Virus record (IMG/VR): IMGVR_UViG_3300047157_000105
Coordinates: 1-64,000 of that record
Source: a virus
Direction: 5' to 3' (one strand)
DNA: 64,000 nucleotides
Shown here: positions 1 to 64,000 of the stretch, one piece after another
How positions within the stretch are numbered: the stretch's first letter is position 1
How the letters are laid out: the number at the start of each line of letters is the position of its first letter
The notes under the pieces: model-generated
The model's database searches: none
What the model saw: the letters and a program-made list of their open reading frames with translations, nothing else
Told to the model about the DNA's origin: nothing
Translations under genes and position numbers: made by a program

Positions 1-1
1 T

Positions 2-238
2 ACTACATTTGCGGGATTACCATTTGCAACAGAAGCATCTACAGCTTTATCAATACATCAAATGTATCAAGTCAATTGGCCATCAAGTGCAAAACAATTA
101 GCGTGTTATGTATCAGGTTCAAATATTTATTTTCGTTGGCAAACAGATACTGGAGTAGGTGCATCTCTTTCTTCAACGGATACTGCACACTCATCTTGTA
201 CATTTGGAATTGCAGGAACTTACAAAACAACTGCTTAA
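2..238 (+). CDS. C-terminal end of a virion/tail-fibre protein (partial)
   Basis: An open frame runs from the window edge to TAA at 236-238, about 78 residues, with no start inside the window. It is rich in Ser, Thr, Gly and Ala and ends GIAGTYKTTA, which fits the beta-rich end of a tail fibre or other virion protein. It directly precedes further fibre genes on the same strand. No specific family is recognised; the virion assignment rests on composition and context. Confidence 0.6.
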   Translation, partial: TTFAGLPFATEASTALSIHQMYQVNWPSSAKQLACYVSGSNIYFRWQTDTGVGASLSSTDTAHSSCTFGIAGTYKTTA

Positions 239-242
239 TTAC

Positions 243-260
243 GCTTAGTGGATTCTAAGC
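243..260 (+). other. Small stem-loop between structural genes
   Basis: GCTTAG (243-248) and CTAAGC (255-260) form a perfect 6-bp stem around a TGGATT loop, 5 nt after the preceding stop codon. There is no T-run, so it is a weak terminator candidate. It could be an mRNA processing or stability element. Confidence 0.35.
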
Positions 261-291
261 ACGGACATTTAACAACAACAAGGAGAAAGCA

Positions 292-567
292 ATGGCTTTA
301 ACAAAAGAAATAGTAGTAGACAAGATAGAAGTTTTAGAAATGGGACAAGTGCAAGTACGCACAGCAACAAGAGTCAAAGAAGATGGGGCAGTATTATCAT
401 CATCATTCCATAGACACGTTTTAGAACCTAGAACAAAGGTTGGTGATACTTGGGAAGATACAGACATTAGTGCTGAAGATTCAAAAGTACAAGCAATATG
501 TAATGCATCTTGGACCGCTGATGTGAAAACTGCATACCAAAATATGATTAATGCACTATCACTTTAA
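292..567 (+). CDS. Small conserved-type phage protein, unknown function
   Basis: 91 residues, starting MALTKEIVVDKIEVLEMGQV. An AAGGAG ribosome site lies 8 nt before the ATG. The N-terminal half (KIEVLEMGQVQVRTATRV) looks like a beta-strand scaffold, as in many small proteins beside tail-fibre genes of marine T4-like phages. No catalytic motif is visible. The context suggests a virion or fibre-assembly accessory. Confidence 0.6.
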   Translation: MALTKEIVVDKIEVLEMGQVQVRTATRVKEDGAVLSSSFHRHVLEPRTKVGDTWEDTDISAEDSKVQAICNASWTADVKTAYQNMINALSL

Positions 568-575
568 TATAAATA
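568..575 (+). promoter_or_regulatory. Late promoter box TATAAATA
   Basis: Exact T4 late -10 consensus, overlapping the end of the preceding gene. Six bases separate it from the ATG at 582, so transcription would start at about the start codon. Placement between two genes supports it, although AT-rich sequence makes chance matches possible. Confidence 0.5.
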
Positions 576-581
576 ATACAT

Positions 582-797
582 ATGGCAATAGATAGAATAA
601 CAACGAATGGTATAAAAGATGGCACCATCACGAACACTGATGTGAGCACAACTGCAGGTATTGCAGGATCTAAAATATCAGCTATTAATTTTCCTTTTTA
701 TAAGGCAGATGGTAACTATGATGCAATATCAGTTACTAATGGCGAGTTTCCGTTCTTTAAAGCCGATGGCACGCAAGATAACATAGGAGTAGCATAA
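582..797 (+). CDS. Short tail-fibre-like protein
   Basis: 71 residues. It contains two similar stretches, INFPFYKADGNYDAISVTNG and EFPFFKADGTQDNIGVA, each with an FP(F/Y)KADG core, so it is a small internal duplication. The N-terminus (RITTNGIKDGTITNTDV) resembles fibre N-termini that list trimerising beta-repeats. Its stop overlaps the next ATG (TAATG), so the two are translationally coupled. No Shine-Dalgarno sequence is visible; the late box lies just upstream. Confidence 0.65.
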   Translation: MAIDRITTNGIKDGTITNTDVSTTAGIAGSKISAINFPFYKADGNYDAISVTNGEFPFFKADGTQDNIGVA

Positions 798-1531
798 TGG
801 CAAATAAAGTACCTGTAAAGGCGATATTCTCAGGATCAGATGTAAGTTCACTTGGAGAATTTGCAACTAGTGATACTATTGCAGCAAGTTATATTAATGG
901 TGTTCCTACAGGATCTTTAGCATTAGCTGGTGGCACTATGACAGGTGATTTAGTTCTTGGTGATAATGTTTCTTTAGAACTTGGTGCTGGTACTAATGGT
1001 GATTTACAAATATATCACGATGGTTCACATAGTTATATACATAATAAAACAGGTGAACTAAAAGCTAGAGCAAGTGTTTTTAAGTTTTTGAATGATGCTA
1101 ATAACGAAACAATGTTATCTGCTACTCAAGATGGAGCAGTAGACCTTTACCATAACAATGTTAAAAAAATTGAAACAACTGCAAATGGTATTACAGTAAC
1201 AGGTACAGCAGTAGCCACAACAGACACAGACGCAACAAACACAGGTTCAGTCACACTAGACTTTGCTACTAAACAAAACTTTGTATTAACACTTACAGGT
1301 AATGTAACATTAGCTAATCCATCTACTGAACAAGTTGGACAAAGCGGATTTATAGCATTTATACAGGATGGTACGGGGGGCCGCACGGTAGCTTTAGGAA
1401 CAGATTACGAAACTCCAGCAGCGGCAGGTCTTACACTCACAGCAACAGCAGGTGCAACCGATTTAGTTCCTTATTTGGTTGTCGCATCAAATAGGATACT
1501 ATTAGGAACACCTCAACTGGCGTTTGCATAA
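797..1531 (+). CDS. Tail-fibre-type virion protein
   Basis: 244 residues. The segment GDLQIYHDGSHSYIHNKTGE (about 70-90) is a motif often seen in phage fibre proteins. It is followed by a beta-rich region with NGITVTGTAVATTDTDATNT. It is coupled at both ends through TAATG overlaps with its neighbours, forming a three-gene fibre operon with the large adhesin. Likely part of the receptor-binding apparatus; exact position in the virion is unknown. Confidence 0.7.
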   Translation: MANKVPVKAIFSGSDVSSLGEFATSDTIAASYINGVPTGSLALAGGTMTGDLVLGDNVSLELGAGTNGDLQIYHDGSHSYIHNKTGELKARASVFKFLNDANNETMLSATQDGAVDLYHNNVKKIETTANGITVTGTAVATTDTDATNTGSVTLDFATKQNFVLTLTGNVTLANPSTEQVGQSGFIAFIQDGTGGRTVALGTDYETPAAAGLTLTATAGATDLVPYLVVASNRILLGTPQLAFA

Positions 1532-4500
1532 TGGCTATCGGATCACCGCAATGGATGTACAAGTCTGGAGAGGCTTACCAGATAGAGCAGAGTCTTAAAC
1601 TTGATGATTCTAAAGGCGGTTTTTTATCTCGCACCCCTTCTTCTGGAGGCAATAGAAGAACCTATACTATTAGCACTTGGATAAAAAGAGGTACAATATC
1701 AAATGGTTCAATAGTTGTATCTGGCGCAAATAATAATTATGTTTTTAGATTTAGATTTAACGGTGCTGCTTTGCACGCTTATGATTACCATGGTGGTAGC
1801 AATCAATTCCAATGGGTTTTACAAAGTAATAATCAATTAAGAGATACTTCTGCGTGGTATCATGTCTTATTAGCAGTAGATACTACACAAGCAACAAACA
1901 CAAATAGAATAAAAATGTATGTTAATGGTAGTCAAATTACTAATTTAGGTATATCTAATTATCCTGCCCAAAATTATCAGTCTTATATAAATGATGTTGA
2001 AAAAATATGGATAGGAGAAACTATATCAGAAGATTCTGCAATGGATGGATATTTAGCAGAATTAAACTTCATAGATGGACAAGCCTTAACCCCAGCAGAC
2101 TTTGGTGAAACAGGTACATATGGTGAATGGAAGCCTATAGAGTATGAAGGTACTTATGGTACTAATGGATTTTACTTACCGTTTAAGAATGACTATACAG
2201 TAGAAGGTTTTAGTACGGTTACTTATAAGGGTAATGGAACGTATGGAAATTACATTGGTGGCACTGGTTTCAATCCTGACATTATATGGATCAAGCCAAG
2301 AAGTTTAGCAGACCACCATCAGTTTTACGATTCAGTTAGAGGATTTCAACATCAATTTAAAACTAATTCAGCTAATGCAGAAGACGTTACTAGTAAAGTT
2401 TTATCTGCTACAGATGGTACTTATTTAACTACTACAGATCAAAATCTAAATAGTTCATCACATACTTATGTAGGTTGGCACTGGGATATGGGTGCTAATA
2501 CACCGACTGGTTTTGGTTGTGTTGCTTATAAAGGCGCTAATGTAGTTAATCAAGTTGTTACAGGATTTAATTTTTCTCCAGATTTGCTTTGGATTAAAAG
2601 TAGAACAAATGGTGATTCTAATCATTTGTTTGACAAATTAAGAGGTGCTGGTAGAAGAATTAGGTCAGATTCAGATTCTGCTGAAGATAACGGTAATGAT
2701 TCTATGAGAGATTTTCTTCCTGATGGTTTCAAGTTAGGAGTAACAGGCACAGGTATAACAGTTAATGCAAGTAATTATGTAGCTTGGGGTTGGGATATGG
2801 GAGGCACTTCTGTTTCTAACACAGACGGTACTCTTACATCTACTGTAATGGCAAACCCAACATATGGACAATCTATTGTTAAGTACACAGGTGTTGCTGG
2901 TGTGTCTAATGCTACTAAAGTAGGACACGGCTTAAATTCTGCACCAGAGATGATTATTCTTAAAGTGCTTGGTGAAGCAGAGTATTGGCCAGTATGGCAT
3001 AAAGATATGCACTCTGATGGTGGTTTTGATAGAAAAATGTATCTTAATGATACTGGTGGTGTAAGTGGTACAGACCAACGCAGAGTAACAAGTGTTTCTT
3101 CAACTACTTTTGGTTTAGCAGAGGGTGCAAGTACTGGAGGTTATTCAGAAGCAAATCAGATAGGTGAAGAACATATAGCATATTGTTTCCATAGTGTATC
3201 TGGCTACAGCAAGTTTGGAACTTACACAGGTGATGCTACAACTAACCACTCTAAAAGTGTAACTTTAGGATTTAGACCAGCATTTTTAATGGTTAAGAAA
3301 ACAAGCGGTACTGGTAATTGGGTTATGGTTGATAATGTTCGTAATCCAATGTCTAATGATGTTGATAAATATGTTAAAGCAGATACTAATGATGCAGAAG
3401 CTACACAGTCTGGAGAGTTATTCAAGTTTACTTCTACTGGTTTTACAATTGGAGCAAACTTAGGTGATGTAAATGCTAATGGAGCAACTTACATCTATAT
3501 GGCATTTGCTGGTGGTATGGATAGTATCTCAGACTACAATACAACTGGCTCATCTGACAGTAGAGTAAAAGCTAACACTACATATGGTCAAAGCATTGTA
3601 ACTTACACAGGTCAATCAGGCGCACAAACTATTGGTCACGGACTTAGTTCTGCACCTGAAATGATTATTGCTAAGAACAGAAGTTCTGCTCAAGAATGGC
3701 TAGTTTATCATCACAGTATTACAGATGCTAAAGATAAATATTTAAGATTAGATACTACAGGTGCAGTTGCAGACAATACTTTTTGGAATGATACTGCTCC
3801 TACATCTTCAGTATTTTCTGTAGGTGATTCTCAGCCAATTAACTCTGGTCACGGTAATAACTATGTTGCATACTGTTTCCATAGTGTGACTGGGTATAGT
3901 AAATTCGGAACTTATAATGGTGACGGTACACATAATGGTTCTAACGCAGTTAACTGTGGATTCGAGCCTGCATTTGTAATGATTAAGTGTACTAACGATG
4001 CAGAGGCTTGGTGGATATTTGATAATGTCAGAAACCCACTTAATGGTGGAGAAGACCCTAAACGAATAGCTGCTAATGAAAGCAATGCGGAAGTTACTGG
4101 TGGTTCTACAGGTTCAGACTGGGTAGAGTTTACATCTACTGGATTTAAAATGACTGGTCAAGGCGGTGGTACTAACGGTGGTAGTGGGCAAGTATATGTT
4201 TATATGGCTTTCGCTGACAAACGAGAGTACGCATACTGGCTAGATCAAAGTGGTAACAATAATGACTGGACAAGTAATAACCTAACAGAGTCAGATATAT
4301 CTGTTGATAGTCCTACGAATAACTTTTGTACCATAAATCCTTTAACTAGATTAGGTGTAACTGGAAGCAATACTCAAGGTTTTGCAGAAGGTAATTTAAT
4401 GATGGATGAAAGTTCTAATGGTTGGTCTTGTTATGGTGGAACTCATTTAATGCCTTCTGGAAAGTATTACTACGAAATGTATATGGCAGGTTCAGGTACT

Positions 4501-6081
4501 GTTGATGTAAATATGGGTGCAGTTGTAAATGATTTCAATCGAGGTAGTAATGCAGGTATAGATACAACTGGTGCTTATTCTCTATATGCTGGGAGTACTG
4601 GTAATGGAACTAAATATGATAATAGTGGTAGTGGAACAGGCATGGGAACAGGTTATCACTTTACTTGGGGAGATATAGTTCAAGTAGCCTATGATGCTGA
4701 TAGTGGAAAAATGTGGTTAGGAAAAAACAACATTTACTTGGGTTCGGGAAATCCTGCAACTGGAGCAAATCCTTTCTTAACAGTTAGCGCAACTAATAAA
4801 GGAAAATTAATACCAGCTTTTAGCCAATATCATTCTACTTCAGAAATAATAGCAAATTTCGGTCAAGATTCCTCATTTGCTGGTTATAGAATAGCACAAG
4901 GCAATCAAGATGGTAATGACATAGGTGACTTCTACTACACACCACCTACAGGTTTCTTAGCTTTATGTACAAAGAACTTGCCTGACGCTACTGTTACACC
5001 TCAAGAGCATTTTAATACTGTGCTTTATACTGGTACTGGTAACACTTCTACAAATGCAATTACAGGTGTTGGATTTCAACCAGACCTTGTATGGACAAAA
5101 AATAGAGAAGATACTTATTTCCATACTTTGTATGATGCTGTAAGAGGAACTGGTAATACAAAAGCTATACATTCAAATGATACTGCTTCTGAAGGAACAC
5201 ATTCTGCACATAATAATTTAGCTTCTTTTGATTCAAATGGCTTTACTTTAGGAACAACTTCTTCAACAAGTGTTCAAAATTATTATGACCATATATATGT
5301 AGCTTGGAACTGGAAAGCTGGAACATCTGTGTCAGGCAATACAACTGGTTCAGGTGATGACATAGCATATACAGGCTCAGTTAATACGGATGCAGGATTT
5401 TCAATTATTAAATATGCTGGAAACAATACAGCAGGACATCAAATACCACACCATTTGGGTGTTGTACCTGATGCAATATTTATTAAGAGTTTAACTTCAC
5501 AATCTTGGAACTGCTTTTTTCCTAATACAAGTCTAGGAGCAACAAAAGGTTTACAGTTAGATAATACTGGTGCAGCAAATACAGTTAGTCATTTAAACAA
5601 CACTATGCCTTCAACTTCAGTTGTTACATTAGGTACTGGTGCAGGCACAAACACTAAAGATGGTGATGACAATCCTCAACCATACATTATGTACTCGTGG
5701 GCAAATAAAGATGGCTATGTAAAAGTCGGTTCATATACTGGTAATGGTAGTCAAGATGGTCCATTTGTGTACACAGGTTTTAGACCAGCTTTTGTAATGG
5801 TGAAATCATCAAGTATGAGTAATTCAGAAACAAATTGGGTTATTTGGGATAACGAAAGAAATGGTTACAACACCACAGGAAATGTTCAAGTTTTTGCTAA
5901 TCAATCTTGGGCTGAAGGACAAAGAGATGATAATGGTGGTGCTGGAATTTCTGATTTAGATATTTTATCTAATGGGTTTAAACATAGAGATTCAACTTGG
6001 GCGCAAAACGGTCAAAATGGTGCTACTTTTATCTACATCGCATTTGCAGAAACACCATTTAAGTATTCTAATGCGAGATAA
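1531..6081 (+). CDS. Giant repetitive tail adhesin with LamG-like domain
   Basis: 1516 residues. A concanavalin A/LamG-like domain lies at about residues 40-190 (YTISTWIKRG, then RIKMYVNGSQ, then LAELNFIDGQ). The rest holds about nine copies of a module with core GF.P.(F/L)..(I/V)K followed by W and a D..R element, for example GFRPAFLMVKK, GFEPAFVMIKC and GFRPAFVMVKS. Many modules end with (Y/F)IYMAFA or HIYVAW. A central section has QSGNNNDWTSNNL, common in marine phage fibre proteins, and a SPRY-like GKYYYEMYM stretch. The protein probably binds host-surface glycans. The ATG overlaps the upstream stop. Copy number of such modules tends to vary between relatives. Confidence 0.8.
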   Translation: MAIGSPQWMYKSGEAYQIEQSLKLDDSKGGFLSRTPSSGGNRRTYTISTWIKRGTISNGSIVVSGANNNYVFRFRFNGAALHAYDYHGGSNQFQWVLQSNNQLRDTSAWYHVLLAVDTTQATNTNRIKMYVNGSQITNLGISNYPAQNYQSYINDVEKIWIGETISEDSAMDGYLAELNFIDGQALTPADFGETGTYGEWKPIEYEGTYGTNGFYLPFKNDYTVEGFSTVTYKGNGTYGNYIGGTGFNPDIIWIKPRSLADHHQFYDSVRGFQHQFKTNSANAEDVTSKVLSATDGTYLTTTDQNLNSSSHTYVGWHWDMGANTPTGFGCVAYKGANVVNQVVTGFNFSPDLLWIKSRTNGDSNHLFDKLRGAGRRIRSDSDSAEDNGNDSMRDFLPDGFKLGVTGTGITVNASNYVAWGWDMGGTSVSNTDGTLTSTVMANPTYGQSIVKYTGVAGVSNATKVGHGLNSAPEMIILKVLGEAEYWPVWHKDMHSDGGFDRKMYLNDTGGVSGTDQRRVTSVSSTTFGLAEGASTGGYSEANQIGEEHIAYCFHSVSGYSKFGTYTGDATTNHSKSVTLGFRPAFLMVKKTSGTGNWVMVDNVRNPMSNDVDKYVKADTNDAEATQSGELFKFTSTGFTIGANLGDVNANGATYIYMAFAGGMDSISDYNTTGSSDSRVKANTTYGQSIVTYTGQSGAQTIGHGLSSAPEMIIAKNRSSAQEWLVYHHSITDAKDKYLRLDTTGAVADNTFWNDTAPTSSVFSVGDSQPINSGHGNNYVAYCFHSVTGYSKFGTYNGDGTHNGSNAVNCGFEPAFVMIKCTNDAEAWWIFDNVRNPLNGGEDPKRIAANESNAEVTGGSTGSDWVEFTSTGFKMTGQGGGTNGGSGQVYVYMAFADKREYAYWLDQSGNNNDWTSNNLTESDISVDSPTNNFCTINPLTRLGVTGSNTQGFAEGNLMMDESSNGWSCYGGTHLMPSGKYYYEMYMAGSGTVDVNMGAVVNDFNRGSNAGIDTTGAYSLYAGSTGNGTKYDNSGSGTGMGTGYHFTWGDIVQVAYDADSGKMWLGKNNIYLGSGNPATGANPFLTVSATNKGKLIPAFSQYHSTSEIIANFGQDSSFAGYRIAQGNQDGNDIGDFYYTPPTGFLALCTKNLPDATVTPQEHFNTVLYTGTGNTSTNAITGVGFQPDLVWTKNREDTYFHTLYDAVRGTGNTKAIHSNDTASEGTHSAHNNLASFDSNGFTLGTTSSTSVQNYYDHIYVAWNWKAGTSVSGNTTGSGDDIAYTGSVNTDAGFSIIKYAGNNTAGHQIPHHLGVVPDAIFIKSLTSQSWNCFFPNTSLGATKGLQLDNTGAANTVSHLNNTMPSTSVVTLGTGAGTNTKDGDDNPQPYIMYSWANKDGYVKVGSYTGNGSQDGPFVYTGFRPAFVMVKSSSMSNSETNWVIWDNERNGYNTTGNVQVFANQSWAEGQRDDNGGAGISDLDILSNGFKHRDSTWAQNGQNGATFIYIAFAETPFKYSNAR

Positions 6082-6084
6082 ATA
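6077..6084 (+). promoter_or_regulatory. Near-consensus late promoter box GATAAATA
   Basis: One mismatch from TATAAATA, spanning the stop of the adhesin gene. Exactly five bases separate it from the ATG at 6090, so the T4-type +1 would be the A of the start codon. No ribosome-binding site is visible. Confidence 0.4.
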
Positions 6085-6089
6085 ATAGT

Positions 6090-7010
6090 ATGGCTATAAG
6101 AACACCACTAAAATTAGATAGTACAAACCTAAAGGAGATGTCATCGACAGATACTGGTAATATCATATCGAGAATGGTCTATCTTTATTTGACAGATCCT
6201 TCTGTAACATTATCTGTTGTTGCAAATAGTGGTTCATTAACTGGTATAAATGATACGAGAATGCAAGCTGGTGCTATGTCTTCATCTGCTACAGCATTTC
6301 CTAGTGAATCATCTACAGCAGAACCTAGTGTTGTTACTGTTGCATACGATAAAATTAATGAGGCTACAACTTCATTATCAGCTCCGGCCGATACAAATAA
6401 CATAAGATTTCCTGTGTATTATGACTCGGGTAATATTAAAGCAATGTCTCTTACTGATATGTATGAATCATTTGTTAGCCTTGCATCAAATGGAGCAAGT
6501 GAATTAATTCCAGCTGCACAACCATATAAGATTCATACATCTACTACGCCTCCAAGTGGATATACATTAGTATCTTCAACTCCAGTGTTTATTGATACAA
6601 GAGCTAATGTTTCTGCATATACTGCAGGTGGTATAGGAGAAACACTTGATCAGCCAACTACAATAACTAGTTATTACTTACATAGAGCAAATGGTACCGC
6701 TGTTACAGCACCAACACCATTATACATTGATTCAAATCAAAACTTAAAAGAATATACCGCAGCAGAGTTTGATGCTATATTAAAAGAAGTAATACGATAT
6801 ACATCAGTGAATTTAACATCTAATAAATTAAGATATTTTATAGATGGAGCAGGTACGACATTAGGAACTGGTATGGCAAATACTAAATTAAATGGCTCAG
6901 GTAATTATCAAACAAGATATGTAAATACCGATGATTATAGAGCACAAGAATTCCCTAATGGTTCTGTGGTTACAGAAGCCACATATTATTTGAAAGCAAG
7001 GAGAGTATAA
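6090..7010 (+). CDS. Virion structural protein, tail-associated
   Basis: 306 residues, starting MAIRTPLKLDSTNLKEMSST. It contains repeated short blocks of the type (V/L)(Y/F)(Y/I)DS.(G/Q)N(I/L)K followed by an AAEF- or TDMY-like segment, such as VYYDSGNIKAMSLTDMYESF and LYIDSNQNLKEYTAAEF. The protein is acidic and beta-rich. It resembles a virion-associated family of marine T4-like phages, but I cannot name a T4 counterpart. Its stop overlaps the ATG of the next gene. Confidence 0.6.
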   Translation: MAIRTPLKLDSTNLKEMSSTDTGNIISRMVYLYLTDPSVTLSVVANSGSLTGINDTRMQAGAMSSSATAFPSESSTAEPSVVTVAYDKINEATTSLSAPADTNNIRFPVYYDSGNIKAMSLTDMYESFVSLASNGASELIPAAQPYKIHTSTTPPSGYTLVSSTPVFIDTRANVSAYTAGGIGETLDQPTTITSYYLHRANGTAVTAPTPLYIDSNQNLKEYTAAEFDAILKEVIRYTSVNLTSNKLRYFIDGAGTTLGTGMANTKLNGSGNYQTRYVNTDDYRAQEFPNGSVVTEATYYLKARRV

Positions 7011-7510
7011 TGTTTACTAAAAAGAATGTAATAACTGCAAGGTTTATTAATGAAGGACATACAACAATTGAAGTACTTCATACTATTAAAGGTGATGAAA
7101 AAGCTCATGCTTATATATTAGAATATGATAAAGATTCAGCTGATTATAAAGATTTAGAAAAAGCTGGATGGGATTTAGAACGTATCCAAGAAGAAACAGC
7201 TGGATATAAAAGAGCTGCTAGTCTTCAACATGATACAGCGGTTGCAGCTGCTGCTCAAGAGTGGCTCAAAGAAAATCCACCTGAAATTGTTACTGAAATT
7301 GAAACTATTATTGAAAATATAAAGGTAGATGATATCATAGGTTCAATTATATCTAAGAATACAGATGAAGATATGATATTTAGAGCTAAACTAGCTGTAA
7401 TGGAATTAGATGATGTTAAAAAATCTAAAGATACAAAACTAAAACAAGAAATACGTAAAGCTAATACCTTAATTGAAGTAGTATCAAAGTTAGAAAAATT
7501 TATGAAGTAA
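7010..7510 (+). CDS. Conserved hypothetical, tail-fibre neighbourhood
   Basis: 166 residues. The N-terminal third is beta-rich; the rest is charged and helical (KAAS..HDTAVAAAAQEWLKEN, then KLKQEIRKANTLIEV), with coiled-coil potential. It is translationally coupled to the preceding structural gene. No enzymatic motif is visible. It could be a fibre-assembly chaperone or a fibre hinge protein; both are guesses from position. Confidence 0.5.
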   Translation: MFTKKNVITARFINEGHTTIEVLHTIKGDEKAHAYILEYDKDSADYKDLEKAGWDLERIQEETAGYKRAASLQHDTAVAAAAQEWLKENPPEIVTEIETIIENIKVDDIIGSIISKNTDEDMIFRAKLAVMELDDVKKSKDTKLKQEIRKANTLIEVVSKLEKFMK

Positions 7511-7513
7511 AAA

Positions 7514-8137
7514 ATGAATGTAATTTTTGTGAAGTGGGGTACGAAGTATTCCAGTGATGATGTTAATGCACTATATAATAATCTAATCGAATATAATTCA
7601 AAATATTCATATCATTGCTATACAGATAATCCAGAAGGCTTAAATGAAAATATCAATGTGATATGGATTCCATCATATCCTATACTTAAAAAATGGTGGA
7701 ATAAATTAAGAATGTTTTCTTCTGAATTTCCCCTTAAAGGAAAATGCATGTTCTTTGATATAGACACTACTATTCAAAATGACCCCTTTAAAGTTTTAGA
7801 TCAAGTTGATTTTAATAAATTAACTATACTTGATTGCCCATGGAAATCTGATCCTATATATAATAGAGCTACTAACTATGATGTACGAATAGCAAGTGGT
7901 GTTATAACATGGACAGCAGGTAACCATGCAGAGATGTGGGAATCTTTTATGGCTAATAAAGATTATTACCTACGTAAATATAAAGGTATAGATAGATATA
8001 TAGCCCACGAAGGTTATAGCTATAACACATTTCCACATACTTATATCCAATCATATAAATATCAACAAGAAATAGATTATGAACCTGCAATAATGACATA
8101 TGAAGAGGTAGACTTTGAATCCAGAAATATTAAATAG
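7514..8137 (+). CDS. Glycosyltransferase-like protein (GT-A fold)
   Basis: 207 residues. The segment KGKCMFFDIDTTIQNDPF (about residues 75-93) carries a DxD metal and nucleotide-sugar motif after a hydrophobic strand, typical of GT-A transferases. The N-terminus MNVIFVKWGTKYSS fits the first Rossmann-like strand. Two further genes in this cassette (8738 and 9604) share this layout, including the phrase KWGTKY or RIGTKY. Likely it adds sugar to a virion glycan, host surface glycan or DNA; the target is not visible. Confidence 0.65.
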   Translation: MNVIFVKWGTKYSSDDVNALYNNLIEYNSKYSYHCYTDNPEGLNENINVIWIPSYPILKKWWNKLRMFSSEFPLKGKCMFFDIDTTIQNDPFKVLDQVDFNKLTILDCPWKSDPIYNRATNYDVRIASGVITWTAGNHAEMWESFMANKDYYLRKYKGIDRYIAHEGYSYNTFPHTYIQSYKYQQEIDYEPAIMTYEEVDFESRNIK

Positions 8138-8741
8138 ATGTCTTAAGTTAATAGAAGAAGTATATAATGAATCAATGTATGGTGAGAATGATATATACCG
8201 CATTAAAGATCTTATACATTCAGTAGATAAAAATCATTGGAAAAGCAAACAATGGTTAGTCCGTGAATTCTATAAATTATATGACCACAACCAAGGATCA
8301 TTTTATGTAGGTGGTGGATGGTATGGTTTATTATCCCATCTTATGAGAATGCAATGGCCGGAAGAAGGCTTAAATCTAACAAGTGGTGATATAGATCCGA
8401 GGTGTGAAGAATTTGGTTGGAAACTATTTCATAATAGTGATATTAATTTTGTTACCGAAGATATGACCTCACGTGACTTGAGTGAATACTCAGCAATTAT
8501 ATCAACTTCGTGCGAGCATGTAGAGCCTGAGGTATTAGAAAAGTTTATAAGAAGCAAAAACTCTAATGCATGGGTAGTATTACAAACAAACAATTATGAT
8601 GAACTTGATAGCCATATTAACTGCTATCCTGATGTAATGTCATTTGCAAATTGGGTAGAGCCACTAATTAAAGAAAGAATTTACTTTGCAGGTACATTAA
8701 GGCTCGGTGATTTTGATAGATATATGGTAATAGGAAAATGA
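8115..8741 (+). CDS. SAM-dependent methyltransferase-like protein
   Basis: 208 residues, TTG start overlapping the previous gene by 23 nt; an internal ATG is possible. GSFYVGGGWYGLLSHLM fits a degenerate glycine-rich SAM loop, SGDIDPRCEEFG fits the acidic end of strand beta-2 that holds the ribose, and AIISTSCEHVEPE fits motif IV. Substrate unknown. In this cassette it probably modifies a glycan or small molecule. Fold assignment is by motif reading only. Confidence 0.55.
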   Translation: MNPEILNRCLKLIEEVYNESMYGENDIYRIKDLIHSVDKNHWKSKQWLVREFYKLYDHNQGSFYVGGGWYGLLSHLMRMQWPEEGLNLTSGDIDPRCEEFGWKLFHNSDINFVTEDMTSRDLSEYSAIISTSCEHVEPEVLEKFIRSKNSNAWVVLQTNNYDELDSHINCYPDVMSFANWVEPLIKERIYFAGTLRLGDFDRYMVIGK

Positions 8742-9607
8742 GTCGTATAATATTTTCTATCTTTATTGATATTCCTAAAGAAGATTTAGATAATCCAGGT
8801 TGGTATAATGCTGAAGGGAAGATGCAGGATACTGATAAAAGTAAACAAACAAAAGATTACTTTGCGAAATATAGTAATAAACTAAAAGCAAGGCAAGTTA
8901 AATACGCTAGAATTATAGGTGTTGATTATGTATTGCATGAGTATGATAATGACTATAAACAATATGTCAATTATTTTAAAAATAATTATCCACAGATATC
9001 AATCTATGATATAATAAACTTTTATAAGCATGAGCTTATGAAAAGATATGCACACAAGTATGATGAAGTATGTTACTTAGATTTCGATGTTATACCAAAT
9101 ACTGCTAAATCTATATTTGATATAGTAAAGCATGATGAGTTTGGTTGTGCTGATTCAAATAGAGAAGCTGAGTGGGGTAAGAAAGTAGAAGTTAAATATT
9201 ATAATACATGTATACGAAACCCTTCAAGTAAGTATTGGAATTGTCATGCTATGTTAAACGATATCGGATTAGAACCTGATACCGATGTATTCAATACAGG
9301 AATTATGGTTGCTTCAAGTAAGATGATTAAACGATTAGATTATTTTGGTAATTTTGAACAAGTACTTGAATTAATGACAAGGATAAAGCATGATGAAGTA
9401 TCTATGTATCCGCACAATATACAAAGATCATTTAACTATGATAATGAAACTGTATTTGCATATAAAAGAATTGTAAATGATATAAAAATTAATTATTTAG
9501 ATGATGACTGGCACCATAAAGTACAAGATGAGAAGTGGTATGTATTTAATGAGAATGCTAAAATGTATCATGTAATCAATAAGAGGTTTGGCAAGTTTTT
9601 AAAATGA
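8738..9607 (+). CDS. Glycosyltransferase-like protein with DxD motif
   Basis: 289 residues. The segment YDEVCYLDFDVIPNT (about residues 107-122) carries a DxD motif, followed further on by DVFNTGIMVASSKM, which matches the acceptor-side region of GT8-like transferases. The start overlaps the previous stop (ATGA), showing one operon. The sugar and acceptor are unknown. Confidence 0.65.
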   Translation: MSRIIFSIFIDIPKEDLDNPGWYNAEGKMQDTDKSKQTKDYFAKYSNKLKARQVKYARIIGVDYVLHEYDNDYKQYVNYFKNNYPQISIYDIINFYKHELMKRYAHKYDEVCYLDFDVIPNTAKSIFDIVKHDEFGCADSNREAEWGKKVEVKYYNTCIRNPSSKYWNCHAMLNDIGLEPDTDVFNTGIMVASSKMIKRLDYFGNFEQVLELMTRIKHDEVSMYPHNIQRSFNYDNETVFAYKRIVNDIKINYLDDDWHHKVQDEKWYVFNENAKMYHVINKRFGKFLK

Positions 9608-10248
9608 AAGTATTCTGCGTAAGAATAGGAACAAAATACGGAGAGGAATACGAAGATTATATTGAAGAGAAGTTATCTGATTATGACGTACATTGGATAA
9701 GGCAACCTTTTGATAATCGCGTTGAGCTTCAATGGAATAAGATGTTACCTATGAATCTCGATATTGATGACCCAGTGTGTGTTATGGACATCGACGTTAT
9801 CCTTATGAACGACTTTAAACTGATCTTTGACTATCCCATTCAGAGAGGAGAGTTTATTGGCGCTCCAGATTGGTGGCAGAATAGAGATGACTATCATTTA
9901 AATGGTGGCTTCTTTAAGTACTACCCAAAGGATTGTAAGTATATATTCGATAAGTTTATGAAGGATCCAAAATACTGGCAACAATACTATATAAACAATG
10001 GTACAACAATCGGTCCAGTAAATGGTGAACAGTATTTTGTAGAAGATTCTGTGAATGAACAGCTAACCCTAAAACTATTACCTAATGCATGGTTTACACG
10101 ATGGACTAATGCTGGAGATCACACCTGGAAATCTAATATAAATAAGTTATATAAAGAAAAATCTGGTAATGAATATCTCAACATAGATGAGTTTCACCCA
10201 GATATAAAATTTGTGCACTACACATTTGCTATGAATAAACCAAGATGA
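9604..10248 (+). CDS. Glycosyltransferase-like protein with DxD motif
   Basis: 214 residues. The N-terminus MKVFCVRIGTKYGEEY resembles that of the 7514 gene. The segment DDPVCVMDIDVILMNDF (about residues 58-74) gives a DxD motif; DYHLNGGFFKYYPKD is a plausible acceptor-side loop and WTNAGDHTWKSN follows. Coupled by ATGA overlaps on both sides. Third GT-like protein of the cassette and probably paralogous to the first. Confidence 0.65.
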   Translation: MKVFCVRIGTKYGEEYEDYIEEKLSDYDVHWIRQPFDNRVELQWNKMLPMNLDIDDPVCVMDIDVILMNDFKLIFDYPIQRGEFIGAPDWWQNRDDYHLNGGFFKYYPKDCKYIFDKFMKDPKYWQQYYINNGTTIGPVNGEQYFVEDSVNEQLTLKLLPNAWFTRWTNAGDHTWKSNINKLYKEKSGNEYLNIDEFHPDIKFVHYTFAMNKPR

Positions 10249-10874
10249 ATAAAGATATATTATATTCGTATCTTACAGTATACGGAATACAAAGTGAACT
10301 AAATATTCGATTAGATGACCCTGAACAATTTGTAGATTGGACAGAAGCCAACTTTGATTATGTAAGATATAACCCTAGGAAAGATATAGATCGTTGGGGA
10401 TTAAGCATAACAAGTTATGATGGTGGACTTAGCGGTATTCCTGACTTAGATAGCATAGGAGAATACTGTGTAGAAAATAATGTATCTCTTGAAGAGAGTG
10501 ATTTTGATGTACCAACAGAAGTGTATAAACAAAACCTTCATCTTCAAAAAGTATTAGAACCTTTTAAAGGACATTTCTATAGAACCCACATATTAAAATT
10601 AAATCCAGGTGGATACTTTCCCAAACATAGAGATTTAAGGCAAACCAATTTTAATAATTTTAGATTGATTATTCCCTTAAAAAATCCATGTACATTTATA
10701 ATAGAAGATAAAATTTTAAATTGGGAATTAGGCAGAATGTATTATGTAGATACTGCTAAAGTGCATTATCTATTTAATGCTACAGATGAGCCAAGCTATT
10801 GGTTAGTGCTTAATGTCGAATTAACAGAAGAAGTGTTTAAAAAAGTAACACATCATTTTTCATATAGAGCATGA
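10245..10874 (+). CDS. Asp/Asn beta-hydroxylase-like Fe(II)/2-oxoglutarate oxygenase
   Basis: 209 residues. GGYFPKHRDLRQTNFNNFR supplies an HxD pair and a following Arg; a distal His appears in DTAKVHYLFNATDEPSYWL. This HxD...H pattern on a beta-rich background with RLIIPLKNP fits the jelly-roll core of aspartyl/asparaginyl beta-hydroxylase-like oxygenases. Such enzymes hydroxylate protein side chains or small molecules. The target here is unknown, possibly a virion or cassette product. Confidence 0.6.
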   Translation: MNKDILYSYLTVYGIQSELNIRLDDPEQFVDWTEANFDYVRYNPRKDIDRWGLSITSYDGGLSGIPDLDSIGEYCVENNVSLEESDFDVPTEVYKQNLHLQKVLEPFKGHFYRTHILKLNPGGYFPKHRDLRQTNFNNFRLIIPLKNPCTFIIEDKILNWELGRMYYVDTAKVHYLFNATDEPSYWLVLNVELTEEVFKKVTHHFSYRA

Positions 10875-11419
10875 TAGTACAAGTTATTACAGATGATTTA
10901 ATACCTGATCTGGAAGTCTTCTGCCAAAAAGCATGGAAATTAGGTTATACTAATAACTCTAGTCTTAAAGCAATGCGATATGATTGGTGTAAAGAGAATG
11001 GGGAATATTATTGTGCTATGCAAGACGATAGAATAATTGCTGTAGCTGGGTGTCATACATTACCGGAAGTAGGTGACGATGCCTGGAGAATATTATTTAG
11101 AGGATGTGAATTACCGGGAACATCACCTTATAAAGGATTAAACAAAGGTGATTGGAATAGTGTGACACAAAGAGATTTCATTCCTAAATTTATTGACTAT
11201 ATTCCATCTAAAAATTTATATATAAGTACAAATACAGATAATGAGCATTCTGGCAAAGCTTTGAGGAACCATAGACTTATGAATATACTCGCCAAACAAA
11301 AAGATGCGTATATAGATAATATGGGTGACATGGTATTATATGATACACAGCAAACAATATGGAAGCTAAATATAGATCAGTACCTGAATAGAAGGAGTAA
11401 ATTAAATGGAATGGTTTAA
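10871..11419 (+). CDS. GNAT-like acetyltransferase (tentative)
   Basis: 182 residues. EYYCAMQDDRIIAVAGCHTLPEV resembles strands beta-2 to beta-4 of GNAT folds (a substrate-side strand, a D(D/G)RI turn, then a hydrophobic strand). The segment KNLYISTNTDNEHSGKALRN lies where acetyl-CoA contacts would be, but the classic R/QxxGxG/A loop is absent. It may be a divergent or inactive family member. Couplings on both sides keep it in the cassette operon. Confidence 0.4.
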   Translation: MIVQVITDDLIPDLEVFCQKAWKLGYTNNSSLKAMRYDWCKENGEYYCAMQDDRIIAVAGCHTLPEVGDDAWRILFRGCELPGTSPYKGLNKGDWNSVTQRDFIPKFIDYIPSKNLYISTNTDNEHSGKALRNHRLMNILAKQKDAYIDNMGDMVLYDTQQTIWKLNIDQYLNRRSKLNGMV

Positions 11420-11663
11420 TTGGAATCATTTAAAAGAAGCACGAGAAAAAGCCGGAGGTAAAGGAGGCTATTGGTGGCATTTTAAGTTTGCAGCAATAGA
11501 AGCTGTATGGTTATTCTTTGCAGCTATTGGTTCTTTAATACATGCTATATTTCCTTTTCTTATTGATTTTAAATTACTAAAAGCAAGAGTTGCTAGGCTT
11601 AAATATCTTAAGTCAAAACTTCCACACGATCCTGATTTAAATAAGATACACTTTGATGATTAA
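11406..11663 (+). CDS. Small membrane-associated protein, unknown
   Basis: 85 residues. A hydrophobic stretch AAIEAVWLFFAAIGSLIHAI (about 28-48) continues into FPFLIDF and a basic tail KARVARLKYLKSKL. The HAIFPF element recalls small uncharacterised membrane proteins near glycan genes. It overlaps the upstream gene by 14 nt and the next by 8 nt. No function can be assigned. Confidence 0.5.
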   Translation: MEWFNWNHLKEAREKAGGKGGYWWHFKFAAIEAVWLFFAAIGSLIHAIFPFLIDFKLLKARVARLKYLKSKLPHDPDLNKIHFDD

Positions 11664-12495
11664 TACAATTGGTTATAAGAATGGTGAATACCTGCCACTA
11701 GAATATTGTGGACCAACAATACTAGATTTTGGATTTATTCATAATGATGCAACATATGATGTAATGCCTATATATGATGGTAAAGCATTCTGTTTAGATA
11801 GACACTTAAATAGATTTGTAGCTTCAGCTGAGTACTACAATCTTGAGTTACCGTATATACATTACTTAGGAATTGCTAGTGAGTTAATGGAAAGGAATCC
11901 AGGTATAAAAAATGGATTTATGTGGTTCATAGCATGGAGAGGTTATCCTGAATCTGGTCAACCAAGAGACATTAAAAATGCACCAGTTAATGTAGCAATG
12001 TATATAAAGCCAAGCTATCCTTTGACAGCAAAAGGTGGTGCAGTAAATGTACAATTATCGGATCAGCCTCGAGTACCTGACAATTATTATAACCAAAGGG
12101 CAAAAAACTTTTCTTGGATTGATTTGACAAGAGCTCAGTTAGGTAAATCAGATATGTTTGACACAGTTGTATTATTAGATCATACTCGTCATATAACAGA
12201 AGGCCCAGGATTTAATGTTGGATTTGTGTGGGAAGATATAGTATATACACCATTAAATAATTGTTTGCATGGCGTAACAATGAGTGTTGTCGAAGATATA
12301 TGTGATGATTCTCCAGGAATAACATTTGTTAGGAATCATTTAGAAGAAGATGTGTGGCATTATGCTGAAGAGATCTTTTTGGCATCATCATCTGGTGGTA
12401 TAACTGCAACACAAAGAACTGGAAAAATAACTGAATGGCTACAACGTGAATATATAGAGAGAACAAAACATTATGACTACACAACAGAACTATGA
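11656..12495 (+). CDS. Class IV PLP aminotransferase, branched-chain aminotransferase-like
   Basis: About 279 residues from ATG 11656 (an in-frame TTG lies one codon upstream). Fold-type IV features in order: TILDFGFIHNDATYDVMPIY near the N-terminus; FCLDRHLNRFVASAEYYNL; NQRAKNFSWIDL with the presumed PLP lysine; HITEGPGFNVGFV corresponding to the conserved E...N.F region; and TPLNNCLHGVTMSVVEDI corresponding to the TP...L.GITR block. Such enzymes transaminate Leu, Ile, Val or D-amino acids, or act as aminodeoxychorismate lyase. The cassette context suggests making a modified amino acid or amino sugar precursor; the substrate is inferred only. Confidence 0.75.
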   Translation: MINTIGYKNGEYLPLEYCGPTILDFGFIHNDATYDVMPIYDGKAFCLDRHLNRFVASAEYYNLELPYIHYLGIASELMERNPGIKNGFMWFIAWRGYPESGQPRDIKNAPVNVAMYIKPSYPLTAKGGAVNVQLSDQPRVPDNYYNQRAKNFSWIDLTRAQLGKSDMFDTVVLLDHTRHITEGPGFNVGFVWEDIVYTPLNNCLHGVTMSVVEDICDDSPGITFVRNHLEEDVWHYAEEIFLASSSGGITATQRTGKITEWLQREYIERTKHYDYTTEL

Positions 12496-13114
12496 TTTAA
12501 AATTAGATTTTGATGATGTATTAATAAAACCTCGTAAATCAATTAAGCCTCTTACAAGGCAAAGTGTTAATATAGAAATACCTTGGTTAGATAAAACATC
12601 GCATCCTATTGTTATTGCAAATATGCCTTCAACAGGAACATATGAGATAGCAAAGCATATGACACCAATGAAAGTGTTTACATTTATTCATAAAGAATAT
12701 ACTGTAGAAGAGCACAAAATCAATTTAGCTATGATGAAAGATCGTAGTTACATTGCTATTACAAGCGGTGTGCAATCATGGGATATAGAAAGAACTATTG
12801 AAGTTATAAGTGAATTTAATGATGTCGGCATAATTAATGTTGATATAGCTAATGTCTATGCTAATGTTAGTGGAATGATTAAAGCTATTCAAACATATAG
12901 AAAACACTTTCCACATATTAAAATATCTGCTGGTAATATATGTGATAAAGATCTTATGGAAGAGTTAGTTAATGCCGGTGCAGATTATATTAAAGTTGGT
13001 GTAGGTTCAGGTGCTGCATGTATTACTCGAACAGAAGTTGGTGTGGGTATTCCACAGTTGAGTGCTGTATTAGAATGTCATGAAGAAGCACAAAAGCTTA
13101 GGATTGTAAAATAA
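12473..13114 (+). CDS. guaC: GMP reductase, N-terminal part (frameshifted)
   Basis: 213 residues. LDFDDVLIKPRKS, the (beta/alpha)8 core and VGVGSGAACITRTEVGVG, containing the catalytic-loop Cys, match GMP reductase (GMP + NADPH to IMP + NH3). PQLSAVLECHEEAQ is also family-typical. The frame stops at TAA 13112-13114 just before the conserved SDGG element, which continues in the -1 frame from 13102. The two parts span about 345 residues, the normal length of GuaC. It overlaps the aminotransferase by 23 nt. Either a one-base lesion or error, or slippage on A AAA before the stop. Confidence 0.85.
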   Translation: MTTQQNYDLKLDFDDVLIKPRKSIKPLTRQSVNIEIPWLDKTSHPIVIANMPSTGTYEIAKHMTPMKVFTFIHKEYTVEEHKINLAMMKDRSYIAITSGVQSWDIERTIEVISEFNDVGIINVDIANVYANVSGMIKAIQTYRKHFPHIKISAGNICDKDLMEELVNAGADYIKVGVGSGAACITRTEVGVGIPQLSAVLECHEEAQKLRIVK

Positions 13115-13176
13115 TATCTGATGGTGGATGTGTTACTTCAGGCGATGTAGCTAAAGCAATTGCTGCTGGTGCAGAT

Positions 13177-13509
13177 ATGGTTATGATTGCTGGTATGGTT
13201 TCTAGTTGTTATGAATGTAGTAATATGGTAGAGATTGATGGTCAACAATATGTAAATCTATATGGATTAGGTTCAACAAAACAATATAATATACATGGTG
13301 TAACTGAAAAGGAATATAGACCAAATGAAGGTAGAGATCTAATGATACCTGCAAAAGGTCATATCAAAGATATTATTAATCAAATACTTGGTGGATTAAG
13401 AAGTGTATGTACTTATGTGGGTGTATCTCACATTACACAGCTATCTTCTCATGCTGAGTTTATTAGAGTTAATAATACTCATAATAGAAGCTTAGAGAAA
13501 TATGGATAA
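13177..13509 (+). CDS. guaC: GMP reductase, C-terminal part (frameshifted)
   Basis: The ATG used here is internal: the frame is open from 13102 and encodes CKIISDGGCVTSGDVAKAI, the phosphate-binding region. It continues with ADMVMIAGMVSS, YGLGSTKQYN and GGLRSVCTYVGVS, all characteristic of GMP reductase. Without the N-terminal half it cannot be an active enzyme. It ends 8 nt into the next gene. Treat together with 12473-13114 as one gene. Confidence 0.85.
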   Translation: MVMIAGMVSSCYECSNMVEIDGQQYVNLYGLGSTKQYNIHGVTEKEYRPNEGRDLMIPAKGHIKDIINQILGGLRSVCTYVGVSHITQLSSHAEFIRVNNTHNRSLEKYG

Positions 13510-14215
13510 TTATTTACAACAGATTTTAAATCATAAACGATTTGGAATAGGTATTGTATCATCGGGAACAACAGGAGAACCAAAGCTTATATGGAGATCG
13601 CCTGATAATCTTCGTGCATGTAATGAAGTTGCTATACATGCTCAGCAATTAACTAGCAAATCTAAAGTATTAACGGTAACAAAAACCGATCATGCTGGTG
13701 GATTACTATTACAAACATTGCCGGCATATACCTTAGGGTGCAAAGTCATTGATGTAGAAAAGTTTAATGCATTTAATTTCTTAAAGAAGATAAAAGGATA
13801 CACACATACATTCCTAACACCTGAGCAAATGAAAGCTGTGATGATGACCAAAGGTTTTAAAGATTGTGACTTAAGTGGTATACGAATATTAGGTGGTAGT
13901 AATCCAGTTAGTTGGGAAATAATAGAAGCGTTTGTATCAAAGGGAGCACTTGTTCAACCTAATTGGGGTATGAGTGAAATTGGCCCGATGGTAATCAATA
14001 TTGAGATAGATAGTATAGAGCATATAGAATATTTAAAACAAAGAACGCCTAAAAGTTATACTATATTAGGTAATGCATATTGGTGTGATTGGAAAATAGT
14101 TGACCATGAGTTATATGTTAAAAGCGATATGTGTATTGAACCTGGGTGGTTTGCTACAGGAGATATCGTTGCTTTAGATATGGGTAAAAGAATGTATTAT
14201 AAGGGAAGAAAATAA
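13502..14215 (+). CDS. Minimal adenylate-forming (AMP-binding) enzyme
   Basis: 237 residues, about half the usual length of acyl-CoA synthetase or adenylation-domain proteins. Ordered core motifs are present: P-loop-like VSSGTTGEPKL (about 17-27), a substrate-side GGSNPVSW, NWGMSEIGP (A5-like) and WFATGDIVALD (A7-like), ending at YYKGRK (A8-like hinge). The N-terminal subdomain and the C-terminal swinging lid are missing. It might activate a carboxylate to an acyl-AMP, possibly delivering it to a partner; whether it is active without the lid is unknown. Confidence 0.75.
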   Translation: MDNYLQQILNHKRFGIGIVSSGTTGEPKLIWRSPDNLRACNEVAIHAQQLTSKSKVLTVTKTDHAGGLLLQTLPAYTLGCKVIDVEKFNAFNFLKKIKGYTHTFLTPEQMKAVMMTKGFKDCDLSGIRILGGSNPVSWEIIEAFVSKGALVQPNWGMSEIGPMVINIEIDSIEHIEYLKQRTPKSYTILGNAYWCDWKIVDHELYVKSDMCIEPGWFATGDIVALDMGKRMYYKGRK

Positions 14216-14796
14216 TGGAACCATACTTTAAACTTATTGAAGGCATAGACTTTACACCAAAGACACGACAAAAAATTGCAGATAATATTTTAGCAAACTG
14301 TGATAATTATTTTAGATCAGGAACTAAAGAAGATAAATTTGGTTTTAATGACTGGAATTGGTTTTGCCCTAGAGATTTAATGCCTAGAGATCTTATGGAT
14401 GAAGTAGGTAAACGATTTAAAATACCTGTAGCTTATGAACTGCTCGGGCAAACTCCATATACATATGGAAAGATTCATATAGACAAACAGATACCTACGA
14501 ATCCGCCTAGAGAGACACTTATTAACTTTCCTATATACCCCTTAAACAAAGATTTATTTTCTCCAACTAATTTTTTTGAGTTAGAAAGTGGAACTTATGA
14601 TGATTATGATAATGCAGTATTTAAATTAAAAGCTTCTGTAGATTATTCAATAGGATTACCTGTTATATTTAATTTACAAGAATTCCATAATGCAGTAAAT
14701 CCTGGCAGTGATTACAGATTTAGTTGTCAATTTACTACTGATATACCATTTCAAGAACTAGTTAATATATACAACCAGGGAGAATTATTTGTATAA
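14215..14796 (+). CDS. Possible Fe(II)/2-oxoglutarate oxygenase-like protein
   Basis: 193 residues. YGKIHIDKQIPTNPPRETL supplies an HxD and a nearby Arg, followed by a beta-strand INFPIYPLN. Later FHNAVNPGSDYRFSCQF supplies a distal His and an Arg spaced as in 2-oxoglutarate enzymes. Overall identity to a known family is not evident. Translationally coupled to the adenylate-forming gene (AATAATGG junction), so it likely acts in the same pathway. Confidence 0.45.
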   Translation: MEPYFKLIEGIDFTPKTRQKIADNILANCDNYFRSGTKEDKFGFNDWNWFCPRDLMPRDLMDEVGKRFKIPVAYELLGQTPYTYGKIHIDKQIPTNPPRETLINFPIYPLNKDLFSPTNFFELESGTYDDYDNAVFKLKASVDYSIGLPVIFNLQEFHNAVNPGSDYRFSCQFTTDIPFQELVNIYNQGELFV

Positions 14797-14799
14797 ATA
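14792..14799 (+). promoter_or_regulatory. Late promoter box TATAAATA
   Basis: Exact consensus overlapping the stop codon of the preceding gene. T4-type spacing puts +1 at about 14805, two bases inside a 27-bp hairpin, so the transcript for the 14910 gene would begin with that hairpin. Confidence 0.6.
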
Positions 14800-14802
14800 C
14801 AT

Positions 14803-14892
14803 TATATAGTTATTAAGTGAGTCATCTCACCTGGCTTCGGTCTGATAATAACGGGTGTTTACACCTGAGATGGCTCTCTTAATAGCTATATA
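14803..14892 (+). other. Very long structured RNA hairpin in a late 5' leader
   Basis: Arms 14803-14829 and 14866-14892 pair over 27 positions: 24 Watson-Crick, two G-U wobbles (14810/14885 and 14822/14873) and one T-T mismatch (14818/14877). The 36-nt apical part holds two smaller hairpins: GGC-TTCG-GTC with a C(UUCG)G tetraloop at 14833-14842, and GGTG-TTTA-CACC at 14854-14865, so the whole may be a three-way junction. No T-run follows, arguing against a simple terminator. G-U tolerance suggests selection at the RNA level. It ends 17 nt before the ATG at 14910. Confidence 0.75.
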
Positions 14893-14909
14893 TAAAACAC
14901 AATACAATT

Positions 14910-15356
14910 ATGATTGAGAAGATATTAGCGGGCACATTAGCCCTTTCATTAGGTGGATGTAGTATGTTAGGCGGTTTCAACGCACTAGATCCCAAGAATT
15001 TAATAAAGACAGCAGCAACAACTGGTGTCACATACGTCATAGCAGGCCCTTTACCGGCAGCGGCCAATGCAGCGACATCTATAGCAGTTGATTCAGTATT
15101 ACCTGAAGATAAACCTGCAATAAGCGATATTGAAGCCGGGAACGAAGAACAATTGAGGGCATTTATGTTTGCAAATGTAACAGAAACCATACTATATGGT
15201 GCAATCGGATTTTTAATATTCACTAATGTTGTCGGTCCATGGGCTGCACAACGAAGAGCAAGAAGGAAAGCAGAACAAGCAGCAGTAGATCAGCGTAGGA
15301 AAGATAAGTATGACGCTATGAAGGCAGAGCTTGCGGCAAGAAGAAGTAAAGATTAA
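14910..15356 (+). CDS. Putative phage lipoprotein/membrane protein
   Basis: 148 residues. The N-terminus MIEKILAGTLALSLGGCSML resembles a signal peptide with a lipobox (LGGC). A second hydrophobic segment, ILYGAIGFLIFTNVVGPW, lies at about 92-110. It is followed by a long basic, Ala-rich helix (RRARRKAEQAAVDQRRK). Topology would be a lipoprotein or two-TM protein with a cytoplasmic charged tail. It could be a lysis accessory; this is inference. It is first in a unit with the next two genes. Confidence 0.55.
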   Translation: MIEKILAGTLALSLGGCSMLGGFNALDPKNLIKTAATTGVTYVIAGPLPAAANAATSIAVDSVLPEDKPAISDIEAGNEEQLRAFMFANVTETILYGAIGFLIFTNVVGPWAAQRRARRKAEQAAVDQRRKDKYDAMKAELAARRSKD

Positions 15357-15364
15357 GGAGCTAA

Positions 15365-15523
15365 ATGCAAAAGAAAACTAGTAGGAATATTAGTAAGTCA
15401 GTTCAATTAAAACATACAAAAGAAAAGTTACATGAGATGGGTCATGATAGATCACACAAGAAAGCTAATCTCGTGAAGAGCTTAAAAAATCTCATGAAAA
15501 GAAATAATCGAAAAGGAGAATAA
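15365..15523 (+). CDS. Very small basic protein
   Basis: 52 residues from ATG 15365, with AAGGAG 5 nt upstream. Extremely Lys/Arg-rich (MQKKTSRNISKSVQLKH at the start, NLMKRNNRKGE at the end), with a central HEMGHDRSHKKANLVKSL. It may bind nucleic acid or acidic protein surfaces. It ends one base before the next ATG and carries that gene's ribosome site (AAAGGAG) in its last codons, so they are coupled. Confidence 0.6.
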   Translation: MQKKTSRNISKSVQLKHTKEKLHEMGHDRSHKKANLVKSLKNLMKRNNRKGE

Positions 15524-15524
15524 G

Positions 15525-16166
15525 ATGGGGTTTAATAGATTTTTAGAAAGAACTATTGCAAAATCACAACAATGTAATAGAAATTGGGATCTATCTAAGC
15601 AAATCCCAGATGAGGATATTAAAACAATGGAGCAGTCTGTCAAGCATTGCTCGTCTAAACAAAATCGTGTATTTTATAAAGTTCTGTATACACAAGATCG
15701 TGATAAGATTGAAAGAATACATGATGCTACAGATGGTTTTACCTATGGTTTAGATATGGAAAAAGATAAAGATGGGAATTTTTTATCGACCACTAACCCT
15801 CAAGTACTAGCAAATACATTATTTATTTTCGCAAAAGATAGAGATGAGAAAATAGATTATGCTAGAATAGCTGAAGAGAAAAATCTTGGTATAGAAGAAG
15901 GCAAAGACAAAATGGATGAAGACCGTTCAATTGGAATTGCTGCAGGATATTTAACTCTCACTTCTAATCTTTTAGGATATGAATCAGGTTGTTGCCAATG
16001 CTTTAATGAGGCTGATGTTAAAGATATATTAGGTATAGATGAAGATGTATTTTTACTAATGGGTGTAGGTTATGGTGATAAGACAAGATTGAGAAAAGAA
16101 CATCATACAGATCCTAGCTTTACATTTCCTTCATTTAAGAAAGATATAAAAGTACAAAGAGTATAA
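15525..16166 (+). CDS. Nitroreductase-like flavoprotein (tentative)
   Basis: 213 residues. An N-terminal helix followed by CSSKQNRVFYKVLYTQD matches the S..N.QP region that binds FMN. The C-terminal stretch SIGIAAGYLTLTSNLLGYES, then FNEADVKDILGI and FLLMGVGYGDK, follows the usual nitroreductase order (helix, lid, final GYP-type strand). It would be a dimeric FMN enzyme using NAD(P)H; substrate unknown. It converges on the minus-strand cyclase gene with no spacer. Confidence 0.6.
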   Translation: MGFNRFLERTIAKSQQCNRNWDLSKQIPDEDIKTMEQSVKHCSSKQNRVFYKVLYTQDRDKIERIHDATDGFTYGLDMEKDKDGNFLSTTNPQVLANTLFIFAKDRDEKIDYARIAEEKNLGIEEGKDKMDEDRSIGIAAGYLTLTSNLLGYESGCCQCFNEADVKDILGIDEDVFLLMGVGYGDKTRLRKEHHTDPSFTFPSFKKDIKVQRV

Positions 16167-18008
16167 TTAAGGGACTAAGTTATATATTTCTATAACATCT
16201 TCCTTACCTTTCACTCTAATATCACCTATCTTATGAGATCGTATAATCATATCATCTGGCAATTGAGTCATTGTCATGGAGGAATAAATTGTTGGATATT
16301 GTAAATAATCTCCCCTTCCTGCTGTTGCTTCTAGTCTTGCTGCTAGATTAACAGCATCACCTATTACACTAAAATCAAATCGTGTAGAGCTACCCATATT
16401 ACCGATAATAGCTGGTCCAGTATTTACACCTGTACCAACGTTAATATCAGGTAAGCCTCTATCCTTATATCTTTGTTTTAGTTCTAATGTCTTTGCTTCT
16501 ATTTCAACAGCGGACTTCACCGCCATCTCAGCATGATTAGGCATATCTAATGGTGCACCAAACACAGCCATAATACAATCACCCATAAACTTATCAACCA
16601 TACCACCATTATTCAATATAATATTTGTCATCTCATCTAAGAACTCATTCACTAATACAACTAAACCTTCTGGGTCATCTTTGTTTTTATAATATTCTGA
16701 GATAGGTGTGAATCCAATAATGTCCATAAACAAATAAGACATATCTTTTCTTTCACCACCAAGCTTAAGTAAGTCAGGATTTTTCTGCAGTGCTTTGACT
16801 TGACGTGGATCTAAGTAGTGTTCAAACTGTTTCTTAATCTGTTGCTTCTGTCTAAACTCTAATATGAACCTATTAAACGTGGCATGGAATCCTACAATAA
16901 AGAATGTTAATAATGCCCATGTAATATCTACAAGAACTAATTGTGTGCTAAACATATGTTGGAAGTAATATATACCTCCACCGAATATACCTAATAATGA
17001 TACACCTATTATCCAATAAGGTGTAAATCGTGTAATAAGTATGATTAATATACCTAATACGAATCCAGCCAGTATCTCTATGAGGCTATCATATCTCTTT
17101 ATTGTTTCTCCATCTAATATTGTTTGGAGAGTTTGTGCAGATATAACATAATCATATTGTTCACCCACAGGTGTTGCAACAACTCCGCCTAATCCCTCTG
17201 CTGTCATAGCAACAATGACTGTTGTACCCGCAAGTGGCGTGAAGTCTTCAGACGCAGCACTCATTGTTTTAAATTCTTTATTCCATCTTACCCATACACG
17301 AGCATTCGTATCTGTATTAATTGTAGCATAAGCTGGAACTCTCATAGCCACAATACCAGTCTCATCTGCTTTGACTTGATATGATGGGTCACCTACAGCA
17401 ACACGAATAGTTTCTATTGCCATATTCGGATATACTTCCTCACCTATCTTCATAAGCAATGGAACTCGTCTAACTACACCATCAATCTCAGGAGCTGTAT
17501 TAATAACACCAACACCATTCGCACACTCAGCAAGTTTAGGTAATGGTCCAACCATACCATTCCACTCAAATAGATATGGTAACGGATCACCTATCTTTGC
17601 CACACCTCTCGGCACTGGATTAGATGTTCTCTTTTGTGCTGTACCTGTTTGGGCAATGACTGTGCCATACGTTAGTGTTTCACAGAATACATCATCACTA
17701 CCAAACCTATCTTCCTCACTAAACAATATAGGCATAACAATAATACCTGTTTCTGCATTCCTTAATTGAAGTATGAGGTTAGCAAGTACATCACGATCCC
17801 ACGGCCATTGGCCATGTTCTTCGATTGCTGCTTCATCGATGGTAACTATTGTAACTGCTTCAGAAGGAGTCTTCTCTTCATTTTGCAATACATAGTCAAA
17901 TGATTTAAGTCTGAGTATCTCTTTGACCCATGGATCTTGCAGACCGATATAGGTTAATGCTATAAGGGTAACAAATGCGATAGACCAATGTGATAATATT
18001 TTCTTCAT
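16167..18008 (-). CDS. CHASE2-domain membrane adenylate cyclase
   Basis: 613 residues from the ATG at 18008 (the frame extends to 18050, but a late box lies inside that extension, so I choose the inner start). An N-terminal membrane anchor is followed by a periplasmic CHASE2 sensor (about 25-315, including VTIVTIDEAAIEEHGQWPW). Three transmembrane helices follow (about 320-400, e.g. LIEILAGFVLGILIILI), then a class III cyclase domain (about 435-613). Cyclase residues visible: metal-binding Asp in FMDIIGFT and in VDKFMGD, the purine-selecting Lys of VDKF and Asp of FDFSVIGD, and transition-state Asn/Arg in GDAVNLAARLE. This predicts ATP to cAMP controlled from the periplasm. Last gene of the minus-strand curli-like region. 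Confidence 0.9.
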   Translation of the reverse strand: MKKILSHWSIAFVTLIALTYIGLQDPWVKEILRLKSFDYVLQNEEKTPSEAVTIVTIDEAAIEEHGQWPWDRDVLANLILQLRNAETGIIVMPILFSEEDRFGSDDVFCETLTYGTVIAQTGTAQKRTSNPVPRGVAKIGDPLPYLFEWNGMVGPLPKLAECANGVGVINTAPEIDGVVRRVPLLMKIGEEVYPNMAIETIRVAVGDPSYQVKADETGIVAMRVPAYATINTDTNARVWVRWNKEFKTMSAASEDFTPLAGTTVIVAMTAEGLGGVVATPVGEQYDYVISAQTLQTILDGETIKRYDSLIEILAGFVLGILIILITRFTPYWIIGVSLLGIFGGGIYYFQHMFSTQLVLVDITWALLTFFIVGFHATFNRFILEFRQKQQIKKQFEHYLDPRQVKALQKNPDLLKLGGERKDMSYLFMDIIGFTPISEYYKNKDDPEGLVVLVNEFLDEMTNIILNNGGMVDKFMGDCIMAVFGAPLDMPNHAEMAVKSAVEIEAKTLELKQRYKDRGLPDINVGTGVNTGPAIIGNMGSSTRFDFSVIGDAVNLAARLEATAGRGDYLQYPTIYSSMTMTQLPDDMIIRSHKIGDIRVKGKEDVIEIYNLVP

Positions 18009-18013
18009 AAACC

Positions 18014-18021
18014 TATTTATA
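18014..18021 (-). promoter_or_regulatory. Late promoter box TATAAATA (minus strand)
   Basis: Exact consensus on the minus strand (TATTTATA on plus). Five bases separate it from the cyclase ATG at 18008, so +1 would coincide with the start codon. It gives the cyclase its own late promoter. Confidence 0.55.
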
Positions 18022-18050
18022 TTAATTCTTGCGTGACTTGAACTGAGCAA

Positions 18051-18866
18051 CCACTAGGATGTAGTGCATGTATTTGTTAAACTATATGATTGCGCTGTGC
18101 TATTATACTGTAATAAATCTAAATCTGTTGTATAAGCTACCAGTTAAATCTATTGTTGCGGTATGGTAGCATCTCCTTCTTTGCATAATGATTCTTCTCC
18201 ATTATCAGTTATATACTATAAGTTATATGATTTATCTTGCCATTGCCTTCTTGTTTAAAGAATATATCATTATTATCACCACCATAATGTATAAATTTTG
18301 CCTCATGGTCTGCATTACCTGTACCAGTTTCTTGTGACCGCCTTTAAATTTGTGTCACCACTATGAAGATCTAATTGACAGTGTGCCCACCATATTCTGC
18401 TGTAGCATAGAATCACATGTTGTATGAAGTTCGCATCAGCGTCAAATGTTTTACCTTGGCAAAAATGAACAGTATTATCATTAGTATTAATATGAAATCC
18501 TATTCGATTAGCATCTGATCCTGTAGTATTACAATATTGCTTCGATACTTTAAAGTATTACCTGAACCATCTAAGTCACCACCCCAAGATTGCCAGAACC
18601 CCAATGCCGTAGTATAACCCACACTAATGCATCTTCATTTCCCTCTTGGTCAATTGTAACTGTATTATCATCATGTGCTACCTTAGAAATTGTACTACAT
18701 TATCATCACCATCTTGGGTTATATCTATTGTTAGGTTATCGCTCGTACCAACTTGTGTAATGTATATTTCGTTATTGGCAAACACAGAACCAGCCATAAA
18801 AATTATTGGAATATATAATATTATTAATACTAATATGCTACTGACTTTGAATAATAGTGATTTCAC
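18051..18866 (-). pseudogene. Second curlin-repeat secreted protein, broken by frameshifts
   Basis: Begins with GTG 18866 behind a GGAGGAAT ribosome site. A signal peptide (LVLIILYIPIIFMAGSVFA) is followed by curlin-type units IYITQVGTSDNLTI and ITQDGDDNVVQF. The frame stops at 18678, but related sequence continues in other frames: HDDNTVTIDQEGNEDALVW, then ALGFWQSWGGDLDGSGNTLK, then SDANRIGFHINTNDNTVHF, then DLHSGDTNLKAV. At least three or four frame changes are needed, the first by one missing T in a T-run. No other gene is seen in this 600-bp stretch. Pseudogene or indel-rich assembly. Confidence 0.7.
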
Positions 18867-19092
18867 TTTCTATTCCTCCTAATTCAAAATCTATTAACTC
18901 GAAATCCCCTTGTTGTATATTCATCATATAACTATTTTCTTGTTCAAGTCTTAATTCAACCACACTACCACTTGCAGCTTCTCTATGCCAATACCATTGT
19001 GGGTCTTCATCTAATATGGTAATGCCTGTGTCTTTATCTTTACCTAATGTAAAATCGTATGAACCTTTTTTCTTATCAAATTCAGAACGCAT
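18838..19092 (-). CDS. Hypothetical protein of the curli-like cluster
   Basis: 84 residues from ATG 19092. The frame is open further upstream (an in-frame RQLALQ precedes the Met) and there is no Shine-Dalgarno site, so the true start is uncertain and fusion to the FecR gene by a frame change is conceivable. Contains EDPQWYWHRE and a C-terminal beta-rich block (NIQQGDFELIDFELGGIESE). Overlaps the start of the second curlin gene by 29 nt. Not recognised as CsgE, CsgB or CsgC. Confidence 0.5.
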   Translation of the reverse strand: MRSEFDKKKGSYDFTLGKDKDTGITILDEDPQWYWHREAASGSVVELRLEQENSYMMNIQQGDFELIDFELGGIESEITIIQSQ

Positions 19093-19100
19093 TTGTAATG

Positions 19101-19937
19101 CTAATTGACGATATTCAGTTGTTCTAGAATATCTGCTAAGAAATTCTGATCTAAGAAATCTGTATCAAGCATTGATACATACTCATCTTCTTCTATTTCT
19201 AAATAGTCTATTTCTAATTCTTCAAACTTTAGAAAGTCTATGTCAAGAGCAGTAGCAACTTTATTTAATTCTTCATTCTGCATTGCCTCTTCGATCTCGC
19301 GAGGTTTAGATATAATAAGTAAGTTATTAATGAATGCTTCTTCTAGATCTACAATCACAGGTTTTAATGGCCTCGAAGAAATAGTGTCCACAACGGTAGC
19401 CTGGAAGGCCTGATTCATAATAACCATGCCCGCATCGGATTCAACTGATATCTCACCTACAAAGCAGTTACCATTTGTATCACATGACGGCAGTAGAATA
19501 ATAGTAGAACTACCTACCTCGTCTATCGTCATTGAAAAATCTGTACCTCGAACACCGATAGTAGCTGTTGGTGTTTTTATTTGTACTGCAGTTGGGGTGG
19601 TCTTTGCAATCTGACCTGAAGCATATCTTACTGTACCAAGTGCTGCTTTTAGTGATAGCGACCCCTTCTTAGTATTTGGGTCATAAACAAATTCATCAAT
19701 AATAAGTTTGGAATGCTGTGTAACATCTACCCTCGTATCATCAATAAAGCCAATAGCGACTTTACCTTTACCAGTTTTAACAGTATCATACTGGAATATA
19801 TCTAAATCTTTTTCGGCATCAACATCTTCACCATCCGTTCTTTCAATATTGGCATTACCTTCATGTAAGATAACATCGCCAATTATACTAGCGAATGATG
19901 AAAATGTTAAACACCATAATATAACAAAAAGCCGCAC
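19101..19937 (-). CDS. FecR-domain secreted protein
   Basis: 278 residues. Signal peptide MRLFVILWCLTFSSFAS, then a FecR-like beta domain (about 20-160): GDVILHEGNANIER, DTVKTGKGKVAIGFIDDTRV, GTVRYASGQIAKTTPTAV and IKTPTATIGVRGTDF, the last being the family hallmark. An acidic Glu/Asp/Leu-rich C-terminal tail follows. It acts in the periplasm or outer face. FecR-domain genes often sit beside CHASE2 cyclase genes in bacteria (remembered association), as here. It probably provides a periplasmic ligand or scaffold for sensing. Confidence 0.85.
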   Translation of the reverse strand: MRLFVILWCLTFSSFASIIGDVILHEGNANIERTDGEDVDAEKDLDIFQYDTVKTGKGKVAIGFIDDTRVDVTQHSKLIIDEFVYDPNTKKGSLSLKAALGTVRYASGQIAKTTPTAVQIKTPTATIGVRGTDFSMTIDEVGSSTIILLPSCDTNGNCFVGEISVESDAGMVIMNQAFQATVVDTISSRPLKPVIVDLEEAFINNLLIISKPREIEEAMQNEELNKVATALDIDFLKFEELEIDYLEIEEDEYVSMLDTDFLDQNFLADILEQLNIVN

Positions 19938-19938
19938 A

Positions 19939-21048
19939 TTAATCCCTCTGGATTATATCTACATTAGCTGATGCACCATTAACTGTCATTGTAATAACAT
20001 CACCAGAACCACCAGTTTGTAAGATAACATAATCTGCAGATGCACCATCATGTGTTAATGATAATGTACTTGCGTTATCTTGGTCAATATCAGCTACAAA
20101 GGTTGCACCATCTACATCCATGTTGACTGTACCTGTGCTTGTTTGTTCTATACTGATATTAGCACTTGCTCCGTTTGCATCTAAGTTAATAGTACCTGTG
20201 CTTGTCTGGTCAATATCAAATGTACCACCAGCACCGTTTAAACCATCCGAAGTTTGTCCAAGAATAGTTCCATCAGTATTAAATGTTGCATGACCTGTCT
20301 GATTAATATTAACTGTCTTCACAGCGCTTGCCGTACTTCCAGTGGTTGTCATTGTTACTGTACCACCCGCTGTTTGAGTAATATCAATGTTTTGTGAATC
20401 ACCTGTTGTAGTTACAGTTGCTGAGTTATCATATACACCTGATTGAACAACATCAACATCAGCAGTGATACCAGTTTGAGTCATAATTAAAGTATGACCT
20501 GCAACATCTCCATTACCATCAATATCGATTAGATAGTTATTTGAATCACCATTAATTGTTAATCTTAATATTGCACTTGCACCATCGATAGTAGCTGCAA
20601 CAACAGTACTGTCCGTACCTGATGCACCAACAATATCAATATCGGCATTATCACCCGAAGTAGAACCACCAACATCAATGTCAATATCTTGTGAGTTACC
20701 CGTAAAAGTAATTACAGCATTGACATCATCACAACCACTTGTGCTATCTGCTGGGTCACAATTGAAATCAATATTGTTACTATTACCTGTAGTACTCCAT
20801 GTACCAACAAAGTTATCACCGTTTATATCAAAGGTGATTATATTACTATTACCAACCTGGTCAATATTAAAGTTTGTTGCAGAGCCAGACACGGTGGATG
20901 CTGTAGTTGAATTACCTACCATATTACCATCACCATCCTGGAGTACATCAAAAACTAATGAAGCACCAGCCTGTGTTACATAAATCTTATTTGTTGCCAT
21001 TGCTGGCAAACTCATCAAAGCCATAATAAAGAATGTCAGTAATTTCAT
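19939..21048 (-). CDS. Curlin-repeat (CsgA-like) secreted protein
   Basis: 369 residues. Signal peptide MKLLTFFIMALMSLPAMA, then about fifteen to twenty degenerate curlin-type units built on D(I/V)(x)Q.G.(A/S)N spacing, for example FDVLQDGDGNMVG, FNIDQVGNSNII, VNINQTGHATF, FDIDQTSTGTIN and ISIEQTSTGTVN. Very rich in Asp, Asn, Thr, Gly, with hardly any Lys or Arg. This is the layout of curli subunits, though much longer than E. coli CsgA (about 150 residues) and more acidic. Predicted substrate of the CsgG/CsgF encoded just upstream in the operon. Confidence 0.85.
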   Translation of the reverse strand: MKLLTFFIMALMSLPAMATNKIYVTQAGASLVFDVLQDGDGNMVGNSTTASTVSGSATNFNIDQVGNSNIITFDINGDNFVGTWSTTGNSNNIDFNCDPADSTSGCDDVNAVITFTGNSQDIDIDVGGSTSGDNADIDIVGASGTDSTVVAATIDGASAILRLTINGDSNNYLIDIDGNGDVAGHTLIMTQTGITADVDVVQSGVYDNSATVTTTGDSQNIDITQTAGGTVTMTTTGSTASAVKTVNINQTGHATFNTDGTILGQTSDGLNGAGGTFDIDQTSTGTINLDANGASANISIEQTSTGTVNMDVDGATFVADIDQDNASTLSLTHDGASADYVILQTGGSGDVITMTVNGASANVDIIQRD

Positions 21049-21051
21049 TAA

Positions 21052-21504
21052 CTACTCTCCTTCTTTTGCCTCAATTGGATGTTTCGCCCAATCATCAAGT
21101 GGTATATCAGAATATACAGCATCTTTGTCTACCCGTTCTGCTATAACGGGTTCTGCCCATTCCCATAAACCACACTCTCTTCCTTCATATAACATTTGCA
21201 ATACTGCAAATTCAATAGCTGTACGAATCGCATAATTCACCGGTTCGTTAGCTGCATTGCCAGATTCTATCTCCAATGCTCTTGTTCCTAAATCTAAAAA
21301 TCTAAATACATCTGCACCATTGCTGGTGCTTGCGATTGTTTTAGTAGACGACACAGTCAATAGGATTTCTCCTGTCTGAACTGAAACAAGTCTTAATGAA
21401 ACAGTTACTTGATCAGTTCTATATTGATCGTTAGCTCCTAAACCAAGGAACCTTGCTCCTGCTCCTCCACTTGTAGTGTTCGTATCATACCCTACAATTG
21501 CCAC
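21052..21504 (-). CDS. csgG: CsgG-like curli export channel, C-terminal part (frameshifted)
   Basis: 150 residues. Sequence IVGYDTNTTSGGAGARFLG and DQYRTDQVTVSLRLVSVQTG, then ILLTVSSTKTI and FRFLDLG, follow the second half of E. coli CsgG closely, covering the transmembrane beta-hairpin and C-terminal helices. The listed start is a GTG that would give MAIVGYD; in a normal gene this is the continuation of EGG-IVGYD. It belongs with 21485-21958 as one gene interrupted by one extra base near 21498. Confidence 0.85.
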   Translation of the reverse strand: MAIVGYDTNTTSGGAGARFLGLGANDQYRTDQVTVSLRLVSVQTGEILLTVSSTKTIASTSNGADVFRFLDLGTRALEIESGNAANEPVNYAIRTAIEFAVLQMLYEGRECGLWEWAEPVIAERVDKDAVYSDIPLDDWAKHPIEAKEGE

Positions 21505-21958
21505 CTTCTAATATTAAGCCAGCAAATAACATAGGTGCCAAAGCATCTGTGCTTTGAGCACCATCATATAGTTCTCTTGTACTTCTAATTAATTGTCTTT
21601 CTTTGACTAAGTTATCTAAACTTGCCCTTTCAACAACTGAGAACCAATCACCTTCACCAACTGCCATGAGTGATTGTATAACCCATACATCAGCTCCCTG
21701 AGAAACTGCTGTCGATAATCCTACCTGCTTTCTCTGTCCTGTCTCATCAGGGAAAGCATATACTGCCACGGTAATTTTTACTGGATTTCCATTTCCATCC
21801 GTGGGTGTATTTATCAAATCTGGCATATCTTTTAGCAATTCTTTTGTAGGTGTGCCCTGAACAAAAGGCATTTCTCCTTCTATTGCTTTGGTGTTCTGTA
21901 CCGAACAACCAGCCATAATACAACTTAAAAATGCTATCGCCAAATATTCCATATTCAT
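21485..21958 (-). CDS. csgG: CsgG-like outer-membrane lipoprotein channel, N-terminal part (frameshifted)
   Basis: ATG at 21958 (MNMEYLAIAF) is preferred over an earlier Met because it directly follows the CsgF stop. Lipoprotein signal with lipobox IMAGC, then KITVAVYAFPDETGQRK and FSVVERASLDNLVKERQLIR, typical of the CsgG periplasmic domain. The frame ends EGGNCRV-stop; deleting one A from GGCAATTGTAGGG restores EGGIVGYD and the family-typical continuation. A complete gene would encode about 300 residues, close to CsgG. CsgG forms a nonameric outer-membrane pore. Confidence 0.87.
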   Translation of the reverse strand: MNMEYLAIAFLSCIMAGCSVQNTKAIEGEMPFVQGTPTKELLKDMPDLINTPTDGNGNPVKITVAVYAFPDETGQRKQVGLSTAVSQGADVWVIQSLMAVGEGDWFSVVERASLDNLVKERQLIRSTRELYDGAQSTDALAPMLFAGLILEGGNCRV

Positions 21959-21962
21959 AATT

Positions 21963-22448
21963 TTAAAATTTAAAGTCTCCAACTGGTACAACTAATTCTG
22001 TTAATGAACCATCAGCTGCTGTAACAGTTAACGTAATTGTTTCTGCTGTCTCGTCTTTTACCCATGCCACTGTTGAGCCATCAGGTAAAGTTGCTGTACC
22101 ACTTAATGGGCACTCTAATTCTGTCGTATCTAAATCTTCGGTGCAATTAGTACCGAACATATTATCAACCATTTGTTTGGATAAGTTTGCGAATATACGA
22201 CTTTCTACGTTCGTTACAAACTTTGCAAGGGTGGTATTCTTAGCATCTCTCTCAGCTTTAGCAGCTGCAGATAATAAGTCATCCTTTACAGATTCTTTTC
22301 TATTGTATTCTAGCTGAGATATTGAAAGTACATGACTAGAATATCCTTCTCCACTAAAAGCCGGATTACTAAAATCAAACGTTAAATTACTCGCTTGACT
22401 TATTGTCGTCAGTGTTAGTAGTGTCAGTAAAAGTTTTAATTTCACCAT
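21963..22448 (-). CDS. csgF: CsgF-like curli assembly factor
   Basis: 161 residues. Signal peptide MVKLKLLLTLLTLTTISQAS, then NLTFDFSNPAFSGEGYSSHV, matching the CsgF N-terminus that plugs into the CsgG pore (pattern: T F.F.NP.FGG). A region with Asn/Gln-rich and helical segments and a C-terminal beta domain (TETITLTVTAADGSLTE) follow; two Cys residues in the centre are extra to E. coli CsgF. Immediately precedes csgG, as a functional pair would. Confidence 0.85.
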   Translation of the reverse strand: MVKLKLLLTLLTLTTISQASNLTFDFSNPAFSGEGYSSHVLSISQLEYNRKESVKDDLLSAAAKAERDAKNTTLAKFVTNVESRIFANLSKQMVDNMFGTNCTEDLDTTELECPLSGTATLPDGSTVAWVKDETAETITLTVTAADGSLTELVVPVGDFKF

Positions 22449-22704
22449 GTCTTTCTCTCTCCTGTAATATCATATCTAATTTAGCGTTTAATCTAATTAA
22501 ATCATTATCCAACATTCTTACTCTATCGATTAATGCAATTAAAGTCATATGGCTATCGCCTATAACTGGATCTACCTTTGTAGAAACCCATGTCCATATG
22601 AAGTATATAAAGTAACCCATTGCCAAAGCGGCAATAATAGGAAAACCGTAATCACTAACTAATTGTCCTATCGTTGTTTGTTGCTCTACTACTACTTCTT
22701 CCAT
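22387..22704 (-). CDS. Holin-like (BhlA-type) small membrane protein
   Basis: 105 residues. One transmembrane segment DYGFPIIAALAMGYFIYFIW (about 19-38) is followed by a cytoplasmic helix (LIDRVRMLDNDLIRLNAKLDMIL) and an acidic tail. The (Y/V)GFPI....A.GYF(I/V)Y signature is shared with the adjacent 22704 gene, so the two are paralogues. The layout recalls BhlA/UviB-like putative holins. It overlaps csgF by 62 nt. Confidence 0.6.
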   Translation of the reverse strand: MEEVVVEQQTTIGQLVSDYGFPIIAALAMGYFIYFIWTWVSTKVDPVIGDSHMTLIALIDRVRMLDNDLIRLNAKLDMILQERERHGEIKTFTDTTNTDDNKSSE

Positions 22705-22985
22705 TAGTCTCTCCTCGCATCAGTCTTACCGTCTGCTCTTGCGATTCGATCCGTATCAGGTCTTATACCAAATGCCTGACACATCTTTACATCAATACGT
22801 ATTAATTCACTATTCATAGTCTTTACTCTATTGTCTAATGCTTGTGCAAACATTCTTTGTTGCTTAATGTCTGATTCAACTCCTTCTAATATAAAACTTA
22901 ACGTTAAATATACGAAATAACCTGCTGCTCCTGCACCTACAATAGGAAACCCTACCTCAGTTACTAAATCTAATATGCCTTCCAA
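22704..22985 (-). CDS. Holin-like (BhlA-type) small membrane protein, paralogue
   Basis: 93 residues from TTG 22985, preceded by AGGAG. One transmembrane segment (EVGFPIVGAGAAGYFVYLTL, about 10-29), then a charged amphipathic helix (DNRVKTMNSELIRIDVKM) and a basic tail. Paralogous to the following gene. First gene of the minus-strand curli-like operon, directly downstream of a minus-strand late box. A holin pair at the head of a curli-secretion operon is unexpected. Confidence 0.6.
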   Translation of the reverse strand: MEGILDLVTEVGFPIVGAGAAGYFVYLTLSFILEGVESDIKQQRMFAQALDNRVKTMNSELIRIDVKMCQAFGIRPDTDRIARADGKTDARRD

Positions 22986-23012
22986 ATCACTCTCCTAATC
23001 TATTCATTACTA

Positions 23013-23020
23013 TATTTATA
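23013..23020 (-). promoter_or_regulatory. Late promoter box TATAAATA (minus strand)
   Basis: Exact consensus on the minus strand, 27 nt before the TTG start of the first gene in the curli-like operon. It is divergent from two plus-strand late boxes 13-28 bp away. It predicts late expression of holin-like genes, CsgF, CsgG and curlin. Confidence 0.65.
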
Positions 23021-23032
23021 GAAAATCCGCCT

Positions 23033-23040
23033 TATAAATA
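23033..23040 (+). promoter_or_regulatory. Late promoter box TATAAATA
   Basis: Exact consensus, predicted +1 near 23046, driving the ferredoxin operon. It forms a divergent late-promoter cluster with the minus-strand box at 23013. Confidence 0.55.
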
Positions 23041-23047
23041 GCAATAT

Positions 23048-23334
<287 letters not shown>

Positions 23335-23342
23335 GAGATACC

Positions 23343-23495
23343 GTGGAAGAAGATCCAGTTAAAACATATCCGGCCAAAGATCCAGAAGATATTAAAGAAG
23401 TAAAAAAGAAAGATAAAGAACGACATCCGCCATTAGGTGCAATGTCGCCATTTGATGATGGACCATGGCCAGATAAAGGAGAAAACCATGTTTGA
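23343..23495 (+). CDS. Small acidic/basic hypothetical protein
   Basis: 50 residues from GTG 23343, with GGAG 8 nt upstream. Highly charged first half (DPEDIKEVKKKDKERH), then PPLGAMSPFDDGPWPDKGE. It overlaps the next gene by 8 nt. Short but plausible because of its ribosome site and tight packing. The pattern of Pro/Asp/Gly-rich C-terminus is seen in small DUF proteins; no function. Confidence 0.5.
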   Translation: MEEDPVKTYPAKDPEDIKEVKKKDKERHPPLGAMSPFDDGPWPDKGENHV

Positions 23496-23760
23496 AGATA
23501 GACTATGGATTTATACAAGTATTGCAGGTGCATTATTAGGTGCAGCTTTTTTAGCCTATATTAAAGACACACGTATTGGTTTGTGGGCTTATGGTAAGAT
23601 TGATGACACAGTAGATTATTTTAGAGACAAGTATGGTTGGACTTGGTTAAACCAAGATGAAGATGCTTGGAAGAAAGTCAATCCAAAGATTGCTGCAAAG
23701 ATCGAGCAATTAGAAATGCGCATTGATGATTTAGAAACAGAAATAGAGGAGAAACTATAA
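23488..23760 (+). CDS. Small membrane-anchored protein
   Basis: 90 residues from ATG 23488 (AAAGGAG 6 nt upstream). N-terminal transmembrane segment IYTSIAGALLGAAFLAYI, then a soluble acidic part with coiled-coil tail KIAAKIEQLEMRIDDLETEIE. Topology is like a small spanin, holin or anti-holin component. The stop overlaps the next ATG (TAATG). Confidence 0.6.
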   Translation: MFEDRLWIYTSIAGALLGAAFLAYIKDTRIGLWAYGKIDDTVDYFRDKYGWTWLNQDEDAWKKVNPKIAAKIEQLEMRIDDLETEIEEKL

Positions 23761-23891
23761 TGGGAAGTAATTTAGGATTAATAGCTTTCGGGCTTATCGC
23801 GTTATTTGCTACATCATTTATTAAAATTGCAGCGATCGCTGCATTAGGTTGGGGTGCTTATAAAGCCTATAGAGATTGGGGAGCAATGTAA
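23760..23891 (+). CDS. Tiny two-helix membrane protein
   Basis: 43 residues, nearly all hydrophobic: NLGLIAFGLIALFATSFI, then KIAAIAALGWGAYKAYRDW. It would form one long or two short membrane helices. Coupled on both sides by TAATG overlaps with the preceding membrane protein and the lipase. Size and character fit a holin-like or lysis-regulating peptide; this is inference. Confidence 0.6.
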   Translation: MGSNLGLIAFGLIALFATSFIKIAAIAALGWGAYKAYRDWGAM

Positions 23892-24643
23892 TGTCAATAC
23901 GTGAAATGAATTTAAAGGAGAAGAGTCTCCTTTTTGCTAAACTTGCAGCTGATGCATATGGTGATAAACCGGATGTTGTAAAGCTTGCAAAGAAACATGG
24001 TTTTACTAAAACAAAATTTTATGATATAGGTGGAGCTCAAGCATATAGGTTTGAGTCAAAGACTGATGTTGTAGTTGCTTGTCGTGGTACAGAGCCTACA
24101 GAATTTAATGATCTCAAGGCAGATCTCAAAGCATTTCCAGTCAAATCAGAAACAGTAAGTAGAGTACATCGTGGCTTTAAGAATGAAGTTGATGAACTCT
24201 GGCCTGAGGTATCTGTTGATATAATCAATGTAAAGAAACCTTTATGGTTTTGTGGACATAGTTTAGGTGCTGCAATGGCAACTATTATGGCTAGTCGATG
24301 TGCATTGAATTATGATTTTCCAGAAGTTGAATGCTTATTTACATACGGTTCACCTAGTGTTGGTTGGCCTACATATGTTAAATCACTGTTAATATGTCAT
24401 TATAGATGGCAGAATAATAATGATATAGTTACAAGAGTGCCTTTGAGACTTATGAACTATAAGCATGATGGTACGCTAATGTATATTGGACATGATGGAA
24501 CAGTTCATGAAAAGAAAATGGGTGTATGGGCTAAGTTCTCAGATCGCATGAAAGGTATGTGGGGTGGACTAAAATCATTCAAAGTTGATAACTTTTCTGA
24601 CCATGCCATGACAGAGTACATTAAACACATTGAAAATTGGTAG
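23891..24643 (+). CDS. Class 3 lipase (alpha/beta hydrolase)
   Basis: 250 residues from ATG 23891, coupled to the preceding stop. Domains and residues: oxyanion-side VVACRGTEPTEF, nucleophile elbow FCGHSLGAAM (Ser at about 126), acid in NNNDIVTRVP and His in SDHAMTEYI, the order of the fungal-type (class 3) lipase family. Likely hydrolyses acyl esters of phospholipid or lipid A-like molecules. Its place behind small membrane proteins suggests envelope breakdown at lysis. No signal peptide is visible, so it would need release through a holin. Confidence 0.88.
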   Translation: MSIREMNLKEKSLLFAKLAADAYGDKPDVVKLAKKHGFTKTKFYDIGGAQAYRFESKTDVVVACRGTEPTEFNDLKADLKAFPVKSETVSRVHRGFKNEVDELWPEVSVDIINVKKPLWFCGHSLGAAMATIMASRCALNYDFPEVECLFTYGSPSVGWPTYVKSLLICHYRWQNNNDIVTRVPLRLMNYKHDGTLMYIGHDGTVHEKKMGVWAKFSDRMKGMWGGLKSFKVDNFSDHAMTEYIKHIENW

Positions 24644-24646
24644 TTG

Positions 24647-24654
24647 TATAAATA
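24647..24654 (+). promoter_or_regulatory. Late promoter box TATAAATA
   Basis: Exact consensus directly after the lipase stop; predicted +1 about 24660, giving a 25-nt leader to the ATG at 24685. Confidence 0.65.
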
Positions 24655-24684
24655 CATTCATAGGAAATTAATTTCGGGAATAGA

Positions 24685-25029
24685 ATGACAACAGAAACAA
24701 AACTTCTCGAAATCGAGAATAAATTAGAGAGCATGCATGCTGCTTTAGAACGTCAGGAAAAAGAATTAGACTCTTGGCGAGAGCGAAGTGTAAGAGTTCC
24801 TAACTGGATTAGGAATAGTGGAATTGCATTGTTTCTAGCCATATTCGGTCAAACAATGACTGCAGTATGGTGGGCATCAGAGATCACGAATACTCAATCG
24901 AATATTCTTGCAGATGTCAAAGTAAACACTGAATACCGAATGCAAAGTGCAGAAAGGTACAATGACATTATGATAGAAATTACGAAACTCCAAGTGATGA
25001 TGGAGTCATTAATTAACAACAAGGAATAA
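24685..25029 (+). CDS. Coiled-coil protein with one membrane helix
   Basis: 114 residues. An N-terminal coiled coil (LEIENKLESMHAALERQEKE), then WIRNSGIALFLAIFGQTMTAVWW as a transmembrane helix (about 40-62), then a second coiled coil (YNDIMIEITKLQVMMESL). Under its own late box. Such layouts occur in i-spanins and holin accessories of phages; no specific family recognised. Confidence 0.55.
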   Translation: MTTETKLLEIENKLESMHAALERQEKELDSWRERSVRVPNWIRNSGIALFLAIFGQTMTAVWWASEITNTQSNILADVKVNTEYRMQSAERYNDIMIEITKLQVMMESLINNKE

Positions 25030-25031
25030 AT

Positions 25032-27014
25032 ATGAAAACCCTCAAACAAATTAGAGAAGCAAAATCGGGAGGCAAAGAAGCCTACCAAAAATTCTTCAAT
25101 TCTCTTCTTAAAAAATTTGGAGTAAAATCGCCTGCTGAGTTAGACGATGCTAAGAAAAAAGAATTTTATGATGCTATCGATAAAGGTTGGAAAGGAGATA
25201 ACGAAAAGCCTGAGAAAAATGAAAGGTATGACGATCCTGATAATTTAGATCCTGAGACTACTGTTGATTCGGATGAAGATATGGCTGATAAAGCTGCATC
25301 ACAAATCAATGCTTCATATGGTAAAATGAATGCTTCTAAGAAGAAGAAAATGAATGCTGCATATCATAAAGAATCAGTTAAAGAAGCAAAGAAGCTTAAG
25401 CCTGGTAAAGGTAAAGCTGAATTAGATATCAATTGGGATGGAGATCGCAGTGATATTAAATTTGCTACAACAAAATATAAAATTAAAATGAAGCCACATA
25501 GTGATGGTGCTATCATTTCAGGTGATAAAGCAAAACTATTAGCTTACTTACAAGGGCAAGATTATGCTATGGATCCAGAGGATATTGAAGATTTATATCC
25601 TGAGTTGATGGAGAGTAGCAGCTACCCAAAGCCTTTAAGCATTATTCGTCAAGTTAAGGAATTCTCGGGTGATGCTGAAACAGTAAGAAGAAAAAGAAGA
25701 CGTTTTGAAGCTGACGAAGAAGAAGCCCACAAAATGAACGAGAAAATGGTTATGTGTGAGCATTGCGGTAAAATGCATGAAGAAGGTGCTTGCGGTGACA
25801 TGAACGAATCTGAGATTCATTTAGATGCGAAGTCTGATAAATTTAAAAAAATTAAAAAATCACAATGGGCTGCAATTAAGAAAAAATATAATGTAACAAT
25901 TGATTCTGATAGTACTGGTAGTTGGGCTGGTGGTAAGCCAGCAGATCTTCATAAATTTGCTATGGCTATGGGAATGTCCAAGGATGACATTAAAAAAACC
26001 TACAATCACATTACTCCCGATTACAAAGGTGCTAGCAGTGTAAAGAATAGACAGCGTGAAGAAGTTGAAGAAGCAATGTCAATGAAAAGCATTGGTCTTA
26101 AAGGTGCAAGTAAGAGATCACGTGAAACAGGCCGTAAAGCAAAAGAAGGGCCAGCTTTGAGAGGTGCTAAATTAGGTAAATCACAACCTGTCTTAAACCG
26201 TTCTCAAGAGAATGAAATCCATAAGATTGCTAACAAGCATTCTGGCAACATGGAAAAAGCCATGAAAGAAATTGAGAAGATGAGAGTATGGAAAGGTAAA
26301 GGCATTCAAGACCATCCATATGTAATGGACGTTCTTAAAAAAGCTAATGAATCTGTTAACGAAGCAATGTCTAAAGGCCAAATGGCTCACGATAAAGACT
26401 TTATGCATAAGAAGCTTAAAGGTAATAATGACAAATCAATGAAGATTACTACTGCAAAAGCTTTGAAAATTAAAGTTGATGGTAATACATTAGTGATGAC
26501 TCCTAAACAAGATAAATTAATGCAAAAGCATAAGGTTACTATACGTAATGATAGCGATGGTGACATATCAGTTTGGGGTAAAGGTAATGATGTCTATAAC
26601 TTTATGGCTGCTATGGGTCAAAAAGTAGAAGAAGTCGAAGAGAAAGTTGATGTAGATGGTCGTTTAATTGGATTTAAATCTGCACAGCGTAGATCTGAAG
26701 GCGAGAAGCAAAAAGGTAAGGTCATTGTAGATAGACGTACTAAAGGTTATAAAGAAGCTAAACTACGTAGTGAAAAAGCTAAGGCTAAAAGAGAAGCAAA
26801 GAAAAAAGAAAGAGAGTTTGCTGAAAAATATCCTAGTATAGACTATGCTTATGGTGATGATGCTGAATTAAGAAAGACTATGGAAGCCGCAAGTAAAGTT
26901 CTAATGGGTGAAACTGCAGCGAATGCAGTAGCTCATGGTGGTGTTGATATGGCCCCTAATGCAGGAAAGAAAAAGAAAGATAAAGAAAAGTTAATGGCCA
27001 AAAGAGGTTACTAA
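25032..27014 (+). CDS. Large charged repeat protein, probably capsid-associated
   Basis: 660 residues, starting MKTLKQIREAKSGG, a short basic leader like those of T4-type head proteins cleaved by the prohead protease. At least three copies of a 60-residue module can be read (about 135-190, 275-330 and 475-530). Each has a beta part with DSDG or NDSDGD, then (S/G)GKxx(D/K)(L/V).(A/F)(F/Y)..AMG, e.g. IDSDSTGSWAGGKPADLHKF. A CEHCGKMHEEGACG stretch (about 238-251) could bind metal. Very Lys/Glu-rich. Followed by two genes with related MKSFK(M/A)FE leaders. Function unknown; possibly internal head protein. Confidence 0.55.
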   Translation: MKTLKQIREAKSGGKEAYQKFFNSLLKKFGVKSPAELDDAKKKEFYDAIDKGWKGDNEKPEKNERYDDPDNLDPETTVDSDEDMADKAASQINASYGKMNASKKKKMNAAYHKESVKEAKKLKPGKGKAELDINWDGDRSDIKFATTKYKIKMKPHSDGAIISGDKAKLLAYLQGQDYAMDPEDIEDLYPELMESSSYPKPLSIIRQVKEFSGDAETVRRKRRRFEADEEEAHKMNEKMVMCEHCGKMHEEGACGDMNESEIHLDAKSDKFKKIKKSQWAAIKKKYNVTIDSDSTGSWAGGKPADLHKFAMAMGMSKDDIKKTYNHITPDYKGASSVKNRQREEVEEAMSMKSIGLKGASKRSRETGRKAKEGPALRGAKLGKSQPVLNRSQENEIHKIANKHSGNMEKAMKEIEKMRVWKGKGIQDHPYVMDVLKKANESVNEAMSKGQMAHDKDFMHKKLKGNNDKSMKITTAKALKIKVDGNTLVMTPKQDKLMQKHKVTIRNDSDGDISVWGKGNDVYNFMAAMGQKVEEVEEKVDVDGRLIGFKSAQRRSEGEKQKGKVIVDRRTKGYKEAKLRSEKAKAKREAKKKEREFAEKYPSIDYAYGDDAELRKTMEAASKVLMGETAANAVAHGGVDMAPNAGKKKKDKEKLMAKRGY

Positions 27015-27454
27015 TGAAAAGTTTTAAGATGTTTGAGAGTGATGCATATCATTCCGGATTATCTAAATCTAGTAAAGCAAAAAGGCAAGCTCAATTTAAA
27101 AAGCAAGCTGCTATGGATGATGATGATCCGAATGCATATAAGCCAGCCGTAGGAGATAAGACTGCGAAGACCCGTATGTCTACACATACATCAAAGATGC
27201 GTAAAATGTATCCTGATGTATATGAAGCAAGTAAGTCTGATAAGTCATTAGCAAAGAAAGCTAAAGCTTCTGGTATGCCTCTCGGTATCTTAAGACAAGT
27301 CTATAATCGTGGTGTAGCTGCATGGAAGACTGGACACAGACCAGGAACAACACCTGAACAGTGGGGCCACGCAAGAGTAAACTCATTTGTAACTAAATCA
27401 TCTGGCACTTGGGGTAAGGCCGATAAAGATTTAGCTGATAAAGTAAGAGGTTAA
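27014..27454 (+). CDS. DUF5824-like small protein
   Basis: 146 residues. N-terminus MKSFKMFESDAYHSG is a head-protein-like leader. The C-terminal two thirds (KKAKASGMPLGILRQVYNRG, then AAWKTGHRPGTTPEQWGHAR, then VNSFVTKSSGTWGKADKDLA) match the DUF5824 type found in many T4-like marine phages. Basic, possibly DNA-binding. Overlaps the preceding gene's stop (TAATG). Confidence 0.7.
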   Translation: MKSFKMFESDAYHSGLSKSSKAKRQAQFKKQAAMDDDDPNAYKPAVGDKTAKTRMSTHTSKMRKMYPDVYEASKSDKSLAKKAKASGMPLGILRQVYNRGVAAWKTGHRPGTTPEQWGHARVNSFVTKSSGTWGKADKDLADKVRG

Positions 27455-27455
27455 T

Positions 27456-27749
27456 ATGAAATCATTTAAAGCATTTGAAAATAAAGATGAGTTCTCGCCT
27501 CATATGATGTATGATCCTGAAACAAAGAAGGGTTATAAAGCAAAGACATATGACGATCATGTGAGAATGAAGAAGCTAGGTTATGTACATGATTTAGATG
27601 AGTTAGGTCCAGCTGCAATGAAGAGACGTAAAAGAATGCAGGATCGTTTACAAAAGACTATGAAAAAATATGGCGATGCTGCTAAGATGGGTATCGACGC
27701 GAAAGATGTGAATCAAAGACGGAATGCTCCAACTAGGAAGAAAACTTAA
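27456..27749 (+). CDS. Small basic protein with MKSFKAFE leader
   Basis: 97 residues. The N-terminus MKSFKAFENKDEFSPHMMYD shares the leader of the upstream gene. The C-terminal half is strongly basic (AAMKRRKRMQDRLQKTMKKYG, shortened here to its core). It may be a DNA-packing internal head protein. No family recognised. Confidence 0.55.
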   Translation: MKSFKAFENKDEFSPHMMYDPETKKGYKAKTYDDHVRMKKLGYVHDLDELGPAAMKRRKRMQDRLQKTMKKYGDAAKMGIDAKDVNQRRNAPTRKKT

Positions 27750-27768
27750 GCAAGGCCTTTTTGTAATT

Positions 27769-29154
27769 ATGGCGACACTAACATTACCTTCAGCTCACTC
27801 GATGAATACGGTATATCCTATTAATATACCAACTCCAACATCCTCTGAATATTACACTAAAACAATAAATTTAAAAGAATCTGCTGGCTCGTATTTAGCC
27901 GAAGCAACAATGTTGGTGTATGATGAAATATTAAGATACCAAAGAGGAGTTGAATTTACACATGGATTAGATGAAGATCAATTGGCAAAGTTTGATTATG
28001 ACGCATTTGAAGCCAATGTTAAATGGTTTATGGATGAAATAGTTGGTATAGAATCAGAATGGAAAAAAGATGCATTGAATCCTGAAAGTGGTGCATATGG
28101 TTATGTACAATTTTTAAATCAAGCTTCTGTTCAAACCGCAGTTAATCGTTACAGATACCATATAGAAAAATTTAATACACGTCGTAGTGGTGCTGGATAT
28201 ACTCGAACACAAGCTGTTAATGAATGGTTTCCTCCAATAAAAACTGACACATATGATTTATACATATCAGATATACCAGATGTTAAAGCTTTACCAGCAA
28301 CAAACTTTAGCATGTCACCTGACTTGGCAGTTGGGGAAGTTGGACTAACAGGTGCACGTAGGCTATCCACATCGATACATAAGGGTATAGAAACTGAAAA
28401 ATTTTACGAGTACAGTTTTGTAAAAGATTCAACAGGAATAACTGCTTCCTGGACAATGAGTAATATAACATATGGTACTTCACCGGGTTCTTTTGAAGCT
28501 GAAGAATATTTTTTCTTTGGAATACATATGACCGATCATCAAGCAGGTCAAATTCAATATGCTTATGACAATGAGAACTGGGATGATTTTGAAAAACTTG
28601 GGTTTGTATATAGTTTTTTTGATCCATCTAGTGATTATACTGCAGATGACAGATGGGAAGGTTCTAATTATGATGATAGTTTAGTAAAGTTAGTTGATGG
28701 AAAATGGACATATCCTGCATATACAAAATCAATTTCTGTTGAAGCTTCAGGAATACTTCCTGCAGAAACTGAAATAGTTTCATTTCCAGCAAAACCTCTT
28801 TTAACTGCATCAACTAATAGAGATTGGAATCCACGTGGCTATAGTGATGGCTCAAGAATGGAATATCCAGATTGGTTGATTACACTTGAAAGAAAGGTTA
28901 ATAATAGTTTACTTGGTACAGTTATGGATCCAGGAAATTATGACCATGAAAGAGATTTAGCTGTGTTAAACTATGATGAAATGGTAGCATTAGCATTTGT
29001 TCATATGCATAGTAAAGATTCTAAAGATTATAACTTTGTACAGTTAGCAAAAGGTGATGTTGCAGCCGCAAAAGAGATATATTCAAAAAACCACCACACA
29101 AATATTGATGCTAAAACACTAGCACGTATGGAATTATTCTTCCAAATTCATTAA
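27769..29154 (+). CDS. Lytic transglycosylase-like protein, probably tail-associated
   Basis: About 461 residues from ATG 27769 (MATLTLPSAHSMN). An earlier in-frame ATG at 27724 would add a signal-peptide-like stretch (KLKQGLFVIMATLTLP), so the start decides whether it is exported. EIVGIESEWKKDALNPESGAYGYVQF (read around residue 85-110) has the catalytic Glu, the S-G-A-x-G-x-x-Q pattern of goose-type/SLT lysozyme folds. The long C-terminal part is unique. Located immediately before the neck genes, it could be the baseplate cell-wall enzyme in place of T4 gp5. The lysis role is an alternative. Confidence 0.6.
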   Translation: MATLTLPSAHSMNTVYPINIPTPTSSEYYTKTINLKESAGSYLAEATMLVYDEILRYQRGVEFTHGLDEDQLAKFDYDAFEANVKWFMDEIVGIESEWKKDALNPESGAYGYVQFLNQASVQTAVNRYRYHIEKFNTRRSGAGYTRTQAVNEWFPPIKTDTYDLYISDIPDVKALPATNFSMSPDLAVGEVGLTGARRLSTSIHKGIETEKFYEYSFVKDSTGITASWTMSNITYGTSPGSFEAEEYFFFGIHMTDHQAGQIQYAYDNENWDDFEKLGFVYSFFDPSSDYTADDRWEGSNYDDSLVKLVDGKWTYPAYTKSISVEASGILPAETEIVSFPAKPLLTASTNRDWNPRGYSDGSRMEYPDWLITLERKVNNSLLGTVMDPGNYDHERDLAVLNYDEMVALAFVHMHSKDSKDYNFVQLAKGDVAAAKEIYSKNHHTNIDAKTLARMELFFQIH

Positions 29155-29170
29155 AGGAAGTCTTGTTTTA

Positions 29171-29178
29171 TATAAATA
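29171..29178 (+). promoter_or_regulatory. Late promoter box TATAAATA
   Basis: Exact consensus 23 nt before the gp13 ATG; an AAGGA ribosome site lies in the leader. Heads the neck/terminase operon. Confidence 0.75.
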
Positions 29179-29201
29179 AGTCTATATAACAAGGAAACAT
29201 C

Positions 29202-29945
29202 ATGGCAAAACCTAATTCAAGATCGACATTACAAGATTATTGCTTAAGAAATTTAGGCGCACCTGTAATTGAAATCAATGTAGATGAAGATCAACTAGAA
29301 GATCGTACTGACGACGCGTTACAATTCTATCAGGAATATCATTCTGATGGTGTAATTCGTGAATATTTAAAACATGAGCTTACTTCAACTGATATAACTA
29401 ATAATTATATTACTGTAGCTGATAGTGTAACCAATGTTGTACGCATGTTGAAGATTACTGGTACTTCTGGTTCTTCATTATTTGACATGGGTTACCATAT
29501 GCGTGTAAATGATATCTTCATGTTGCAAGGTTTAGGCACGCAAATGCAGGAATATACTCAATCGCAACAAAAATTATCTTTGATTGACCATAGATTAAAC
29601 AGCGAAGAGCATATAAGATTTAGTAGACACATGAATAGAGTTCACATGGACGAAGGCTTTGGTGATTTGGGTGCTGGAGATTTTATTGTATTAGAGGTAT
29701 TTAGTATTATAAATCCAGCAACATATGTCGACGTTTTTAATGACTTGTATTTAAAGAAATATCTTACTGCGTTAATTAAACGCCAATGGGGTGCAAACTT
29801 AATGAAGTTTCAAGACTTTCAGCTTCCTGGTGGTATAACAATGAATGGACGTCAAATCTATGAAGATGCTATCGAAGAAATTCAAGGATTAGAAGAAGAA
29901 TGTAGGTTGATTTGGGCTATGCCAGACAACTTTTTAATGGGATAA
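29202..29945 (+). CDS. gp13: T4 gp13-like neck protein
   Basis: 247 residues. The N-terminus with LQDYCLRNLGAPVIEINVD, the VDEDQLEDRTDDALQFYQEY block and YMRVNDIFML-like segment (YHMRVNDIFMLQG) are characteristic of gp13. With gp14 it closes the portal vertex after packaging and forms the tail-docking neck. Order gp13-gp14-gp15 is as in T4-like marine phages. Confidence 0.92.
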   Translation: MAKPNSRSTLQDYCLRNLGAPVIEINVDEDQLEDRTDDALQFYQEYHSDGVIREYLKHELTSTDITNNYITVADSVTNVVRMLKITGTSGSSLFDMGYHMRVNDIFMLQGLGTQMQEYTQSQQKLSLIDHRLNSEEHIRFSRHMNRVHMDEGFGDLGAGDFIVLEVFSIINPATYVDVFNDLYLKKYLTALIKRQWGANLMKFQDFQLPGGITMNGRQIYEDAIEEIQGLEEECRLIWAMPDNFLMG

Positions 29946-29948
29946 TAA

Positions 29949-30872
29949 ATGGCTACATCAGTATACTTTTCAGGTGCAGTAAGATCTGAACAGGATCTAT
30001 ACGAGGATCTTGTCACAGAAAGCATCAAAATATTTGGGCAAGACGTGGTATATCTACCACGAGAGTCATTAGGTGAAGATGCCTTATTAAATGAAGAGTG
30101 GGCTCAATACACACAAGCATATCCAGTAGAAATGTATTTAGAAAATCCTGAAGGTTTTGAAGGAGATGGCAATCTATTAGGTAAATTTGGTTTAGAGATT
30201 CGTGACCAAGCAAACTTTGTAGTTACTAAACGTAGATTTGCTCAGGCTGTTGGGCAGAATATTGTTGATGGCCAAAGTAAACCTAACGAAGGTGATCTGT
30301 TATATATGACAATGACCGGAAGATTATTTGAGATCAAATATGTAGAGCCTAAGAATCCATTCTATCAATTAGCAGATCTACCAAGTTATACAATGACTGC
30401 AGAGTTATTTGAATATAATGACCAGCATTTTGATACTGGTTGGGATGAGATTGATGCAATAGAATGGGATAATGCTACATCATATAGTTATATTGTTACA
30501 GCTGGTACGGCCAACTTTGAGCTTGGTGAATTAGTAACACAATGGACTGGATCAAATGATTCATCTGGTAACCCGATTAATATTGAAGGTTATGTTGCTG
30601 GTTGGGAAGGTACTGAAGCTAGAATAACAATTATATCTCCACATCAAAGCTTAAACGGTGATGGTACATTTATGACATTCTCTGTACAAGCTGCATCAAA
30701 TAGAAAACTTGTAGGTACTATATCAGGTACACAAACAAATATAACAATTGACCAGAGTGGTACTACGAAGACATTCTATAACCAAGATGTATTTGCTGAC
30801 AATGATGAATTCGAAGTTGCCGGTGATGATGTTATAGACTTTACAGAATCTAATCCGTTTGGAGATCCATAA
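29949..30872 (+). CDS. gp14: T4 gp14-like neck protein
   Basis: 307 residues. EQDLYEDLVTESIKIFGQDVVY at the N-terminus and GDLLYMTMTGRLFEIKYVEP with PFYQLADLPSYTMTAELFEY in the centre match gp14 (neck/head completion). The C-terminal FVVTKRRF and a beta-rich insertion are also present. Three nucleotides after gp13 and one-base overlap with gp15 show coupling. Confidence 0.92.
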   Translation: MATSVYFSGAVRSEQDLYEDLVTESIKIFGQDVVYLPRESLGEDALLNEEWAQYTQAYPVEMYLENPEGFEGDGNLLGKFGLEIRDQANFVVTKRRFAQAVGQNIVDGQSKPNEGDLLYMTMTGRLFEIKYVEPKNPFYQLADLPSYTMTAELFEYNDQHFDTGWDEIDAIEWDNATSYSYIVTAGTANFELGELVTQWTGSNDSSGNPINIEGYVAGWEGTEARITIISPHQSLNGDGTFMTFSVQAASNRKLVGTISGTQTNITIDQSGTTKTFYNQDVFADNDEFEVAGDDVIDFTESNPFGDP

Positions 30873-31639
30873 TGTTTGAGAATCATTTCTATAATGAAAG
30901 TACAAGACGTATGGTATCTGTCTTTGGATCTATATTCAATGACATGGAAGTAGTCAAAAAGAATGCTGCTGGTAAAGTACTTACAAAGATAAAAGTTCCT
31001 TTAGGTTATGCACCTAGAACAAAAGTGCTTGCACGTTTAAATGAACAAACATCTGATCCGAAGCTAGCAATCAAATTACCAAGGTTGTCATTTGAAATAT
31101 CTTCTATGGAATATGACCCTGCAGCACGTGTATCAAAACATAAAAATTTCACAAAAGTTGTAACAGGAGATACATTACAATTACATAAACTCGGAGCACC
31201 CGCTGTTTATAAAGTTGGATTCGAATTAAATATTATGGCTTCTACGCAAGATGAAGCTCTGCAATTATTAGAGCAGATACTTCCAATGTTCCAGCCAGAA
31301 TATACAGTAACAATAAAAGATATTCCAAGTATGGATATCAAAACCGACACTCCAATTGTTTTAACGAGTGTTGCCTTAAATGATGATTATGAGGGTGATT
31401 TAGTTACGAGAAGAGCAATTATATATACGCTAGCTTTTGAAACTCGTATTCGTTATTATAGAGGTCTTGGTAAGAGCAAACAAATTCTTCAAACAGAAGT
31501 TGATTTTTCAGAAAATGTTGATCCTACTACTCATAAATTTGAGACGTTAGCGATAGACGGTAGAACCACATCTGATGGTGCGGGAGGCTTTAAAGAACCT
31601 TATACCGAAACGATTAACTTTTTTGACACTGATGTATAG
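30872..31639 (+). CDS. gp15: T4 gp15-like tail terminator/sheath-completion protein
   Basis: 255 residues. MFENHFYNESTRRMVSVFGS, then KIKVPLGYAPRTKVLARL, then LPRLSFEISSMEYDPAARV match gp15, which caps the tail and joins it to the neck. ATG overlaps the gp14 stop. Length is close to T4 gp15 (272). Confidence 0.92.
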   Translation: MFENHFYNESTRRMVSVFGSIFNDMEVVKKNAAGKVLTKIKVPLGYAPRTKVLARLNEQTSDPKLAIKLPRLSFEISSMEYDPAARVSKHKNFTKVVTGDTLQLHKLGAPAVYKVGFELNIMASTQDEALQLLEQILPMFQPEYTVTIKDIPSMDIKTDTPIVLTSVALNDDYEGDLVTRRAIIYTLAFETRIRYYRGLGKSKQILQTEVDFSENVDPTTHKFETLAIDGRTTSDGAGGFKEPYTETINFFDTDV

Positions 31640-31650
31640 AGGAGAATACA

Positions 31651-32130
31651 ATGTACAGATTTAATGCACGATTAGTAAAGGTTGTCGATGGAGATACCAT
31701 CGATGCAGATATAGAATTAGGTTTTTCTGTATTCATGAGGGATAGAATCCGTTTAATGGGTATAGATACACCTGAGAGTAGGACAAGAAATTTAGCAGAG
31801 AAATCATGGGGACTTGCTGCTAAACACAGATTAATTGAACTATTGGCAGAAGCTGATGGACATTTTACTCTAGTAACCGAAGATATGGAGAAAGGTAAAT
31901 TCGGAAGAGTATTAGGTACGATTGAGGTTAACGGTAAAGATGCTAACCAAAGTCTTATCGAAGAGAACCTAGCTATACCATATGAAGGTGGCAATAAAGA
32001 TGAGAGCCGCACGAAGTATGGTGTAATGGAGCTATGGAATACATATTATGAAAACCCACAGGAACACGATGATGACCATGAACACGGAGAAGAGAATCCA
32101 GAAGCACACATTGACTGGCACGAAAAGTAA
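31651..32130 (+). CDS. Staphylococcal-nuclease-like (thermonuclease) protein
   Basis: 159 residues. OB-fold nuclease motifs: VVDGDTIDADIELG, RIRLMGIDTPESR (metal Asp and catalytic Arg), and GKFGRVLGTIEV with the second Arg. The C-terminal tail is rich in His, Asp and Glu. It would cut DNA or RNA in a Ca2+-dependent way. Its position between gp15 and the terminase genes is as seen in some marine T4-like phages; a role in host DNA breakdown or packaging is inference. Confidence 0.85.
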   Translation: MYRFNARLVKVVDGDTIDADIELGFSVFMRDRIRLMGIDTPESRTRNLAEKSWGLAAKHRLIELLAEADGHFTLVTEDMEKGKFGRVLGTIEVNGKDANQSLIEENLAIPYEGGNKDESRTKYGVMELWNTYYENPQEHDDDHEHGEENPEAHIDWHEK

Positions 32131-32470
32131 AATCGATCAGGACTTCGAAAGAGTCCGTAGAGATTTATTTGATTTGTCAACGCAAGGTGAAGAAGCTATA
32201 GAGCTTATGATGGAACTTGCACGTGAGTCTGAGCACCCAAGAGCTTTTGAAGTTCTTGGGCAATTAATTAAACAAAATGCTGAGATAGGCGAAAAAGTTT
32301 TAAAGCTTCATAAGAGCAAGAAAGAACAGGATAAAACTGATGAACCTACAGCAATTGCTCAACAAGCAGCAACGAATAACAATGTTTTTATAGGTAGCAC
32401 AGCAGAGCTACAGAAGATGTTACGTGATGAAAAGGTAATAGAAACAGAACCGGATTTATTTGAAAAATGA
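32048..32470 (+). CDS. gp16: T4 gp16-like small terminase subunit
   Basis: 140 residues from ATG 32048; starts at 32069, 32072 or 32078 are equally possible because the first 25 residues overlap the nuclease gene and do not look conserved. DFERVRRDLFDLSTQGEEAIE, then LMMELARESEHPRAFEVLGQ fit the central coiled-coil of gp16. The Gln/Ala-rich and Asn-rich linker with VFIGSTAELQKML near the C-terminus is typical. Recognises DNA for packaging and stimulates gp17. Confidence 0.85.
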   Translation: MKTHRNTMMTMNTEKRIQKHTLTGTKSKIDQDFERVRRDLFDLSTQGEEAIELMMELARESEHPRAFEVLGQLIKQNAEIGEKVLKLHKSKKEQDKTDEPTAIAQQAATNNNVFIGSTAELQKMLRDEKVIETEPDLFEK

Positions 32471-32497
32471 GAGAAACAAACTACTTAGGCAATCCGA

Positions 32498-34033
32498 ATG
32501 TTCGGGGGTGCCGATGTAGAACATCCATGGACTAAAGAGGAATTAGTTGAATACAAAAAATGTTTAGATGACCCTAAATATTTTGCTAAGAAGTATTGTA
32601 AAGTAATCCACCTCGACAAAGGCTTAATACCCTTTGACCTATACCCGTATCAAGAGAAAATGTTTGACTCATTTACGGCCCATCGCTTTAATATAGTTCT
32701 GGCATGTCGTCAGAGCGGTAAATCTATTGCTGTGGTCGCGTATCTTCTATGGTATGCTATATTCAAAGGGGAACAGGTTGTAGGTGTACTTGCAAATAAA
32801 GAAGCAATTGCAAGAGAGATGTTAGCACGTATTACTCTCATGTTAGAAAACCTACCATTCTTTCTACAACCAGGGTGTACTGCACTTAATAAGAAGTCTA
32901 TAGGCTTCTCAAATAATAGTAGAATCATTGCTGCAGCCACATCATCAAGCTCTATTCGTGGTATGTCACTTAATCTTGTTTACCTCGATGAGTTTGCATT
33001 TGTAGATAACGCTGCAGAATTTTATACATCAACATATCCAGTTATCTCATCTGGTAAAACATCTAAGATTATTATCACATCTACAGCCAATGGTATTGGT
33101 AATATGTACCATAAACTATATGAAGGTGCTGTGCAAGGAACAAATGAATTTACACCAACTCGTGTAGACTGGTGGGATGTACCAGGAAGAGATGAAGATT
33201 GGAAGAAGATGACAATAGAGAATACATCCGAACTCCAGTTTGACCAGGAATTCGGCAATAGTTTTCACGGTACAGGAAACACATTAATATCTGCTGATAT
33301 ATTATTAGCGTTAAGATCTGCAGAGCCACAGGAATACTATAACAATGTAAAGATCTTTGACCACCCTCAAGAAGGTCATAATTATATCATGTTTGTCGAT
33401 GTATCTCGTGGAAGAGGTCAAGATTATTCAACATTTACAATTATAGATATATCATGTAACCCCTTTGCACAGGTATGTACATACCGTGATAATATGATAA
33501 GCCCTTTATTATTTCCTGACCTGTTATACAAGTATGCTACACACTATAACGAAGCTCATGTTGTAGTTGAATCAAACGATGCAGGACAAGTTGTATGTAA
33601 TGGTTTATATTATGATTTAGAATATGAGAACGTATTCGTAGAATCTATGGTGAAAGCAAATGCAATCGGTGTTACTATGACAAGTAAAGTTAAAAGGATT
33701 GGATGTTCTAACCTTCGTGATATTATGTCACAGAAGAAGTTAATAATAAAAGATGAAGAAACAATTCGAGAAATGTCGACATTTGTAGCAAAAGGATCTT
33801 CATACCAAGCAGATTCTAACTCACATGATGATCTTATGATGAATTTAGTGATGTTTGGATGGTTCACATCCACACCATTCTTTGCAGAATCAACCGATAT
33901 TAATATGAAAACATTGTTATATAAACAAAAAGTACAGCAATTAGAAGATGAAGTCATACCTGTAGGGCATATGCCTCAGCATGAAGAAGGCAATCATCCG
34001 TTCGGGCCTGGGTGGCAAACCTATAAACCTTAA
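32498..34033 (+). CDS. gp17: T4 gp17-like large terminase (5' end frameshifted)
   Basis: 511 residues from ATG 32498. ATPase: Walker A ACRQSGKSIA (about 70-79), Walker B LVYLDEFAF. C-terminal RNase H-like nuclease: FVDVSRGRGQDYS and HDDLMMNL. The expected start is ATG 32467, overlapping the gp16 stop (ATGA): it reads MRETNYLGNPNVRG, a typical gp17 N-terminus, then loses frame at the G5 run (32506-32510). With four Gs it would read straight into ADVEHPW of this frame. So the true protein is likely about 521 residues. Confidence 0.93.
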   Translation: MFGGADVEHPWTKEELVEYKKCLDDPKYFAKKYCKVIHLDKGLIPFDLYPYQEKMFDSFTAHRFNIVLACRQSGKSIAVVAYLLWYAIFKGEQVVGVLANKEAIAREMLARITLMLENLPFFLQPGCTALNKKSIGFSNNSRIIAAATSSSSIRGMSLNLVYLDEFAFVDNAAEFYTSTYPVISSGKTSKIIITSTANGIGNMYHKLYEGAVQGTNEFTPTRVDWWDVPGRDEDWKKMTIENTSELQFDQEFGNSFHGTGNTLISADILLALRSAEPQEYYNNVKIFDHPQEGHNYIMFVDVSRGRGQDYSTFTIIDISCNPFAQVCTYRDNMISPLLFPDLLYKYATHYNEAHVVVESNDAGQVVCNGLYYDLEYENVFVESMVKANAIGVTMTSKVKRIGCSNLRDIMSQKKLIIKDEETIREMSTFVAKGSSYQADSNSHDDLMMNLVMFGWFTSTPFFAESTDINMKTLLYKQKVQQLEDEVIPVGHMPQHEEGNHPFGPGWQTYKP

Positions 34034-34037
34034 TAAG

Positions 34038-34045
34038 TATAAATA
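34038..34045 (+). promoter_or_regulatory. Late promoter box TATAAATA
   Basis: Exact consensus 4 nt after the gp17 stop; upstream member of a tandem pair before gp18. Confidence 0.6.
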
Positions 34046-34079
34046 AGTATATTGAGAAAATTCGTATTATGATAAATCT

Positions 34080-34087
34080 TATAAATA
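34080..34087 (+). promoter_or_regulatory. Late promoter box TATAAATA (tandem)
   Basis: Exact consensus 19 nt before the gp18 ATG, with an AAGGA ribosome site in between. Two tandem late boxes fit the high demand for sheath protein. Confidence 0.7.
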
Positions 34088-34106
34088 ACATGACAAAGGA
34101 ATAAAT

Positions 34107-35798
34107 ATGGCAGATCTATACTCACCTGGCGTACAGGTAAAAGAAATTGATTTGACTAATGTCGTACCGTCGGTATCATCTACAATAGGAGCTATGGCTG
34201 GAGCATTCCAGTGGGGCCCATGCGAAGAGATAACTACTGTAACTAGCGAAACGGAATTAGTAGATCAGTTTGGAAAACCAAATGCAGATACGTTTGAAAG
34301 CGTTCTGTCGGCAGCCCAATTTTTAAGTTATGGCAACGCGCTAAAAGTTGTCAGAGCTGTAGGAACATCAGCACGTAACGCGACAGCGTCAGGTACTGGA
34401 ATTTTAGCAAAAAATGATAGCCACTTTGATACATTAACAATTGCAGCTGGAGATTGGGTTATGGCCCGTCATCCTGGTGTTATAGGTACGGCGTTAACTG
34501 TAGAAGTTGCAACTGATCCATCATCTTGGACAGCTAACGCAAGTTGGAAATTATGGACTGATAGTGCTCCTGGCACATCAGCTGGAGCCGCTGCAGTAGG
34601 TGGTTCAAATGATGAAATTCATATCGTAGTTAGAGATTTTACTGGTGCTATAACAGGAACAGCTGGTTCAGTTCTTGAATCTTTTCAACACTTAAGTCAA
34701 GCTAATGATGTTAAAGCAGAAGACGGTACAACTCTATACTATAAAGATCATATTAATGCAAGATCAAAATGGATTCGTATCGGAAATCACTCAGCAGCAA
34801 GTGGAAAAGCATTAACAGATGCAGGAGAATCAGCAGCAGGTAATGCATTTACAAGAGTGAATGTATTCTTTTCTAATCTGTCTGGTGGAGTAGATGATAA
34901 TGCGTTAACTTTAGGTGAAACTACTGCTATGTATAATAAATTTGCTGATGCAGAAACAGTTGATTTAAGTTTAGTGTTCCAAGCAAACTCAGGATTAAGC
35001 AATACTGAGACAAGAACATTAAGTAATTATATAACTGCACTATGTGCAGCAAGAAAAGATGCAGTGGGTTTTGTCTCTCCTGAAAGAGCGGCAACGGTTG
35101 GCGTAGCAGTACCGCTTACTCCGGTAGCAGCATGGAGAACAAATTTAACTTCAACGTCTTACGGCTTTGCAGATTCAAGTTCTCTATATGTTTACGATAA
35201 GTACAATGATGTTTATCGTTGGATATGTGCAGCTGGATCTATGGCAGGACTAGCAGCAAATGCGGATTTAACTGCAGATGCATGGTTCTCACCAGCTGGA
35301 TTCACGAGAGGTAATGTTCGAAATGTTACTAAACTAGCATGGAACCCTAACCAAGCGGATAGAGATGAGTTATATAGGACAGGTGTAAACCCGATTGTAA
35401 CTTTCCCTGGTCAAGGTACAGTGTTATTTGGTGACAAAACAATACAATCTAAAGCAAGTGCATTTGATAGAATCAATGTTCGTAGATTGTTTATTGTTCT
35501 TGAGAAAGCAGTATCTACAGCGTCGAAAGCATCATTATTCGAATTTAATGATGAATTTACGAGAGCTCAATTTAGAAATATGGTTGAGCCATTTTTGAGA
35601 GATGTTCAGGGAAGAAGAGGTATTACAGACTTTAAGGTTGTTTGTGATGGTACTAATAACACTGGTAACATTATAGATAGCAATAAGTTTGTTGCTGATA
35701 TTTATGTCAAACCTGCAAGATCTATTAACTTTATAACATTAAACTTTATTGCCACGAGAACTGGTGTTGAGTTTAGTGAAATTGCAGGAGGTAATTAA
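34107..35798 (+). CDS. gp18: T4 gp18-like contractile tail sheath protein
   Basis: 563 residues. MADLYSPGVQVKEIDLTNVV, then IGAMAGAFQWGPCEE and VDQFGKPNADTFESVLSA match the gp18 N-terminus. The conserved C-terminal region includes FDRINVRRLFIVLEKAV and AQFRNMVEPFLRDVQGRRGI, and ends DIYVKPARSINFITLNFIAT. It contracts to drive the tube through the envelope. Shorter than T4 gp18 (659), as usual for marine relatives. Confidence 0.95.
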   Translation: MADLYSPGVQVKEIDLTNVVPSVSSTIGAMAGAFQWGPCEEITTVTSETELVDQFGKPNADTFESVLSAAQFLSYGNALKVVRAVGTSARNATASGTGILAKNDSHFDTLTIAAGDWVMARHPGVIGTALTVEVATDPSSWTANASWKLWTDSAPGTSAGAAAVGGSNDEIHIVVRDFTGAITGTAGSVLESFQHLSQANDVKAEDGTTLYYKDHINARSKWIRIGNHSAASGKALTDAGESAAGNAFTRVNVFFSNLSGGVDDNALTLGETTAMYNKFADAETVDLSLVFQANSGLSNTETRTLSNYITALCAARKDAVGFVSPERAATVGVAVPLTPVAAWRTNLTSTSYGFADSSSLYVYDKYNDVYRWICAAGSMAGLAANADLTADAWFSPAGFTRGNVRNVTKLAWNPNQADRDELYRTGVNPIVTFPGQGTVLFGDKTIQSKASAFDRINVRRLFIVLEKAVSTASKASLFEFNDEFTRAQFRNMVEPFLRDVQGRRGITDFKVVCDGTNNTGNIIDSNKFVADIYVKPARSINFITLNFIATRTGVEFSEIAGGN

Positions 35799-35800
35799 TC

Positions 35801-36352
35801 ATGGCGATTTTAGGCGTAGATGATATAAAAGCCCAATTACAGGGCGGCGGAGCAAGACCTAATCTATTCCAGGTCACTATGAACTTTCCAGCTGGTATAA
35901 CTGGCAGAGCAAGCAACTTGACTGGGGCTGGACAAACTAAAGCTAGTTATATGTGTAAAATGGCTTCATTGCCAGGTAGCACTATTGCACCAATTGAGGT
36001 TCCTTTTAGGGGTCGTAAATTGCAAATAGCTGGTGATAGAACATTTGATCCTTGGAGTATTACTGTAATAAATGATACTGACTTTGGTGTACGTAACAAA
36101 TATGAAGAGTGGATGAACGAGATTAACGAGCATAAAAGAAATACTGGATTAACAGATCCTACTTCTTATATGGCTGATATGATTGTTGATCAACTTGATA
36201 AAGATGGTACAGTACTAAAGAGTTATGATATCAGAGGAACTTTTCCTACAACTTTAGGACCGATCGAGCTTGACTATGGCTCAGAGAACGTTATCGAAGA
36301 GTTTGAGGTTGAGTTACAAATACAGTATTGGGAGTCTAATACAACAACGTAA
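35801..36352 (+). CDS. gp19: T4 gp19-like tail tube protein
   Basis: 183 residues. Starts MAILGVDDIKAQLQGGGARP; contains MASLPGSTIAPIEVPFRGRK and GDRTFDPWSITVINDTDFGVRN, hallmark gp19 segments, and ends with the typical VIEEFEVELQIQYWE. Polymerises inside the sheath. Follows gp18 by 2 nt and is closed by a terminator. Confidence 0.95.
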   Translation: MAILGVDDIKAQLQGGGARPNLFQVTMNFPAGITGRASNLTGAGQTKASYMCKMASLPGSTIAPIEVPFRGRKLQIAGDRTFDPWSITVINDTDFGVRNKYEEWMNEINEHKRNTGLTDPTSYMADMIVDQLDKDGTVLKSYDIRGTFPTTLGPIELDYGSENVIEEFEVELQIQYWESNTTT

Positions 36353-36371
36353 ATCATCGATATAACATAAG

Positions 36372-36395
36372 GAGTGCCTTCGGGCACTCTTTCTT
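36372..36395 (+). terminator. Rho-independent terminator after gp19
   Basis: GAGTGCC-TTCG-GGCACTC forms a perfect 7-bp stem with a C(UUCG)G tetraloop, followed by TTTCTT. It lies 20 nt after the gp19 stop and before a new late box. Confidence 0.9.
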
Positions 36396-36401
36396 AAGTG
36401 T

Positions 36402-36409
36402 TATAAATA
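36402..36409 (+). promoter_or_regulatory. Late promoter box TATAAATA
   Basis: Exact consensus between the gp19 terminator and the gp20 ATG (36445); leader about 30 nt containing AAGGA. Confidence 0.72.
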
Positions 36410-36444
36410 ATATTTAAGAAAGAGTGTTTAAGGAATAAAATTTT

Positions 36445-37950
36445 ATGGCAGAAAGCAGATCACTATTTGGTTTTGAATTTAAAAGAAAATCAATAGAGCA
36501 AAACAAAAAACCAGTATCGTTTACCCCAGATAACGAGGATGGTGCATATGAGATATCACCAACAGGTGGTTATTTTGGTCAATACATGGATCTTAGTGGA
36601 GATAAGTATCAATCCGATAAAGATCTAATCATGAAATATCGATCGATAGCTGCATATCCTGAAGTAGATATGGCTATTGAAGATATATGTAATGAAGCAA
36701 TTACAGATGAGAATGGTGTTATCGCTAAGCTAAACCTTGATAACCTAGACCAAGCAGATAAAGTTAAAGAGCTTATTCAAGATGAATTTCAAAGGATTCT
36801 TAATTTAACTAACTTCTCATCTACAGCATACGACACATTTAGACGTTGGTATATTGATGGACGTTTATTCTATCATGTTATTATTAATCCAAATAAGACT
36901 GATGCTGGTATAATTGAATTAAGACAGATAGATCCTACAAAGATTCGTAAGATTAAAGAAACTGAGAAGGTTAAAGATCCTAAGACTGGTGCTGATCTTG
37001 TTAAAGAAGTTGCTGAGTATTATTTGTACCAAGATGATTCAATGACTCAAAATGGTGAGGGTTTACGTATTAACACTGATGCTATTATTCAGGTTAACTC
37101 AGGAATGTTAAATGAAGAACGTAATAAGGTTGTTGGCTATTTAAATAAAGCCCTTAAACCTATTAATCAATTAAGTATGATGGAAGACTCACTTGTTATC
37201 TATCGTATATCTAGAGCACCTGAACGTAGAATATTTTATATTGATGTTGGTAATCTACCTAAAGGTAAAGCAGAAGAATATTTAAATAGCACGATGAATA
37301 GATATCGTAATAAGATCGTATATGATCCTGCTACGGGTAATATTAAAGATGAGAAGGTTCATCGTAATATTATGGAAGATTTTTGGTTACCACGTAGAGA
37401 GGGCGGTCGTGGTACTGAGATTGATACTCTACCTGGTGGTTCTAACCTTGGTGAGATCGAAGATATTCAATACTTCCAAAACAAATTATATAGGTCTTTA
37501 AATATACCTATGTCAAGATTGACTGAAGCAGATGCATTTTCTGTTGGTCGATCTTCAGAAATTACGCGTGACGAACTTAAATTCCAGAAATTTATTGATC
37601 GTATTCGTAATAAGTTCTCAACACTATTTTATGAAGCACTGAAAAGGCAGTTAATCCTGAAGAAGATTATTGTGCCAAGTGACTGGGTAAATATCCGCGA
37701 AGATATAGTTGTTGAGTATTCTAGAGATAACTACTATGCTGAATTGAAGGATGCAGAAATCCTTCGTGAAAGAATAGAAATGGTACAAATGTTAGATGAA
37801 TATATTGGTACGTTCTGGTCTAAAGACTGGGTACGTAGAAATATTCTTAAACTTACTGATGAAGATATTAAACAAATCGCTAAGGATAATAAAGATGATC
37901 CAGTTACACCGGATGATTTCAATCCTGATTTGTCTAATTCAGCGATATAA
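36445..37950 (+). CDS. gp20: T4 gp20-like portal protein
   Basis: 501 residues. YRSIAAYPEVDMAIEDICNE and ERRIFYIDVGNLPKGKAEEY, then VHRNIMEDFWLPRREGGRG and IDTLPGGSNLGEIEDIQYF are strong gp20 signatures; RLTEADAFSVGRSSEITRDE follows. Forms the dodecameric vertex used for head assembly initiation, packaging and DNA exit. Confidence 0.96.
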   Translation: MAESRSLFGFEFKRKSIEQNKKPVSFTPDNEDGAYEISPTGGYFGQYMDLSGDKYQSDKDLIMKYRSIAAYPEVDMAIEDICNEAITDENGVIAKLNLDNLDQADKVKELIQDEFQRILNLTNFSSTAYDTFRRWYIDGRLFYHVIINPNKTDAGIIELRQIDPTKIRKIKETEKVKDPKTGADLVKEVAEYYLYQDDSMTQNGEGLRINTDAIIQVNSGMLNEERNKVVGYLNKALKPINQLSMMEDSLVIYRISRAPERRIFYIDVGNLPKGKAEEYLNSTMNRYRNKIVYDPATGNIKDEKVHRNIMEDFWLPRREGGRGTEIDTLPGGSNLGEIEDIQYFQNKLYRSLNIPMSRLTEADAFSVGRSSEITRDELKFQKFIDRIRNKFSTLFYEALKRQLILKKIIVPSDWVNIREDIVVEYSRDNYYAELKDAEILRERIEMVQMLDEYIGTFWSKDWVRRNILKLTDEDIKQIAKDNKDDPVTPDDFNPDLSNSAI

Positions 37951-37990
37951 ACATAATGTATACATAAAGTTTACTGGAAATAAACATTTT

Positions 37991-37998
37991 TATAAATA
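37991..37998 (+). promoter_or_regulatory. Late promoter box TATAAATA
   Basis: Exact consensus 15 nt before ATG 38014; the leader contains GAGAG. Heads the head-core operon. Confidence 0.65.
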
Positions 37999-38013
37999 CT
38001 TAACAGAGAGATT

Positions 38014-38235
38014 ATGAACACAAGAGAATTAATTGATAATATAAAATCGGGTGATGCGCAAGCAAGCAACAATACTTTTAATAGTATTATGCATGATAAA
38101 TTGATTGACGCATTAGATAATCATAAACAAGAAGTTGCTTCTAAAATGTATGGAGCATCTGATAACGCTCCTGCAGTTGAAGAACCTGCGATGGAGACAG
38201 AGACAGGAGAAGTTGAAGCGGATGCTGACGTTTAA
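38014..38235 (+). CDS. gp67: gp67-like prohead core protein
   Basis: 73 residues: helical N-terminus MNTRELIDNIKSGDAQASNN with SIMHDKLIDALDNHKQEVA, then an acidic Glu/Ala tail. Position directly after the portal and composition match T4 gp67, an internal core protein later cleaved to peptides. Overlaps the next gene by 14 nt. Confidence 0.7.
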   Translation: MNTRELIDNIKSGDAQASNNTFNSIMHDKLIDALDNHKQEVASKMYGASDNAPAVEEPAMETETGEVEADADV

Positions 38236-38452
38236 GGAATCATTTAATGAAGTAATCGAAGCTAAATTAAAGCTCCCGAAAGGTGAAAAGGTAGCCAAGG
38301 AATTAAAAAAACTTGGAAAAAAGAAAAATGTGAGTGCTGTTATCACAAGCAAGTTTAATCTTTATATTGATGGCGTTAAGCTTGATAAGTTTAAAGATAT
38401 GGCTAGTGCTGAAAAAGCAGTTAAAGAATTCATCAAATTAATGGGAGCATAA
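38222..38452 (+). CDS. gp68: gp68-like prohead core protein
   Basis: 76 residues from ATG 38222 (MLTFKESFNEVIEAKLKLPKG), the start chosen because MxxFKxF-type leaders begin many T4-type core proteins. The rest is Lys-rich and ends DKFKDMASAEKAVKEFIKLM. Located between gp67 and the protease as T4 gp68. Assignment rests on position and size. Confidence 0.65.
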   Translation: MLTFKESFNEVIEAKLKLPKGEKVAKELKKLGKKKNVSAVITSKFNLYIDGVKLDKFKDMASAEKAVKEFIKLMGA

Positions 38453-39103
38453 ATGAAGTTAATCACAGAATATACTCAGAATCAGTTGGGTTATTCTATC
38501 CAAGAGGATAAGAAAACTGGCAAGAAGAATGTCGTACTTGAAGGCGTCTTCATGCAAGCTGAGAATAAGAACAAGAATGGTAGAATTTATACTAGAGAAG
38601 TTCTTACAAGAGCCGTTGATAAATTTGTTAACGAGCAAGTAATTACAGGCCGTGCAGTTGGTGAGCTAAATCACCCTGATGGGCCTTCCATTAATTTGGA
38701 TAAAGTTTCTCACAGAATTACCGAACTTAATTGGGATGGTAATAATGTGATGGGAAAAGCACTTATTTTGGATACACCTATGGGACAGATTGTAAAAGGT
38801 CTTGTTGAGGGTGGCGTTCAACTAGGAGTGTCAAGTCGTGGTATGGGAAGCCTTTCAATGAAGAATGGTGTTAACTATGTAGCTGATGATTTCATGCTAA
38901 ACACAGTTGATATTGTTCAGGATCCTTCTGCCCCTAATGCGTTTGTTAACGGCATTATGGAAGGAGTTTCTTATGAGCAGGATAGACCTGGTCATTTTGT
39001 GAAGGTAATTGATGAAGGTGAGACAGAAGTGAAAGAATCTAAAGAGATGTTCTCGGAAGAGCAACAGATCGCAGGTTTTGAGCATTTCCTCTCTAAACTA
39101 TAA
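38453..39103 (+). CDS. gp21: T4 gp21-like prohead protease
   Basis: 216 residues. GVFMQAENKNKNGRIYTREV, then catalytic His in VGELNHPDGPSINLDKVSH and Ser in QLGVSSRGMGSL, the U35/S78 herpes-type prohead protease layout. Cleaves the core and capsid proteins during maturation. Coupled to gp68 by a TAAATG junction. Confidence 0.94.
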   Translation: MKLITEYTQNQLGYSIQEDKKTGKKNVVLEGVFMQAENKNKNGRIYTREVLTRAVDKFVNEQVITGRAVGELNHPDGPSINLDKVSHRITELNWDGNNVMGKALILDTPMGQIVKGLVEGGVQLGVSSRGMGSLSMKNGVNYVADDFMLNTVDIVQDPSAPNAFVNGIMEGVSYEQDRPGHFVKVIDEGETEVKESKEMFSEEQQIAGFEHFLSKL

Positions 39104-39123
39104 TCTCTATAGGAGAAAACATA

Positions 39124-40233
39124 ATGTCTGAAGTTAAAGACGAAATTGTTGAAGATGTAGCAGAGGTTATCGTAGAGGATACGGAAGTAGAAGCAACGGT
39201 AGAAGTACCTGAAGCACCTCTTACGGAAGCTCGTACAGTATCAGCAATACAAGCCTCTATGACAGGAATGTCTAAAGAGGGCCTTGACGCCATCTTTGAA
39301 GCAGCGAAAAAAGCAGAAGCGAAAGCTAAAGTGGAAGACGATGAAGAAGAAGAGGACGATGAAGGTGATGAGGACGAAGGCGATGTAGAAGAAGGAAAGT
39401 CTAAGAAAGAGCAAGTAGACGGAGAAAAAGATCTAGACACAGCTAAAGCTAAGAAAAAGAAAAAGACAGCTGATGATGGATCTGAAATCGAAGTAACTGC
39501 TGAGAAGAAGAAATTTAAAGAAGATGTTGAAGCGTTAATTAAAGACGAAGATACATTATCTGAAGGTTTCAAAGCGAAAGCTGAGACTATTTTTGAAGCT
39601 GCACTGCAATCAAAAATCATTTCTGAAACTGCAAAATTAGAAGAGAGATATGCTTCTGATCTAGCAGGTGAAGTTGAAGCTATTAAAGAAGATTTAGTTG
39701 ACAAGGTTGACGGCTACTTAACATATGTAGTTGAAAACTGGATGAAGGATAACGAAGTTGCGATTGAGCATTCTTTGAAGTCTGAAATCACTGAGTCATT
39801 CATTGATTCACTAGGCCAGTTATTTGCTGAGCATCACATCAACGTTCCTGAAGATAAAGGTGACATCTTAGATGCACTATCTGAAGAAGCGAAAGATGCT
39901 AAAGCTCAATTAAATGACGAAACTGCAAGAGCTATGGAACTTGCTGAGCAAGTTAAAACTTACCAACGTAAGGATATCGTAGCAGAAGCATGTGAAGGCT
40001 TAGCGGCAACTGAAGCAGCAAAAGTAAAAGAATTAGCAGAGGCTGTTGAAGCTGATGATAATCAAGCTTTTGCATCTAAAGTAGCTACAATTAAGGAATC
40101 TTACCTTAAGAAAGATACCGCGGTAGAAGCAACTCCGGAAGTTGATGCTATTACTGAGGATACACAAGAACAAGATGTTTCTGATAATATGAAGAGATAT
40201 CTAAGCGCAATCGAGCGCACAACATCCATCTAA
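39124..40233 (+). CDS. gp22: T4 gp22-like prohead scaffold protein
   Basis: 369 residues, highly acidic. An Asp/Glu run lies at about 76-95 and a Lys/Glu linker follows. Then a long helix (EDVEALIKDEDTLSEGFKAK; KIISETAKLEERYASDLAGE) and VDGYLTYVVENWMKDNEVAI are gp22-specific. Forms the head scaffold and is degraded by gp21. A 203-codon open frame on the opposite strand is an artefact of this composition. Confidence 0.93.
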   Translation: MSEVKDEIVEDVAEVIVEDTEVEATVEVPEAPLTEARTVSAIQASMTGMSKEGLDAIFEAAKKAEAKAKVEDDEEEEDDEGDEDEGDVEEGKSKKEQVDGEKDLDTAKAKKKKKTADDGSEIEVTAEKKKFKEDVEALIKDEDTLSEGFKAKAETIFEAALQSKIISETAKLEERYASDLAGEVEAIKEDLVDKVDGYLTYVVENWMKDNEVAIEHSLKSEITESFIDSLGQLFAEHHINVPEDKGDILDALSEEAKDAKAQLNDETARAMELAEQVKTYQRKDIVAEACEGLAATEAAKVKELAEAVEADDNQAFASKVATIKESYLKKDTAVEATPEVDAITEDTQEQDVSDNMKRYLSAIERTTSI

Positions 40234-40247
40234 TAGGAGAATTTTAA

Positions 40248-41549
40248 ATGGAAATTAATAGACAAGTATTACAGGAAAAATGGGCTCCTGTACTTGAGTC
40301 TCAAGAAGCTGGCAAGATCGGTGATGCGCACAAGCGTGCCGTAACTGCTGTTGTTCTTGAGAACCAAGAAAAAGCGTTTCAAGAAGAGAAGCAGTTAAAT
40401 GAAACTGCTGCTAACGCTACTGGCTCAAACATTGATAATTGGGATCCTGTCCTAATTAGCTTGGTAAGACGTGCGACTCCTGCAATGTTAGCATTTGATC
40501 TAGTTGGCGTACAGCCAATGACTGGACCAACTGGCCTAATCTTTGCTATGAAGTCTAAGTACAGCACACAAGGTGGTACTGAAGCATTGTTCAACGAAGC
40601 TGACACTGGTTTTTCTGGTGCTGCTTCTGGCGATACTGGTGCTGCTGACGCTGGCAACAACGATCCGTTTTCTGGTGACGATCCTTCTTCAGGTGGTTCA
40701 GTAGGTACTGACTCTGACTCTGTTGCTGAGTATATGCCTGGTTCAGGTAACACTACAGCGGTTGCTGAAGCGCAAGGTAACTCTGGTGCTGCTATTCCTC
40801 AAATGGCGTTCTCAATCGATAAGACTACTGTGACTGCAAAGTCTCGTGCTCTTAAAGCTGAGTACACAACTGAGTTAGCGCAAGACCTTAAGGCTATCCA
40901 TGGTCTTTCTGCTGAAACTGAATTGGCAAACATTTTGTCAACTGAGATTCTTGCTGAAATGAATCGTGAAATCATCCGTTTAGTTAACATTGGTGCTAAA
41001 GTTTCTACTCGCGGTAACGCTGCTGGAACTTTCAATGCAACTAATGCTACTGACAACGGTGGTGCTAGATGGTCAATTGAGCGTTACAAAGCTCTAGTTC
41101 AAGCAATTGAGCACGAAGCTAACCAAATTGCTGTTGACACTCGTCGCGGTAAGGGTAACTGGGTACTAGTATCTAACAACGTTGCTGCAGCTCTAAATGC
41201 TGCTGGCGTTATGGACACTGGTATGGGTGCGTTAGGTGCACAGCAAATGGATTCAGATGTAACTGGATCTCTACTTGCTGGTACTTTAAATGGTAACATT
41301 AAAGTGTATGTTGATCCATACGCTGGTGTAGACTATTTCAACGTTGGTTATAAGGGTACTAACCCATATGACGCTGGAATGTTCTATTGCCCATATGTTC
41401 CATTAAGCATGATGAAGACAATCGGTGAGAATGATTTCCAACCGAAAATCGGATTCAAAACTCGTTACGGTATTGCTGACAATCCTTTTGTCACTGCAGG
41501 AAATAACAACAACGTATACTACAGAAAACGTAAGGTCACTGGCCTATAA
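40248..41549 (+). CDS. gp23: T4 gp23-like major capsid protein
   Basis: 433 residues. NTD features NIDNWDPVLISLVRRATPAM and FDLVGVQPMTGPTGLIFAMK, then AEYTTELAQDLKAIHGLSAE, FQPKIGFKTRYGIADNPF and C-terminal VYYRKRKVTGL are all diagnostic. HK97 fold. The first about 60 residues are presumably removed by gp21. Codon use is visibly richer in GCT/GGT/AAC than neighbouring accessory genes, as for a highly expressed gene. Followed by a strong terminator. Confidence 0.97.
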   Translation: MEINRQVLQEKWAPVLESQEAGKIGDAHKRAVTAVVLENQEKAFQEEKQLNETAANATGSNIDNWDPVLISLVRRATPAMLAFDLVGVQPMTGPTGLIFAMKSKYSTQGGTEALFNEADTGFSGAASGDTGAADAGNNDPFSGDDPSSGGSVGTDSDSVAEYMPGSGNTTAVAEAQGNSGAAIPQMAFSIDKTTVTAKSRALKAEYTTELAQDLKAIHGLSAETELANILSTEILAEMNREIIRLVNIGAKVSTRGNAAGTFNATNATDNGGARWSIERYKALVQAIEHEANQIAVDTRRGKGNWVLVSNNVAAALNAAGVMDTGMGALGAQQMDSDVTGSLLAGTLNGNIKVYVDPYAGVDYFNVGYKGTNPYDAGMFYCPYVPLSMMKTIGENDFQPKIGFKTRYGIADNPFVTAGNNNNVYYRKRKVTGL

Positions 41550-41570
41550 TTTTCTAAATATACACAGTGA

Positions 41571-41597
41571 AATCCCCCTTAATTGGGGGATTTTTCT
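41571..41597 (+). terminator. Rho-independent terminator after gp23
   Basis: AATCCCCC and GGGGGATT pair perfectly (8 bp) around TTAATT, followed by TTTCTTT. Located 21 nt after the gp23 stop; the T-run leads directly into the next late box. Confidence 0.9.
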
Positions 41598-41598
41598 T

Positions 41599-41606
41599 TA
41601 TAAATA
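41599..41606 (+). promoter_or_regulatory. Late promoter box TATAAATA
   Basis: Exact consensus; exactly five bases before ATG 41612, so +1 would be the A of the start codon. No ribosome-binding site is present. Confidence 0.6.
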
Positions 41607-41611
41607 ACATT

Positions 41612-42073
41612 ATGCCAAGCACTAATTTTTTAAATCCATCATCGTTTGTAATGTCTTTAGACAGCCAGACATATTCTGGGGTAGAATTCACTGTGCAATC
41701 TGCTTCAATACCTGATGTCTCATCTGAAGGAGCAATATTATCATTTAAATCTGTTAATACTGCAATGGCAGCAGATAAGATTACATATAGCCCCCTTGAA
41801 TTATCTTTTTTAATTGATGAAGATCTTTTAAATTATAAAGAAATATATGATTGGATTAAATCTAATGTAGAAACTGATCAACCAGTTACTAATCATGTGC
41901 GTGACTTAACGCTAACAATTATGAATTCATCAAATAACGTAGCAAAACAAATACGTTTTATTGATGCTCAACCAATAAACCTCTCATCCTTACCATTTGA
42001 AATTACTACAGTAGATGCAGAATATCTAACTGCTGTCGTATCATTCCAATATTCTTATTACGAATTCGTATAA
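41612..42073 (+). CDS. Tail-tube-fold protein, gp3-like
   Basis: 153 residues from ATG 41612 (MPSTNFLNPSSFVMSLDSQ). An in-frame ATG 45 nt upstream lies in the terminator and is unlikely. VEFTVQSASIPDVSSEG resembles the gp19 loop, and FLIDEDLLNYKEIYDWI is typical of tail-tube-family proteins. Position just after gp23 and before UvsY is where marine T4-like phages carry gene 3 (tail completion). gp3 and gp19 share a fold, so the exact name is uncertain. Confidence 0.7.
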   Translation: MPSTNFLNPSSFVMSLDSQTYSGVEFTVQSASIPDVSSEGAILSFKSVNTAMAADKITYSPLELSFLIDEDLLNYKEIYDWIKSNVETDQPVTNHVRDLTLTIMNSSNNVAKQIRFIDAQPINLSSLPFEITTVDAEYLTAVVSFQYSYYEFV

Positions 42074-42077
42074 CACC

Positions 42078-42107
42078 TATGTACATTGGGTAAAAATATG
42101 ATATAAT
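42078..42107 (+). promoter_or_regulatory. TATGTAC-class promoter upstream of uvsY
   Basis: TATGTAC (42078-42084), 17-bp spacer, TATAAT (42102-42107). Same architecture as nine other plus-strand sites in the recombination/replication half. Predicted TSS about 42114, leader about 23 nt. Confidence 0.75.
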
Positions 42108-42136
42108 ATAATCATTATAAGTATAACTAGATTATT

Positions 42137-42583
42137 ATGAATATTGAACAAGTACTAGAAATGTGGAAGGAAGATTCCATAATAGATGATTTAAAATTAG
42201 ATGACACTACTATTAAGATGGCACGTGTACATAGTAAGTATCTTGAATTAATTACTATTTCAAAGATGCGTAGAAAGAAAAAAGATCTTGACTATAAAAC
42301 ATTGCTTAAAGATAAGTGGTTATATTATAATGGTAAACTATCTAAAGATCAGATAGATGCATTCAATTGGGAATACGATCCATTTGGTGGTCTGAATAAA
42401 CCACTGAAAGGTGACATGAATTATTATTATGATGCAGATACTGATATCCAAAAAGCTCAAGCAGCACTTGAATATGATAAGGTTCTCATTGAAACCTTAG
42501 AAGAAATTATGTCTACCATACGTTGGAGACATCAGAATATTGGTAACATAATTAAATGGAGAAGTTTTGAAGCAGGAGTTTAG
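42137..42583 (+). CDS. uvsY: UvsY recombination mediator
   Basis: 148 residues. ARVHSKYLELITISKMRRKK and DYKTLLKDKWLYYNGKLSKD, then LKGDMNYYYDADTDIQKAQA and STIRWRHQNIGNIIKWRSF match UvsY, which loads the UvsX recombinase on gp32-coated ssDNA. Length equals T4 UvsY (137) within a few residues. Next gene begins inside its last 17 nt. Confidence 0.93.
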   Translation: MNIEQVLEMWKEDSIIDDLKLDDTTIKMARVHSKYLELITISKMRRKKKDLDYKTLLKDKWLYYNGKLSKDQIDAFNWEYDPFGGLNKPLKGDMNYYYDADTDIQKAQAALEYDKVLIETLEEIMSTIRWRHQNIGNIIKWRSFEAGV

Positions 42584-42794
42584 TCGCAAGACACTTGAGT
42601 TATTACTCGTACACTATAACAATATAAACAAAGACTTAAAGCCATGTGCTGAAAAGGCTAAGTTTGAGAAGTTAATTAAAGAGACTGAAGAGAAATTAAA
42701 GTCTGCACCATTAGATAGAGTTTATCCAGATGGAATGACTGCTATGGAATTTGCATTACACTTAGCACATGGAAGAAATAACAGTACAGACTAA
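42567..42794 (+). CDS. Small hypothetical between uvsY and uvsW
   Basis: 75 residues from TTG 42567 (a stronger start is not visible). Helical and charged: SRKTLELLLVHYNNINKDLK and AEKAKFEKLIKETEEKLKS, then MEFALHLAHGRNN. Overlaps both neighbours, supporting expression. Resembles small proteins found between these genes in marine T4-like phages; function unknown. Confidence 0.6.
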   Translation: MKQEFSRKTLELLLVHYNNINKDLKPCAEKAKFEKLIKETEEKLKSAPLDRVYPDGMTAMEFALHLAHGRNNSTD

Positions 42795-44265
42795 AGATAA
42801 TGCCTTTATCTATGTAGATTGTGACGATAAAGGAATCATACAAGAACTAGCAGAGTATTTTACATTCTTTGTTCCTGGTTATAAATTCATGCCACAATTT
42901 AGAAATAAGATGTGGGATGGTAAGGTAAGACTACTTAATCTCAGAGACCAGTCTATATACGCTGGTCTATACAAATATATTGCAGCATTCGCTGCAGAAA
43001 GAAATATAAAACTTACAGTTATACCAAGTGCAAAGCTTGGTTATAATCTACCTAATGTCTATGTTGATGTTGACATGTCTTTTATAGATGAATATGTATT
43101 ACCATTTCCACCAAGAGATTATCAATTAGCCGCGGTCAAGCATGCACTCGAGAATAGAAAAGCGTTAATGGTATCTCCTACAGCCTCAGGTAAATCATAT
43201 ATTATATACCTTATGATGAGATATTTCTTAGATATGAGTTATGATTTAGAGGCTGATAAAGTATTATTGATTGTGCCTACTACATCACTTGTTAAACAAA
43301 TGGTGGGAGACTTTGCGAAGTACTCAGAGAATGATCCTAACTTTGATGTAAATGAATGCCATGAGATTATGGCAGGTTTAGATAAAGGTCATAAGACAAA
43401 AAGAATATATGTGTCTACATGGCAATCAATATACAAAATGCAGAAAGGTTATTTCCAGCAGTTTGGCATGGTAATTGGTGACGAGGCTCATGGATTTAAA
43501 GCTAAATCACTTACGAGTATTCTTACTAAATGCACAGAAGCTGGATATCGATATGGCTTAACAGGTACATTAGATGGTACACAAACACATAAGCTTGTCC
43601 TCGAAGGTTTATTTGGACCACATAAGAATATCACAACAAGTAAAGAATTAATTGATCGTGGTGATCTTGCCAATATAAAGATTGATATATTATTGCTCAA
43701 GCATCCTGAGGAACATTGTAAATTAGTGAATGGTATGAAATACCAAGATGAAGTAGATTGGATTGTTACATCATCTAAACGAAATAACTTTATAAAGAAT
43801 TTAGCTATCGATCTAAAAGGTAATACATTAGTATTATTCCAATATGTTGAGAAGCATGGTGAACCACTGTTTAGATTAATAGATGGTGCAACAGATGATA
43901 AGCGCAAAGTGTTTTATGTAAGCGGTAAGACACCTGCAGATACGCGCGAAGAAATTAGAGCTATCACAGAGACAGAGTCTAATGCTATATTAGTGTGTTC
44001 ATATGGCACATTCTCTACAGGAATAAATATAGTTAACTTACATAATATTATATTTGCATCACCGAGTAAGAGTCAAATACGAGTATTGCAAAGTATTGGT
44101 AGAGGATTAAGAAAGAGTACATTAGATACCACAGTTTATGACATTGCAGATGACTTACATTGGAAAGCAAATAAGAATTATACCTTAAATCATAGTGGTG
44201 AGAGGGTTAAAATATACAGTAAAGAAAGGTTCAAATTCAAGATACATGAGGTTAAATTATTATAA
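42769..44265 (+). CDS. uvsW: UvsW recombination helicase
   Basis: 498 residues. N-terminal dsDNA-binding part with YFTFFVPGYKFMPQFRNKMW, Q-like PRDYQLAAVKHAL, Walker A SPTASGKSY (about 136-144), DEAH box GDEAHGFKAK (about 237), motif III TGTLDGTQ, and C-terminal lobe with YGTFSTGINI and QSIGRGLRKS. Unwinds recombination intermediates and R-loops, marking the switch from origin- to recombination-dependent replication. Confidence 0.95.
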   Translation: MEEITVQTKDNAFIYVDCDDKGIIQELAEYFTFFVPGYKFMPQFRNKMWDGKVRLLNLRDQSIYAGLYKYIAAFAAERNIKLTVIPSAKLGYNLPNVYVDVDMSFIDEYVLPFPPRDYQLAAVKHALENRKALMVSPTASGKSYIIYLMMRYFLDMSYDLEADKVLLIVPTTSLVKQMVGDFAKYSENDPNFDVNECHEIMAGLDKGHKTKRIYVSTWQSIYKMQKGYFQQFGMVIGDEAHGFKAKSLTSILTKCTEAGYRYGLTGTLDGTQTHKLVLEGLFGPHKNITTSKELIDRGDLANIKIDILLLKHPEEHCKLVNGMKYQDEVDWIVTSSKRNNFIKNLAIDLKGNTLVLFQYVEKHGEPLFRLIDGATDDKRKVFYVSGKTPADTREEIRAITETESNAILVCSYGTFSTGINIVNLHNIIFASPSKSQIRVLQSIGRGLRKSTLDTTVYDIADDLHWKANKNYTLNHSGERVKIYSKERFKFKIHEVKLL

Positions 44266-44268
44266 ATA
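44261..44268 (+). promoter_or_regulatory. Late promoter box TATAAATA
   Basis: Exact consensus overlapping the uvsW stop; exactly five bases before ATG 44274, so a leaderless transcript is predicted. Confidence 0.5.
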
Positions 44269-44273
44269 TATAC

Positions 44274-44639
44274 ATGGATAAAGACTTCCCAGATCACATA
44301 TCAGATTTACCTGTCAAACTATTCAAATTAGTATCAGGTGAACAAATTATTGCATACACTCATAACCTAGATGACGAATCTAATGGTGCACTCATTGGTA
44401 TAGAAGAACCGATGAAAGTATCAGTAGAAGAAGACCATCATTATGTTATGACACCATGGCTACCATTCTCTAGTCAGACATTACATGTCATAGAGGATTT
44501 TAATATTATGATTACTACAGATGTTACCGATGATGTGAAGGCACATTATATGAAGATTATATTGGATGAGATACAAACAGATAAACAGTTAATGGAAGAG
44601 CAAGTAAAGATGCTTAAAGGAAACGCCACCACCCATTAA
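44274..44639 (+). CDS. Small conserved-type phage protein, paralogue of 60730
   Basis: 121 residues. LPVKLFKLVSGEQIIAYTHN, then IGIEEPMKVSVEE and MTPWLPFSSQTLHV, then ITTDVTDDVKAHYMKIIL. The phrase (L/R)LVSGE(Q/E)(I/L) and M.P(W/Y)LP(F/Y) recurs in the 60730 protein, so they are paralogues with an SH3/Sm-like beta-barrel feel. Function unknown; possibly RNA-binding. Confidence 0.6.
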   Translation: MDKDFPDHISDLPVKLFKLVSGEQIIAYTHNLDDESNGALIGIEEPMKVSVEEDHHYVMTPWLPFSSQTLHVIEDFNIMITTDVTDDVKAHYMKIILDEIQTDKQLMEEQVKMLKGNATTH

Positions 44640-44655
44640 TACTGTCTCCCCCCGC

Positions 44656-44669
44656 AGAGAGTACTCTCT
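44656..44669. promoter_or_regulatory. 14-bp perfect palindrome at a minus-strand promoter start
   Basis: AGAGAGTACTCTCT is a perfect palindrome centred at 44662.5, where the minus-strand promoter at 44671-44701 would start transcription (about 44664). Placement fits an operator. As an RNA hairpin it has a 5-bp stem only, so DNA binding is the likelier use. Confidence 0.45.
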
Positions 44670-44670
44670 T

Positions 44671-44701
44671 ATTATACCATATAAATAGGGTAAAGTACAT
44701 A
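44671..44701 (-). promoter_or_regulatory. TATGTAC-class promoter on the minus strand
   Basis: On the minus strand: TATGTAC (44701-44695), 18-bp spacer, TATAAT (44676-44671). No minus-strand gene lies downstream, so it would produce RNA antisense to the 44274 gene and uvsW. It contains a plus-strand late box in its spacer. Confidence 0.5.
44680..44687 (+). promoter_or_regulatory. Late promoter box TATAAATA inside a minus-strand promoter
   Basis: Exact consensus 34 nt before the first radical-SAM ATG. Occupancy by gp55-RNA polymerase would exclude the opposing TATGTAC-class promoter. Confidence 0.55.
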
Positions 44702-44721
44702 CTTTTTGCAAAATAAATATT

Positions 44722-45540
44722 ATGAAATATAAAGATTATTTTCTTATAGCTTGGATAGATATTACAACATATTGTAATGCAGCTTGTCCTCAATGTCATA
44801 GAACAAACCCCGATAATTTAAATAAGGTTGATTGGTTACCATTAGTTCAATGGTCGCTTAAAGATTTTATGATATCATTTACCACTGAAGATATGATAAA
44901 AATTGATAAATTTGAATTATGTGGAACATGGGGTGATCCTATTATGAATAAAGACGTAAAAGAAATTATTGAATATATTATAGAGAATAGTAATTGTAAT
45001 ATTCAAATAAATACAAATGGCGGTGTTCGCGATGAAGATTGGTGGTGGGATTTAGGAGTTATTGGTAGAGAAAGATTAGAAGTCTATTTTGATATTGAAG
45101 GAATAACTCCAGAAATGCATTCTAAATATAGACAAAAAGTTGATTTAGAAAAACTTAAAGAAAATATACATGCGTATGTGGGTACAGGCGCTACAGCGAA
45201 TGCCCATGTAATTGCTTTTAAACATAACGAAGATTATTTATATGATATTGTTAATATGATTGATAATGAATTAGGAATTAAAGGTGATATTATTATTCAA
45301 ACTTCTAATAGGTGGGATGAATATCATAAAAAAATGACGTATACTTATAAAGGTAAAGAAATAACAATTGAAGAAGTAACAAATAAAAATCATCCATTAC
45401 TTCAAGATATTGCTCCAATACGCGATAGAATTAATAGAAACGATTTTAATCTTCCAATAAATACTAAACTAAATCAATATACTAAAAGAACTGATCGTTT
45501 AACTAATGATGGTGTTATAACAGTTTTAGTAAAAAAATAA
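44722..45540 (+). CDS. Radical SAM enzyme core
   Basis: 272 residues. IDITTYCNAACPQCHRTNPD holds the CxxxCxxC motif for the 4Fe-4S cluster and SAM. ELCGTWGDPIMNKD corresponds to the GGE-like SAM-binding strand, and QINTNGGVRDEDWWWDLG to the following one. A partial TIM barrel follows. It ends at an A AAA AAA TAA junction whose -1 frame runs into a SPASM-like ORF, suggesting a fused product of about 400 residues. AT-rich compared with uvsW. Target unknown: peptide, glycan or nucleotide modification are all open. Confidence 0.85.
   Translation: MKYKDYFLIAWIDITTYCNAACPQCHRTNPDNLNKVDWLPLVQWSLKDFMISFTTEDMIKIDKFELCGTWGDPIMNKDVKEIIEYIIENSNCNIQINTNGGVRDEDWWWDLGVIGRERLEVYFDIEGITPEMHSKYRQKVDLEKLKENIHAYVGTGATANAHVIAFKHNEDYLYDIVNMIDNELGIKGDIIIQTSNRWDEYHKKMTYTYKGKEITIEEVTNKNHPLLQDIAPIRDRINRNDFNLPINTKLNQYTKRTDRLTNDGVITVLVKK
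45531..45537 (+). other. Candidate -1 frameshift slippery heptamer A AAA AAA
   Basis: Zero-frame codons read GTA AAA AAA TAA, so the seven As lie in the X XXY YYZ phase required for simultaneous -1 slippage. After slipping the ribosome reads AAA AAA ATA ATG GAA, entering the 45540 frame without a stop. The zero-frame stop directly after the heptamer would increase pausing. I did not identify a clear downstream stem or upstream Shine-Dalgarno stimulator. A missing base in a poly-A run is the alternative. Confidence 0.5.
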
Positions 45541-45923
45541 TGGAAAAATCAAATAAAAATAATATTATTTGTAGATGGATTGAAGATGATAAATTTCTTG
45601 TAAATCCAGATAAACAAGTTTGGCCGTGCTGTTATTTAGCAAACGGCGGTTATAAATGGAGAGTGACTGAATTACATAATGACCCAGAGATTCTTAATAG
45701 AGGTGTAGATGATATTACAAATCCTATAATGCAAAAATATTATGAATATGAAGATGAATTAAATCTTATGAATAATTCTCTAGATAATATTTTAAATCAC
45801 AAATGGTTTACAGAAATATTACCAGAATCATGGAATACAGATAATCCACACAGACTTTGTAAATTAGTATGTTCAAGAGATTTAGATGAATCAATAATTC
45901 CTTTAGATAATGATACCCTGTAA
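45540..45923 (+). CDS. SPASM-like Cys domain protein (partner or fused tail of radical SAM)
   Basis: 127 residues, ATG within TAATG of the upstream stop. IICRWIEDDKFLVNPDKQVW, then PCCYLANGG and RLCKLVCSRDL give a Cys pattern C...(G/K).V.PC(C)...C...C as in SPASM/twitch auxiliary cluster domains. On its own it lacks a radical-SAM motif, so it is meaningful only as a partner or extension of the 44722 product. Confidence 0.7.
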   Translation: MEKSNKNNIICRWIEDDKFLVNPDKQVWPCCYLANGGYKWRVTELHNDPEILNRGVDDITNPIMQKYYEYEDELNLMNNSLDNILNHKWFTEILPESWNTDNPHRLCKLVCSRDLDESIIPLDNDTL

Positions 45924-46914
45924 AGCTCCATTTAATAATATGTATTTTAATGTTCGTGGAAGAGTTTCCCCTTGTTGGAAGCTTCCTGGATATTGTGATA
46001 ATTGGTCACAAGATAGATCTATAAAAGATATCTGGTTTGGTGATAAATTCCAAATGTATAGAGATGCATTAGAAAAAAATATATTCTTAAATCGTTGTAA
46101 AGAATGTGAAAAGAATATTAATGAAGGTGTTTGGCCGCTAGCTAAAGCTTATGAAGATTTTCCTATGAATCAATATCCAAGTATGATGGAGCTTGAATTA
46201 AGTAATCAATGTAATCTTGAATGTATAATGTGTAATGGTGATTTAAGTAGTGGTATACGTAAGAATCGTGAAAACCTTCCACCTTTACCTATGATTTATG
46301 ATGACTTATTTAGAGAACAACTACATGAATTTATTCCACACTTAGTTGAATTAAGATTTAATGGTGGTGAACCATTTGCTCAAAAAAGTGTATTAGATAT
46401 ATGCGATGATGTTGCCCGTATTAATCCATCACTAAAAATTAATGTGGCAACTAATGGTACAGTAATTAATAAAAGAGTTAGGCATATTATGGAAAATAAT
46501 AATTTACATCTTAATATTTCTATCGATAGTTTAATTCCTGAGAGATATGAAGAGATTCGTATTAATGGTAAGTTCAATAAACTAATCAAAAATACTGAAA
46601 TATTTGCAGAGTATTGTACTAAAAATAATCGCGAATTAGCAATTATGGTTAATCCTATGAGAAATAATTGGGATGAGATGGATAACTATGTAAAGTTTAC
46701 TGAAAAACTGAATGCAAATTTGTGGTTTAATACCATACTTTATCCTAAACATTTAGCAATTTGGAATTTACCATCTGATGAATTAAATAAAATTTATTAT
46801 AGAATGAAAGTTCAATTAAATAAACTTGATAAATCACTAAATAATTATCATATATTAGAACATTTAATAGAGAAACAAATTAAAAATTGGCTATTAGATA
46901 GCTATATTATTTAG
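45910..46914 (+). CDS. Radical SAM/SPASM-type enzyme (N-terminal SPASM, C-terminal core)
   Basis: 334 residues. The N-terminal 75 residues are SPASM-like (CKAPFNNMYFNVRGRVSPCW, then SIKDIWFGDKFQMYRDAL and NRCKECEKN). The radical-SAM core begins at LELSNQCNLECIMCNGDLSS (CxxxCxxC), followed by LRFNGGEPFAQ (GGEP) and NVATNGTVINKRV. The order is opposite to usual SPASM enzymes, where the auxiliary domain is C-terminal. Overlaps the upstream gene by 14 nt. May act with the 44722/45540 product. Substrate unknown. Confidence 0.85.
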   Translation: MIPCKAPFNNMYFNVRGRVSPCWKLPGYCDNWSQDRSIKDIWFGDKFQMYRDALEKNIFLNRCKECEKNINEGVWPLAKAYEDFPMNQYPSMMELELSNQCNLECIMCNGDLSSGIRKNRENLPPLPMIYDDLFREQLHEFIPHLVELRFNGGEPFAQKSVLDICDDVARINPSLKINVATNGTVINKRVRHIMENNNLHLNISIDSLIPERYEEIRINGKFNKLIKNTEIFAEYCTKNNRELAIMVNPMRNNWDEMDNYVKFTEKLNANLWFNTILYPKHLAIWNLPSDELNKIYYRMKVQLNKLDKSLNNYHILEHLIEKQIKNWLLDSYII

Positions 46915-46920
46915 AATAAG

Positions 46921-46950
46921 TATGTACAATCGCGCGAAATATGTTATAAT
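46921..46950 (+). promoter_or_regulatory. TATGTAC-class promoter upstream of gene 55
   Basis: TATGTAC (46921-46927), 17-bp spacer, TATAAT (46945-46950). Makes gp55 before late transcription. An AGGAA ribosome site precedes the ATG at 46981. Confidence 0.8.
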
Positions 46951-46980
46951 GGTAATACATTTGAACTAATAGGAAATATT

Positions 46981-47562
46981 ATGCCTGAAAAAATTAAACC
47001 TCGTGATAAACCCCATTACGTAAACAATAGAGACTTCTCATATGCAGTTGTTGAATATGTTGAGAAAGCAAATGCGGCAAAAGAAAGTGGAGAGAAGAAT
47101 CCAGTTGTACCTGATTATATCGCAATATGTTTTATGAAGATCTGCGAAGGATTATCTCATAAGCCAAACTTTGTAAGATATACATATCGAGATGAGATGG
47201 TCATGGATGGAGTTGAGAATTGTTTAAAAGCAATATACAACTATAGAATAGATGCAAGCACAAGAACTGGTAAGCCTAATGCATTCTCATATTTTACACA
47301 GATAGCTTACTTTGCTTTTATACGTAGAATTGTAAAAGAAAAGAAACAAGCTGATATCAAATTTAAATTCATGGAGCAAGCAAACATTGAAGAGTTTGTA
47401 TCTGCTATTGATATGAACAGTCCAATCGATCAAACATTCCTTGATACACTTCGTGAAAAGATTTCAAAGATTCAAGAGATTGATAAGCAAGTAAAAGACT
47501 TTGCAAAGGAAGAGAAGGAAAAGAAAAAGAAAGGATTAGAATTACACATGGCTTATGCATAA
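46981..47562 (+). CDS. gp55: T4 gp55-like late sigma factor
   Basis: 193 residues. FSYAVVEYVEKANAAKESGE, VPDYIAICFMKICEGLSHKP and RDEMVMDGVENCLKAIYNYR, then PNAFSYFTQIAYFAFIRRIV correspond to sigma region 2-like conserved parts of gp55. It directs host RNA polymerase to TATAAATA boxes, of which many occur in this window. Coiled-coil basic tail. Next gene starts 8 nt before its stop. Confidence 0.95.
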   Translation: MPEKIKPRDKPHYVNNRDFSYAVVEYVEKANAAKESGEKNPVVPDYIAICFMKICEGLSHKPNFVRYTYRDEMVMDGVENCLKAIYNYRIDASTRTGKPNAFSYFTQIAYFAFIRRIVKEKKQADIKFKFMEQANIEEFVSAIDMNSPIDQTFLDTLREKISKIQEIDKQVKDFAKEEKEKKKKGLELHMAYA

Positions 47563-48490
47563 AATATATATTACTGGTATCGCTGGTTTTATTGGGTTTC
47601 ATTTAGCAAAAAAATTAGCTGAGGAAGGCTATGAAGTTGCAGGCTTAGATAACTTTAATGGCTATTATGATACACAATTAAAGTATGATAGATCATCAAT
47701 ATTGCATACACAATATGGTATTATTACAGATGCACATAGTTTAGATACTCAATATTGTGGTGCATTAAATTTATTAAAAGAACCAGTTGTACATGATTAT
47801 GATGCAGTTATTCATTTGGCTGCATATGCTGGTGTCCGACACTCACTAGAGAATCCCCAAACCTATATTGATAATAATATAACAGGTACACAAAAATTAA
47901 TTACAACATGTGAAGAACATGGAATACCTGTTATATATGCATCATCATCTTGTGTAGATTCTGATCATCTTAATCCTTATGCTTGGTCTAAATATGTGAA
48001 TGAAAAACAATTTGAGACATCTAAATTACTTTCAAGCGGCTTGAGGTTTTATACGGTTTACGGAGAGTATGGTAGACCTGATATGGCTTTACATACATTC
48101 GCAGATCTTATGTCTCAAGGTAAAGCAATAGACATCTATAACCATGGTGATATGCAACGTGACTTTACTTATATCGGTGATTTAGTTGATGGCATTGAAA
48201 TTATATTAGAGTATATGCTCAATCAGCCTCAAGAGAATCAACATGAAATCTATAATCTTGGTACAGGTAAATCAAATGAGCTTATGGATTATATAGAATG
48301 TTTAGAGAATGAATTAGGAAGAGTGGCATTAAAAAACTATTTGCCTATGCATCCTGCCGATGTTAAATCTACACAAGCAAATATAGGTAAGGCTCAATCA
48401 TTAGGATATAACCCAAAGGTGTCAATCCAAGAAGGAATTAAACACTTTGCAGACTGGTTTAAAGATTACCACAAAGGTATGTACTTTTAA
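47555..48490 (+). CDS. UDP-glucuronate 4-epimerase-like SDR
   Basis: 311 residues. NAD-binding GIAGFIGFHLAKKL (about 7-20), then LDNFNGYYDTQLKYDR characteristic of glucuronate epimerases, active-site Ser region YASSSCVDS and YAWSK (YxxxK), then LRFYTVYGEYGRPDMALHTF and GDMQRDFTYIGDLVDGI. Predicted to interconvert UDP-glucuronate and UDP-galacturonate. The next gene supplies UDP-glucuronate, so the two form a pathway. Overlaps gene 55 by 8 nt. Confidence 0.88.
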   Translation: MHKIYITGIAGFIGFHLAKKLAEEGYEVAGLDNFNGYYDTQLKYDRSSILHTQYGIITDAHSLDTQYCGALNLLKEPVVHDYDAVIHLAAYAGVRHSLENPQTYIDNNITGTQKLITTCEEHGIPVIYASSSCVDSDHLNPYAWSKYVNEKQFETSKLLSSGLRFYTVYGEYGRPDMALHTFADLMSQGKAIDIYNHGDMQRDFTYIGDLVDGIEIILEYMLNQPQENQHEIYNLGTGKSNELMDYIECLENELGRVALKNYLPMHPADVKSTQANIGKAQSLGYNPKVSIQEGIKHFADWFKDYHKGMYF

Positions 48491-48507
48491 ACAATTTGTG
48501 TTATAAT
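48478..48507 (+). promoter_or_regulatory. TATGTAC-class promoter
   Basis: TATGTAC (48478-48484), 17-bp spacer, TATAAT (48502-48507); the box overlaps the epimerase end. CACAAA and TTTGTG flank it as an inverted repeat. Only seven bases separate the -10 from ATG 48515, so the mRNA should be leaderless. Confidence 0.75.
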
Positions 48508-48514
48508 ATACAGA

Positions 48515-49306
48515 ATGGAACGACGATTATTAATAATAGGATATGGCGTAGTAGGCAGAGCTGTATTCACAGGTTTAATTAGAGATAAAAATAATACTAT
48601 AGATGTATTAGATAGACCTGCTGGTTATGACTTACCTGATTTAAAATATTCAGATTATGATGGTGTTATATTATGTTTACCTACACCCGAAGGGCCAATG
48701 GGTGAATGTGATGACATGATGGTAGAGCAGTATCATAGAGATATTAGATCTGAATTGCCATGGATACCTATTCTTATTAAGTCAACTATATCACTTGAAT
48801 TAATTAAATTACTTGAAGACGATATGGCTCTTACATATAATCCAGAATTTTTAAGAGAGGATGGCGGAGATGAACAATTTATAAAACAAGACTTTGCAAT
48901 ATTTGGTGGTAGCAATTCACGATTTTGGTATTATGTATATGTTAATGCTGATATAACAATGAGCAAAGTAAGATTTACATCTTTAATTAATGCAGGATAT
49001 GCTAAGTATGCAATCAATACATTCCTTGCCACAAAGGTTGTATTCTTTAATGAATTAAGAAATATGTATTCTGATGAGAGATTTGATGAGTTAACAGATC
49101 TTATATCACTTGATGAAAGAATAGGCAATAGCCATATGATGGTTCCTGGGCCTGATCAAAAATACGGATTTGGTGGTAAGTGTTTTCCAAAAGATACAAG
49201 TGCATTTGCAGTATCTGCAAGAAGTATTGGATCACCATTAAAGCTTTTAGAAAAAGCTATAGATATAAACAAGGAGTTAAGAGATGAAAATAGCTTTATT
49301 AAATGA
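48515..49306 (+). CDS. UDP-glucose 6-dehydrogenase-like, C-terminally short
   Basis: 263 residues versus about 390 in E. coli Ugd. Rossmann GYGVVGRAVFTG, then VILCLPTPEGPMGECDD, IKSTISLELIKLLE, LTYNPEFLREDGGD and the catalytic Cys in YGFGGKCFPKDTSAF. It stops soon after this Cys, so the C-terminal UDP-binding domain is absent. It should still bind NAD and the sugar. Either a minimal phage form or a partner-dependent enzyme. Overlaps gene 47 by 23 nt. Confidence 0.82.
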   Translation: MERRLLIIGYGVVGRAVFTGLIRDKNNTIDVLDRPAGYDLPDLKYSDYDGVILCLPTPEGPMGECDDMMVEQYHRDIRSELPWIPILIKSTISLELIKLLEDDMALTYNPEFLREDGGDEQFIKQDFAIFGGSNSRFWYYVYVNADITMSKVRFTSLINAGYAKYAINTFLATKVVFFNELRNMYSDERFDELTDLISLDERIGNSHMMVPGPDQKYGFGGKCFPKDTSAFAVSARSIGSPLKLLEKAIDINKELRDENSFIK

Positions 49307-50348
49307 TACACATTGCGGTGTAAGAAATAGTTCAGAGATATTCATAGACTTCCAAGAGAGATTCTATGAGCAAGTATTCTTTCCATATTGTAAAGATAAT
49401 GATATAAAACATATCATACATCTCGGTGATTATTATGACCATAGGAAATTCGTAAACTTTAAGGCATTAAATGCTAATCGTAGACATTTCCTTGAGCCTA
49501 TGAAACAGAATGGTATGACCATGGATATTATTCCAGGTAACCATGATGTATTCCATAAGAACACAAATGATCTATGTTCTCTTAAAGAACTATTAGGTTA
49601 TTATACAAGCAATATTAATATTGTTATGAAACCATCAACGTTAAACTATGATGGGTGTGATGTACATTTAGTGCCATGGATTAACTCAGAGAATTGGGAT
49701 TCATCAATGAACTTCTTGGCAAGTAACAAAGGTATTATGATGGGTCATTTAGAGTTGCAAGGCTTTGAAATGATGAGAGGTATTAAACAACCTATGGGTC
49801 ATGGTATGGGTGTAGAACCTTTTGCACACTTTGACTTATGTTTATCAGGTCATTATCATGCAAGTTCACAACAAGGCAATATCAGATACCTAGGATGCCA
49901 AATGGAATTTACATGGGCAGATGCTGGTGATCAGAAATACTTCCATGTATTCGATACAGACACAAAAACAATAGAGGCAATACCTAATCCGCTCACGTTA
50001 TTTGAGAAAATATATTATGATGATACAGATACAGATTACACAAATTATGATATAAATACACTTACAGGCAAATTTGTTAAAGTAATTGTTGGGAATAAGT
50101 CTAACCCATTCATGTTTGACAAATTTATTGAACGGATATCAGAGCTAGATACACACGATTTAAAGATAGCTGAAAATTTCTCTGAGTTCTTAGGTGAGAA
50201 TGTTCTTACCAATATAGAAGATGTAGAAAATACAACAGACTTAATGGCAAGTTATATTGATGGTGTGAATACAGATCTTGACAAAGAGAAGCTCAAGACT
50301 CTGATGAACAGTCTCTATAATGATGCCATAGATATGGAGATACAATAA
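49284..50348 (+). CDS. gp47: T4 gp47-like recombination nuclease (Mre11/SbcD)
   Basis: 354 residues. Phosphodiesterase motifs: LLNDTHCGVR (D, H), HLGDYYDHR, PGNHDVFHK, GHLELQGF and LSGHYHASS, all metal-binding sites intact. C-terminal capping and gp46-binding helices follow. Forms the double-strand-break resection complex with gp46. In T4 the genes are also adjacent, but here two small envelope genes separate them. Confidence 0.95.
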   Translation: MKIALLNDTHCGVRNSSEIFIDFQERFYEQVFFPYCKDNDIKHIIHLGDYYDHRKFVNFKALNANRRHFLEPMKQNGMTMDIIPGNHDVFHKNTNDLCSLKELLGYYTSNINIVMKPSTLNYDGCDVHLVPWINSENWDSSMNFLASNKGIMMGHLELQGFEMMRGIKQPMGHGMGVEPFAHFDLCLSGHYHASSQQGNIRYLGCQMEFTWADAGDQKYFHVFDTDTKTIEAIPNPLTLFEKIYYDDTDTDYTNYDINTLTGKFVKVIVGNKSNPFMFDKFIERISELDTHDLKIAENFSEFLGENVLTNIEDVENTTDLMASYIDGVNTDLDKEKLKTLMNSLYNDAIDMEIQ

Positions 50349-50509
50349 TGAAAATGAAAAAAATTTCAAAATCAAGATGGGGAATACTAGCACTCGTGGT
50401 AGTAGGTCTTATTGTTTTATTTAATGTAGCTGGATGTTCTGTAGTGCAGAGCAGTTGGGATAAAATAAACCCAAATAAAATTGAAGTTCCAGTTTGTGAA
50501 GGATCATGA
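50348..50509 (+). CDS. Small lipoprotein between genes 47 and 46
   Basis: 53 residues, ATG within the TAATG overlap of gp47. Basic N-region (MKMKKISKSRWG), hydrophobic stretch ILALVVVGLIVLF, lipobox NVAGC, then a short mature part SVVQSSWDKINPNKIEV. Overlaps the next ATG (ATGA), so the two envelope proteins are co-translated. Possibly surface or periplasmic; see findings. Confidence 0.65.
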   Translation: MKMKKISKSRWGILALVVVGLIVLFNVAGCSVVQSSWDKINPNKIEVPVCEGS

Positions 50510-51060
50510 GAAGCATGCGAGGATATAAGAGGTTAGTATTACTATCATTCCTATTGCCAATATTGGCTTGGGCAGAGATCGAACAAGTATGGACAGATTT
50601 CAGCCCAAAGCCTGAGGTTGTATATGATATAGCACCTGAACCAACGAAGAGTGCAGCAGCAATCGTTAAAGAAGTTCAGGAAGTTCAGATCGAAGCCAGA
50701 ACTGATGAGACTGGTACAGAGAATTTAGACAAAGAAAAGTATAGATCATACTTTGAAGATAAGTCTCTTGTGCTTATGGTCTTAGGTGGAGTAGAATATT
50801 GGAAAATGAATTGCGGTGAGTTATCAGTGCAAGGTAACTATTTCATGAAGCTTGCAATCAAAAAGCATGAAATAGACGAAGAGGAAATGCATATGGATAT
50901 GAGTTTCCAAACAGGTTTATTTGCTGCTCAACTATATAATAGCTGTGACCACTTTTTACAACAAGTAAAATCGATTGGATTAGATATGATGTTTGTAGTA
51001 GACCCAGATGTCGTACCCTCACCAGAAGCAATAAATAATATAAGCAATCCAGAAACATAA
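50506..51060 (+). CDS. Secreted protein of unknown function between genes 47 and 46
   Basis: 184 residues. Signal peptide YKRLVLLSFLLPILAWA, then a Pro/Glu/Val-rich linker and a folded domain (LVLMVLGGVEYWKMNCGELS; EMHMDMSFQTGLFAAQLYNS) with two Cys that could form a disulfide. No known family. Coupled to the lipoprotein. Ends at a TATGTAC-class promoter for gene 46. Confidence 0.65.
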   Translation: MRSMRGYKRLVLLSFLLPILAWAEIEQVWTDFSPKPEVVYDIAPEPTKSAAAIVKEVQEVQIEARTDETGTENLDKEKYRSYFEDKSLVLMVLGGVEYWKMNCGELSVQGNYFMKLAIKKHEIDEEEMHMDMSFQTGLFAAQLYNSCDHFLQQVKSIGLDMMFVVDPDVVPSPEAINNISNPET

Positions 51061-51061
51061 G

Positions 51062-51091
51062 TATGTACAAACCATACTTTAGTGATATAAT
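51062..51091 (+). promoter_or_regulatory. TATGTAC-class promoter upstream of gene 46
   Basis: TATGTAC (51062-51068), 17-bp spacer, TATAAT (51086-51091). AAGTATG and CATACTT form an inverted repeat over the box. The ATG at 51098 is only 6 nt after the -10, so a leaderless mRNA is predicted. Confidence 0.8.
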
Positions 51092-51097
51092 ATACCC

Positions 51098-52759
51098 ATG
51101 ATATTATTCAAAGAACTCACATACAAAAACTTTCTCTCAACTGGTAATAATGCAATAACAATAGATCTCAATAAGTCGAGATCAACTCTTATTGTAGGTA
51201 CTAATGGTACAGGTAAGTCTACCATATTAGATGCCATATCATTTGCTTTATTTAATAAGCCTCATCGTAATGTCAAGAGAGGTGGCTTAGTTAACTCAGT
51301 AAATGGTAAAGGTTGTGAGGTTACCATAGAATTTGAAACCGCTGGTCATACGTGGAAAGTATTACGTGGTATTAAACCAAATAAGTTTGAAGTCTATCAA
51401 GATGGTAACATGATAGATCAGCAAACAAATGTAAGAGACTATCAAAAGTTCTTAGAGCAAAACATCTTAAAGCTTAATCATAAATCATTCCATCAGATTG
51501 TGGTATTAGGATCATCTTCCTTTATACCGTTTATGCAACTGAAAGCATGGGACCGTAGAGATGTGATTGAAGATCTATTAGACATTGGTGTGTTTAGTAA
51601 GATGAAGACAGTATTAAAAACACGTAATGCTCAATCAAAAGAATGGGCAAAGAATTCACACATTGCATTAAATAATCAGAAAGACAAAATAGAATATCAA
51701 AAGAAACACATAGCACAATTAGAATCAATTAATGAAGATGCAAAGAAATCATTTAATGAAGAGATAAAAGAAACACAAGATAAAATTGATTCTCTAAAAT
51801 CTGATTTGGATAAATATCCGGTTGGCTTACGCGGCACTCTCAACTCCTTAAGGAAAGTCAGAGAAGGTCTAAATACTGAGAAAGGTAAACACTCACATTC
51901 TATGAAAGAGCTTGTAGGTAAAGCAAAGTTCTTTGAAGTGAATACTGCTTGCCCTACATGTACTCAAGAGATCAGCGAAAGTGTAAAGACTTCTATGTTG
52001 ACTGATGTACGTACACAAGCAAAACAAACTCAAAAGGATATAGATCTAAATAAAACAAAGTTCGATGAGACTATTAAAACACTAGAGGATGTGCAAACAC
52101 AAATCTCTGAAATAGCTGATATTAATTCACAAATATCAACACAAACAACTACAATGACAAAGCTAGTCAATAAGCAAGTCAAAGAAGTTGATATTGATGC
52201 ACCTGCCAAAGAGCTTGTTGATATGACCTATGATCTAATTGATATACAGGATAACCTCACGGAAGCTGAGGATCAGGTATTATATAACAATATTGCCGCT
52301 GAGATGCTCAAGGATACAGGTATTCGAACGAAAATTATCAGAGAATACTTACCTGCCATGAATGCCCTGATCAATAAATACCTCCAGACACTTGAGTTCT
52401 TTGTTGCATTTCACCTTAATGAGAACTTCGAAGAGTCAATCAAGTCAAGACATAGGGACGAATTTGTATATGCTAACTTCTCTGAAGGTGAGAAGATGCG
52501 TATTGATTTGTCATTGTTGTTTGCATGGAGACAGATAGCAAAGATGAAAAACTCTACAAACACAAATCTATTAATCCTTGATGAGACATTTGATTCATCT
52601 CTTGATGATGAAGGTACAGACAATCTAATGAAGATCTTAAAGACATTAGAGAAAGGCACAAACACATTTATTATATCACATAAGCCTGATGTTCTTGAAT
52701 CAAAAATGGAACAAAAAATACAATTTACTAAGAAAAATAATTTCTCAGAAATCGCATAA
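51098..52759 (+). CDS. gp46: T4 gp46-like recombination ATPase (Rad50/SbcC)
   Basis: 553 residues. Walker A GTNGTGKST (about 34-42), Q-loop VVLGSSSFIPFM, zinc hook ACPTCTQE within the coiled coil (about 285), signature SEGEKMRIDLSL and Walker B LLILDETFDSSLD, D-loop following. Pairs with gp47 for DNA end resection. The coiled coil is short, as in phage SbcC proteins. Confidence 0.95.
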   Translation: MILFKELTYKNFLSTGNNAITIDLNKSRSTLIVGTNGTGKSTILDAISFALFNKPHRNVKRGGLVNSVNGKGCEVTIEFETAGHTWKVLRGIKPNKFEVYQDGNMIDQQTNVRDYQKFLEQNILKLNHKSFHQIVVLGSSSFIPFMQLKAWDRRDVIEDLLDIGVFSKMKTVLKTRNAQSKEWAKNSHIALNNQKDKIEYQKKHIAQLESINEDAKKSFNEEIKETQDKIDSLKSDLDKYPVGLRGTLNSLRKVREGLNTEKGKHSHSMKELVGKAKFFEVNTACPTCTQEISESVKTSMLTDVRTQAKQTQKDIDLNKTKFDETIKTLEDVQTQISEIADINSQISTQTTTMTKLVNKQVKEVDIDAPAKELVDMTYDLIDIQDNLTEAEDQVLYNNIAAEMLKDTGIRTKIIREYLPAMNALINKYLQTLEFFVAFHLNENFEESIKSRHRDEFVYANFSEGEKMRIDLSLLFAWRQIAKMKNSTNTNLLILDETFDSSLDDEGTDNLMKILKTLEKGTNTFIISHKPDVLESKMEQKIQFTKKNNFSEIA

Positions 52760-52768
52760 CTGCTCTAT

Positions 52769-52785
52769 CGGGGTACCGCACCCCG
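52769..52785 (+). terminator. GC-rich hairpin after gene 46 (possible terminator)
   Basis: CGGGGT-ACCGC-ACCCCG forms a perfect 6-bp GC-rich stem 10 nt after the gp46 stop. No U-run follows, so termination would be weak or Rho-assisted. Notably GC-rich for this genome. Confidence 0.45.
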
Positions 52786-52810
52786 CAACATCAACACTGG
52801 CAATACATTC

Positions 52811-52856
52811 TCTGGCACACCAACTCGCCGCATCTGGACCAGTAAAAGGTTGTACA
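52811..52856 (+). repeat. Direct repeat copy 1 upstream of the MoxR-like gene
   Basis: 46-nt element shared with 54055-54100: the first 36 nt are identical and 8 of the last 10 match. It is GC-richer than its surroundings and ends on the -35 box TTGTACA. ACCAGT (52838-52843) and ACTGGT (52859-52864) form a dyad with 15 bp between, spanning the -35 region. Likely an operator or UP-like element. Confidence 0.85.
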
Positions 52857-52879
52857 TGACTGGTGAAACAGTGTATAAT
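52850..52879 (+). promoter_or_regulatory. TGTAC-class promoter upstream of the MoxR-like gene
   Basis: TTGTAC (52850-52855), 18-bp spacer, TATAAT (52874-52879), followed by an AAAGGA ribosome site before ATG 52912. Lies at the end of the direct repeat. Confidence 0.8.
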
Positions 52880-52911
52880 GGTACCATAATCAATTAAAAA
52901 AGGACTAAATT

Positions 52912-54054
52912 ATGAATAAAGTGATCGAACAATTAATGACAAAATTTCCAAAAAAGACTGAATTTACAGCTAAGATGATTAAAGAAGCTGCTATTGCTGT
53001 GGGTGAGAATCCTAGATCAGCTTATGTAAATATCAGATATACAAACAATGCACCTACGGTACGTCGCGGTGTATATAACTTAGAATCTATGATGCCAAAA
53101 TCTGCTCGTCCAGCTAAAGCTGTTCCTGAAATGGTTAAAGGTGTTGAGTCGGTTTCAAATGACGAAGTCTTTGTTCCTGACTTTGATCCTACTTTTGTTC
53201 CATGGGGTAACTTTGCTGAGATCGTGAAAGTGCTTAAGTCTGGTATGTTCTATCCGACTTTTGTATCTGGTCTATCCGGTAACGGTAAGACTTTCCAGAT
53301 CGAACAGGCATGTGCTAAACTTAATCGTGAATATGTACGTGTTCAGATTTCTCCTGAGACTGACGAAGATGATCTAATCGGTGGTTTTCGTTTAATCAAA
53401 GGTGAGACTGTGTTTCAAAAAGGTCCAGTGATCAAAGCTATGGAAGCTGGTGCTGTTCTTATGATTGACGAGATCGATCGTGGAACTAATAAAATCATGT
53501 GTTTACAAGGTGTGCTTGAAGGCAAGCCAGTTCTGATCAAAAAGACTGGTGAAGTTGTTGAGCCTGCCGATGGTTTCAACGTGATTGCCACTGCGAACAC
53601 TAAAGGTAAAGGTTCAGAAGATGGACGTTACTCTGGTGCGACTGTTATTGACGATGCATTCCTAGAGCGTTTCACTATTACTCTTGAACAGACTTTCCCT
53701 ACTATTGCTACTGAAGAGAAAATCGTTATGAAGCATATGTCAAAGTTTGAAGCTGTTGACGAAGAATTTGCTAAGCTACTTGTTGGTTGGGCAGATGCTA
53801 TTCGTAAGACTTTCTATGATGAAGGTATTGACGAAGTTATTTCAACTCGTCGTCTATGCCACATCGTTCAGACTTTCTCTATCTTCGGTAAGAGAGACAA
53901 AGCGATTGCTCTTTGTGTAAACCGTTTTGACGATGACACTAAAGAAGCTTTCATAGATCTTTACGAGAAAGTTGATGCTACTATCAATGATCCTGAGCCG
54001 GAAGTTGACATTGAAGCTGCTGACTCATTTAATGACTCATGGGATGATGAATAA
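52912..54054 (+). CDS. MoxR/CobS-like AAA+ ATPase
   Basis: 380 residues. N-terminal helical region (MNKVIEQLMTKFPKKTEFTA) may bind partner or DNA. AAA+ core: Walker A GLSGNGKTFQ (about 121-130), pre-sensor EDDLIGGFRL, Walker B VLMIDEIDRG (about 181-190), sensor 1 NVIATANTKGKG and Arg finger DAFLERFT. C-terminal acidic tail. Belongs to the CobS/MoxR branch whose members remodel proteins with a VWA partner; the partner is encoded next. Marine T4-like phages often call it CobS. Shares a promoter element with the partner. Confidence 0.9.
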   Translation: MNKVIEQLMTKFPKKTEFTAKMIKEAAIAVGENPRSAYVNIRYTNNAPTVRRGVYNLESMMPKSARPAKAVPEMVKGVESVSNDEVFVPDFDPTFVPWGNFAEIVKVLKSGMFYPTFVSGLSGNGKTFQIEQACAKLNREYVRVQISPETDEDDLIGGFRLIKGETVFQKGPVIKAMEAGAVLMIDEIDRGTNKIMCLQGVLEGKPVLIKKTGEVVEPADGFNVIATANTKGKGSEDGRYSGATVIDDAFLERFTITLEQTFPTIATEEKIVMKHMSKFEAVDEEFAKLLVGWADAIRKTFYDEGIDEVISTRRLCHIVQTFSIFGKRDKAIALCVNRFDDDTKEAFIDLYEKVDATINDPEPEVDIEAADSFNDSWDDE

Positions 54055-54100
54055 TCTGGCACACCAACTCGCCGCATCTGGACCAGTAAATAGTTGTACA
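54055..54100 (+). repeat. Direct repeat copy 2 upstream of the VWA gene
   Basis: Second copy of the element at 52811-52856, beginning one base after the MoxR-like stop codon. Its dyad is longer: GGACCAG (54080-54086) and CTGGTCC (54102-54108), again 15 bp apart around the -35 box. The shared spacing argues for one DNA-binding regulator. Confidence 0.85.
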
Positions 54101-54123
54101 GCTGGTCCAAAACGTGATATAAT
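54094..54123 (+). promoter_or_regulatory. TGTAC-class promoter upstream of the VWA gene
   Basis: TTGTAC (54094-54099), 18-bp spacer, TATAAT (54118-54123), then AAAGGA before ATG 54155. Confidence 0.8.
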
Positions 54124-54154
54124 GTACACATAACGAATTAAAAAAGGACATATT

Positions 54155-56314
54155 ATGAATTTATCAGCTCAAGAATACCTAGCCAAACTACTTGCTAAAG
54201 AGAACTTGTCTGTTCAACACGGCAACTATTCTACAGCTAGTTTTGACGTTGTTAACAGAGTACTTCGTCTTCCTCTTTGGAAAGACAAAGGTAAAGACGT
54301 TTATGATCTTTTAGTTGGTCACGAAGTTGGCCATGCGCTTTATACTCCTGCTGATGGATGGCACGATTCTGAAAAGAAGATCGGTAAGATTCCACGTGCA
54401 TATCTTAACATCGTTGAGGATATCCGCATCGAACGTAAAATCATGGAGACATATCCTGGTATCGTTCGTCGTTTCAAGAATGGTTATAAAGTTCTTTTCG
54501 ATACTGATCTTTTTGGTACTAACGAGAGAGATATCAACAAGGCTGGACTTATGGACAGACTGAATGTTTCTTCTAAAGGTCGTGGTTATGTTCCTGTTGA
54601 ATTCTCTGATGAGGAATCTCCATTAGTCAAAGAAGCTATGGAAGTTAAAACATGGGATGACGTTGTCAATGTTTGTAAAAAATTATATGATTTCATCGAA
54701 GATCAAAAAGATCAAGAAGAAGATAAAGATGAAATGGAAATGGGTATGCCAAGTGCTGACGAGGGTGAATCTCCTGAGAACGAAGGTGAAACTCCTATCT
54801 CTGGTGATGAGGAAAGCGATGACTCTGGTGAAGGTAATGGTGACTCTGATGGTGAAGATGAATCTGACGAAGAGCCTATAAGTGCTGAAGTTGCAGATGA
54901 TGAAGCTCCTGAAGGTCATGAGACTTGGACTGAAGATACTCAAAGAGAACGCGAAGAAGATCTTCTTGAAAAATCTCCTGAGCGTAATTTCGAAAGAAGT
55001 GGTCAGCCTCAATACTCAAGCGGCATGAGCGATGAGAATATCGAAAAGATTCTTTACTCTTATGACTATGCTAAATCATTACGTGACGAGTATGTAGAAG
55101 ACTTAATGGGTGAAAGACTTCGCTATGGCGATGACCATAGTGCTTATACTCACGTAGCTTGTAGAGAAGATTTCAATGAGACTAAACTAGTTTACAAGCA
55201 GCAAGCAAATCTTATGGCGAAAGACTTCGAACGTAAGAAAGCTGCATTCGAATATTCACGTGCGAGGACTGCAAAGTCTGGTAAACTTGATCCTTTAAAG
55301 TTACACGCATACAAAACTTCAGAAGATATTTTCTTGACTACTACTCAGTTAGCTCAAGCAAAGTCACACGGTATCGTAATGTTCCTTGATCTTTCTGGTT
55401 CAATGTGTGAGATCATCGAAGATGTTACTGCTCAAGCAATTACTATTGCTATGTTCTGTCGTCAAGTCAATATTCCTTTCGAGGCATATAACTTTACTTC
55501 TACTTCATACTGGAGAGAACGTGGTAAGGGTATTCGTGAGATGGACCACAAAGCTGGTGAGTTGCATTCTGACGGAACTAAAGTTGTTGAGATGTTCTCT
55601 TCAAAGATGAATAAGAAAACTTTTGACGAAGCTGCTTATGTTTCATTTGCTATTGCCAAGGCACATAGCTACACTAACAAACACATTAGTTACCACATAT
55701 CTGGTCACTATCTTCATGCTCTTGATGCTATGGGTTCAACTCCTCTTATTCAGACTGCAATGCTTGCAGCTAAATTGACTAAGGCATTCACACGTAAACA
55801 TGCGATACAAAACACAAACATTATGTTCCTAACTGACGGTTATCCTGATGGAATCAATATTGAACATGATTCAGATGCTACTGTTATGACTTCACGTGAG
55901 GCAATGATTAAATTTGACGGTAAGTTGATACGTGGCCAGGGTGGTCGTAAGATCTATGAGGCTGTTCTTCACAGACTTAAAGAGATAACTGGTGCAACTA
56001 TTATGGGTTTCCACCTTGCGTATGATGCATCTACTTTCGGACAAGGTTATGTTAACGTTGATGACAACAGAGAATTTCCTAAGGTAATCAAAGAGTGGAG
56101 AAAAGTTGGTTTTGGTGCTTGGAAAAATGTTAAAGGTTACGATGACTATTTCATTATCAAGATCAATCGTTCAGCAAGGTTTGATGCTGATGTGTTTGAG
56201 CCTAAAAAAGCTGACACTATCAATGATATTAAACGTGAGTTCAAGAAGTTTGCGAAGACTAAGAAGGGTAACAAGCAATTAGTTTCACGTATTACTGATG
56301 CGGTTGCTGCTTAA
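54155..56314 (+). CDS. VWA-domain protein with HExxH zinc-peptidase motif, CobT-like
   Basis: 719 residues. N-terminal VGHEVGHALYTP (about 54-65) is an HExxH zinc motif, with VEDIRIERKIM downstream offering a third acidic ligand. A very acidic linker (about 190-270) follows, then the C-terminal VWA domain with MIDAS MFLDLSGSMCE (about 407-417), AMGSTPLIQTAM and FLTDGYPDG. CobT-like order (acidic linker then VWA) with an added peptidase-like head. Probably the client-binding partner of the MoxR-like ATPase; may process or assemble a protein complex. The target is unknown. Confidence 0.87.
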   Translation: MNLSAQEYLAKLLAKENLSVQHGNYSTASFDVVNRVLRLPLWKDKGKDVYDLLVGHEVGHALYTPADGWHDSEKKIGKIPRAYLNIVEDIRIERKIMETYPGIVRRFKNGYKVLFDTDLFGTNERDINKAGLMDRLNVSSKGRGYVPVEFSDEESPLVKEAMEVKTWDDVVNVCKKLYDFIEDQKDQEEDKDEMEMGMPSADEGESPENEGETPISGDEESDDSGEGNGDSDGEDESDEEPISAEVADDEAPEGHETWTEDTQREREEDLLEKSPERNFERSGQPQYSSGMSDENIEKILYSYDYAKSLRDEYVEDLMGERLRYGDDHSAYTHVACREDFNETKLVYKQQANLMAKDFERKKAAFEYSRARTAKSGKLDPLKLHAYKTSEDIFLTTTQLAQAKSHGIVMFLDLSGSMCEIIEDVTAQAITIAMFCRQVNIPFEAYNFTSTSYWRERGKGIREMDHKAGELHSDGTKVVEMFSSKMNKKTFDEAAYVSFAIAKAHSYTNKHISYHISGHYLHALDAMGSTPLIQTAMLAAKLTKAFTRKHAIQNTNIMFLTDGYPDGINIEHDSDATVMTSREAMIKFDGKLIRGQGGRKIYEAVLHRLKEITGATIMGFHLAYDASTFGQGYVNVDDNREFPKVIKEWRKVGFGAWKNVKGYDDYFIIKINRSARFDADVFEPKKADTINDIKREFKKFAKTKKGNKQLVSRITDAVAA

Positions 56315-56331
56315 TTTATTTAGGGTGAGGG

Positions 56332-56361
56332 TATGTACTTTCACCCTTTACGTGTTATAAT
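56332..56361 (+). promoter_or_regulatory. TATGTAC-class promoter before the gp45 operon
   Basis: TATGTAC (56332-56338), 17-bp spacer, TATAAT (56356-56361). AGGGTGA and TCACCCT form a perfect 7-bp inverted repeat around the box; as RNA this could also end the upstream transcript. Confidence 0.8.
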
Positions 56362-56387
56362 ATTACTATATTTGAAAAAGGACCTGT

Positions 56388-56663
56388 ATGAAATTTAATG
56401 AATTAGAAAACATCAATCAGTTGACAACATATGTTGAGAGCACATACTCTAAACATTATGCTGCTCCGAATGGTGTACAAAGTATGGATCTGATCTCAGC
56501 TTCTGGCTTAGGTTTAGATTTTTGTCTTGGCAATGTATTAAAGTATGCGTCAAGATATGGTAAAAAGAATGGAGCAAATCGTGAAGATCTTATGAAGATC
56601 ATGCACTATACTCTATTGGCAATTAATGAACATGACTTAAAGGAGTCGAATAATGAAACTTAG
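56388..56663 (+). CDS. DUF3310-like small protein
   Basis: 91 residues with AAAGGA before the ATG. GLGLDFCLGNVLKYASRYGK and KKNGANREDLMKIMHYTLLA match DUF3310 (pattern LGFCLGN.IKY..R...K.), common in phages and sometimes labelled nucleotide kinase-like. Overlaps the gp45 ATG by 11 nt. Confidence 0.75.
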   Translation: MKFNELENINQLTTYVESTYSKHYAAPNGVQSMDLISASGLGLDFCLGNVLKYASRYGKKNGANREDLMKIMHYTLLAINEHDLKESNNET

Positions 56664-57345
56664 TAATGAAATAAAAGATGTATTGAGCAATTTTCAAACG
56701 ATTAATAGTAATATTGCTCTAGGTGAAGACAATGGAGTTATTCGAACCATGTCCACTTCTAAAACCCTTATGGCAAAAGCAAACATAAAGTTTGATTCTC
56801 CATATCCATTTGGCATATATGACTTAGGTGAATTCTTAAGTTGTCTTAATATGTTTGATGATCCTACATTGTCTTTTGACGATGACAAGAAGTTTGTTAA
56901 AATTACTGATGGTATCACATCATTCCAGTATTACTTTTCGGATATCGACATCCTAACAGTCCCTACAAACGATATTAATCTACCATGTGAAGATCTACAA
57001 TTTACTCTTACTGATGAAGAGTTAAACAAGTTGCGTAAAGCTTCTTCTACTCTTAAGACAAGTAATTTGAGTGTGCGTAAGACTAATATGGGTGGACAGT
57101 TTATTGAGTGTGTTATCCTTGATAAACAGAATCCAACATCTAACCAATTCACAATGAATATTGCAAATTGCAGTATAAATACAGATGCAGAGTTTGATTT
57201 TGTGTTTGATATAAACAATTTCAAATTTAAACCTGCCGCTGAATATGTCTTCGGAATAGACAAAAAGCAGGTAGCATTGATAAAGGCCGGCGACACAGAT
57301 TACTGGGTTGCTCTAGATAAAACTACAACATTTAAGGAACAATAA
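56653..57345 (+). CDS. gp45: T4 gp45-like sliding clamp
   Basis: 230 residues. NSNIALGEDNGVIRTMSTSK, SPYPFGIYDLGEFLSCLNMF and DDKKFVKITDGITSFQYYFS match gp45, the trimeric processivity clamp that also activates late transcription through gp55/gp33. Ends with typical VALDKTTTFKEQ. AAGGAG precedes its ATG. Confidence 0.95.
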   Translation: MKLSNEIKDVLSNFQTINSNIALGEDNGVIRTMSTSKTLMAKANIKFDSPYPFGIYDLGEFLSCLNMFDDPTLSFDDDKKFVKITDGITSFQYYFSDIDILTVPTNDINLPCEDLQFTLTDEELNKLRKASSTLKTSNLSVRKTNMGGQFIECVILDKQNPTSNQFTMNIANCSINTDAEFDFVFDINNFKFKPAAEYVFGIDKKQVALIKAGDTDYWVALDKTTTFKEQ

Positions 57346-57623
57346 TGGCAGAAGATAAAGCAATGGGACAAAAAGAGTTTGACGAAGTAGCAGCACAAGT
57401 TGATGCTCCAGCTCCGGAAGGTCCAACAGATGATCAGCTTAACCTAAGTGACATTCGTGCGTGTGTATCAATTATTGATATAGTAACAAAACGTGGTGCA
57501 TTTGAAGGCAGTGAATTAGCTGACGTTGGTGCAGTTCGTAACAGAATCGATTCATTCTTGACAAAAGCTGCAGAGGCACAAGAAGCTGCAAACCCAACTG
57601 AAGCTCCAGCACCAGCTGAGTAA
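57345..57623 (+). CDS. Small Ala/Pro-rich protein between clamp and loader
   Basis: 92 residues, start overlapping the gp45 stop. Disordered Ala/Pro/Asp ends flank a helical core SDIRACVSIIDIVTKRGAFE and ADVGAVRNRIDSFLTKAAEA. Proteins of this type lie between clamp and loader genes in marine T4-like phages; function unknown. Confidence 0.7.
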   Translation: MAEDKAMGQKEFDEVAAQVDAPAPEGPTDDQLNLSDIRACVSIIDIVTKRGAFEGSELADVGAVRNRIDSFLTKAAEAQEAANPTEAPAPAE

Positions 57624-57624
57624 G

Positions 57625-57654
57625 TATGTACTTTTAACAAAAGCATGGTATAAT
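57625..57654 (+). promoter_or_regulatory. TATGTAC-class promoter upstream of gene 44
   Basis: TATGTAC (57625-57631), 17-bp spacer, TATAAT (57649-57654); box is AAGTATGTACTT, an imperfect palindrome. TSS about 57661. Confidence 0.8.
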
Positions 57655-57685
57655 AATATCATGCTTATTATATTATGAGGTGTAT

Positions 57686-58615
57686 GTGAAAGAATTTTTA
57701 TTCGTAGAAAAGTATAGACCAAAAACCATTGAGGATTGTATTCTCCCTAAAGACTTAAAGGAAACATTTCAAAAGATAGTCGATAAGGGAGAACTTCCCA
57801 ATATGATGTTTACTGGTTCAGCTGGTGTAGGTAAGACTACGGTAGCCAAAGCATTATGTCATGAGTTAGATCTTGACTATATGTTAATCAATGGATCAGA
57901 AGATGGTAACATTGATACCCTTCGTGGTAAGATCAAACAGTTTGCAAGTACTGTATCATTACAAGGTGGATTCAAAGTAGTTATCCTCGACGAGGCTGAT
58001 TATCTTAATCCTCAATCTACACAACCTGCTCTTCGTGGTTTCATTGAAGAGTTTAGTGATAACTGTAGGTTTATCCTTACTTGCAATTTTAAGAATCGTA
58101 TTATTGATCCTCTCCATTCGAGATGTTCTATATATGAATTCAACATAGGAAACAAAGCTTTGATGGCAGAGCAGTTTATGAAACGCCTTCAATTCATTCT
58201 TGATTCCGAACATATCATATATGACAATGCAGTGATTGCAGAACTCATTATGAAATACATACCTGACTGGAGACGTGTCATCAATGAATGTCAAAGATAT
58301 GGTATGAGTGGTCACATTGATACCGGCATTCTTGTTACTCTATCTGAGTCAAGTGTCGCTGGTCTTATGGAAGATCTTAAGACTAAGAACTTTAAAAAGA
58401 TGCGTAAATGGGTAACAGATAATATTGACGTAGAATCATCAAAGTTATTTAGATTAATTTATGATAACATGTCAACTTATGTAGAGCCTTCAAGTATTCC
58501 ACAATTGGTGCTTATACTTGCTGACTATTCATATAAAGATAGTTTTGTTGCAGATCATGAATTGAATGTAGTGGCATGTATGACTGAGATTATGTCACAA
58601 ATTAATTTTAAATAG
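57686..58615 (+). CDS. gp44: T4 gp44-like clamp-loader large subunit
   Basis: 309 residues from GTG 57686, chosen because GAGG sits 5 nt upstream; a GTG at 57680 is in frame. VEKYRPKTIEDCILP, Walker A TGSAGVGKTTVAKAL (about 43-57), DEAD-type VVILDEADYLNPQ (about 103) and SRC motif HSRCSIYEF. Four gp44 with one gp62 load gp45 on DNA. Confidence 0.95.
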   Translation: MKEFLFVEKYRPKTIEDCILPKDLKETFQKIVDKGELPNMMFTGSAGVGKTTVAKALCHELDLDYMLINGSEDGNIDTLRGKIKQFASTVSLQGGFKVVILDEADYLNPQSTQPALRGFIEEFSDNCRFILTCNFKNRIIDPLHSRCSIYEFNIGNKALMAEQFMKRLQFILDSEHIIYDNAVIAELIMKYIPDWRRVINECQRYGMSGHIDTGILVTLSESSVAGLMEDLKTKNFKKMRKWVTDNIDVESSKLFRLIYDNMSTYVEPSSIPQLVLILADYSYKDSFVADHELNVVACMTEIMSQINFK

Positions 58616-58622
58616 GAGACTT

Positions 58623-58769
58623 ATGGTACAGGAATTGGCAATGTACGGACAGATAATTACAACAGTGGGTATAGTTATGATACTGTGGCAGCTAGAAAAG
58701 GCTGGCAGATTATTACAACTAATGAGTAAATTCTTAGCGGAGGCAGTAGAAGAGCATGACAAAAATTAA
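58623..58769 (+). CDS. Tiny membrane protein in the clamp-loader operon
   Basis: 48 residues with AGGAG before ATG 58623. One transmembrane segment MYGQIITTVGIVMILWQLEK, then an amphipathic helix (LLQLMSKFLAEAVEEH). Overlaps the next gene by 14 nt. Its location between genes 44 and 62 is notable; function unknown. Confidence 0.55.
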   Translation: MVQELAMYGQIITTVGIVMILWQLEKAGRLLQLMSKFLAEAVEEHDKN

Positions 58770-59049
58770 TATTAGTGGTAATAATCTATATGAAGATCTT
58801 AAAGATTTCTTAAGTGATGAAATCATTGAAGTAGCTTTTACCAAAAAGAATGGTGAAGACCGTGTAATGAAATGCACACTTATGCCTAAAGAGATCCCTG
58901 CTGAAATGGCACCAAAGAATATTGGTAATCCACCAGATGAAGAGAACAGAGACTATCTAAATGTCTTTGATGTTGAAGCTCAAGGCTGGAGATCATTTAT
59001 TTTATCTAGTGTTAAATATGTAAAGACAAATCTCAATGAATCCGTTTGA
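58756..59049 (+). CDS. Small SH3-barrel-like protein
   Basis: 97 residues. EVAFTKKNGEDRVMKCTLMP, then YLNVFDVEAQGWRSFILSSV resemble the SH3-like beta-barrel proteins (FxKKDGxxRxMxCT...VFDxxxxxWRSF) widespread in T4-like marine phages. Function unknown. Overlaps gene 62 by 14 nt. Confidence 0.7.
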   Translation: MTKINISGNNLYEDLKDFLSDEIIEVAFTKKNGEDRVMKCTLMPKEIPAEMAPKNIGNPPDEENRDYLNVFDVEAQGWRSFILSSVKYVKTNLNESV

Positions 59050-59407
59050 ATTAATTAAATCTATATCTAGTACAAAGAAGGATATACTTGAGAATGAGAA
59101 AGACTACAATGCCTTTATGGTGAATCGTGGTCTTTCATATTTCCCTGATACTGTTATATACGCTAACGAAATGAATAGGTTTCACCACCTGGATAGCCGT
59201 CTACAGTATCAATTTCTTATAAATACTATTAGAAAACGTAATCGTTTTTCTAAGTGGAACAAGTCGATTGAATCTGATAATATCAGTGCTATAAAGCAAT
59301 ATTATGGTTATAGTAATGAAAAAGCTCGTGATGTACTTCCGCTTTTAAGTAATGAAAATCTTAAATATATAAGAGGAAGAATACAGCATGGCGGAATTCA
59401 ACGATGA
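59036..59407 (+). CDS. gp62: T4 gp62-like clamp-loader small subunit
   Basis: 123 residues. NPFELIKSISSTKKDILENE, FMVNRGLSYFPDTVIYANEM and RLQYQFLINTIRKRNRFSKW are typical of gp62. Overlaps regA by 20 nt. Shorter than T4 gp62 (187), as in marine relatives. Confidence 0.93.
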   Translation: MNPFELIKSISSTKKDILENEKDYNAFMVNRGLSYFPDTVIYANEMNRFHHLDSRLQYQFLINTIRKRNRFSKWNKSIESDNISAIKQYYGYSNEKARDVLPLLSNENLKYIRGRIQHGGIQR

Positions 59408-59798
59408 ACTGGTAAATTGGAAACCAGAGATGATGTTAGAGGTAATACTGGCAGAGCCAGATGATTTTCTAAAGATACGTGAAACTCTCACGAGAATAGG
59501 AGTAGCTTCTAAAAAAGATAATAAATTATATCAATCATGCCATATACTACACAAACAAGGTAGATATTTTATAACTCATTTTAAAGAGTTATTCTTATTA
59601 GATGGTAAGCCTTCTAATCTCACAGAGAATGATCTTAAACGTAGGAACACAATTGTCAAGCTAATGGATGATTGGGGATTACTTACTACAGTTGCTCCAA
59701 TTGGAGAGACAGCATCATTAAACCAAATTAAAATTATATCTCATAAAGATAAAAACGATTGGGAATTATGTCCCAAATATAATATAGGTATTAAGTAA
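59388..59798 (+). CDS. regA: RegA translational repressor
   Basis: 136 residues. LEVILAEPDDFLKIRETLTR, YQSCHILHKQGRYFITHFKE and DDLKRRNTIVKLMDDWGLL-like segment match RegA, which binds the start regions of early mRNAs and blocks initiation. Order gp44-gp62-regA-gp43 is as in T4, with an insertion before gp43 here. Confidence 0.95.
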   Translation: MAEFNDELVNWKPEMMLEVILAEPDDFLKIRETLTRIGVASKKDNKLYQSCHILHKQGRYFITHFKELFLLDGKPSNLTENDLKRRNTIVKLMDDWGLLTTVAPIGETASLNQIKIISHKDKNDWELCPKYNIGIK

Positions 59799-59804
59799 AA
59801 CCTG

Positions 59805-59812
59805 TATAAATA
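59805..59812 (+). promoter_or_regulatory. Late promoter box TATAAATA before hsp20
   Basis: Exact consensus 6 nt after the regA stop. Predicted +1 at 59818 is the first base of the following hairpin. Confidence 0.6.
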
Positions 59813-59817
59813 AAACT

Positions 59818-59846
59818 GAATATGCCTAACGGGTATTCATTTTTTT
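59818..59846 (+). terminator. Hairpin with U-run after regA (terminator or 5' stem-loop)
   Basis: GAATATGCC (59818-59826) pairs with GGGTATTC (59831-59838) with one bulge, loop TAAC, followed by ATTTTTTT. It fits a terminator for the replication operon. It also starts exactly at the predicted late +1, so it could be a stabilising 5' stem-loop. Confidence 0.7.
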
Positions 59847-59873
59847 AACCTTGCTATAAAATAGGAGGACAAT

Positions 59874-60329
59874 ATGTCAAACTTAGCATTTAACTTCCCG
59901 AGAGATACATTCTTGGGTTTTGATCAACTCTTCAACACATTACAAAATACTAATCTAGAAACCGTTCGCGGTGCTGGATATCCCCCGTATAATGTAATCA
60001 AAAGAGATGACGGTCATTTTCTAATTGAGATCGCTGTTGCGGGATTTAAAAAGGAAGACATTGACCTAACACTTGAGAAAGGTGTTTTAACTATCGCTGG
60101 TAAGAAAGCTACTGGTACAGATGTACGAGAGTATGCTCACCGCGGTATTTCTCAAAGGGCGTTTGAACGTTCATTTACTTTAGCCGACACACTTAAAGTT
60201 GTTGGTGCCGATATTGTAGATGGCATGCTTGTTGTTATTTTGGAGAACAATATTCCAGAAGAAGATAAGCCTCAAACAATCAATTTAGGTGACCTGCCGA
60301 AATCAGCGAAGAAGCTGTTACTAGGCTAA
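59874..60329 (+). CDS. Hsp20 small heat-shock protein
   Basis: 151 residues with a strong AGGAGG ribosome site. N-terminal region FNFPRDTFLGFDQLFNTL typical of IbpA, alpha-crystallin domain YNVIKRDDGHFLIEIAVAGF to MLVVILENNIP, and a C-terminal tail. Holds unfolded protein; phage versions probably help virion assembly. First gene of a late operon with iscU. Confidence 0.93.
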   Translation: MSNLAFNFPRDTFLGFDQLFNTLQNTNLETVRGAGYPPYNVIKRDDGHFLIEIAVAGFKKEDIDLTLEKGVLTIAGKKATGTDVREYAHRGISQRAFERSFTLADTLKVVGADIVDGMLVVILENNIPEEDKPQTINLGDLPKSAKKLLLG

Positions 60330-60343
60330 ATACTAAGGAGCAC

Positions 60344-60733
60344 ATGGCATATTCAGACAAAGTTTTAGATCATTACGAAAACCCACGCAATGTGGGAACG
60401 ATGGATCAACATGATCCTAATGTAGGTACTGGTATGGTAGGTGCTCCTGCTTGTGGCGATGTTATGAGACTACAAATAAAAGTAGAAGATAACATGGTTA
60501 CAGATGCAAAATTTAAAACATATGGGTGTGGATCAGCAATTGCTTCAAGCTCATTATTAACCGAGTGGGTAAAAGGTAGAACGGTAGAAGAAGTTCAAGC
60601 AATTAAAAATACTGAAATTGTTGAAGAGCTTCAGCTTCCACCAGTCAAGATACACTGTAGCGTATTAGCAGAAGATGCAATCAAGTGCGCAATCAAAGAT
60701 TATATGAATAAACAACCAAGGAATCACAGATGA
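60344..60733 (+). CDS. iscU: IscU-type Fe-S cluster scaffold
   Basis: 129 residues. Starts YSDKVLDHYENPRNVGTMD as IscU does; three ligand cysteines in APACGDVMRLQI, YGCGSAIASSS and KIHCSVLAED with the Asp of CGD present; PPVKIHCS lies where IscU has its HscA-binding LPPVK. It receives sulfur from IscS and builds a 2Fe-2S or 4Fe-4S cluster. AAGGAG precedes the ATG. Complete by length (E. coli 128). Confidence 0.94.
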   Translation: MAYSDKVLDHYENPRNVGTMDQHDPNVGTGMVGAPACGDVMRLQIKVEDNMVTDAKFKTYGCGSAIASSSLLTEWVKGRTVEEVQAIKNTEIVEELQLPPVKIHCSVLAEDAIKCAIKDYMNKQPRNHR

Positions 60734-61011
60734 ATGAAATTAGATTAGTTCGACTCACGTCGGGTGAAGAGTTATTATGTAAAAAGACAAACGAATCAGG
60801 TTTAACAATAACAGTAACAGATGTTGTTGCTTTAATTCCTACAGAGGAAAGATTAGGATTTATGCCTTATTTACCATACGCTGAAATAGAACAGCTAGTA
60901 ATCAAAAAAGATCACATCATGTTTGATCTTAAACCAACACAAGAGTTAGAAGCTCAGCATGTTTTAATGCACCAAGACACTAACATAGTTACTCCGGAGA
61001 AACCAGATTGA
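60730..61011 (+). CDS. Small protein, paralogue of 44274
   Basis: 93 residues, ATG overlapping the iscU stop (ATGA). EIRLVRLTSGEELLCKKTNE, then MPYLPYAEIEQLVIKKDHIM. Shares the (R/K)L.SGE(E/Q)(L/I) and M.P(Y/W)LP(Y/F) elements with the 44274 protein. Small beta-barrel-like; function unknown. Confidence 0.6.
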   Translation: MNEIRLVRLTSGEELLCKKTNESGLTITVTDVVALIPTEERLGFMPYLPYAEIEQLVIKKDHIMFDLKPTQELEAQHVLMHQDTNIVTPEKPD

Positions 61012-61036
61012 ACATTATAATAATTGTATAAGCAAG

Positions 61037-61067
61037 TATGTACATTTAGTTTGATTCGTGTTATAAT
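61037..61067 (+). promoter_or_regulatory. TATGTAC-class promoter upstream of gene 43
   Basis: TATGTAC (61037-61043), 18-bp spacer, TATAAT (61062-61067). The ATG at 61074 is 6 nt after the -10, so a leaderless DNA-polymerase mRNA is predicted. That would remove the usual upstream RegA-binding region. Confidence 0.8.
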
Positions 61068-61073
61068 ACACCC

Positions 61074-63341
61074 ATGAATCAAAACTTTTATACGTCAGCC
61101 TTTCGGCATGGAAAGGTCATTAAATATTTGGGCTATGAGAATGGTGAGAAAGTAAAGTTCACTGTTCCGTATCGCCCGACTCTATTTGTCACAAGCAAAC
61201 AAAACAATGCACATGATTGGCATTCCCTAGATGGTAAACCAGTAGAACCTATTCAGTTCGGTTCTATGGGAGAAGCCACTGACTTTATTAAGTCTTATGC
61301 AGATGTTCCTGGCTTTGATGTCTATGGCAATACCAACTATGTTGTTCAGTATCTTAATGAAGAGTTCCCTGGTGTAATCAAATGGGATCGTAACACAATC
61401 AATGTTACCTCTATCGATATCGAAACAAAGTTCGGTGATGGTTTCCCTGAGCCTAAAGATGCTGACCAGGAAGTGACAGCAATCACAATGAAGAATAACA
61501 TCGATGATACCTATTACACATTTGGTTGTGGTGAGTATGATGTAGAGAATTCTCTTATGCAAACACATTCGGTCGTTTATGTCAAGTGTGCTGACGAGAG
61601 AGAACTCTTACACAAATTTGTTTATCATTGGTCTAAGACTTCCCCTGATATTGTTACAGGTTGGAACTGTGAGTTCTTTGATATACCATATCTAGTAAAC
61701 CGTATTAGACGCATCTTTGATAATGGTCGTGAGAAGTTCCTATCTCCATGGCGAATGATTGATGAGCGTGAGACACATACTGGTTATGGTCAATCCACAC
61801 TTAAATACGAAATCAAAGGTGTAGCCATCTTAGATTACATGGCAATATTCAAGAAGTTCGGTTATTCGTATGGTCCACAAGAATCATATAAGTTAGATCA
61901 TATTGCAAATATTGTTCTCGGTGAGAAGAAGCTTGACTTCGGTGAAGCATCTGACCTTAATGAATTGCATGCAAATGACTATCAAAAGTTTATTGACTAT
62001 AACATCAAAGACGTAGAACTCATCGACCGTATGGAAGACAAGCTCGGTCTTATTAGTCTATGTCTTACCATGGCTTATAAAGGTGGTGTAAACTATGAGC
62101 AAGTGCTTGGCACTGTGGCTATATGGGATTCACTGATCTATCGTGACTTACATGCTAAGCGTATAGCTGTACCACAAAACGAAGAGTCATTTAAAGGTGC
62201 ATATCCTGGCGGTTATGTAAAAGAACCACATGTTGGTATGCATGATTGGGTATGTTCATTTGACTTAGCTTCTCTATATCCGTCAATCATTATGCAATAC
62301 AATATGTCTCCAGAGACTATCCTACTTGATGATGAGCCTGGTGTGAATGTAGAATCAGTCTTAGCTGGTCATATAAAGAATAATACACCAAACACGGCAT
62401 TAGCTGTAAACGGTGTTCGTTTCGATACAAAGAAGCTCGGTATTATTCCAGCCATTATCCAAGAGATCTATAATGATCGTCAAACATTTAAACAAGCACA
62501 ACTCAAAGCTGAGCAAGAGCTCGAGCTATGTGGTGTAAAGTCAGAGGTCTATGCCTTAGAGAAACGTATTGCTATTGCCAAGAACCAACAAATGGCATTA
62601 AAGATCCTACTCAACTCTTTGTATGGTGCAATGGGTAATAAGTGGTTTAGATATTTCGACATGCGTATTGCCGAAGGTATCACACTTACTGGTCAAGCAA
62701 CCATTCGTTGGGCAGAGAATAACTTGAATGATTACCTTAACAAAACCTTACAAACTAAAAAAGATTATGTAGTTGCTATTGATACCGACTCTGTCTATGT
62801 TTGTCTTGACGAGTTTGTTAAACGTCTTGGTCCAGCCAAGCCGGTAGACTTCCTTGACCAAGTATGTTCAGGTGCATTAGAAGGTGCACTCACTGAATGC
62901 TATGATCGTTTATTTAAAACACTAGGCGGTATAGAAAACAAAATGGTTATGGAACGTGAGGTAATTGCTGATCGTGGCATATGGACTGCCAAGAAGAGAT
63001 ACATACTCAATGTGCATGACAATGAAGGTGTTCGTTATGCTCAACCTAAATTAAAGATTATGGGTATCGAGGCAATCAAATCATCTACACCAGCTATATG
63101 TAGACAAGCCCTCAAAGATATCTTTCGCAGGATCATTGAGACTGATCAGGCAACCGTACAATCAGACATAGCAAACTTTAAAGCAGCATTTAAACAAGCG
63201 TCTGCCGAAGAGGTAAGCTTTCCTCGTGGTGTAAACAATCTAAATAAATGGACCGATAGGGAAAACATTTACAAGAAGGGAACACCTATTCATATTCGTG
63301 GTGCAATACTACACAATAATCTTATTACAAAACAAAATTAG
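61074..63341 (+). CDS. gp43: T4 gp43-like DNA polymerase (family B), 3' end frameshifted
   Basis: 755 residues in this frame. Exonuclease: Exo I SIDIETKFG (about 113-121), Exo II VTGWNCEFFDIP, Exo III YNIKDVELIDRM. Polymerase: motif A SFDLASLYPSI (about 395), motif B KILLNSLYGAMGNKWF, motif C AIDTDSVY (about 567). The frame ends at TAG after LITKQN; the conserved C-terminus (thumb and clamp-binding tip) follows in the -1 frame to 63586. One missing A in CAAAATTAGG explains it. Whole protein about 837 residues. Confidence 0.96.
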   Translation: MNQNFYTSAFRHGKVIKYLGYENGEKVKFTVPYRPTLFVTSKQNNAHDWHSLDGKPVEPIQFGSMGEATDFIKSYADVPGFDVYGNTNYVVQYLNEEFPGVIKWDRNTINVTSIDIETKFGDGFPEPKDADQEVTAITMKNNIDDTYYTFGCGEYDVENSLMQTHSVVYVKCADERELLHKFVYHWSKTSPDIVTGWNCEFFDIPYLVNRIRRIFDNGREKFLSPWRMIDERETHTGYGQSTLKYEIKGVAILDYMAIFKKFGYSYGPQESYKLDHIANIVLGEKKLDFGEASDLNELHANDYQKFIDYNIKDVELIDRMEDKLGLISLCLTMAYKGGVNYEQVLGTVAIWDSLIYRDLHAKRIAVPQNEESFKGAYPGGYVKEPHVGMHDWVCSFDLASLYPSIIMQYNMSPETILLDDEPGVNVESVLAGHIKNNTPNTALAVNGVRFDTKKLGIIPAIIQEIYNDRQTFKQAQLKAEQELELCGVKSEVYALEKRIAIAKNQQMALKILLNSLYGAMGNKWFRYFDMRIAEGITLTGQATIRWAENNLNDYLNKTLQTKKDYVVAIDTDSVYVCLDEFVKRLGPAKPVDFLDQVCSGALEGALTECYDRLFKTLGGIENKMVMEREVIADRGIWTAKKRYILNVHDNEGVRYAQPKLKIMGIEAIKSSTPAICRQALKDIFRRIIETDQATVQSDIANFKAAFKQASAEEVSFPRGVNNLNKWTDRENIYKKGTPIHIRGAILHNNLITKQN

Positions 63342-63586
63342 GTAGAAGTATTCAGAAGATAACTAGTGGTGACAAGGTCAAGTTTACATATCTTGTCAAG
63401 CCGAATCCAATCAAAGAGAATGTGATTGCATTTGTAGATTATCTCCCACGTCAATTTAAACTTGAGAAATATATAGATTATAACCTACAGTTCGAGAAGA
63501 CATTCTTGGGTGCAATCGAACCGGTATTAGAAGCAGTTGGATGGACCAGTGAGCATGAAGTATCATTGGAAGATTTTTTTGTTTAA
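63338..63586 (+). pseudogene. gp43: C-terminal piece of gp43 in the -1 frame
   Basis: Open frame LGRSIQKITSGDKVKFTYLV through EHEVSLEDFFV, without its own convincing start. KFTYLVKPNPIKENVIAF and YIDYNLQFEKTFLGAIEPVL are conserved family B thumb residues, and the final LEDFF is the sliding-clamp-binding tip. It joins the upstream frame at 63335-63338. Without it the polymerase would lose clamp binding and much of the thumb. Confidence 0.85.
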
Positions 63587-63588
63587 GG

Positions 63589-63618
63589 TATGTACTTTGA
63601 ACAAAAGTGTGATACAAT
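63589..63618 (+). promoter_or_regulatory. TATGTAC-class promoter
   Basis: TATGTAC (63589-63595), 17-bp spacer, TACAAT (63613-63618), one mismatch from TATAAT. ATG 63626 lies 7 nt after the -10. Confidence 0.7.
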
Positions 63619-63625
63619 ATAACAT

Positions 63626-63685
63626 ATGAGTAAATTAGACTACGTAATATTAAAACTCGGAGACTTATGTCAGCAGATTGGGTAA
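63626..63685 (+). CDS. Possible 19-residue leader peptide
   Basis: ATG 63626 opens a 19-codon frame (MSKLDYVILKLGDLCQQIG) at the predicted 5' end of the transcript. It runs over the start of the MazG-like gene in another frame (stop at 63685, next ATG at 63667). It might couple or dampen translation of the following gene. Very short; could be chance. Confidence 0.35.
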   Translation: MSKLDYVILKLGDLCQQIG

Positions 63686-64000
63686 ACGATATTAATCGTA
63701 TGCATAACAAATATGGTGTACGTGATTGGATAAATCATGCCACACCATTTCAATTAAAGAAGTTCTTAGAATTTCGTTTAGACTTTATCAAAGAAGAGTA
63801 TGATGAAACACGTGAAGCATTAATTATGGAAGATAGTGAAGAGATCGTAGATGGTCTTATCGACTTATGTGTTGTAGCTATCGGTACATTAGATGCTATG
63901 GGTATTAATGCTCATAAAGCATGGGATGAAGTATATCAAGCAAACATGGCAAAAGAAGTTGGTGTAAAAGAATCACGTCCAAATCCATTAGGTTTACCAG
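63667..64000 (+). CDS. MazG-like nucleotide pyrophosphohydrolase (partial at window end)
   Basis: ATG 63667 with GGAG 5 nt upstream; 111 residues to the window edge. MSADWVNDINRMHNKYGVRD then FIKEEYDETREAL and EEIVDGLIDLCVVAIGTLDA give the E..E...E..D metal pattern of all-alpha NTP pyrophosphohydrolases (MazG, dCTPase, HisE-like). Marine T4-like phages carry this type near gene 43. It would hydrolyse nucleoside triphosphates or related molecules. C-terminus not seen. Confidence 0.8.
   Translation, partial: MSADWVNDINRMHNKYGVRDWINHATPFQLKKFLEFRLDFIKEEYDETREALIMEDSEEIVDGLIDLCVVAIGTLDAMGINAHKAWDEVYQANMAKEVGVKESRPNPLGLP

Follow-up and report, generated by a model that had tools for sequence, protein, structure and literature searches.

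A curli-like gene cluster behind late promoter elements in a T4-like marine phage, with a possible role in surface display

Genes at the locus

The window, a stretch of 64,000 nucleotides, belongs to a 140.5-kb contig of a T4-like marine phage in which CsgF, CsgG, a curlin, FecR, a second curlin and a CHASE2-cyclase form one block behind a late promoter (Table 1). A first-pass annotation had described this minus-strand cluster with its late box, and our profile searches confirmed CsgF, CsgG, FecR, CHASE2 and the cyclase. CsgG and CsgF passed the Pfam cut-offs, while the curlins of the window did not, though their orthologues do.

Table 1. Features of the cluster, with positions in the window
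Feature	Position	Strand	Evidence
Late promoter element TATAAATA before the cluster	23013..23020 (read 23020-23013)	-	motif search
sm1, 93 aa, one TM, charged coiled-coil-like tail	22704..22985	-	phrog_18771 E 1.8e-29
sm2, 105 aa, sm1 paralogue, overlaps csgF	22387..22704	-	phrog_18771 E 1.4e-28; alignment
csgF	21963..22448	-	PF10614 E 4.9e-11, 43.3 bits vs cut-off 25.8
csgG, lipoprotein pore, two frames meeting near 21500	21052..21958	-	PF03783 on both ORFs
curlin-1, 369 aa, signal peptide and repeats	19939..21048	-	weak PF07012; orthologue of HTVC008M gp016 and Melnitz gp101
fecR-domain gene, one gene in ORFs 19101-19937 and 18838-19092	18838..19937	-	PF04773; phrog_37870
curlin-2, headless type, 13 frame-disrupting indels, only first 62 codons open	18026..18866	-	profile and comparison with the relative L008
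TATAAATA directly before the cyclase ATG	18014..18021	-	motif search
CHASE2-TM-class III adenylyl cyclase, 613 aa	16167..18008	-	PF05226 E 3.2e-38; PF00211 E 2.7e-17

CsgG matches PF03783 over the cut-off on two adjoining ORFs (E 7.9e-27 and 7.6e-13). The family of the channel proposed earlier therefore stands, but not its description as a single gene, since csgG is split across two frames in the window. In relatives it is one unbroken ORF of about 301-313 aa, read in one frame, and a programmed frameshift was rejected for that reason. The lipobox Cys is invariant in their alignment, and their profile matches the solved CsgG 3x2r over the whole length (E 9.3e-70). The cluster thus has the outer-membrane lipoprotein pore and the CsgF partner of type VIII (curli) secretion. 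CsgF had been called the periplasm-side partner of the pore, which disagrees with its description as an extracellular chaperone (PMC7029224). The CsgE gate, which is part of the E. coli system, is missing: as the earlier reading had indicated, PF10627 found no match in the 140.5-kb contig, with a positive E. coli control. A reading of the C-terminal part of CsgF as a fucose-binding lectin was discarded, its score being a sum of repeats that are each insignificant.

The two curlin genes announced by the first-pass annotation, the second of them broken, are probably curlins. Their Curlin_rpt scores in the window (14.6 bits for curlin-1 and 20.0 for the curlin-2 fragment) lie under the cut-off of 20.7, though orthologues pass it with 26.0, 21.8, 33.1 and 28.6 bits. 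Curlin-1 is about 140 aa longer than its HTVC008M counterpart. Its AlphaFold model is all-beta and repeat-rich (pLDDT 81, pTM 0.82), and a fold search with this model against the PDB gave no significant match.

The FecR-domain protein was recognised (PF04773, E 1.7e-9), while the 84-residue protein listed beside it proved not to be a separate gene. Positions 16-292 of phrog_37870 match the FecR ORF and positions 299-381 the 84-residue ORF, and relatives carry one ORF of 365-369 aa. The 84-residue ORF is thus the FecR C-terminus, which rules it out as a stand-in for CsgE or CsgC. The protein does not look like an anti-sigma FecR regulator: it starts with a signal peptide, PF04773 is its sole match, and an N-terminal cytoplasmic anti-sigma domain with a TM helix behind it was not found. 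Its periplasmic FecR domain matches the PupR and BDI_1681 folds. The closest solved relative of the N-terminal half by sequence (E 2.8e-4), and among the closest by fold (probability 1.00, rmsd 1.0), is the cell-surface anchoring domain of MpAFP (PDB 5ix9); only about 60-70 residues match, whereas the phage protein has 365-370 aa and a curlin-like end strand. This strand is suggested by the sequence pattern of the C-termini, which end in hydrophobic-x-hydrophobic-x-Q in 55/68 cases; AlphaFold modelled the C-terminal part with low confidence.

The identity of the CHASE2 cyclase stood, but its start was moved from TTG 18050 to ATG 18008 because relatives are 609-612 aa long. The two metal Asp, the adenine-selecting Lys and Asp, and the transition-state Asn and Arg of class III enzymes are present in 61-62/62 relatives, the Melnitz cyclase being the exception at the transition-state Asn.

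The two leading genes, sm1 and sm2, had been labelled BhlA-like membrane proteins. They are indeed two small one-TM proteins, but the likeness to BhlA is faint and the label weakly supported by their sequences. Holin family phrog_4898 is matched by 11 of the 22 sm1/sm2 members (best E 3.8e-5), in the window proteins over the N-terminal ~19 residues, and none of the 22 matches a Pfam holin. The sm1 C-terminus is always R(R/K)D (RRD or RKD in 116/116 sequences), and the sm2 alignment shows the motif RMLDxDxIRL.

Conservation, late promoters and exchange of curlin-2

The gene order of the cluster recurs in dozens of contigs and down to about 40% identity, which argues against a chance arrangement. 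Comparison of the same locus in related phages, proposed by the first-pass annotation as a check, showed the genes to be linked and their order retained over a range of about 40-97% identity, not scattered. Among CsgG-anchored contigs that are long enough, CsgF was present in 75/75, sm2 in 73/73, sm1 in 68/68 and curlin-1 in 58/58, followed by FecR (34/34), curlin-2 (18/24) and the cyclase (14/15); many of these contigs are close relatives and the counts are not independent. In this set csgG never occurs without a curlin. The sm1/sm2 pair was seen without curli genes only on truncated contigs and never on adequately long ones. The module is also present in gp23-bearing contigs of 155-383 kb, which gives it a wider range than the published pelagiphages.

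The element TATAAATA occurs in just 3 minus-strand copies in 64 kb, one of them before the cluster and a second directly before the cyclase. In relatives, 31/79 contigs have it 5-60 nt before sm1, where the background is 0.011 per site, and 43/79 have it before csgF, mostly at exactly -13; for other genes the number is 0-5. It therefore stands shortly upstream and is conserved in relatives, as a T4-type late promoter should be. The late expression proposed earlier for the cluster is thus probable, the frequencies before sm1 and csgF being far over background.

Curlin-2 is an exchange cassette between otherwise near-identical phages. Phages that are about 98% identical on either side of it differ wholly after the signal peptide, and some carry a PA14 head. 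The exchange is visible at the DNA level in two pairs of contigs (L008/L009 and L132/L133), whose flanks are 97.3-98.7% identical over kilobases, and 18 of the 48 pairs with FecR identity of at least 90% show curlin-2 identity below 75%. In HTVC008M, a PA14 head and curlin repeats both pass the Pfam cut-offs, and PA14-type heads resemble a solved PA14-containing protein. Domain searches gave no name to the commoner head.

Comparison with known systems

The full combination had been considered new, which was overstated: CsgF, CsgG, curlins, FecR and cyclase were described in pelagiphages by Wittmers et al. in 2022 as a T8SS module (PMC9599517), and annotations of these genes exist for HTVC008M and Melnitz. 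With the module known from earlier publications (PMC7029224, PMC9004378, PMC9599517), the window is a further example of it. What is new is the constancy of curlin-1 and the sm pair, the exchange of curlin-2, the placement of TATAAATA, the nature of the FecR protein and the survey of host cAMP receptors. Our literature search found nothing on curli in jumbo phages and nothing on a CHASE2, FecR and curli combination.

HTVC008M gp011-gp019 have the same order, with two small genes followed by CsgF, CsgG, a curlin, FecR, another curlin and an adenylyl cyclase (PMC9599517). The same paper labels the leading gene(s) histidine kinase, and their position suggests that these are sm1/sm2, which by contrast are proteins of ~80-115 aa with one TM and no kinase domain; none of the 22 proteins matched a kinase family (HisKA, HATPase_c). 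It mentions neither PA14 heads nor late promoters. In the Methylophilales phage Melnitz (MZ577097; PMC9004378), the eight genes are identical in order. That study calls csgA/csgB missing, whereas the GenBank record names two curlin-repeat proteins, both of which pass the Curlin_rpt cut-off.

FecR and the cyclase were reported not to occur in bacterial T8SS operons (PMC9599517). In contrast, we found three bacterial operons with both, in Hyphomonas sp. TMED17 (L170) and two Caulobacteraceae MAGs (L171 and L172), with the same order and a FecR orthologous at full length. Unlike the phage cluster, they lack sm1/sm2, which were not found elsewhere in those genomes either. Such CsgF-CsgG-curlin-FecR-CHASE2/cyclase operons are rare (1/299 and 1/385 genomes sampled). 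With E. coli curli (csgDEFG-csgBAC), the phage cluster shares whole-length CsgG, N-terminal CsgF and, probably, curlin repeats; it lacks CsgE, no csgD or csgC was recognised in it, and FecR, the cyclase and the small pair are extra.

Possible functions of the cluster

The cluster is probably a phage operon that is turned on late and serves type VIII (curli) secretion and display on the cell surface. CsgG and CsgF would form an outer-membrane pore, through which curlin-1 as constant fibre subunit and curlin-2 as a variable subunit, displayed either headless or with an adhesin-like head, may be exported. The FecR-domain protein could act in the periplasm or cell envelope as an anchor or base, its curlin-like C-terminal strand docking to the fibre. 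The cyclase would sense the periplasm and make cAMP, and sm1/sm2 would be a phage-specific inner-membrane pair without which the system could not be used in an infected cell. Of the possible benefits, a remodelled surface of the infected cell is the likeliest; it would block competing phages or hold cells and progeny together.

Our best reading of these sequences is that a curli-like fibre, its heads exchangeable, is displayed on the cell surface late in infection; lysis appears unlikely. The CsgG and CsgF profiles, co-occurrence, TATAAATA, curlin-2 exchange, PA14 head, anchor likeness of FecR and bacterial operons speak for display. Against it stand the absence of CsgE, the sub-threshold curlins of the window, curlin-1 without a PDB match, the broken curlin-2, the lack of a known cAMP receptor in most sampled hosts, and the absence of clumping in Melnitz-infected cells (PMC9004378). 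The same lack of aggregates weakens the idea that the fibre sits on released debris or virions and serves particle retention or host capture, not acting on the infected cell; late promoters and the PA14-type heads would fit it, and we consider it unlikely. The lysis device preferred for Melnitz (PMC9004378) and offered by the first-pass annotation would use CsgG(F) as a pinholin-like or secretin-like opening and the small pair as holins. Late promoters and the faint phrog_4898 match agree with it, but CsgG is an outer-membrane lipoprotein and not an inner-membrane pinholin, and csgG always comes with curlin-1 and FecR and usually the cyclase, none of which lysis needs. The CsgF C-terminal part, which PMC9004378 presented as novel and as a sign of divergence, occurs in the bacterial operons too, and curlin-2 exchange, which points to a cell-surface job, is left unexplained; a lysis device is thus quite improbable. 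An ungated CsgG channel admitting large nutrients to the infected cell (PMC7029224, PMC9599517) would suit the missing CsgE, yet curlins, FecR tail and head exchange are kept wherever csgG is kept and find no explanation, and we regard uptake as very improbable.

Compared with the relative L008, frame-breaking indels number 13 in 0.83 kb of curlin-2, 1 each in csgG and fecR, and 0 in curlin-1 and the cyclase. These breaks could suggest a captured bacterial operon in decay, a cargo under little selection. However, all three genes are free of them in relatives, the nearest of which are intact, and guaC in the same contig is also split, so the single breaks look like assembly error. With cyclase catalytic residues and gene order both retained, decay is hardly credible.

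A more detailed version of the display reading, which we put forward tentatively, is a fibre display machine in which the curlin scaffold stays constant while the head of curlin-2 is swapped at the signal-peptide junction (no head, a PA14 head or an unnamed domain of alpha/beta look). It would have a FecR anchor with a curlin-like tail and a coupled, phage-only inner-membrane pair. Since no cAMP receptor or class III cyclase was recognised in most sampled Pelagibacteraceae genomes, cAMP would have to work on a target other than the known receptors, or beyond the cell.

The most abundant bacteria of the ocean have phages with a secretion system that the hosts themselves lack, and the obligate sm1/sm2 pair, found in phage versions only, is a clean target. 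The constant company of curlin-1 and csgG and the exchange of curlin-2 make the choice between lysis, uptake and export testable, and favour the export of a curlin-like protein that had been suggested from the start.

Composition of the cluster and its frame breaks

The record is 140,543 bases in full, the window being its initial 64 kb, and its structural region is nearest to the T4-like marine phages C48C1, Methylophilales phage Melnitz and Pelagibacter phage HTVC008M. Its relatives suggest that the phage infects Pelagibacter or a streamlined marine bacterium like it. As the first-pass annotation had proposed, profile searches place CsgF and CsgG in their families: both score over the Pfam cut-off, as do FecR and the CHASE2/class III cyclase, and the CsgG match is spread across two adjoining ORFs. 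The identification of the curlins stands in part, since curlin-1 and curlin-2 of the window score under the cut-off but orthologues from HTVC008M, Melnitz and further contigs pass that of Curlin_rpt.

The gene combination, presented earlier as novel, is already published. csgF, csgG and associated genes are described in pelagimyophages (Zaragoza-Solas 2020, PMC7029224), and the complete set 'HK'-CsgF-CsgG-CsgA/B-FecR-CsgA/B-AC in both podo- and myo-pelagiphages (Wittmers 2022, PMC9599517). The window is one more member of this module.

Because one profile covers both the FecR ORF (positions 16-292) and the 84-residue ORF (positions 299-381), and fecR is a single ORF of 365-369 residues in relatives, we read the latter ORF, previously taken for a gene of its own, as the C-terminus of the FecR protein. 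csgG is likewise a single ORF in relatives. Compared with the relative L008, csgG and fecR carry one frame-breaking indel each; curlin-1 and the cyclase are free of them, and curlin-2, rightly described as broken, has 13 inside 0.83 kb. A GMP reductase/IMPDH-like (guaC-like) gene is also split over two ORFs (profile positions 2-207 and 232-337). As csgG, fecR and this gene are each broken in the same contig, the single breaks look like consensus errors. The indel density of curlin-2 could reflect true decay, or poor consensus at a locus varying in the population.

Coordinates of the curli cluster and surrounding features in the window
Feature	Position	Strand
GMP reductase/IMPDH-like (guaC-like) gene	12473-13509	
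AMP-binding fragment, cluster neighbour	13502-14212	plus
Nitroreductase, cluster neighbour	15525-16166	plus
Curli cluster (CsgF, CsgG, FecR, CHASE2/class III cyclase)	16167-23020	minus
Ferredoxin-like protein, cluster neighbour	23059-23334	plus
Class 3 lipase, cluster neighbour	23876-24643	plus

Linkage, range and the small-protein pair

In a CsgG-anchored scan of IMG/VR, where each gene was counted only on contigs of sufficient length to show it, CsgG was accompanied by CsgF in 75/75 contigs, sm2 in 73/73, sm1 in 68/68, curlin-1 in 58/58, FecR in 34/34, the cyclase in 14/15 and, by this search, curlin-2 in 18/24; many contigs are closely related, so that the counts do not represent independent events. 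The genes are linked, not scattered, in relatives, and cyclase-anchored contigs keep an identical order down to 40% identity. The module, with the sm pair, is also found on contigs of 155, 185, 235, 250, 258 and 383 kb bearing the T4 capsid gene gp23 (L322, L331, L343, L370, L375, L408; pair and cyclase on opposite strands in several), which extends its range past the published pelagiphages. No paper on curli in jumbo phages came up in the literature collection searched. Brevundimonas jumbo phages (~350 kb) encode distant CsgG relatives (~32% identity; H23-H27), of which one is labelled a curli assembly protein.

The leading proteins sm1 and sm2 are paralogues within phrog_18771, a phage family of unknown function, and consist of a single N-terminal membrane helix followed by a charged tail, which ends in R(R/K)D in 116/116 sm1 sequences. 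Curli genes are present at 62/73 loci in the sm1-anchored scan and 72/79 in the sm2-anchored one; each locus without them is flanked on one side or both by <6 kb of contig. The pair is relocated in several contigs, behind the cyclase or onto the opposite strand, but still adjacent. Among annotated phages, it occurs only in the HTVC008M and Melnitz records, which also carry csgF and this cyclase; the curli-negative Pelagibacter phage Mosig is absent among the matches to the pair, csgF or the cyclase. Judged by position, the pair would correspond to the gene(s) labelled histidine kinase in PMC9599517; no kinase domain was found in 22 sm1/sm2 members. MAG contigs labelled Flavobacteriaceae, Sphingobacteriales, Synechococcus and others also carry a phage-type cluster with the pair (L164, L166-L169, L173, L179, L221, L223, L240, L423, L424) and are probably phage contigs binned among bacteria.

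Bacterial operons, FecR and the cyclase

CsgG was searched against 84,980 species genomes, followed by local profiles. CsgF-CsgG-curlin(-curlin)-FecR-CHASE2/cyclase is present on a 705-kb contig of Hyphomonas sp. TMED17 and in two Caulobacteraceae MAGs, where the surrounding genes are ordinary chromosomal ones (acetyl-CoA hydrolase, TonB receptor plug, amidohydrolase). This contradicts PMC9599517, where FecR and the cyclase are said not to be within bacterial T8SS operons. Unlike the phage module, the three operons have no sm pair, which makes the pair its phage-specific part; a search without positive control found none elsewhere in these genomes.

Sampled genomes of the same order (n=299) or class (n=385) yielded no further full-length FecR relatives, and the nearest matches in other Alphaproteobacteria are FecR domains mostly within very large proteins. 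The phage protein starts with a signal peptide and lacks an anti-sigma region. Its FecR domain matches in fold both periplasmic portions of anti-sigma regulators and the domain that anchors the adhesin MpAFP to the cell surface (5ix9), the latter also by sequence (E 2.8e-4). Its C-terminus reads hydrophobic-x-hydrophobic-x-Q-x(0-2) in 55/68 distinct sequences, like many curlin C-termini. For these reasons, we prefer an anchor or nucleator role, which we hypothesize, to that of an iron regulator. All six catalytic positions of the cyclase are conserved in 61-62/62 relatives. Class III cyclases and cNMP-binding domains each occur in 2/60 sampled Pelagibacteraceae; both cyclase-bearing genomes also hold phage-like T8SS clusters that include the sm pair. 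No cNMP-binding domain is encoded on the phage contig.

Curlin-2 exchange and the role of the pore

The contigs L008 and L009 are 98.5% identical across 5 kb upstream of curlin-2 and 97.3% downstream (98.7% and 97.9% for the pair L132/L133). In both pairs identity breaks off where the signal-peptide codons of curlin-2 end; it restarts just past curlin-2 in L008/L009 (some 200 nt past in L009) and at the cyclase in L132/L133. One member of each pair encodes a headless curlin (274-297 residues), the other a headed one (443-476 residues). More widely, among 48 contig pairs whose FecR proteins share at least 90% identity, curlin-2 is <75% identical in 18. By these alignments, curlin-2 is an exchange cassette, and swaps of this sort typically affect exposed surfaces engaged in interactions. 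PA14 is one of the head types; it scores over the cut-off in HTVC008M, and its closest solved relative is RsgI3. We found no mention of PA14 in PMC7029224, PMC9004378 or PMC9599517. For a second head type, present in 23 contigs, no named relative was found.

We consider it probable, though well short of certain, that a CsgG/CsgF pore would be assembled late in infection and would export curlin-1 and the variable curlin-2 for display on the infected cell. A role centred on the virion or on debris is rather unlikely. Lysis, offered by the first-pass annotation and in line with the lysis-timing role suggested for Melnitz (Buchholz 2022, PMC9004378), appears improbable: exchange of curlin-2 would be unexpected for a lysis pore. 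We give slightly less credit still to a pore serving uptake, and least to a cluster of decaying cargo. As no clumping was observed with Melnitz (PMC9004378), simple aggregation is disfavoured; this does not argue against a surface coat.

The late timing proposed earlier is supported by TATAAATA, the T4-type late promoter element, which lies 5-60 nt from sm1 in 31/79 distinct contigs and from csgF in 43/79, there nearly always exactly 13 nt ahead of the start, versus 0-5 contigs at other cluster genes and a background of 0.011. The window holds 19 plus-strand and 3 minus-strand copies; of the latter, two lie at the curli operon, ahead of sm1 and of the cyclase. Late promoters in pelagimyophages were described as not predictable in PMC7029224.

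Curlin-1 of the window's clade (19939-21048) exceeds that of other phages by ~140 residues, through extra C-terminal repeats. In the same clade (window, L004, L006), the CsgG constriction loop TGQRKxxGLSTAV (21640-21760) has 4 residues fewer than its counterpart in HTVC008M and Melnitz, a difference that might alter pore width.
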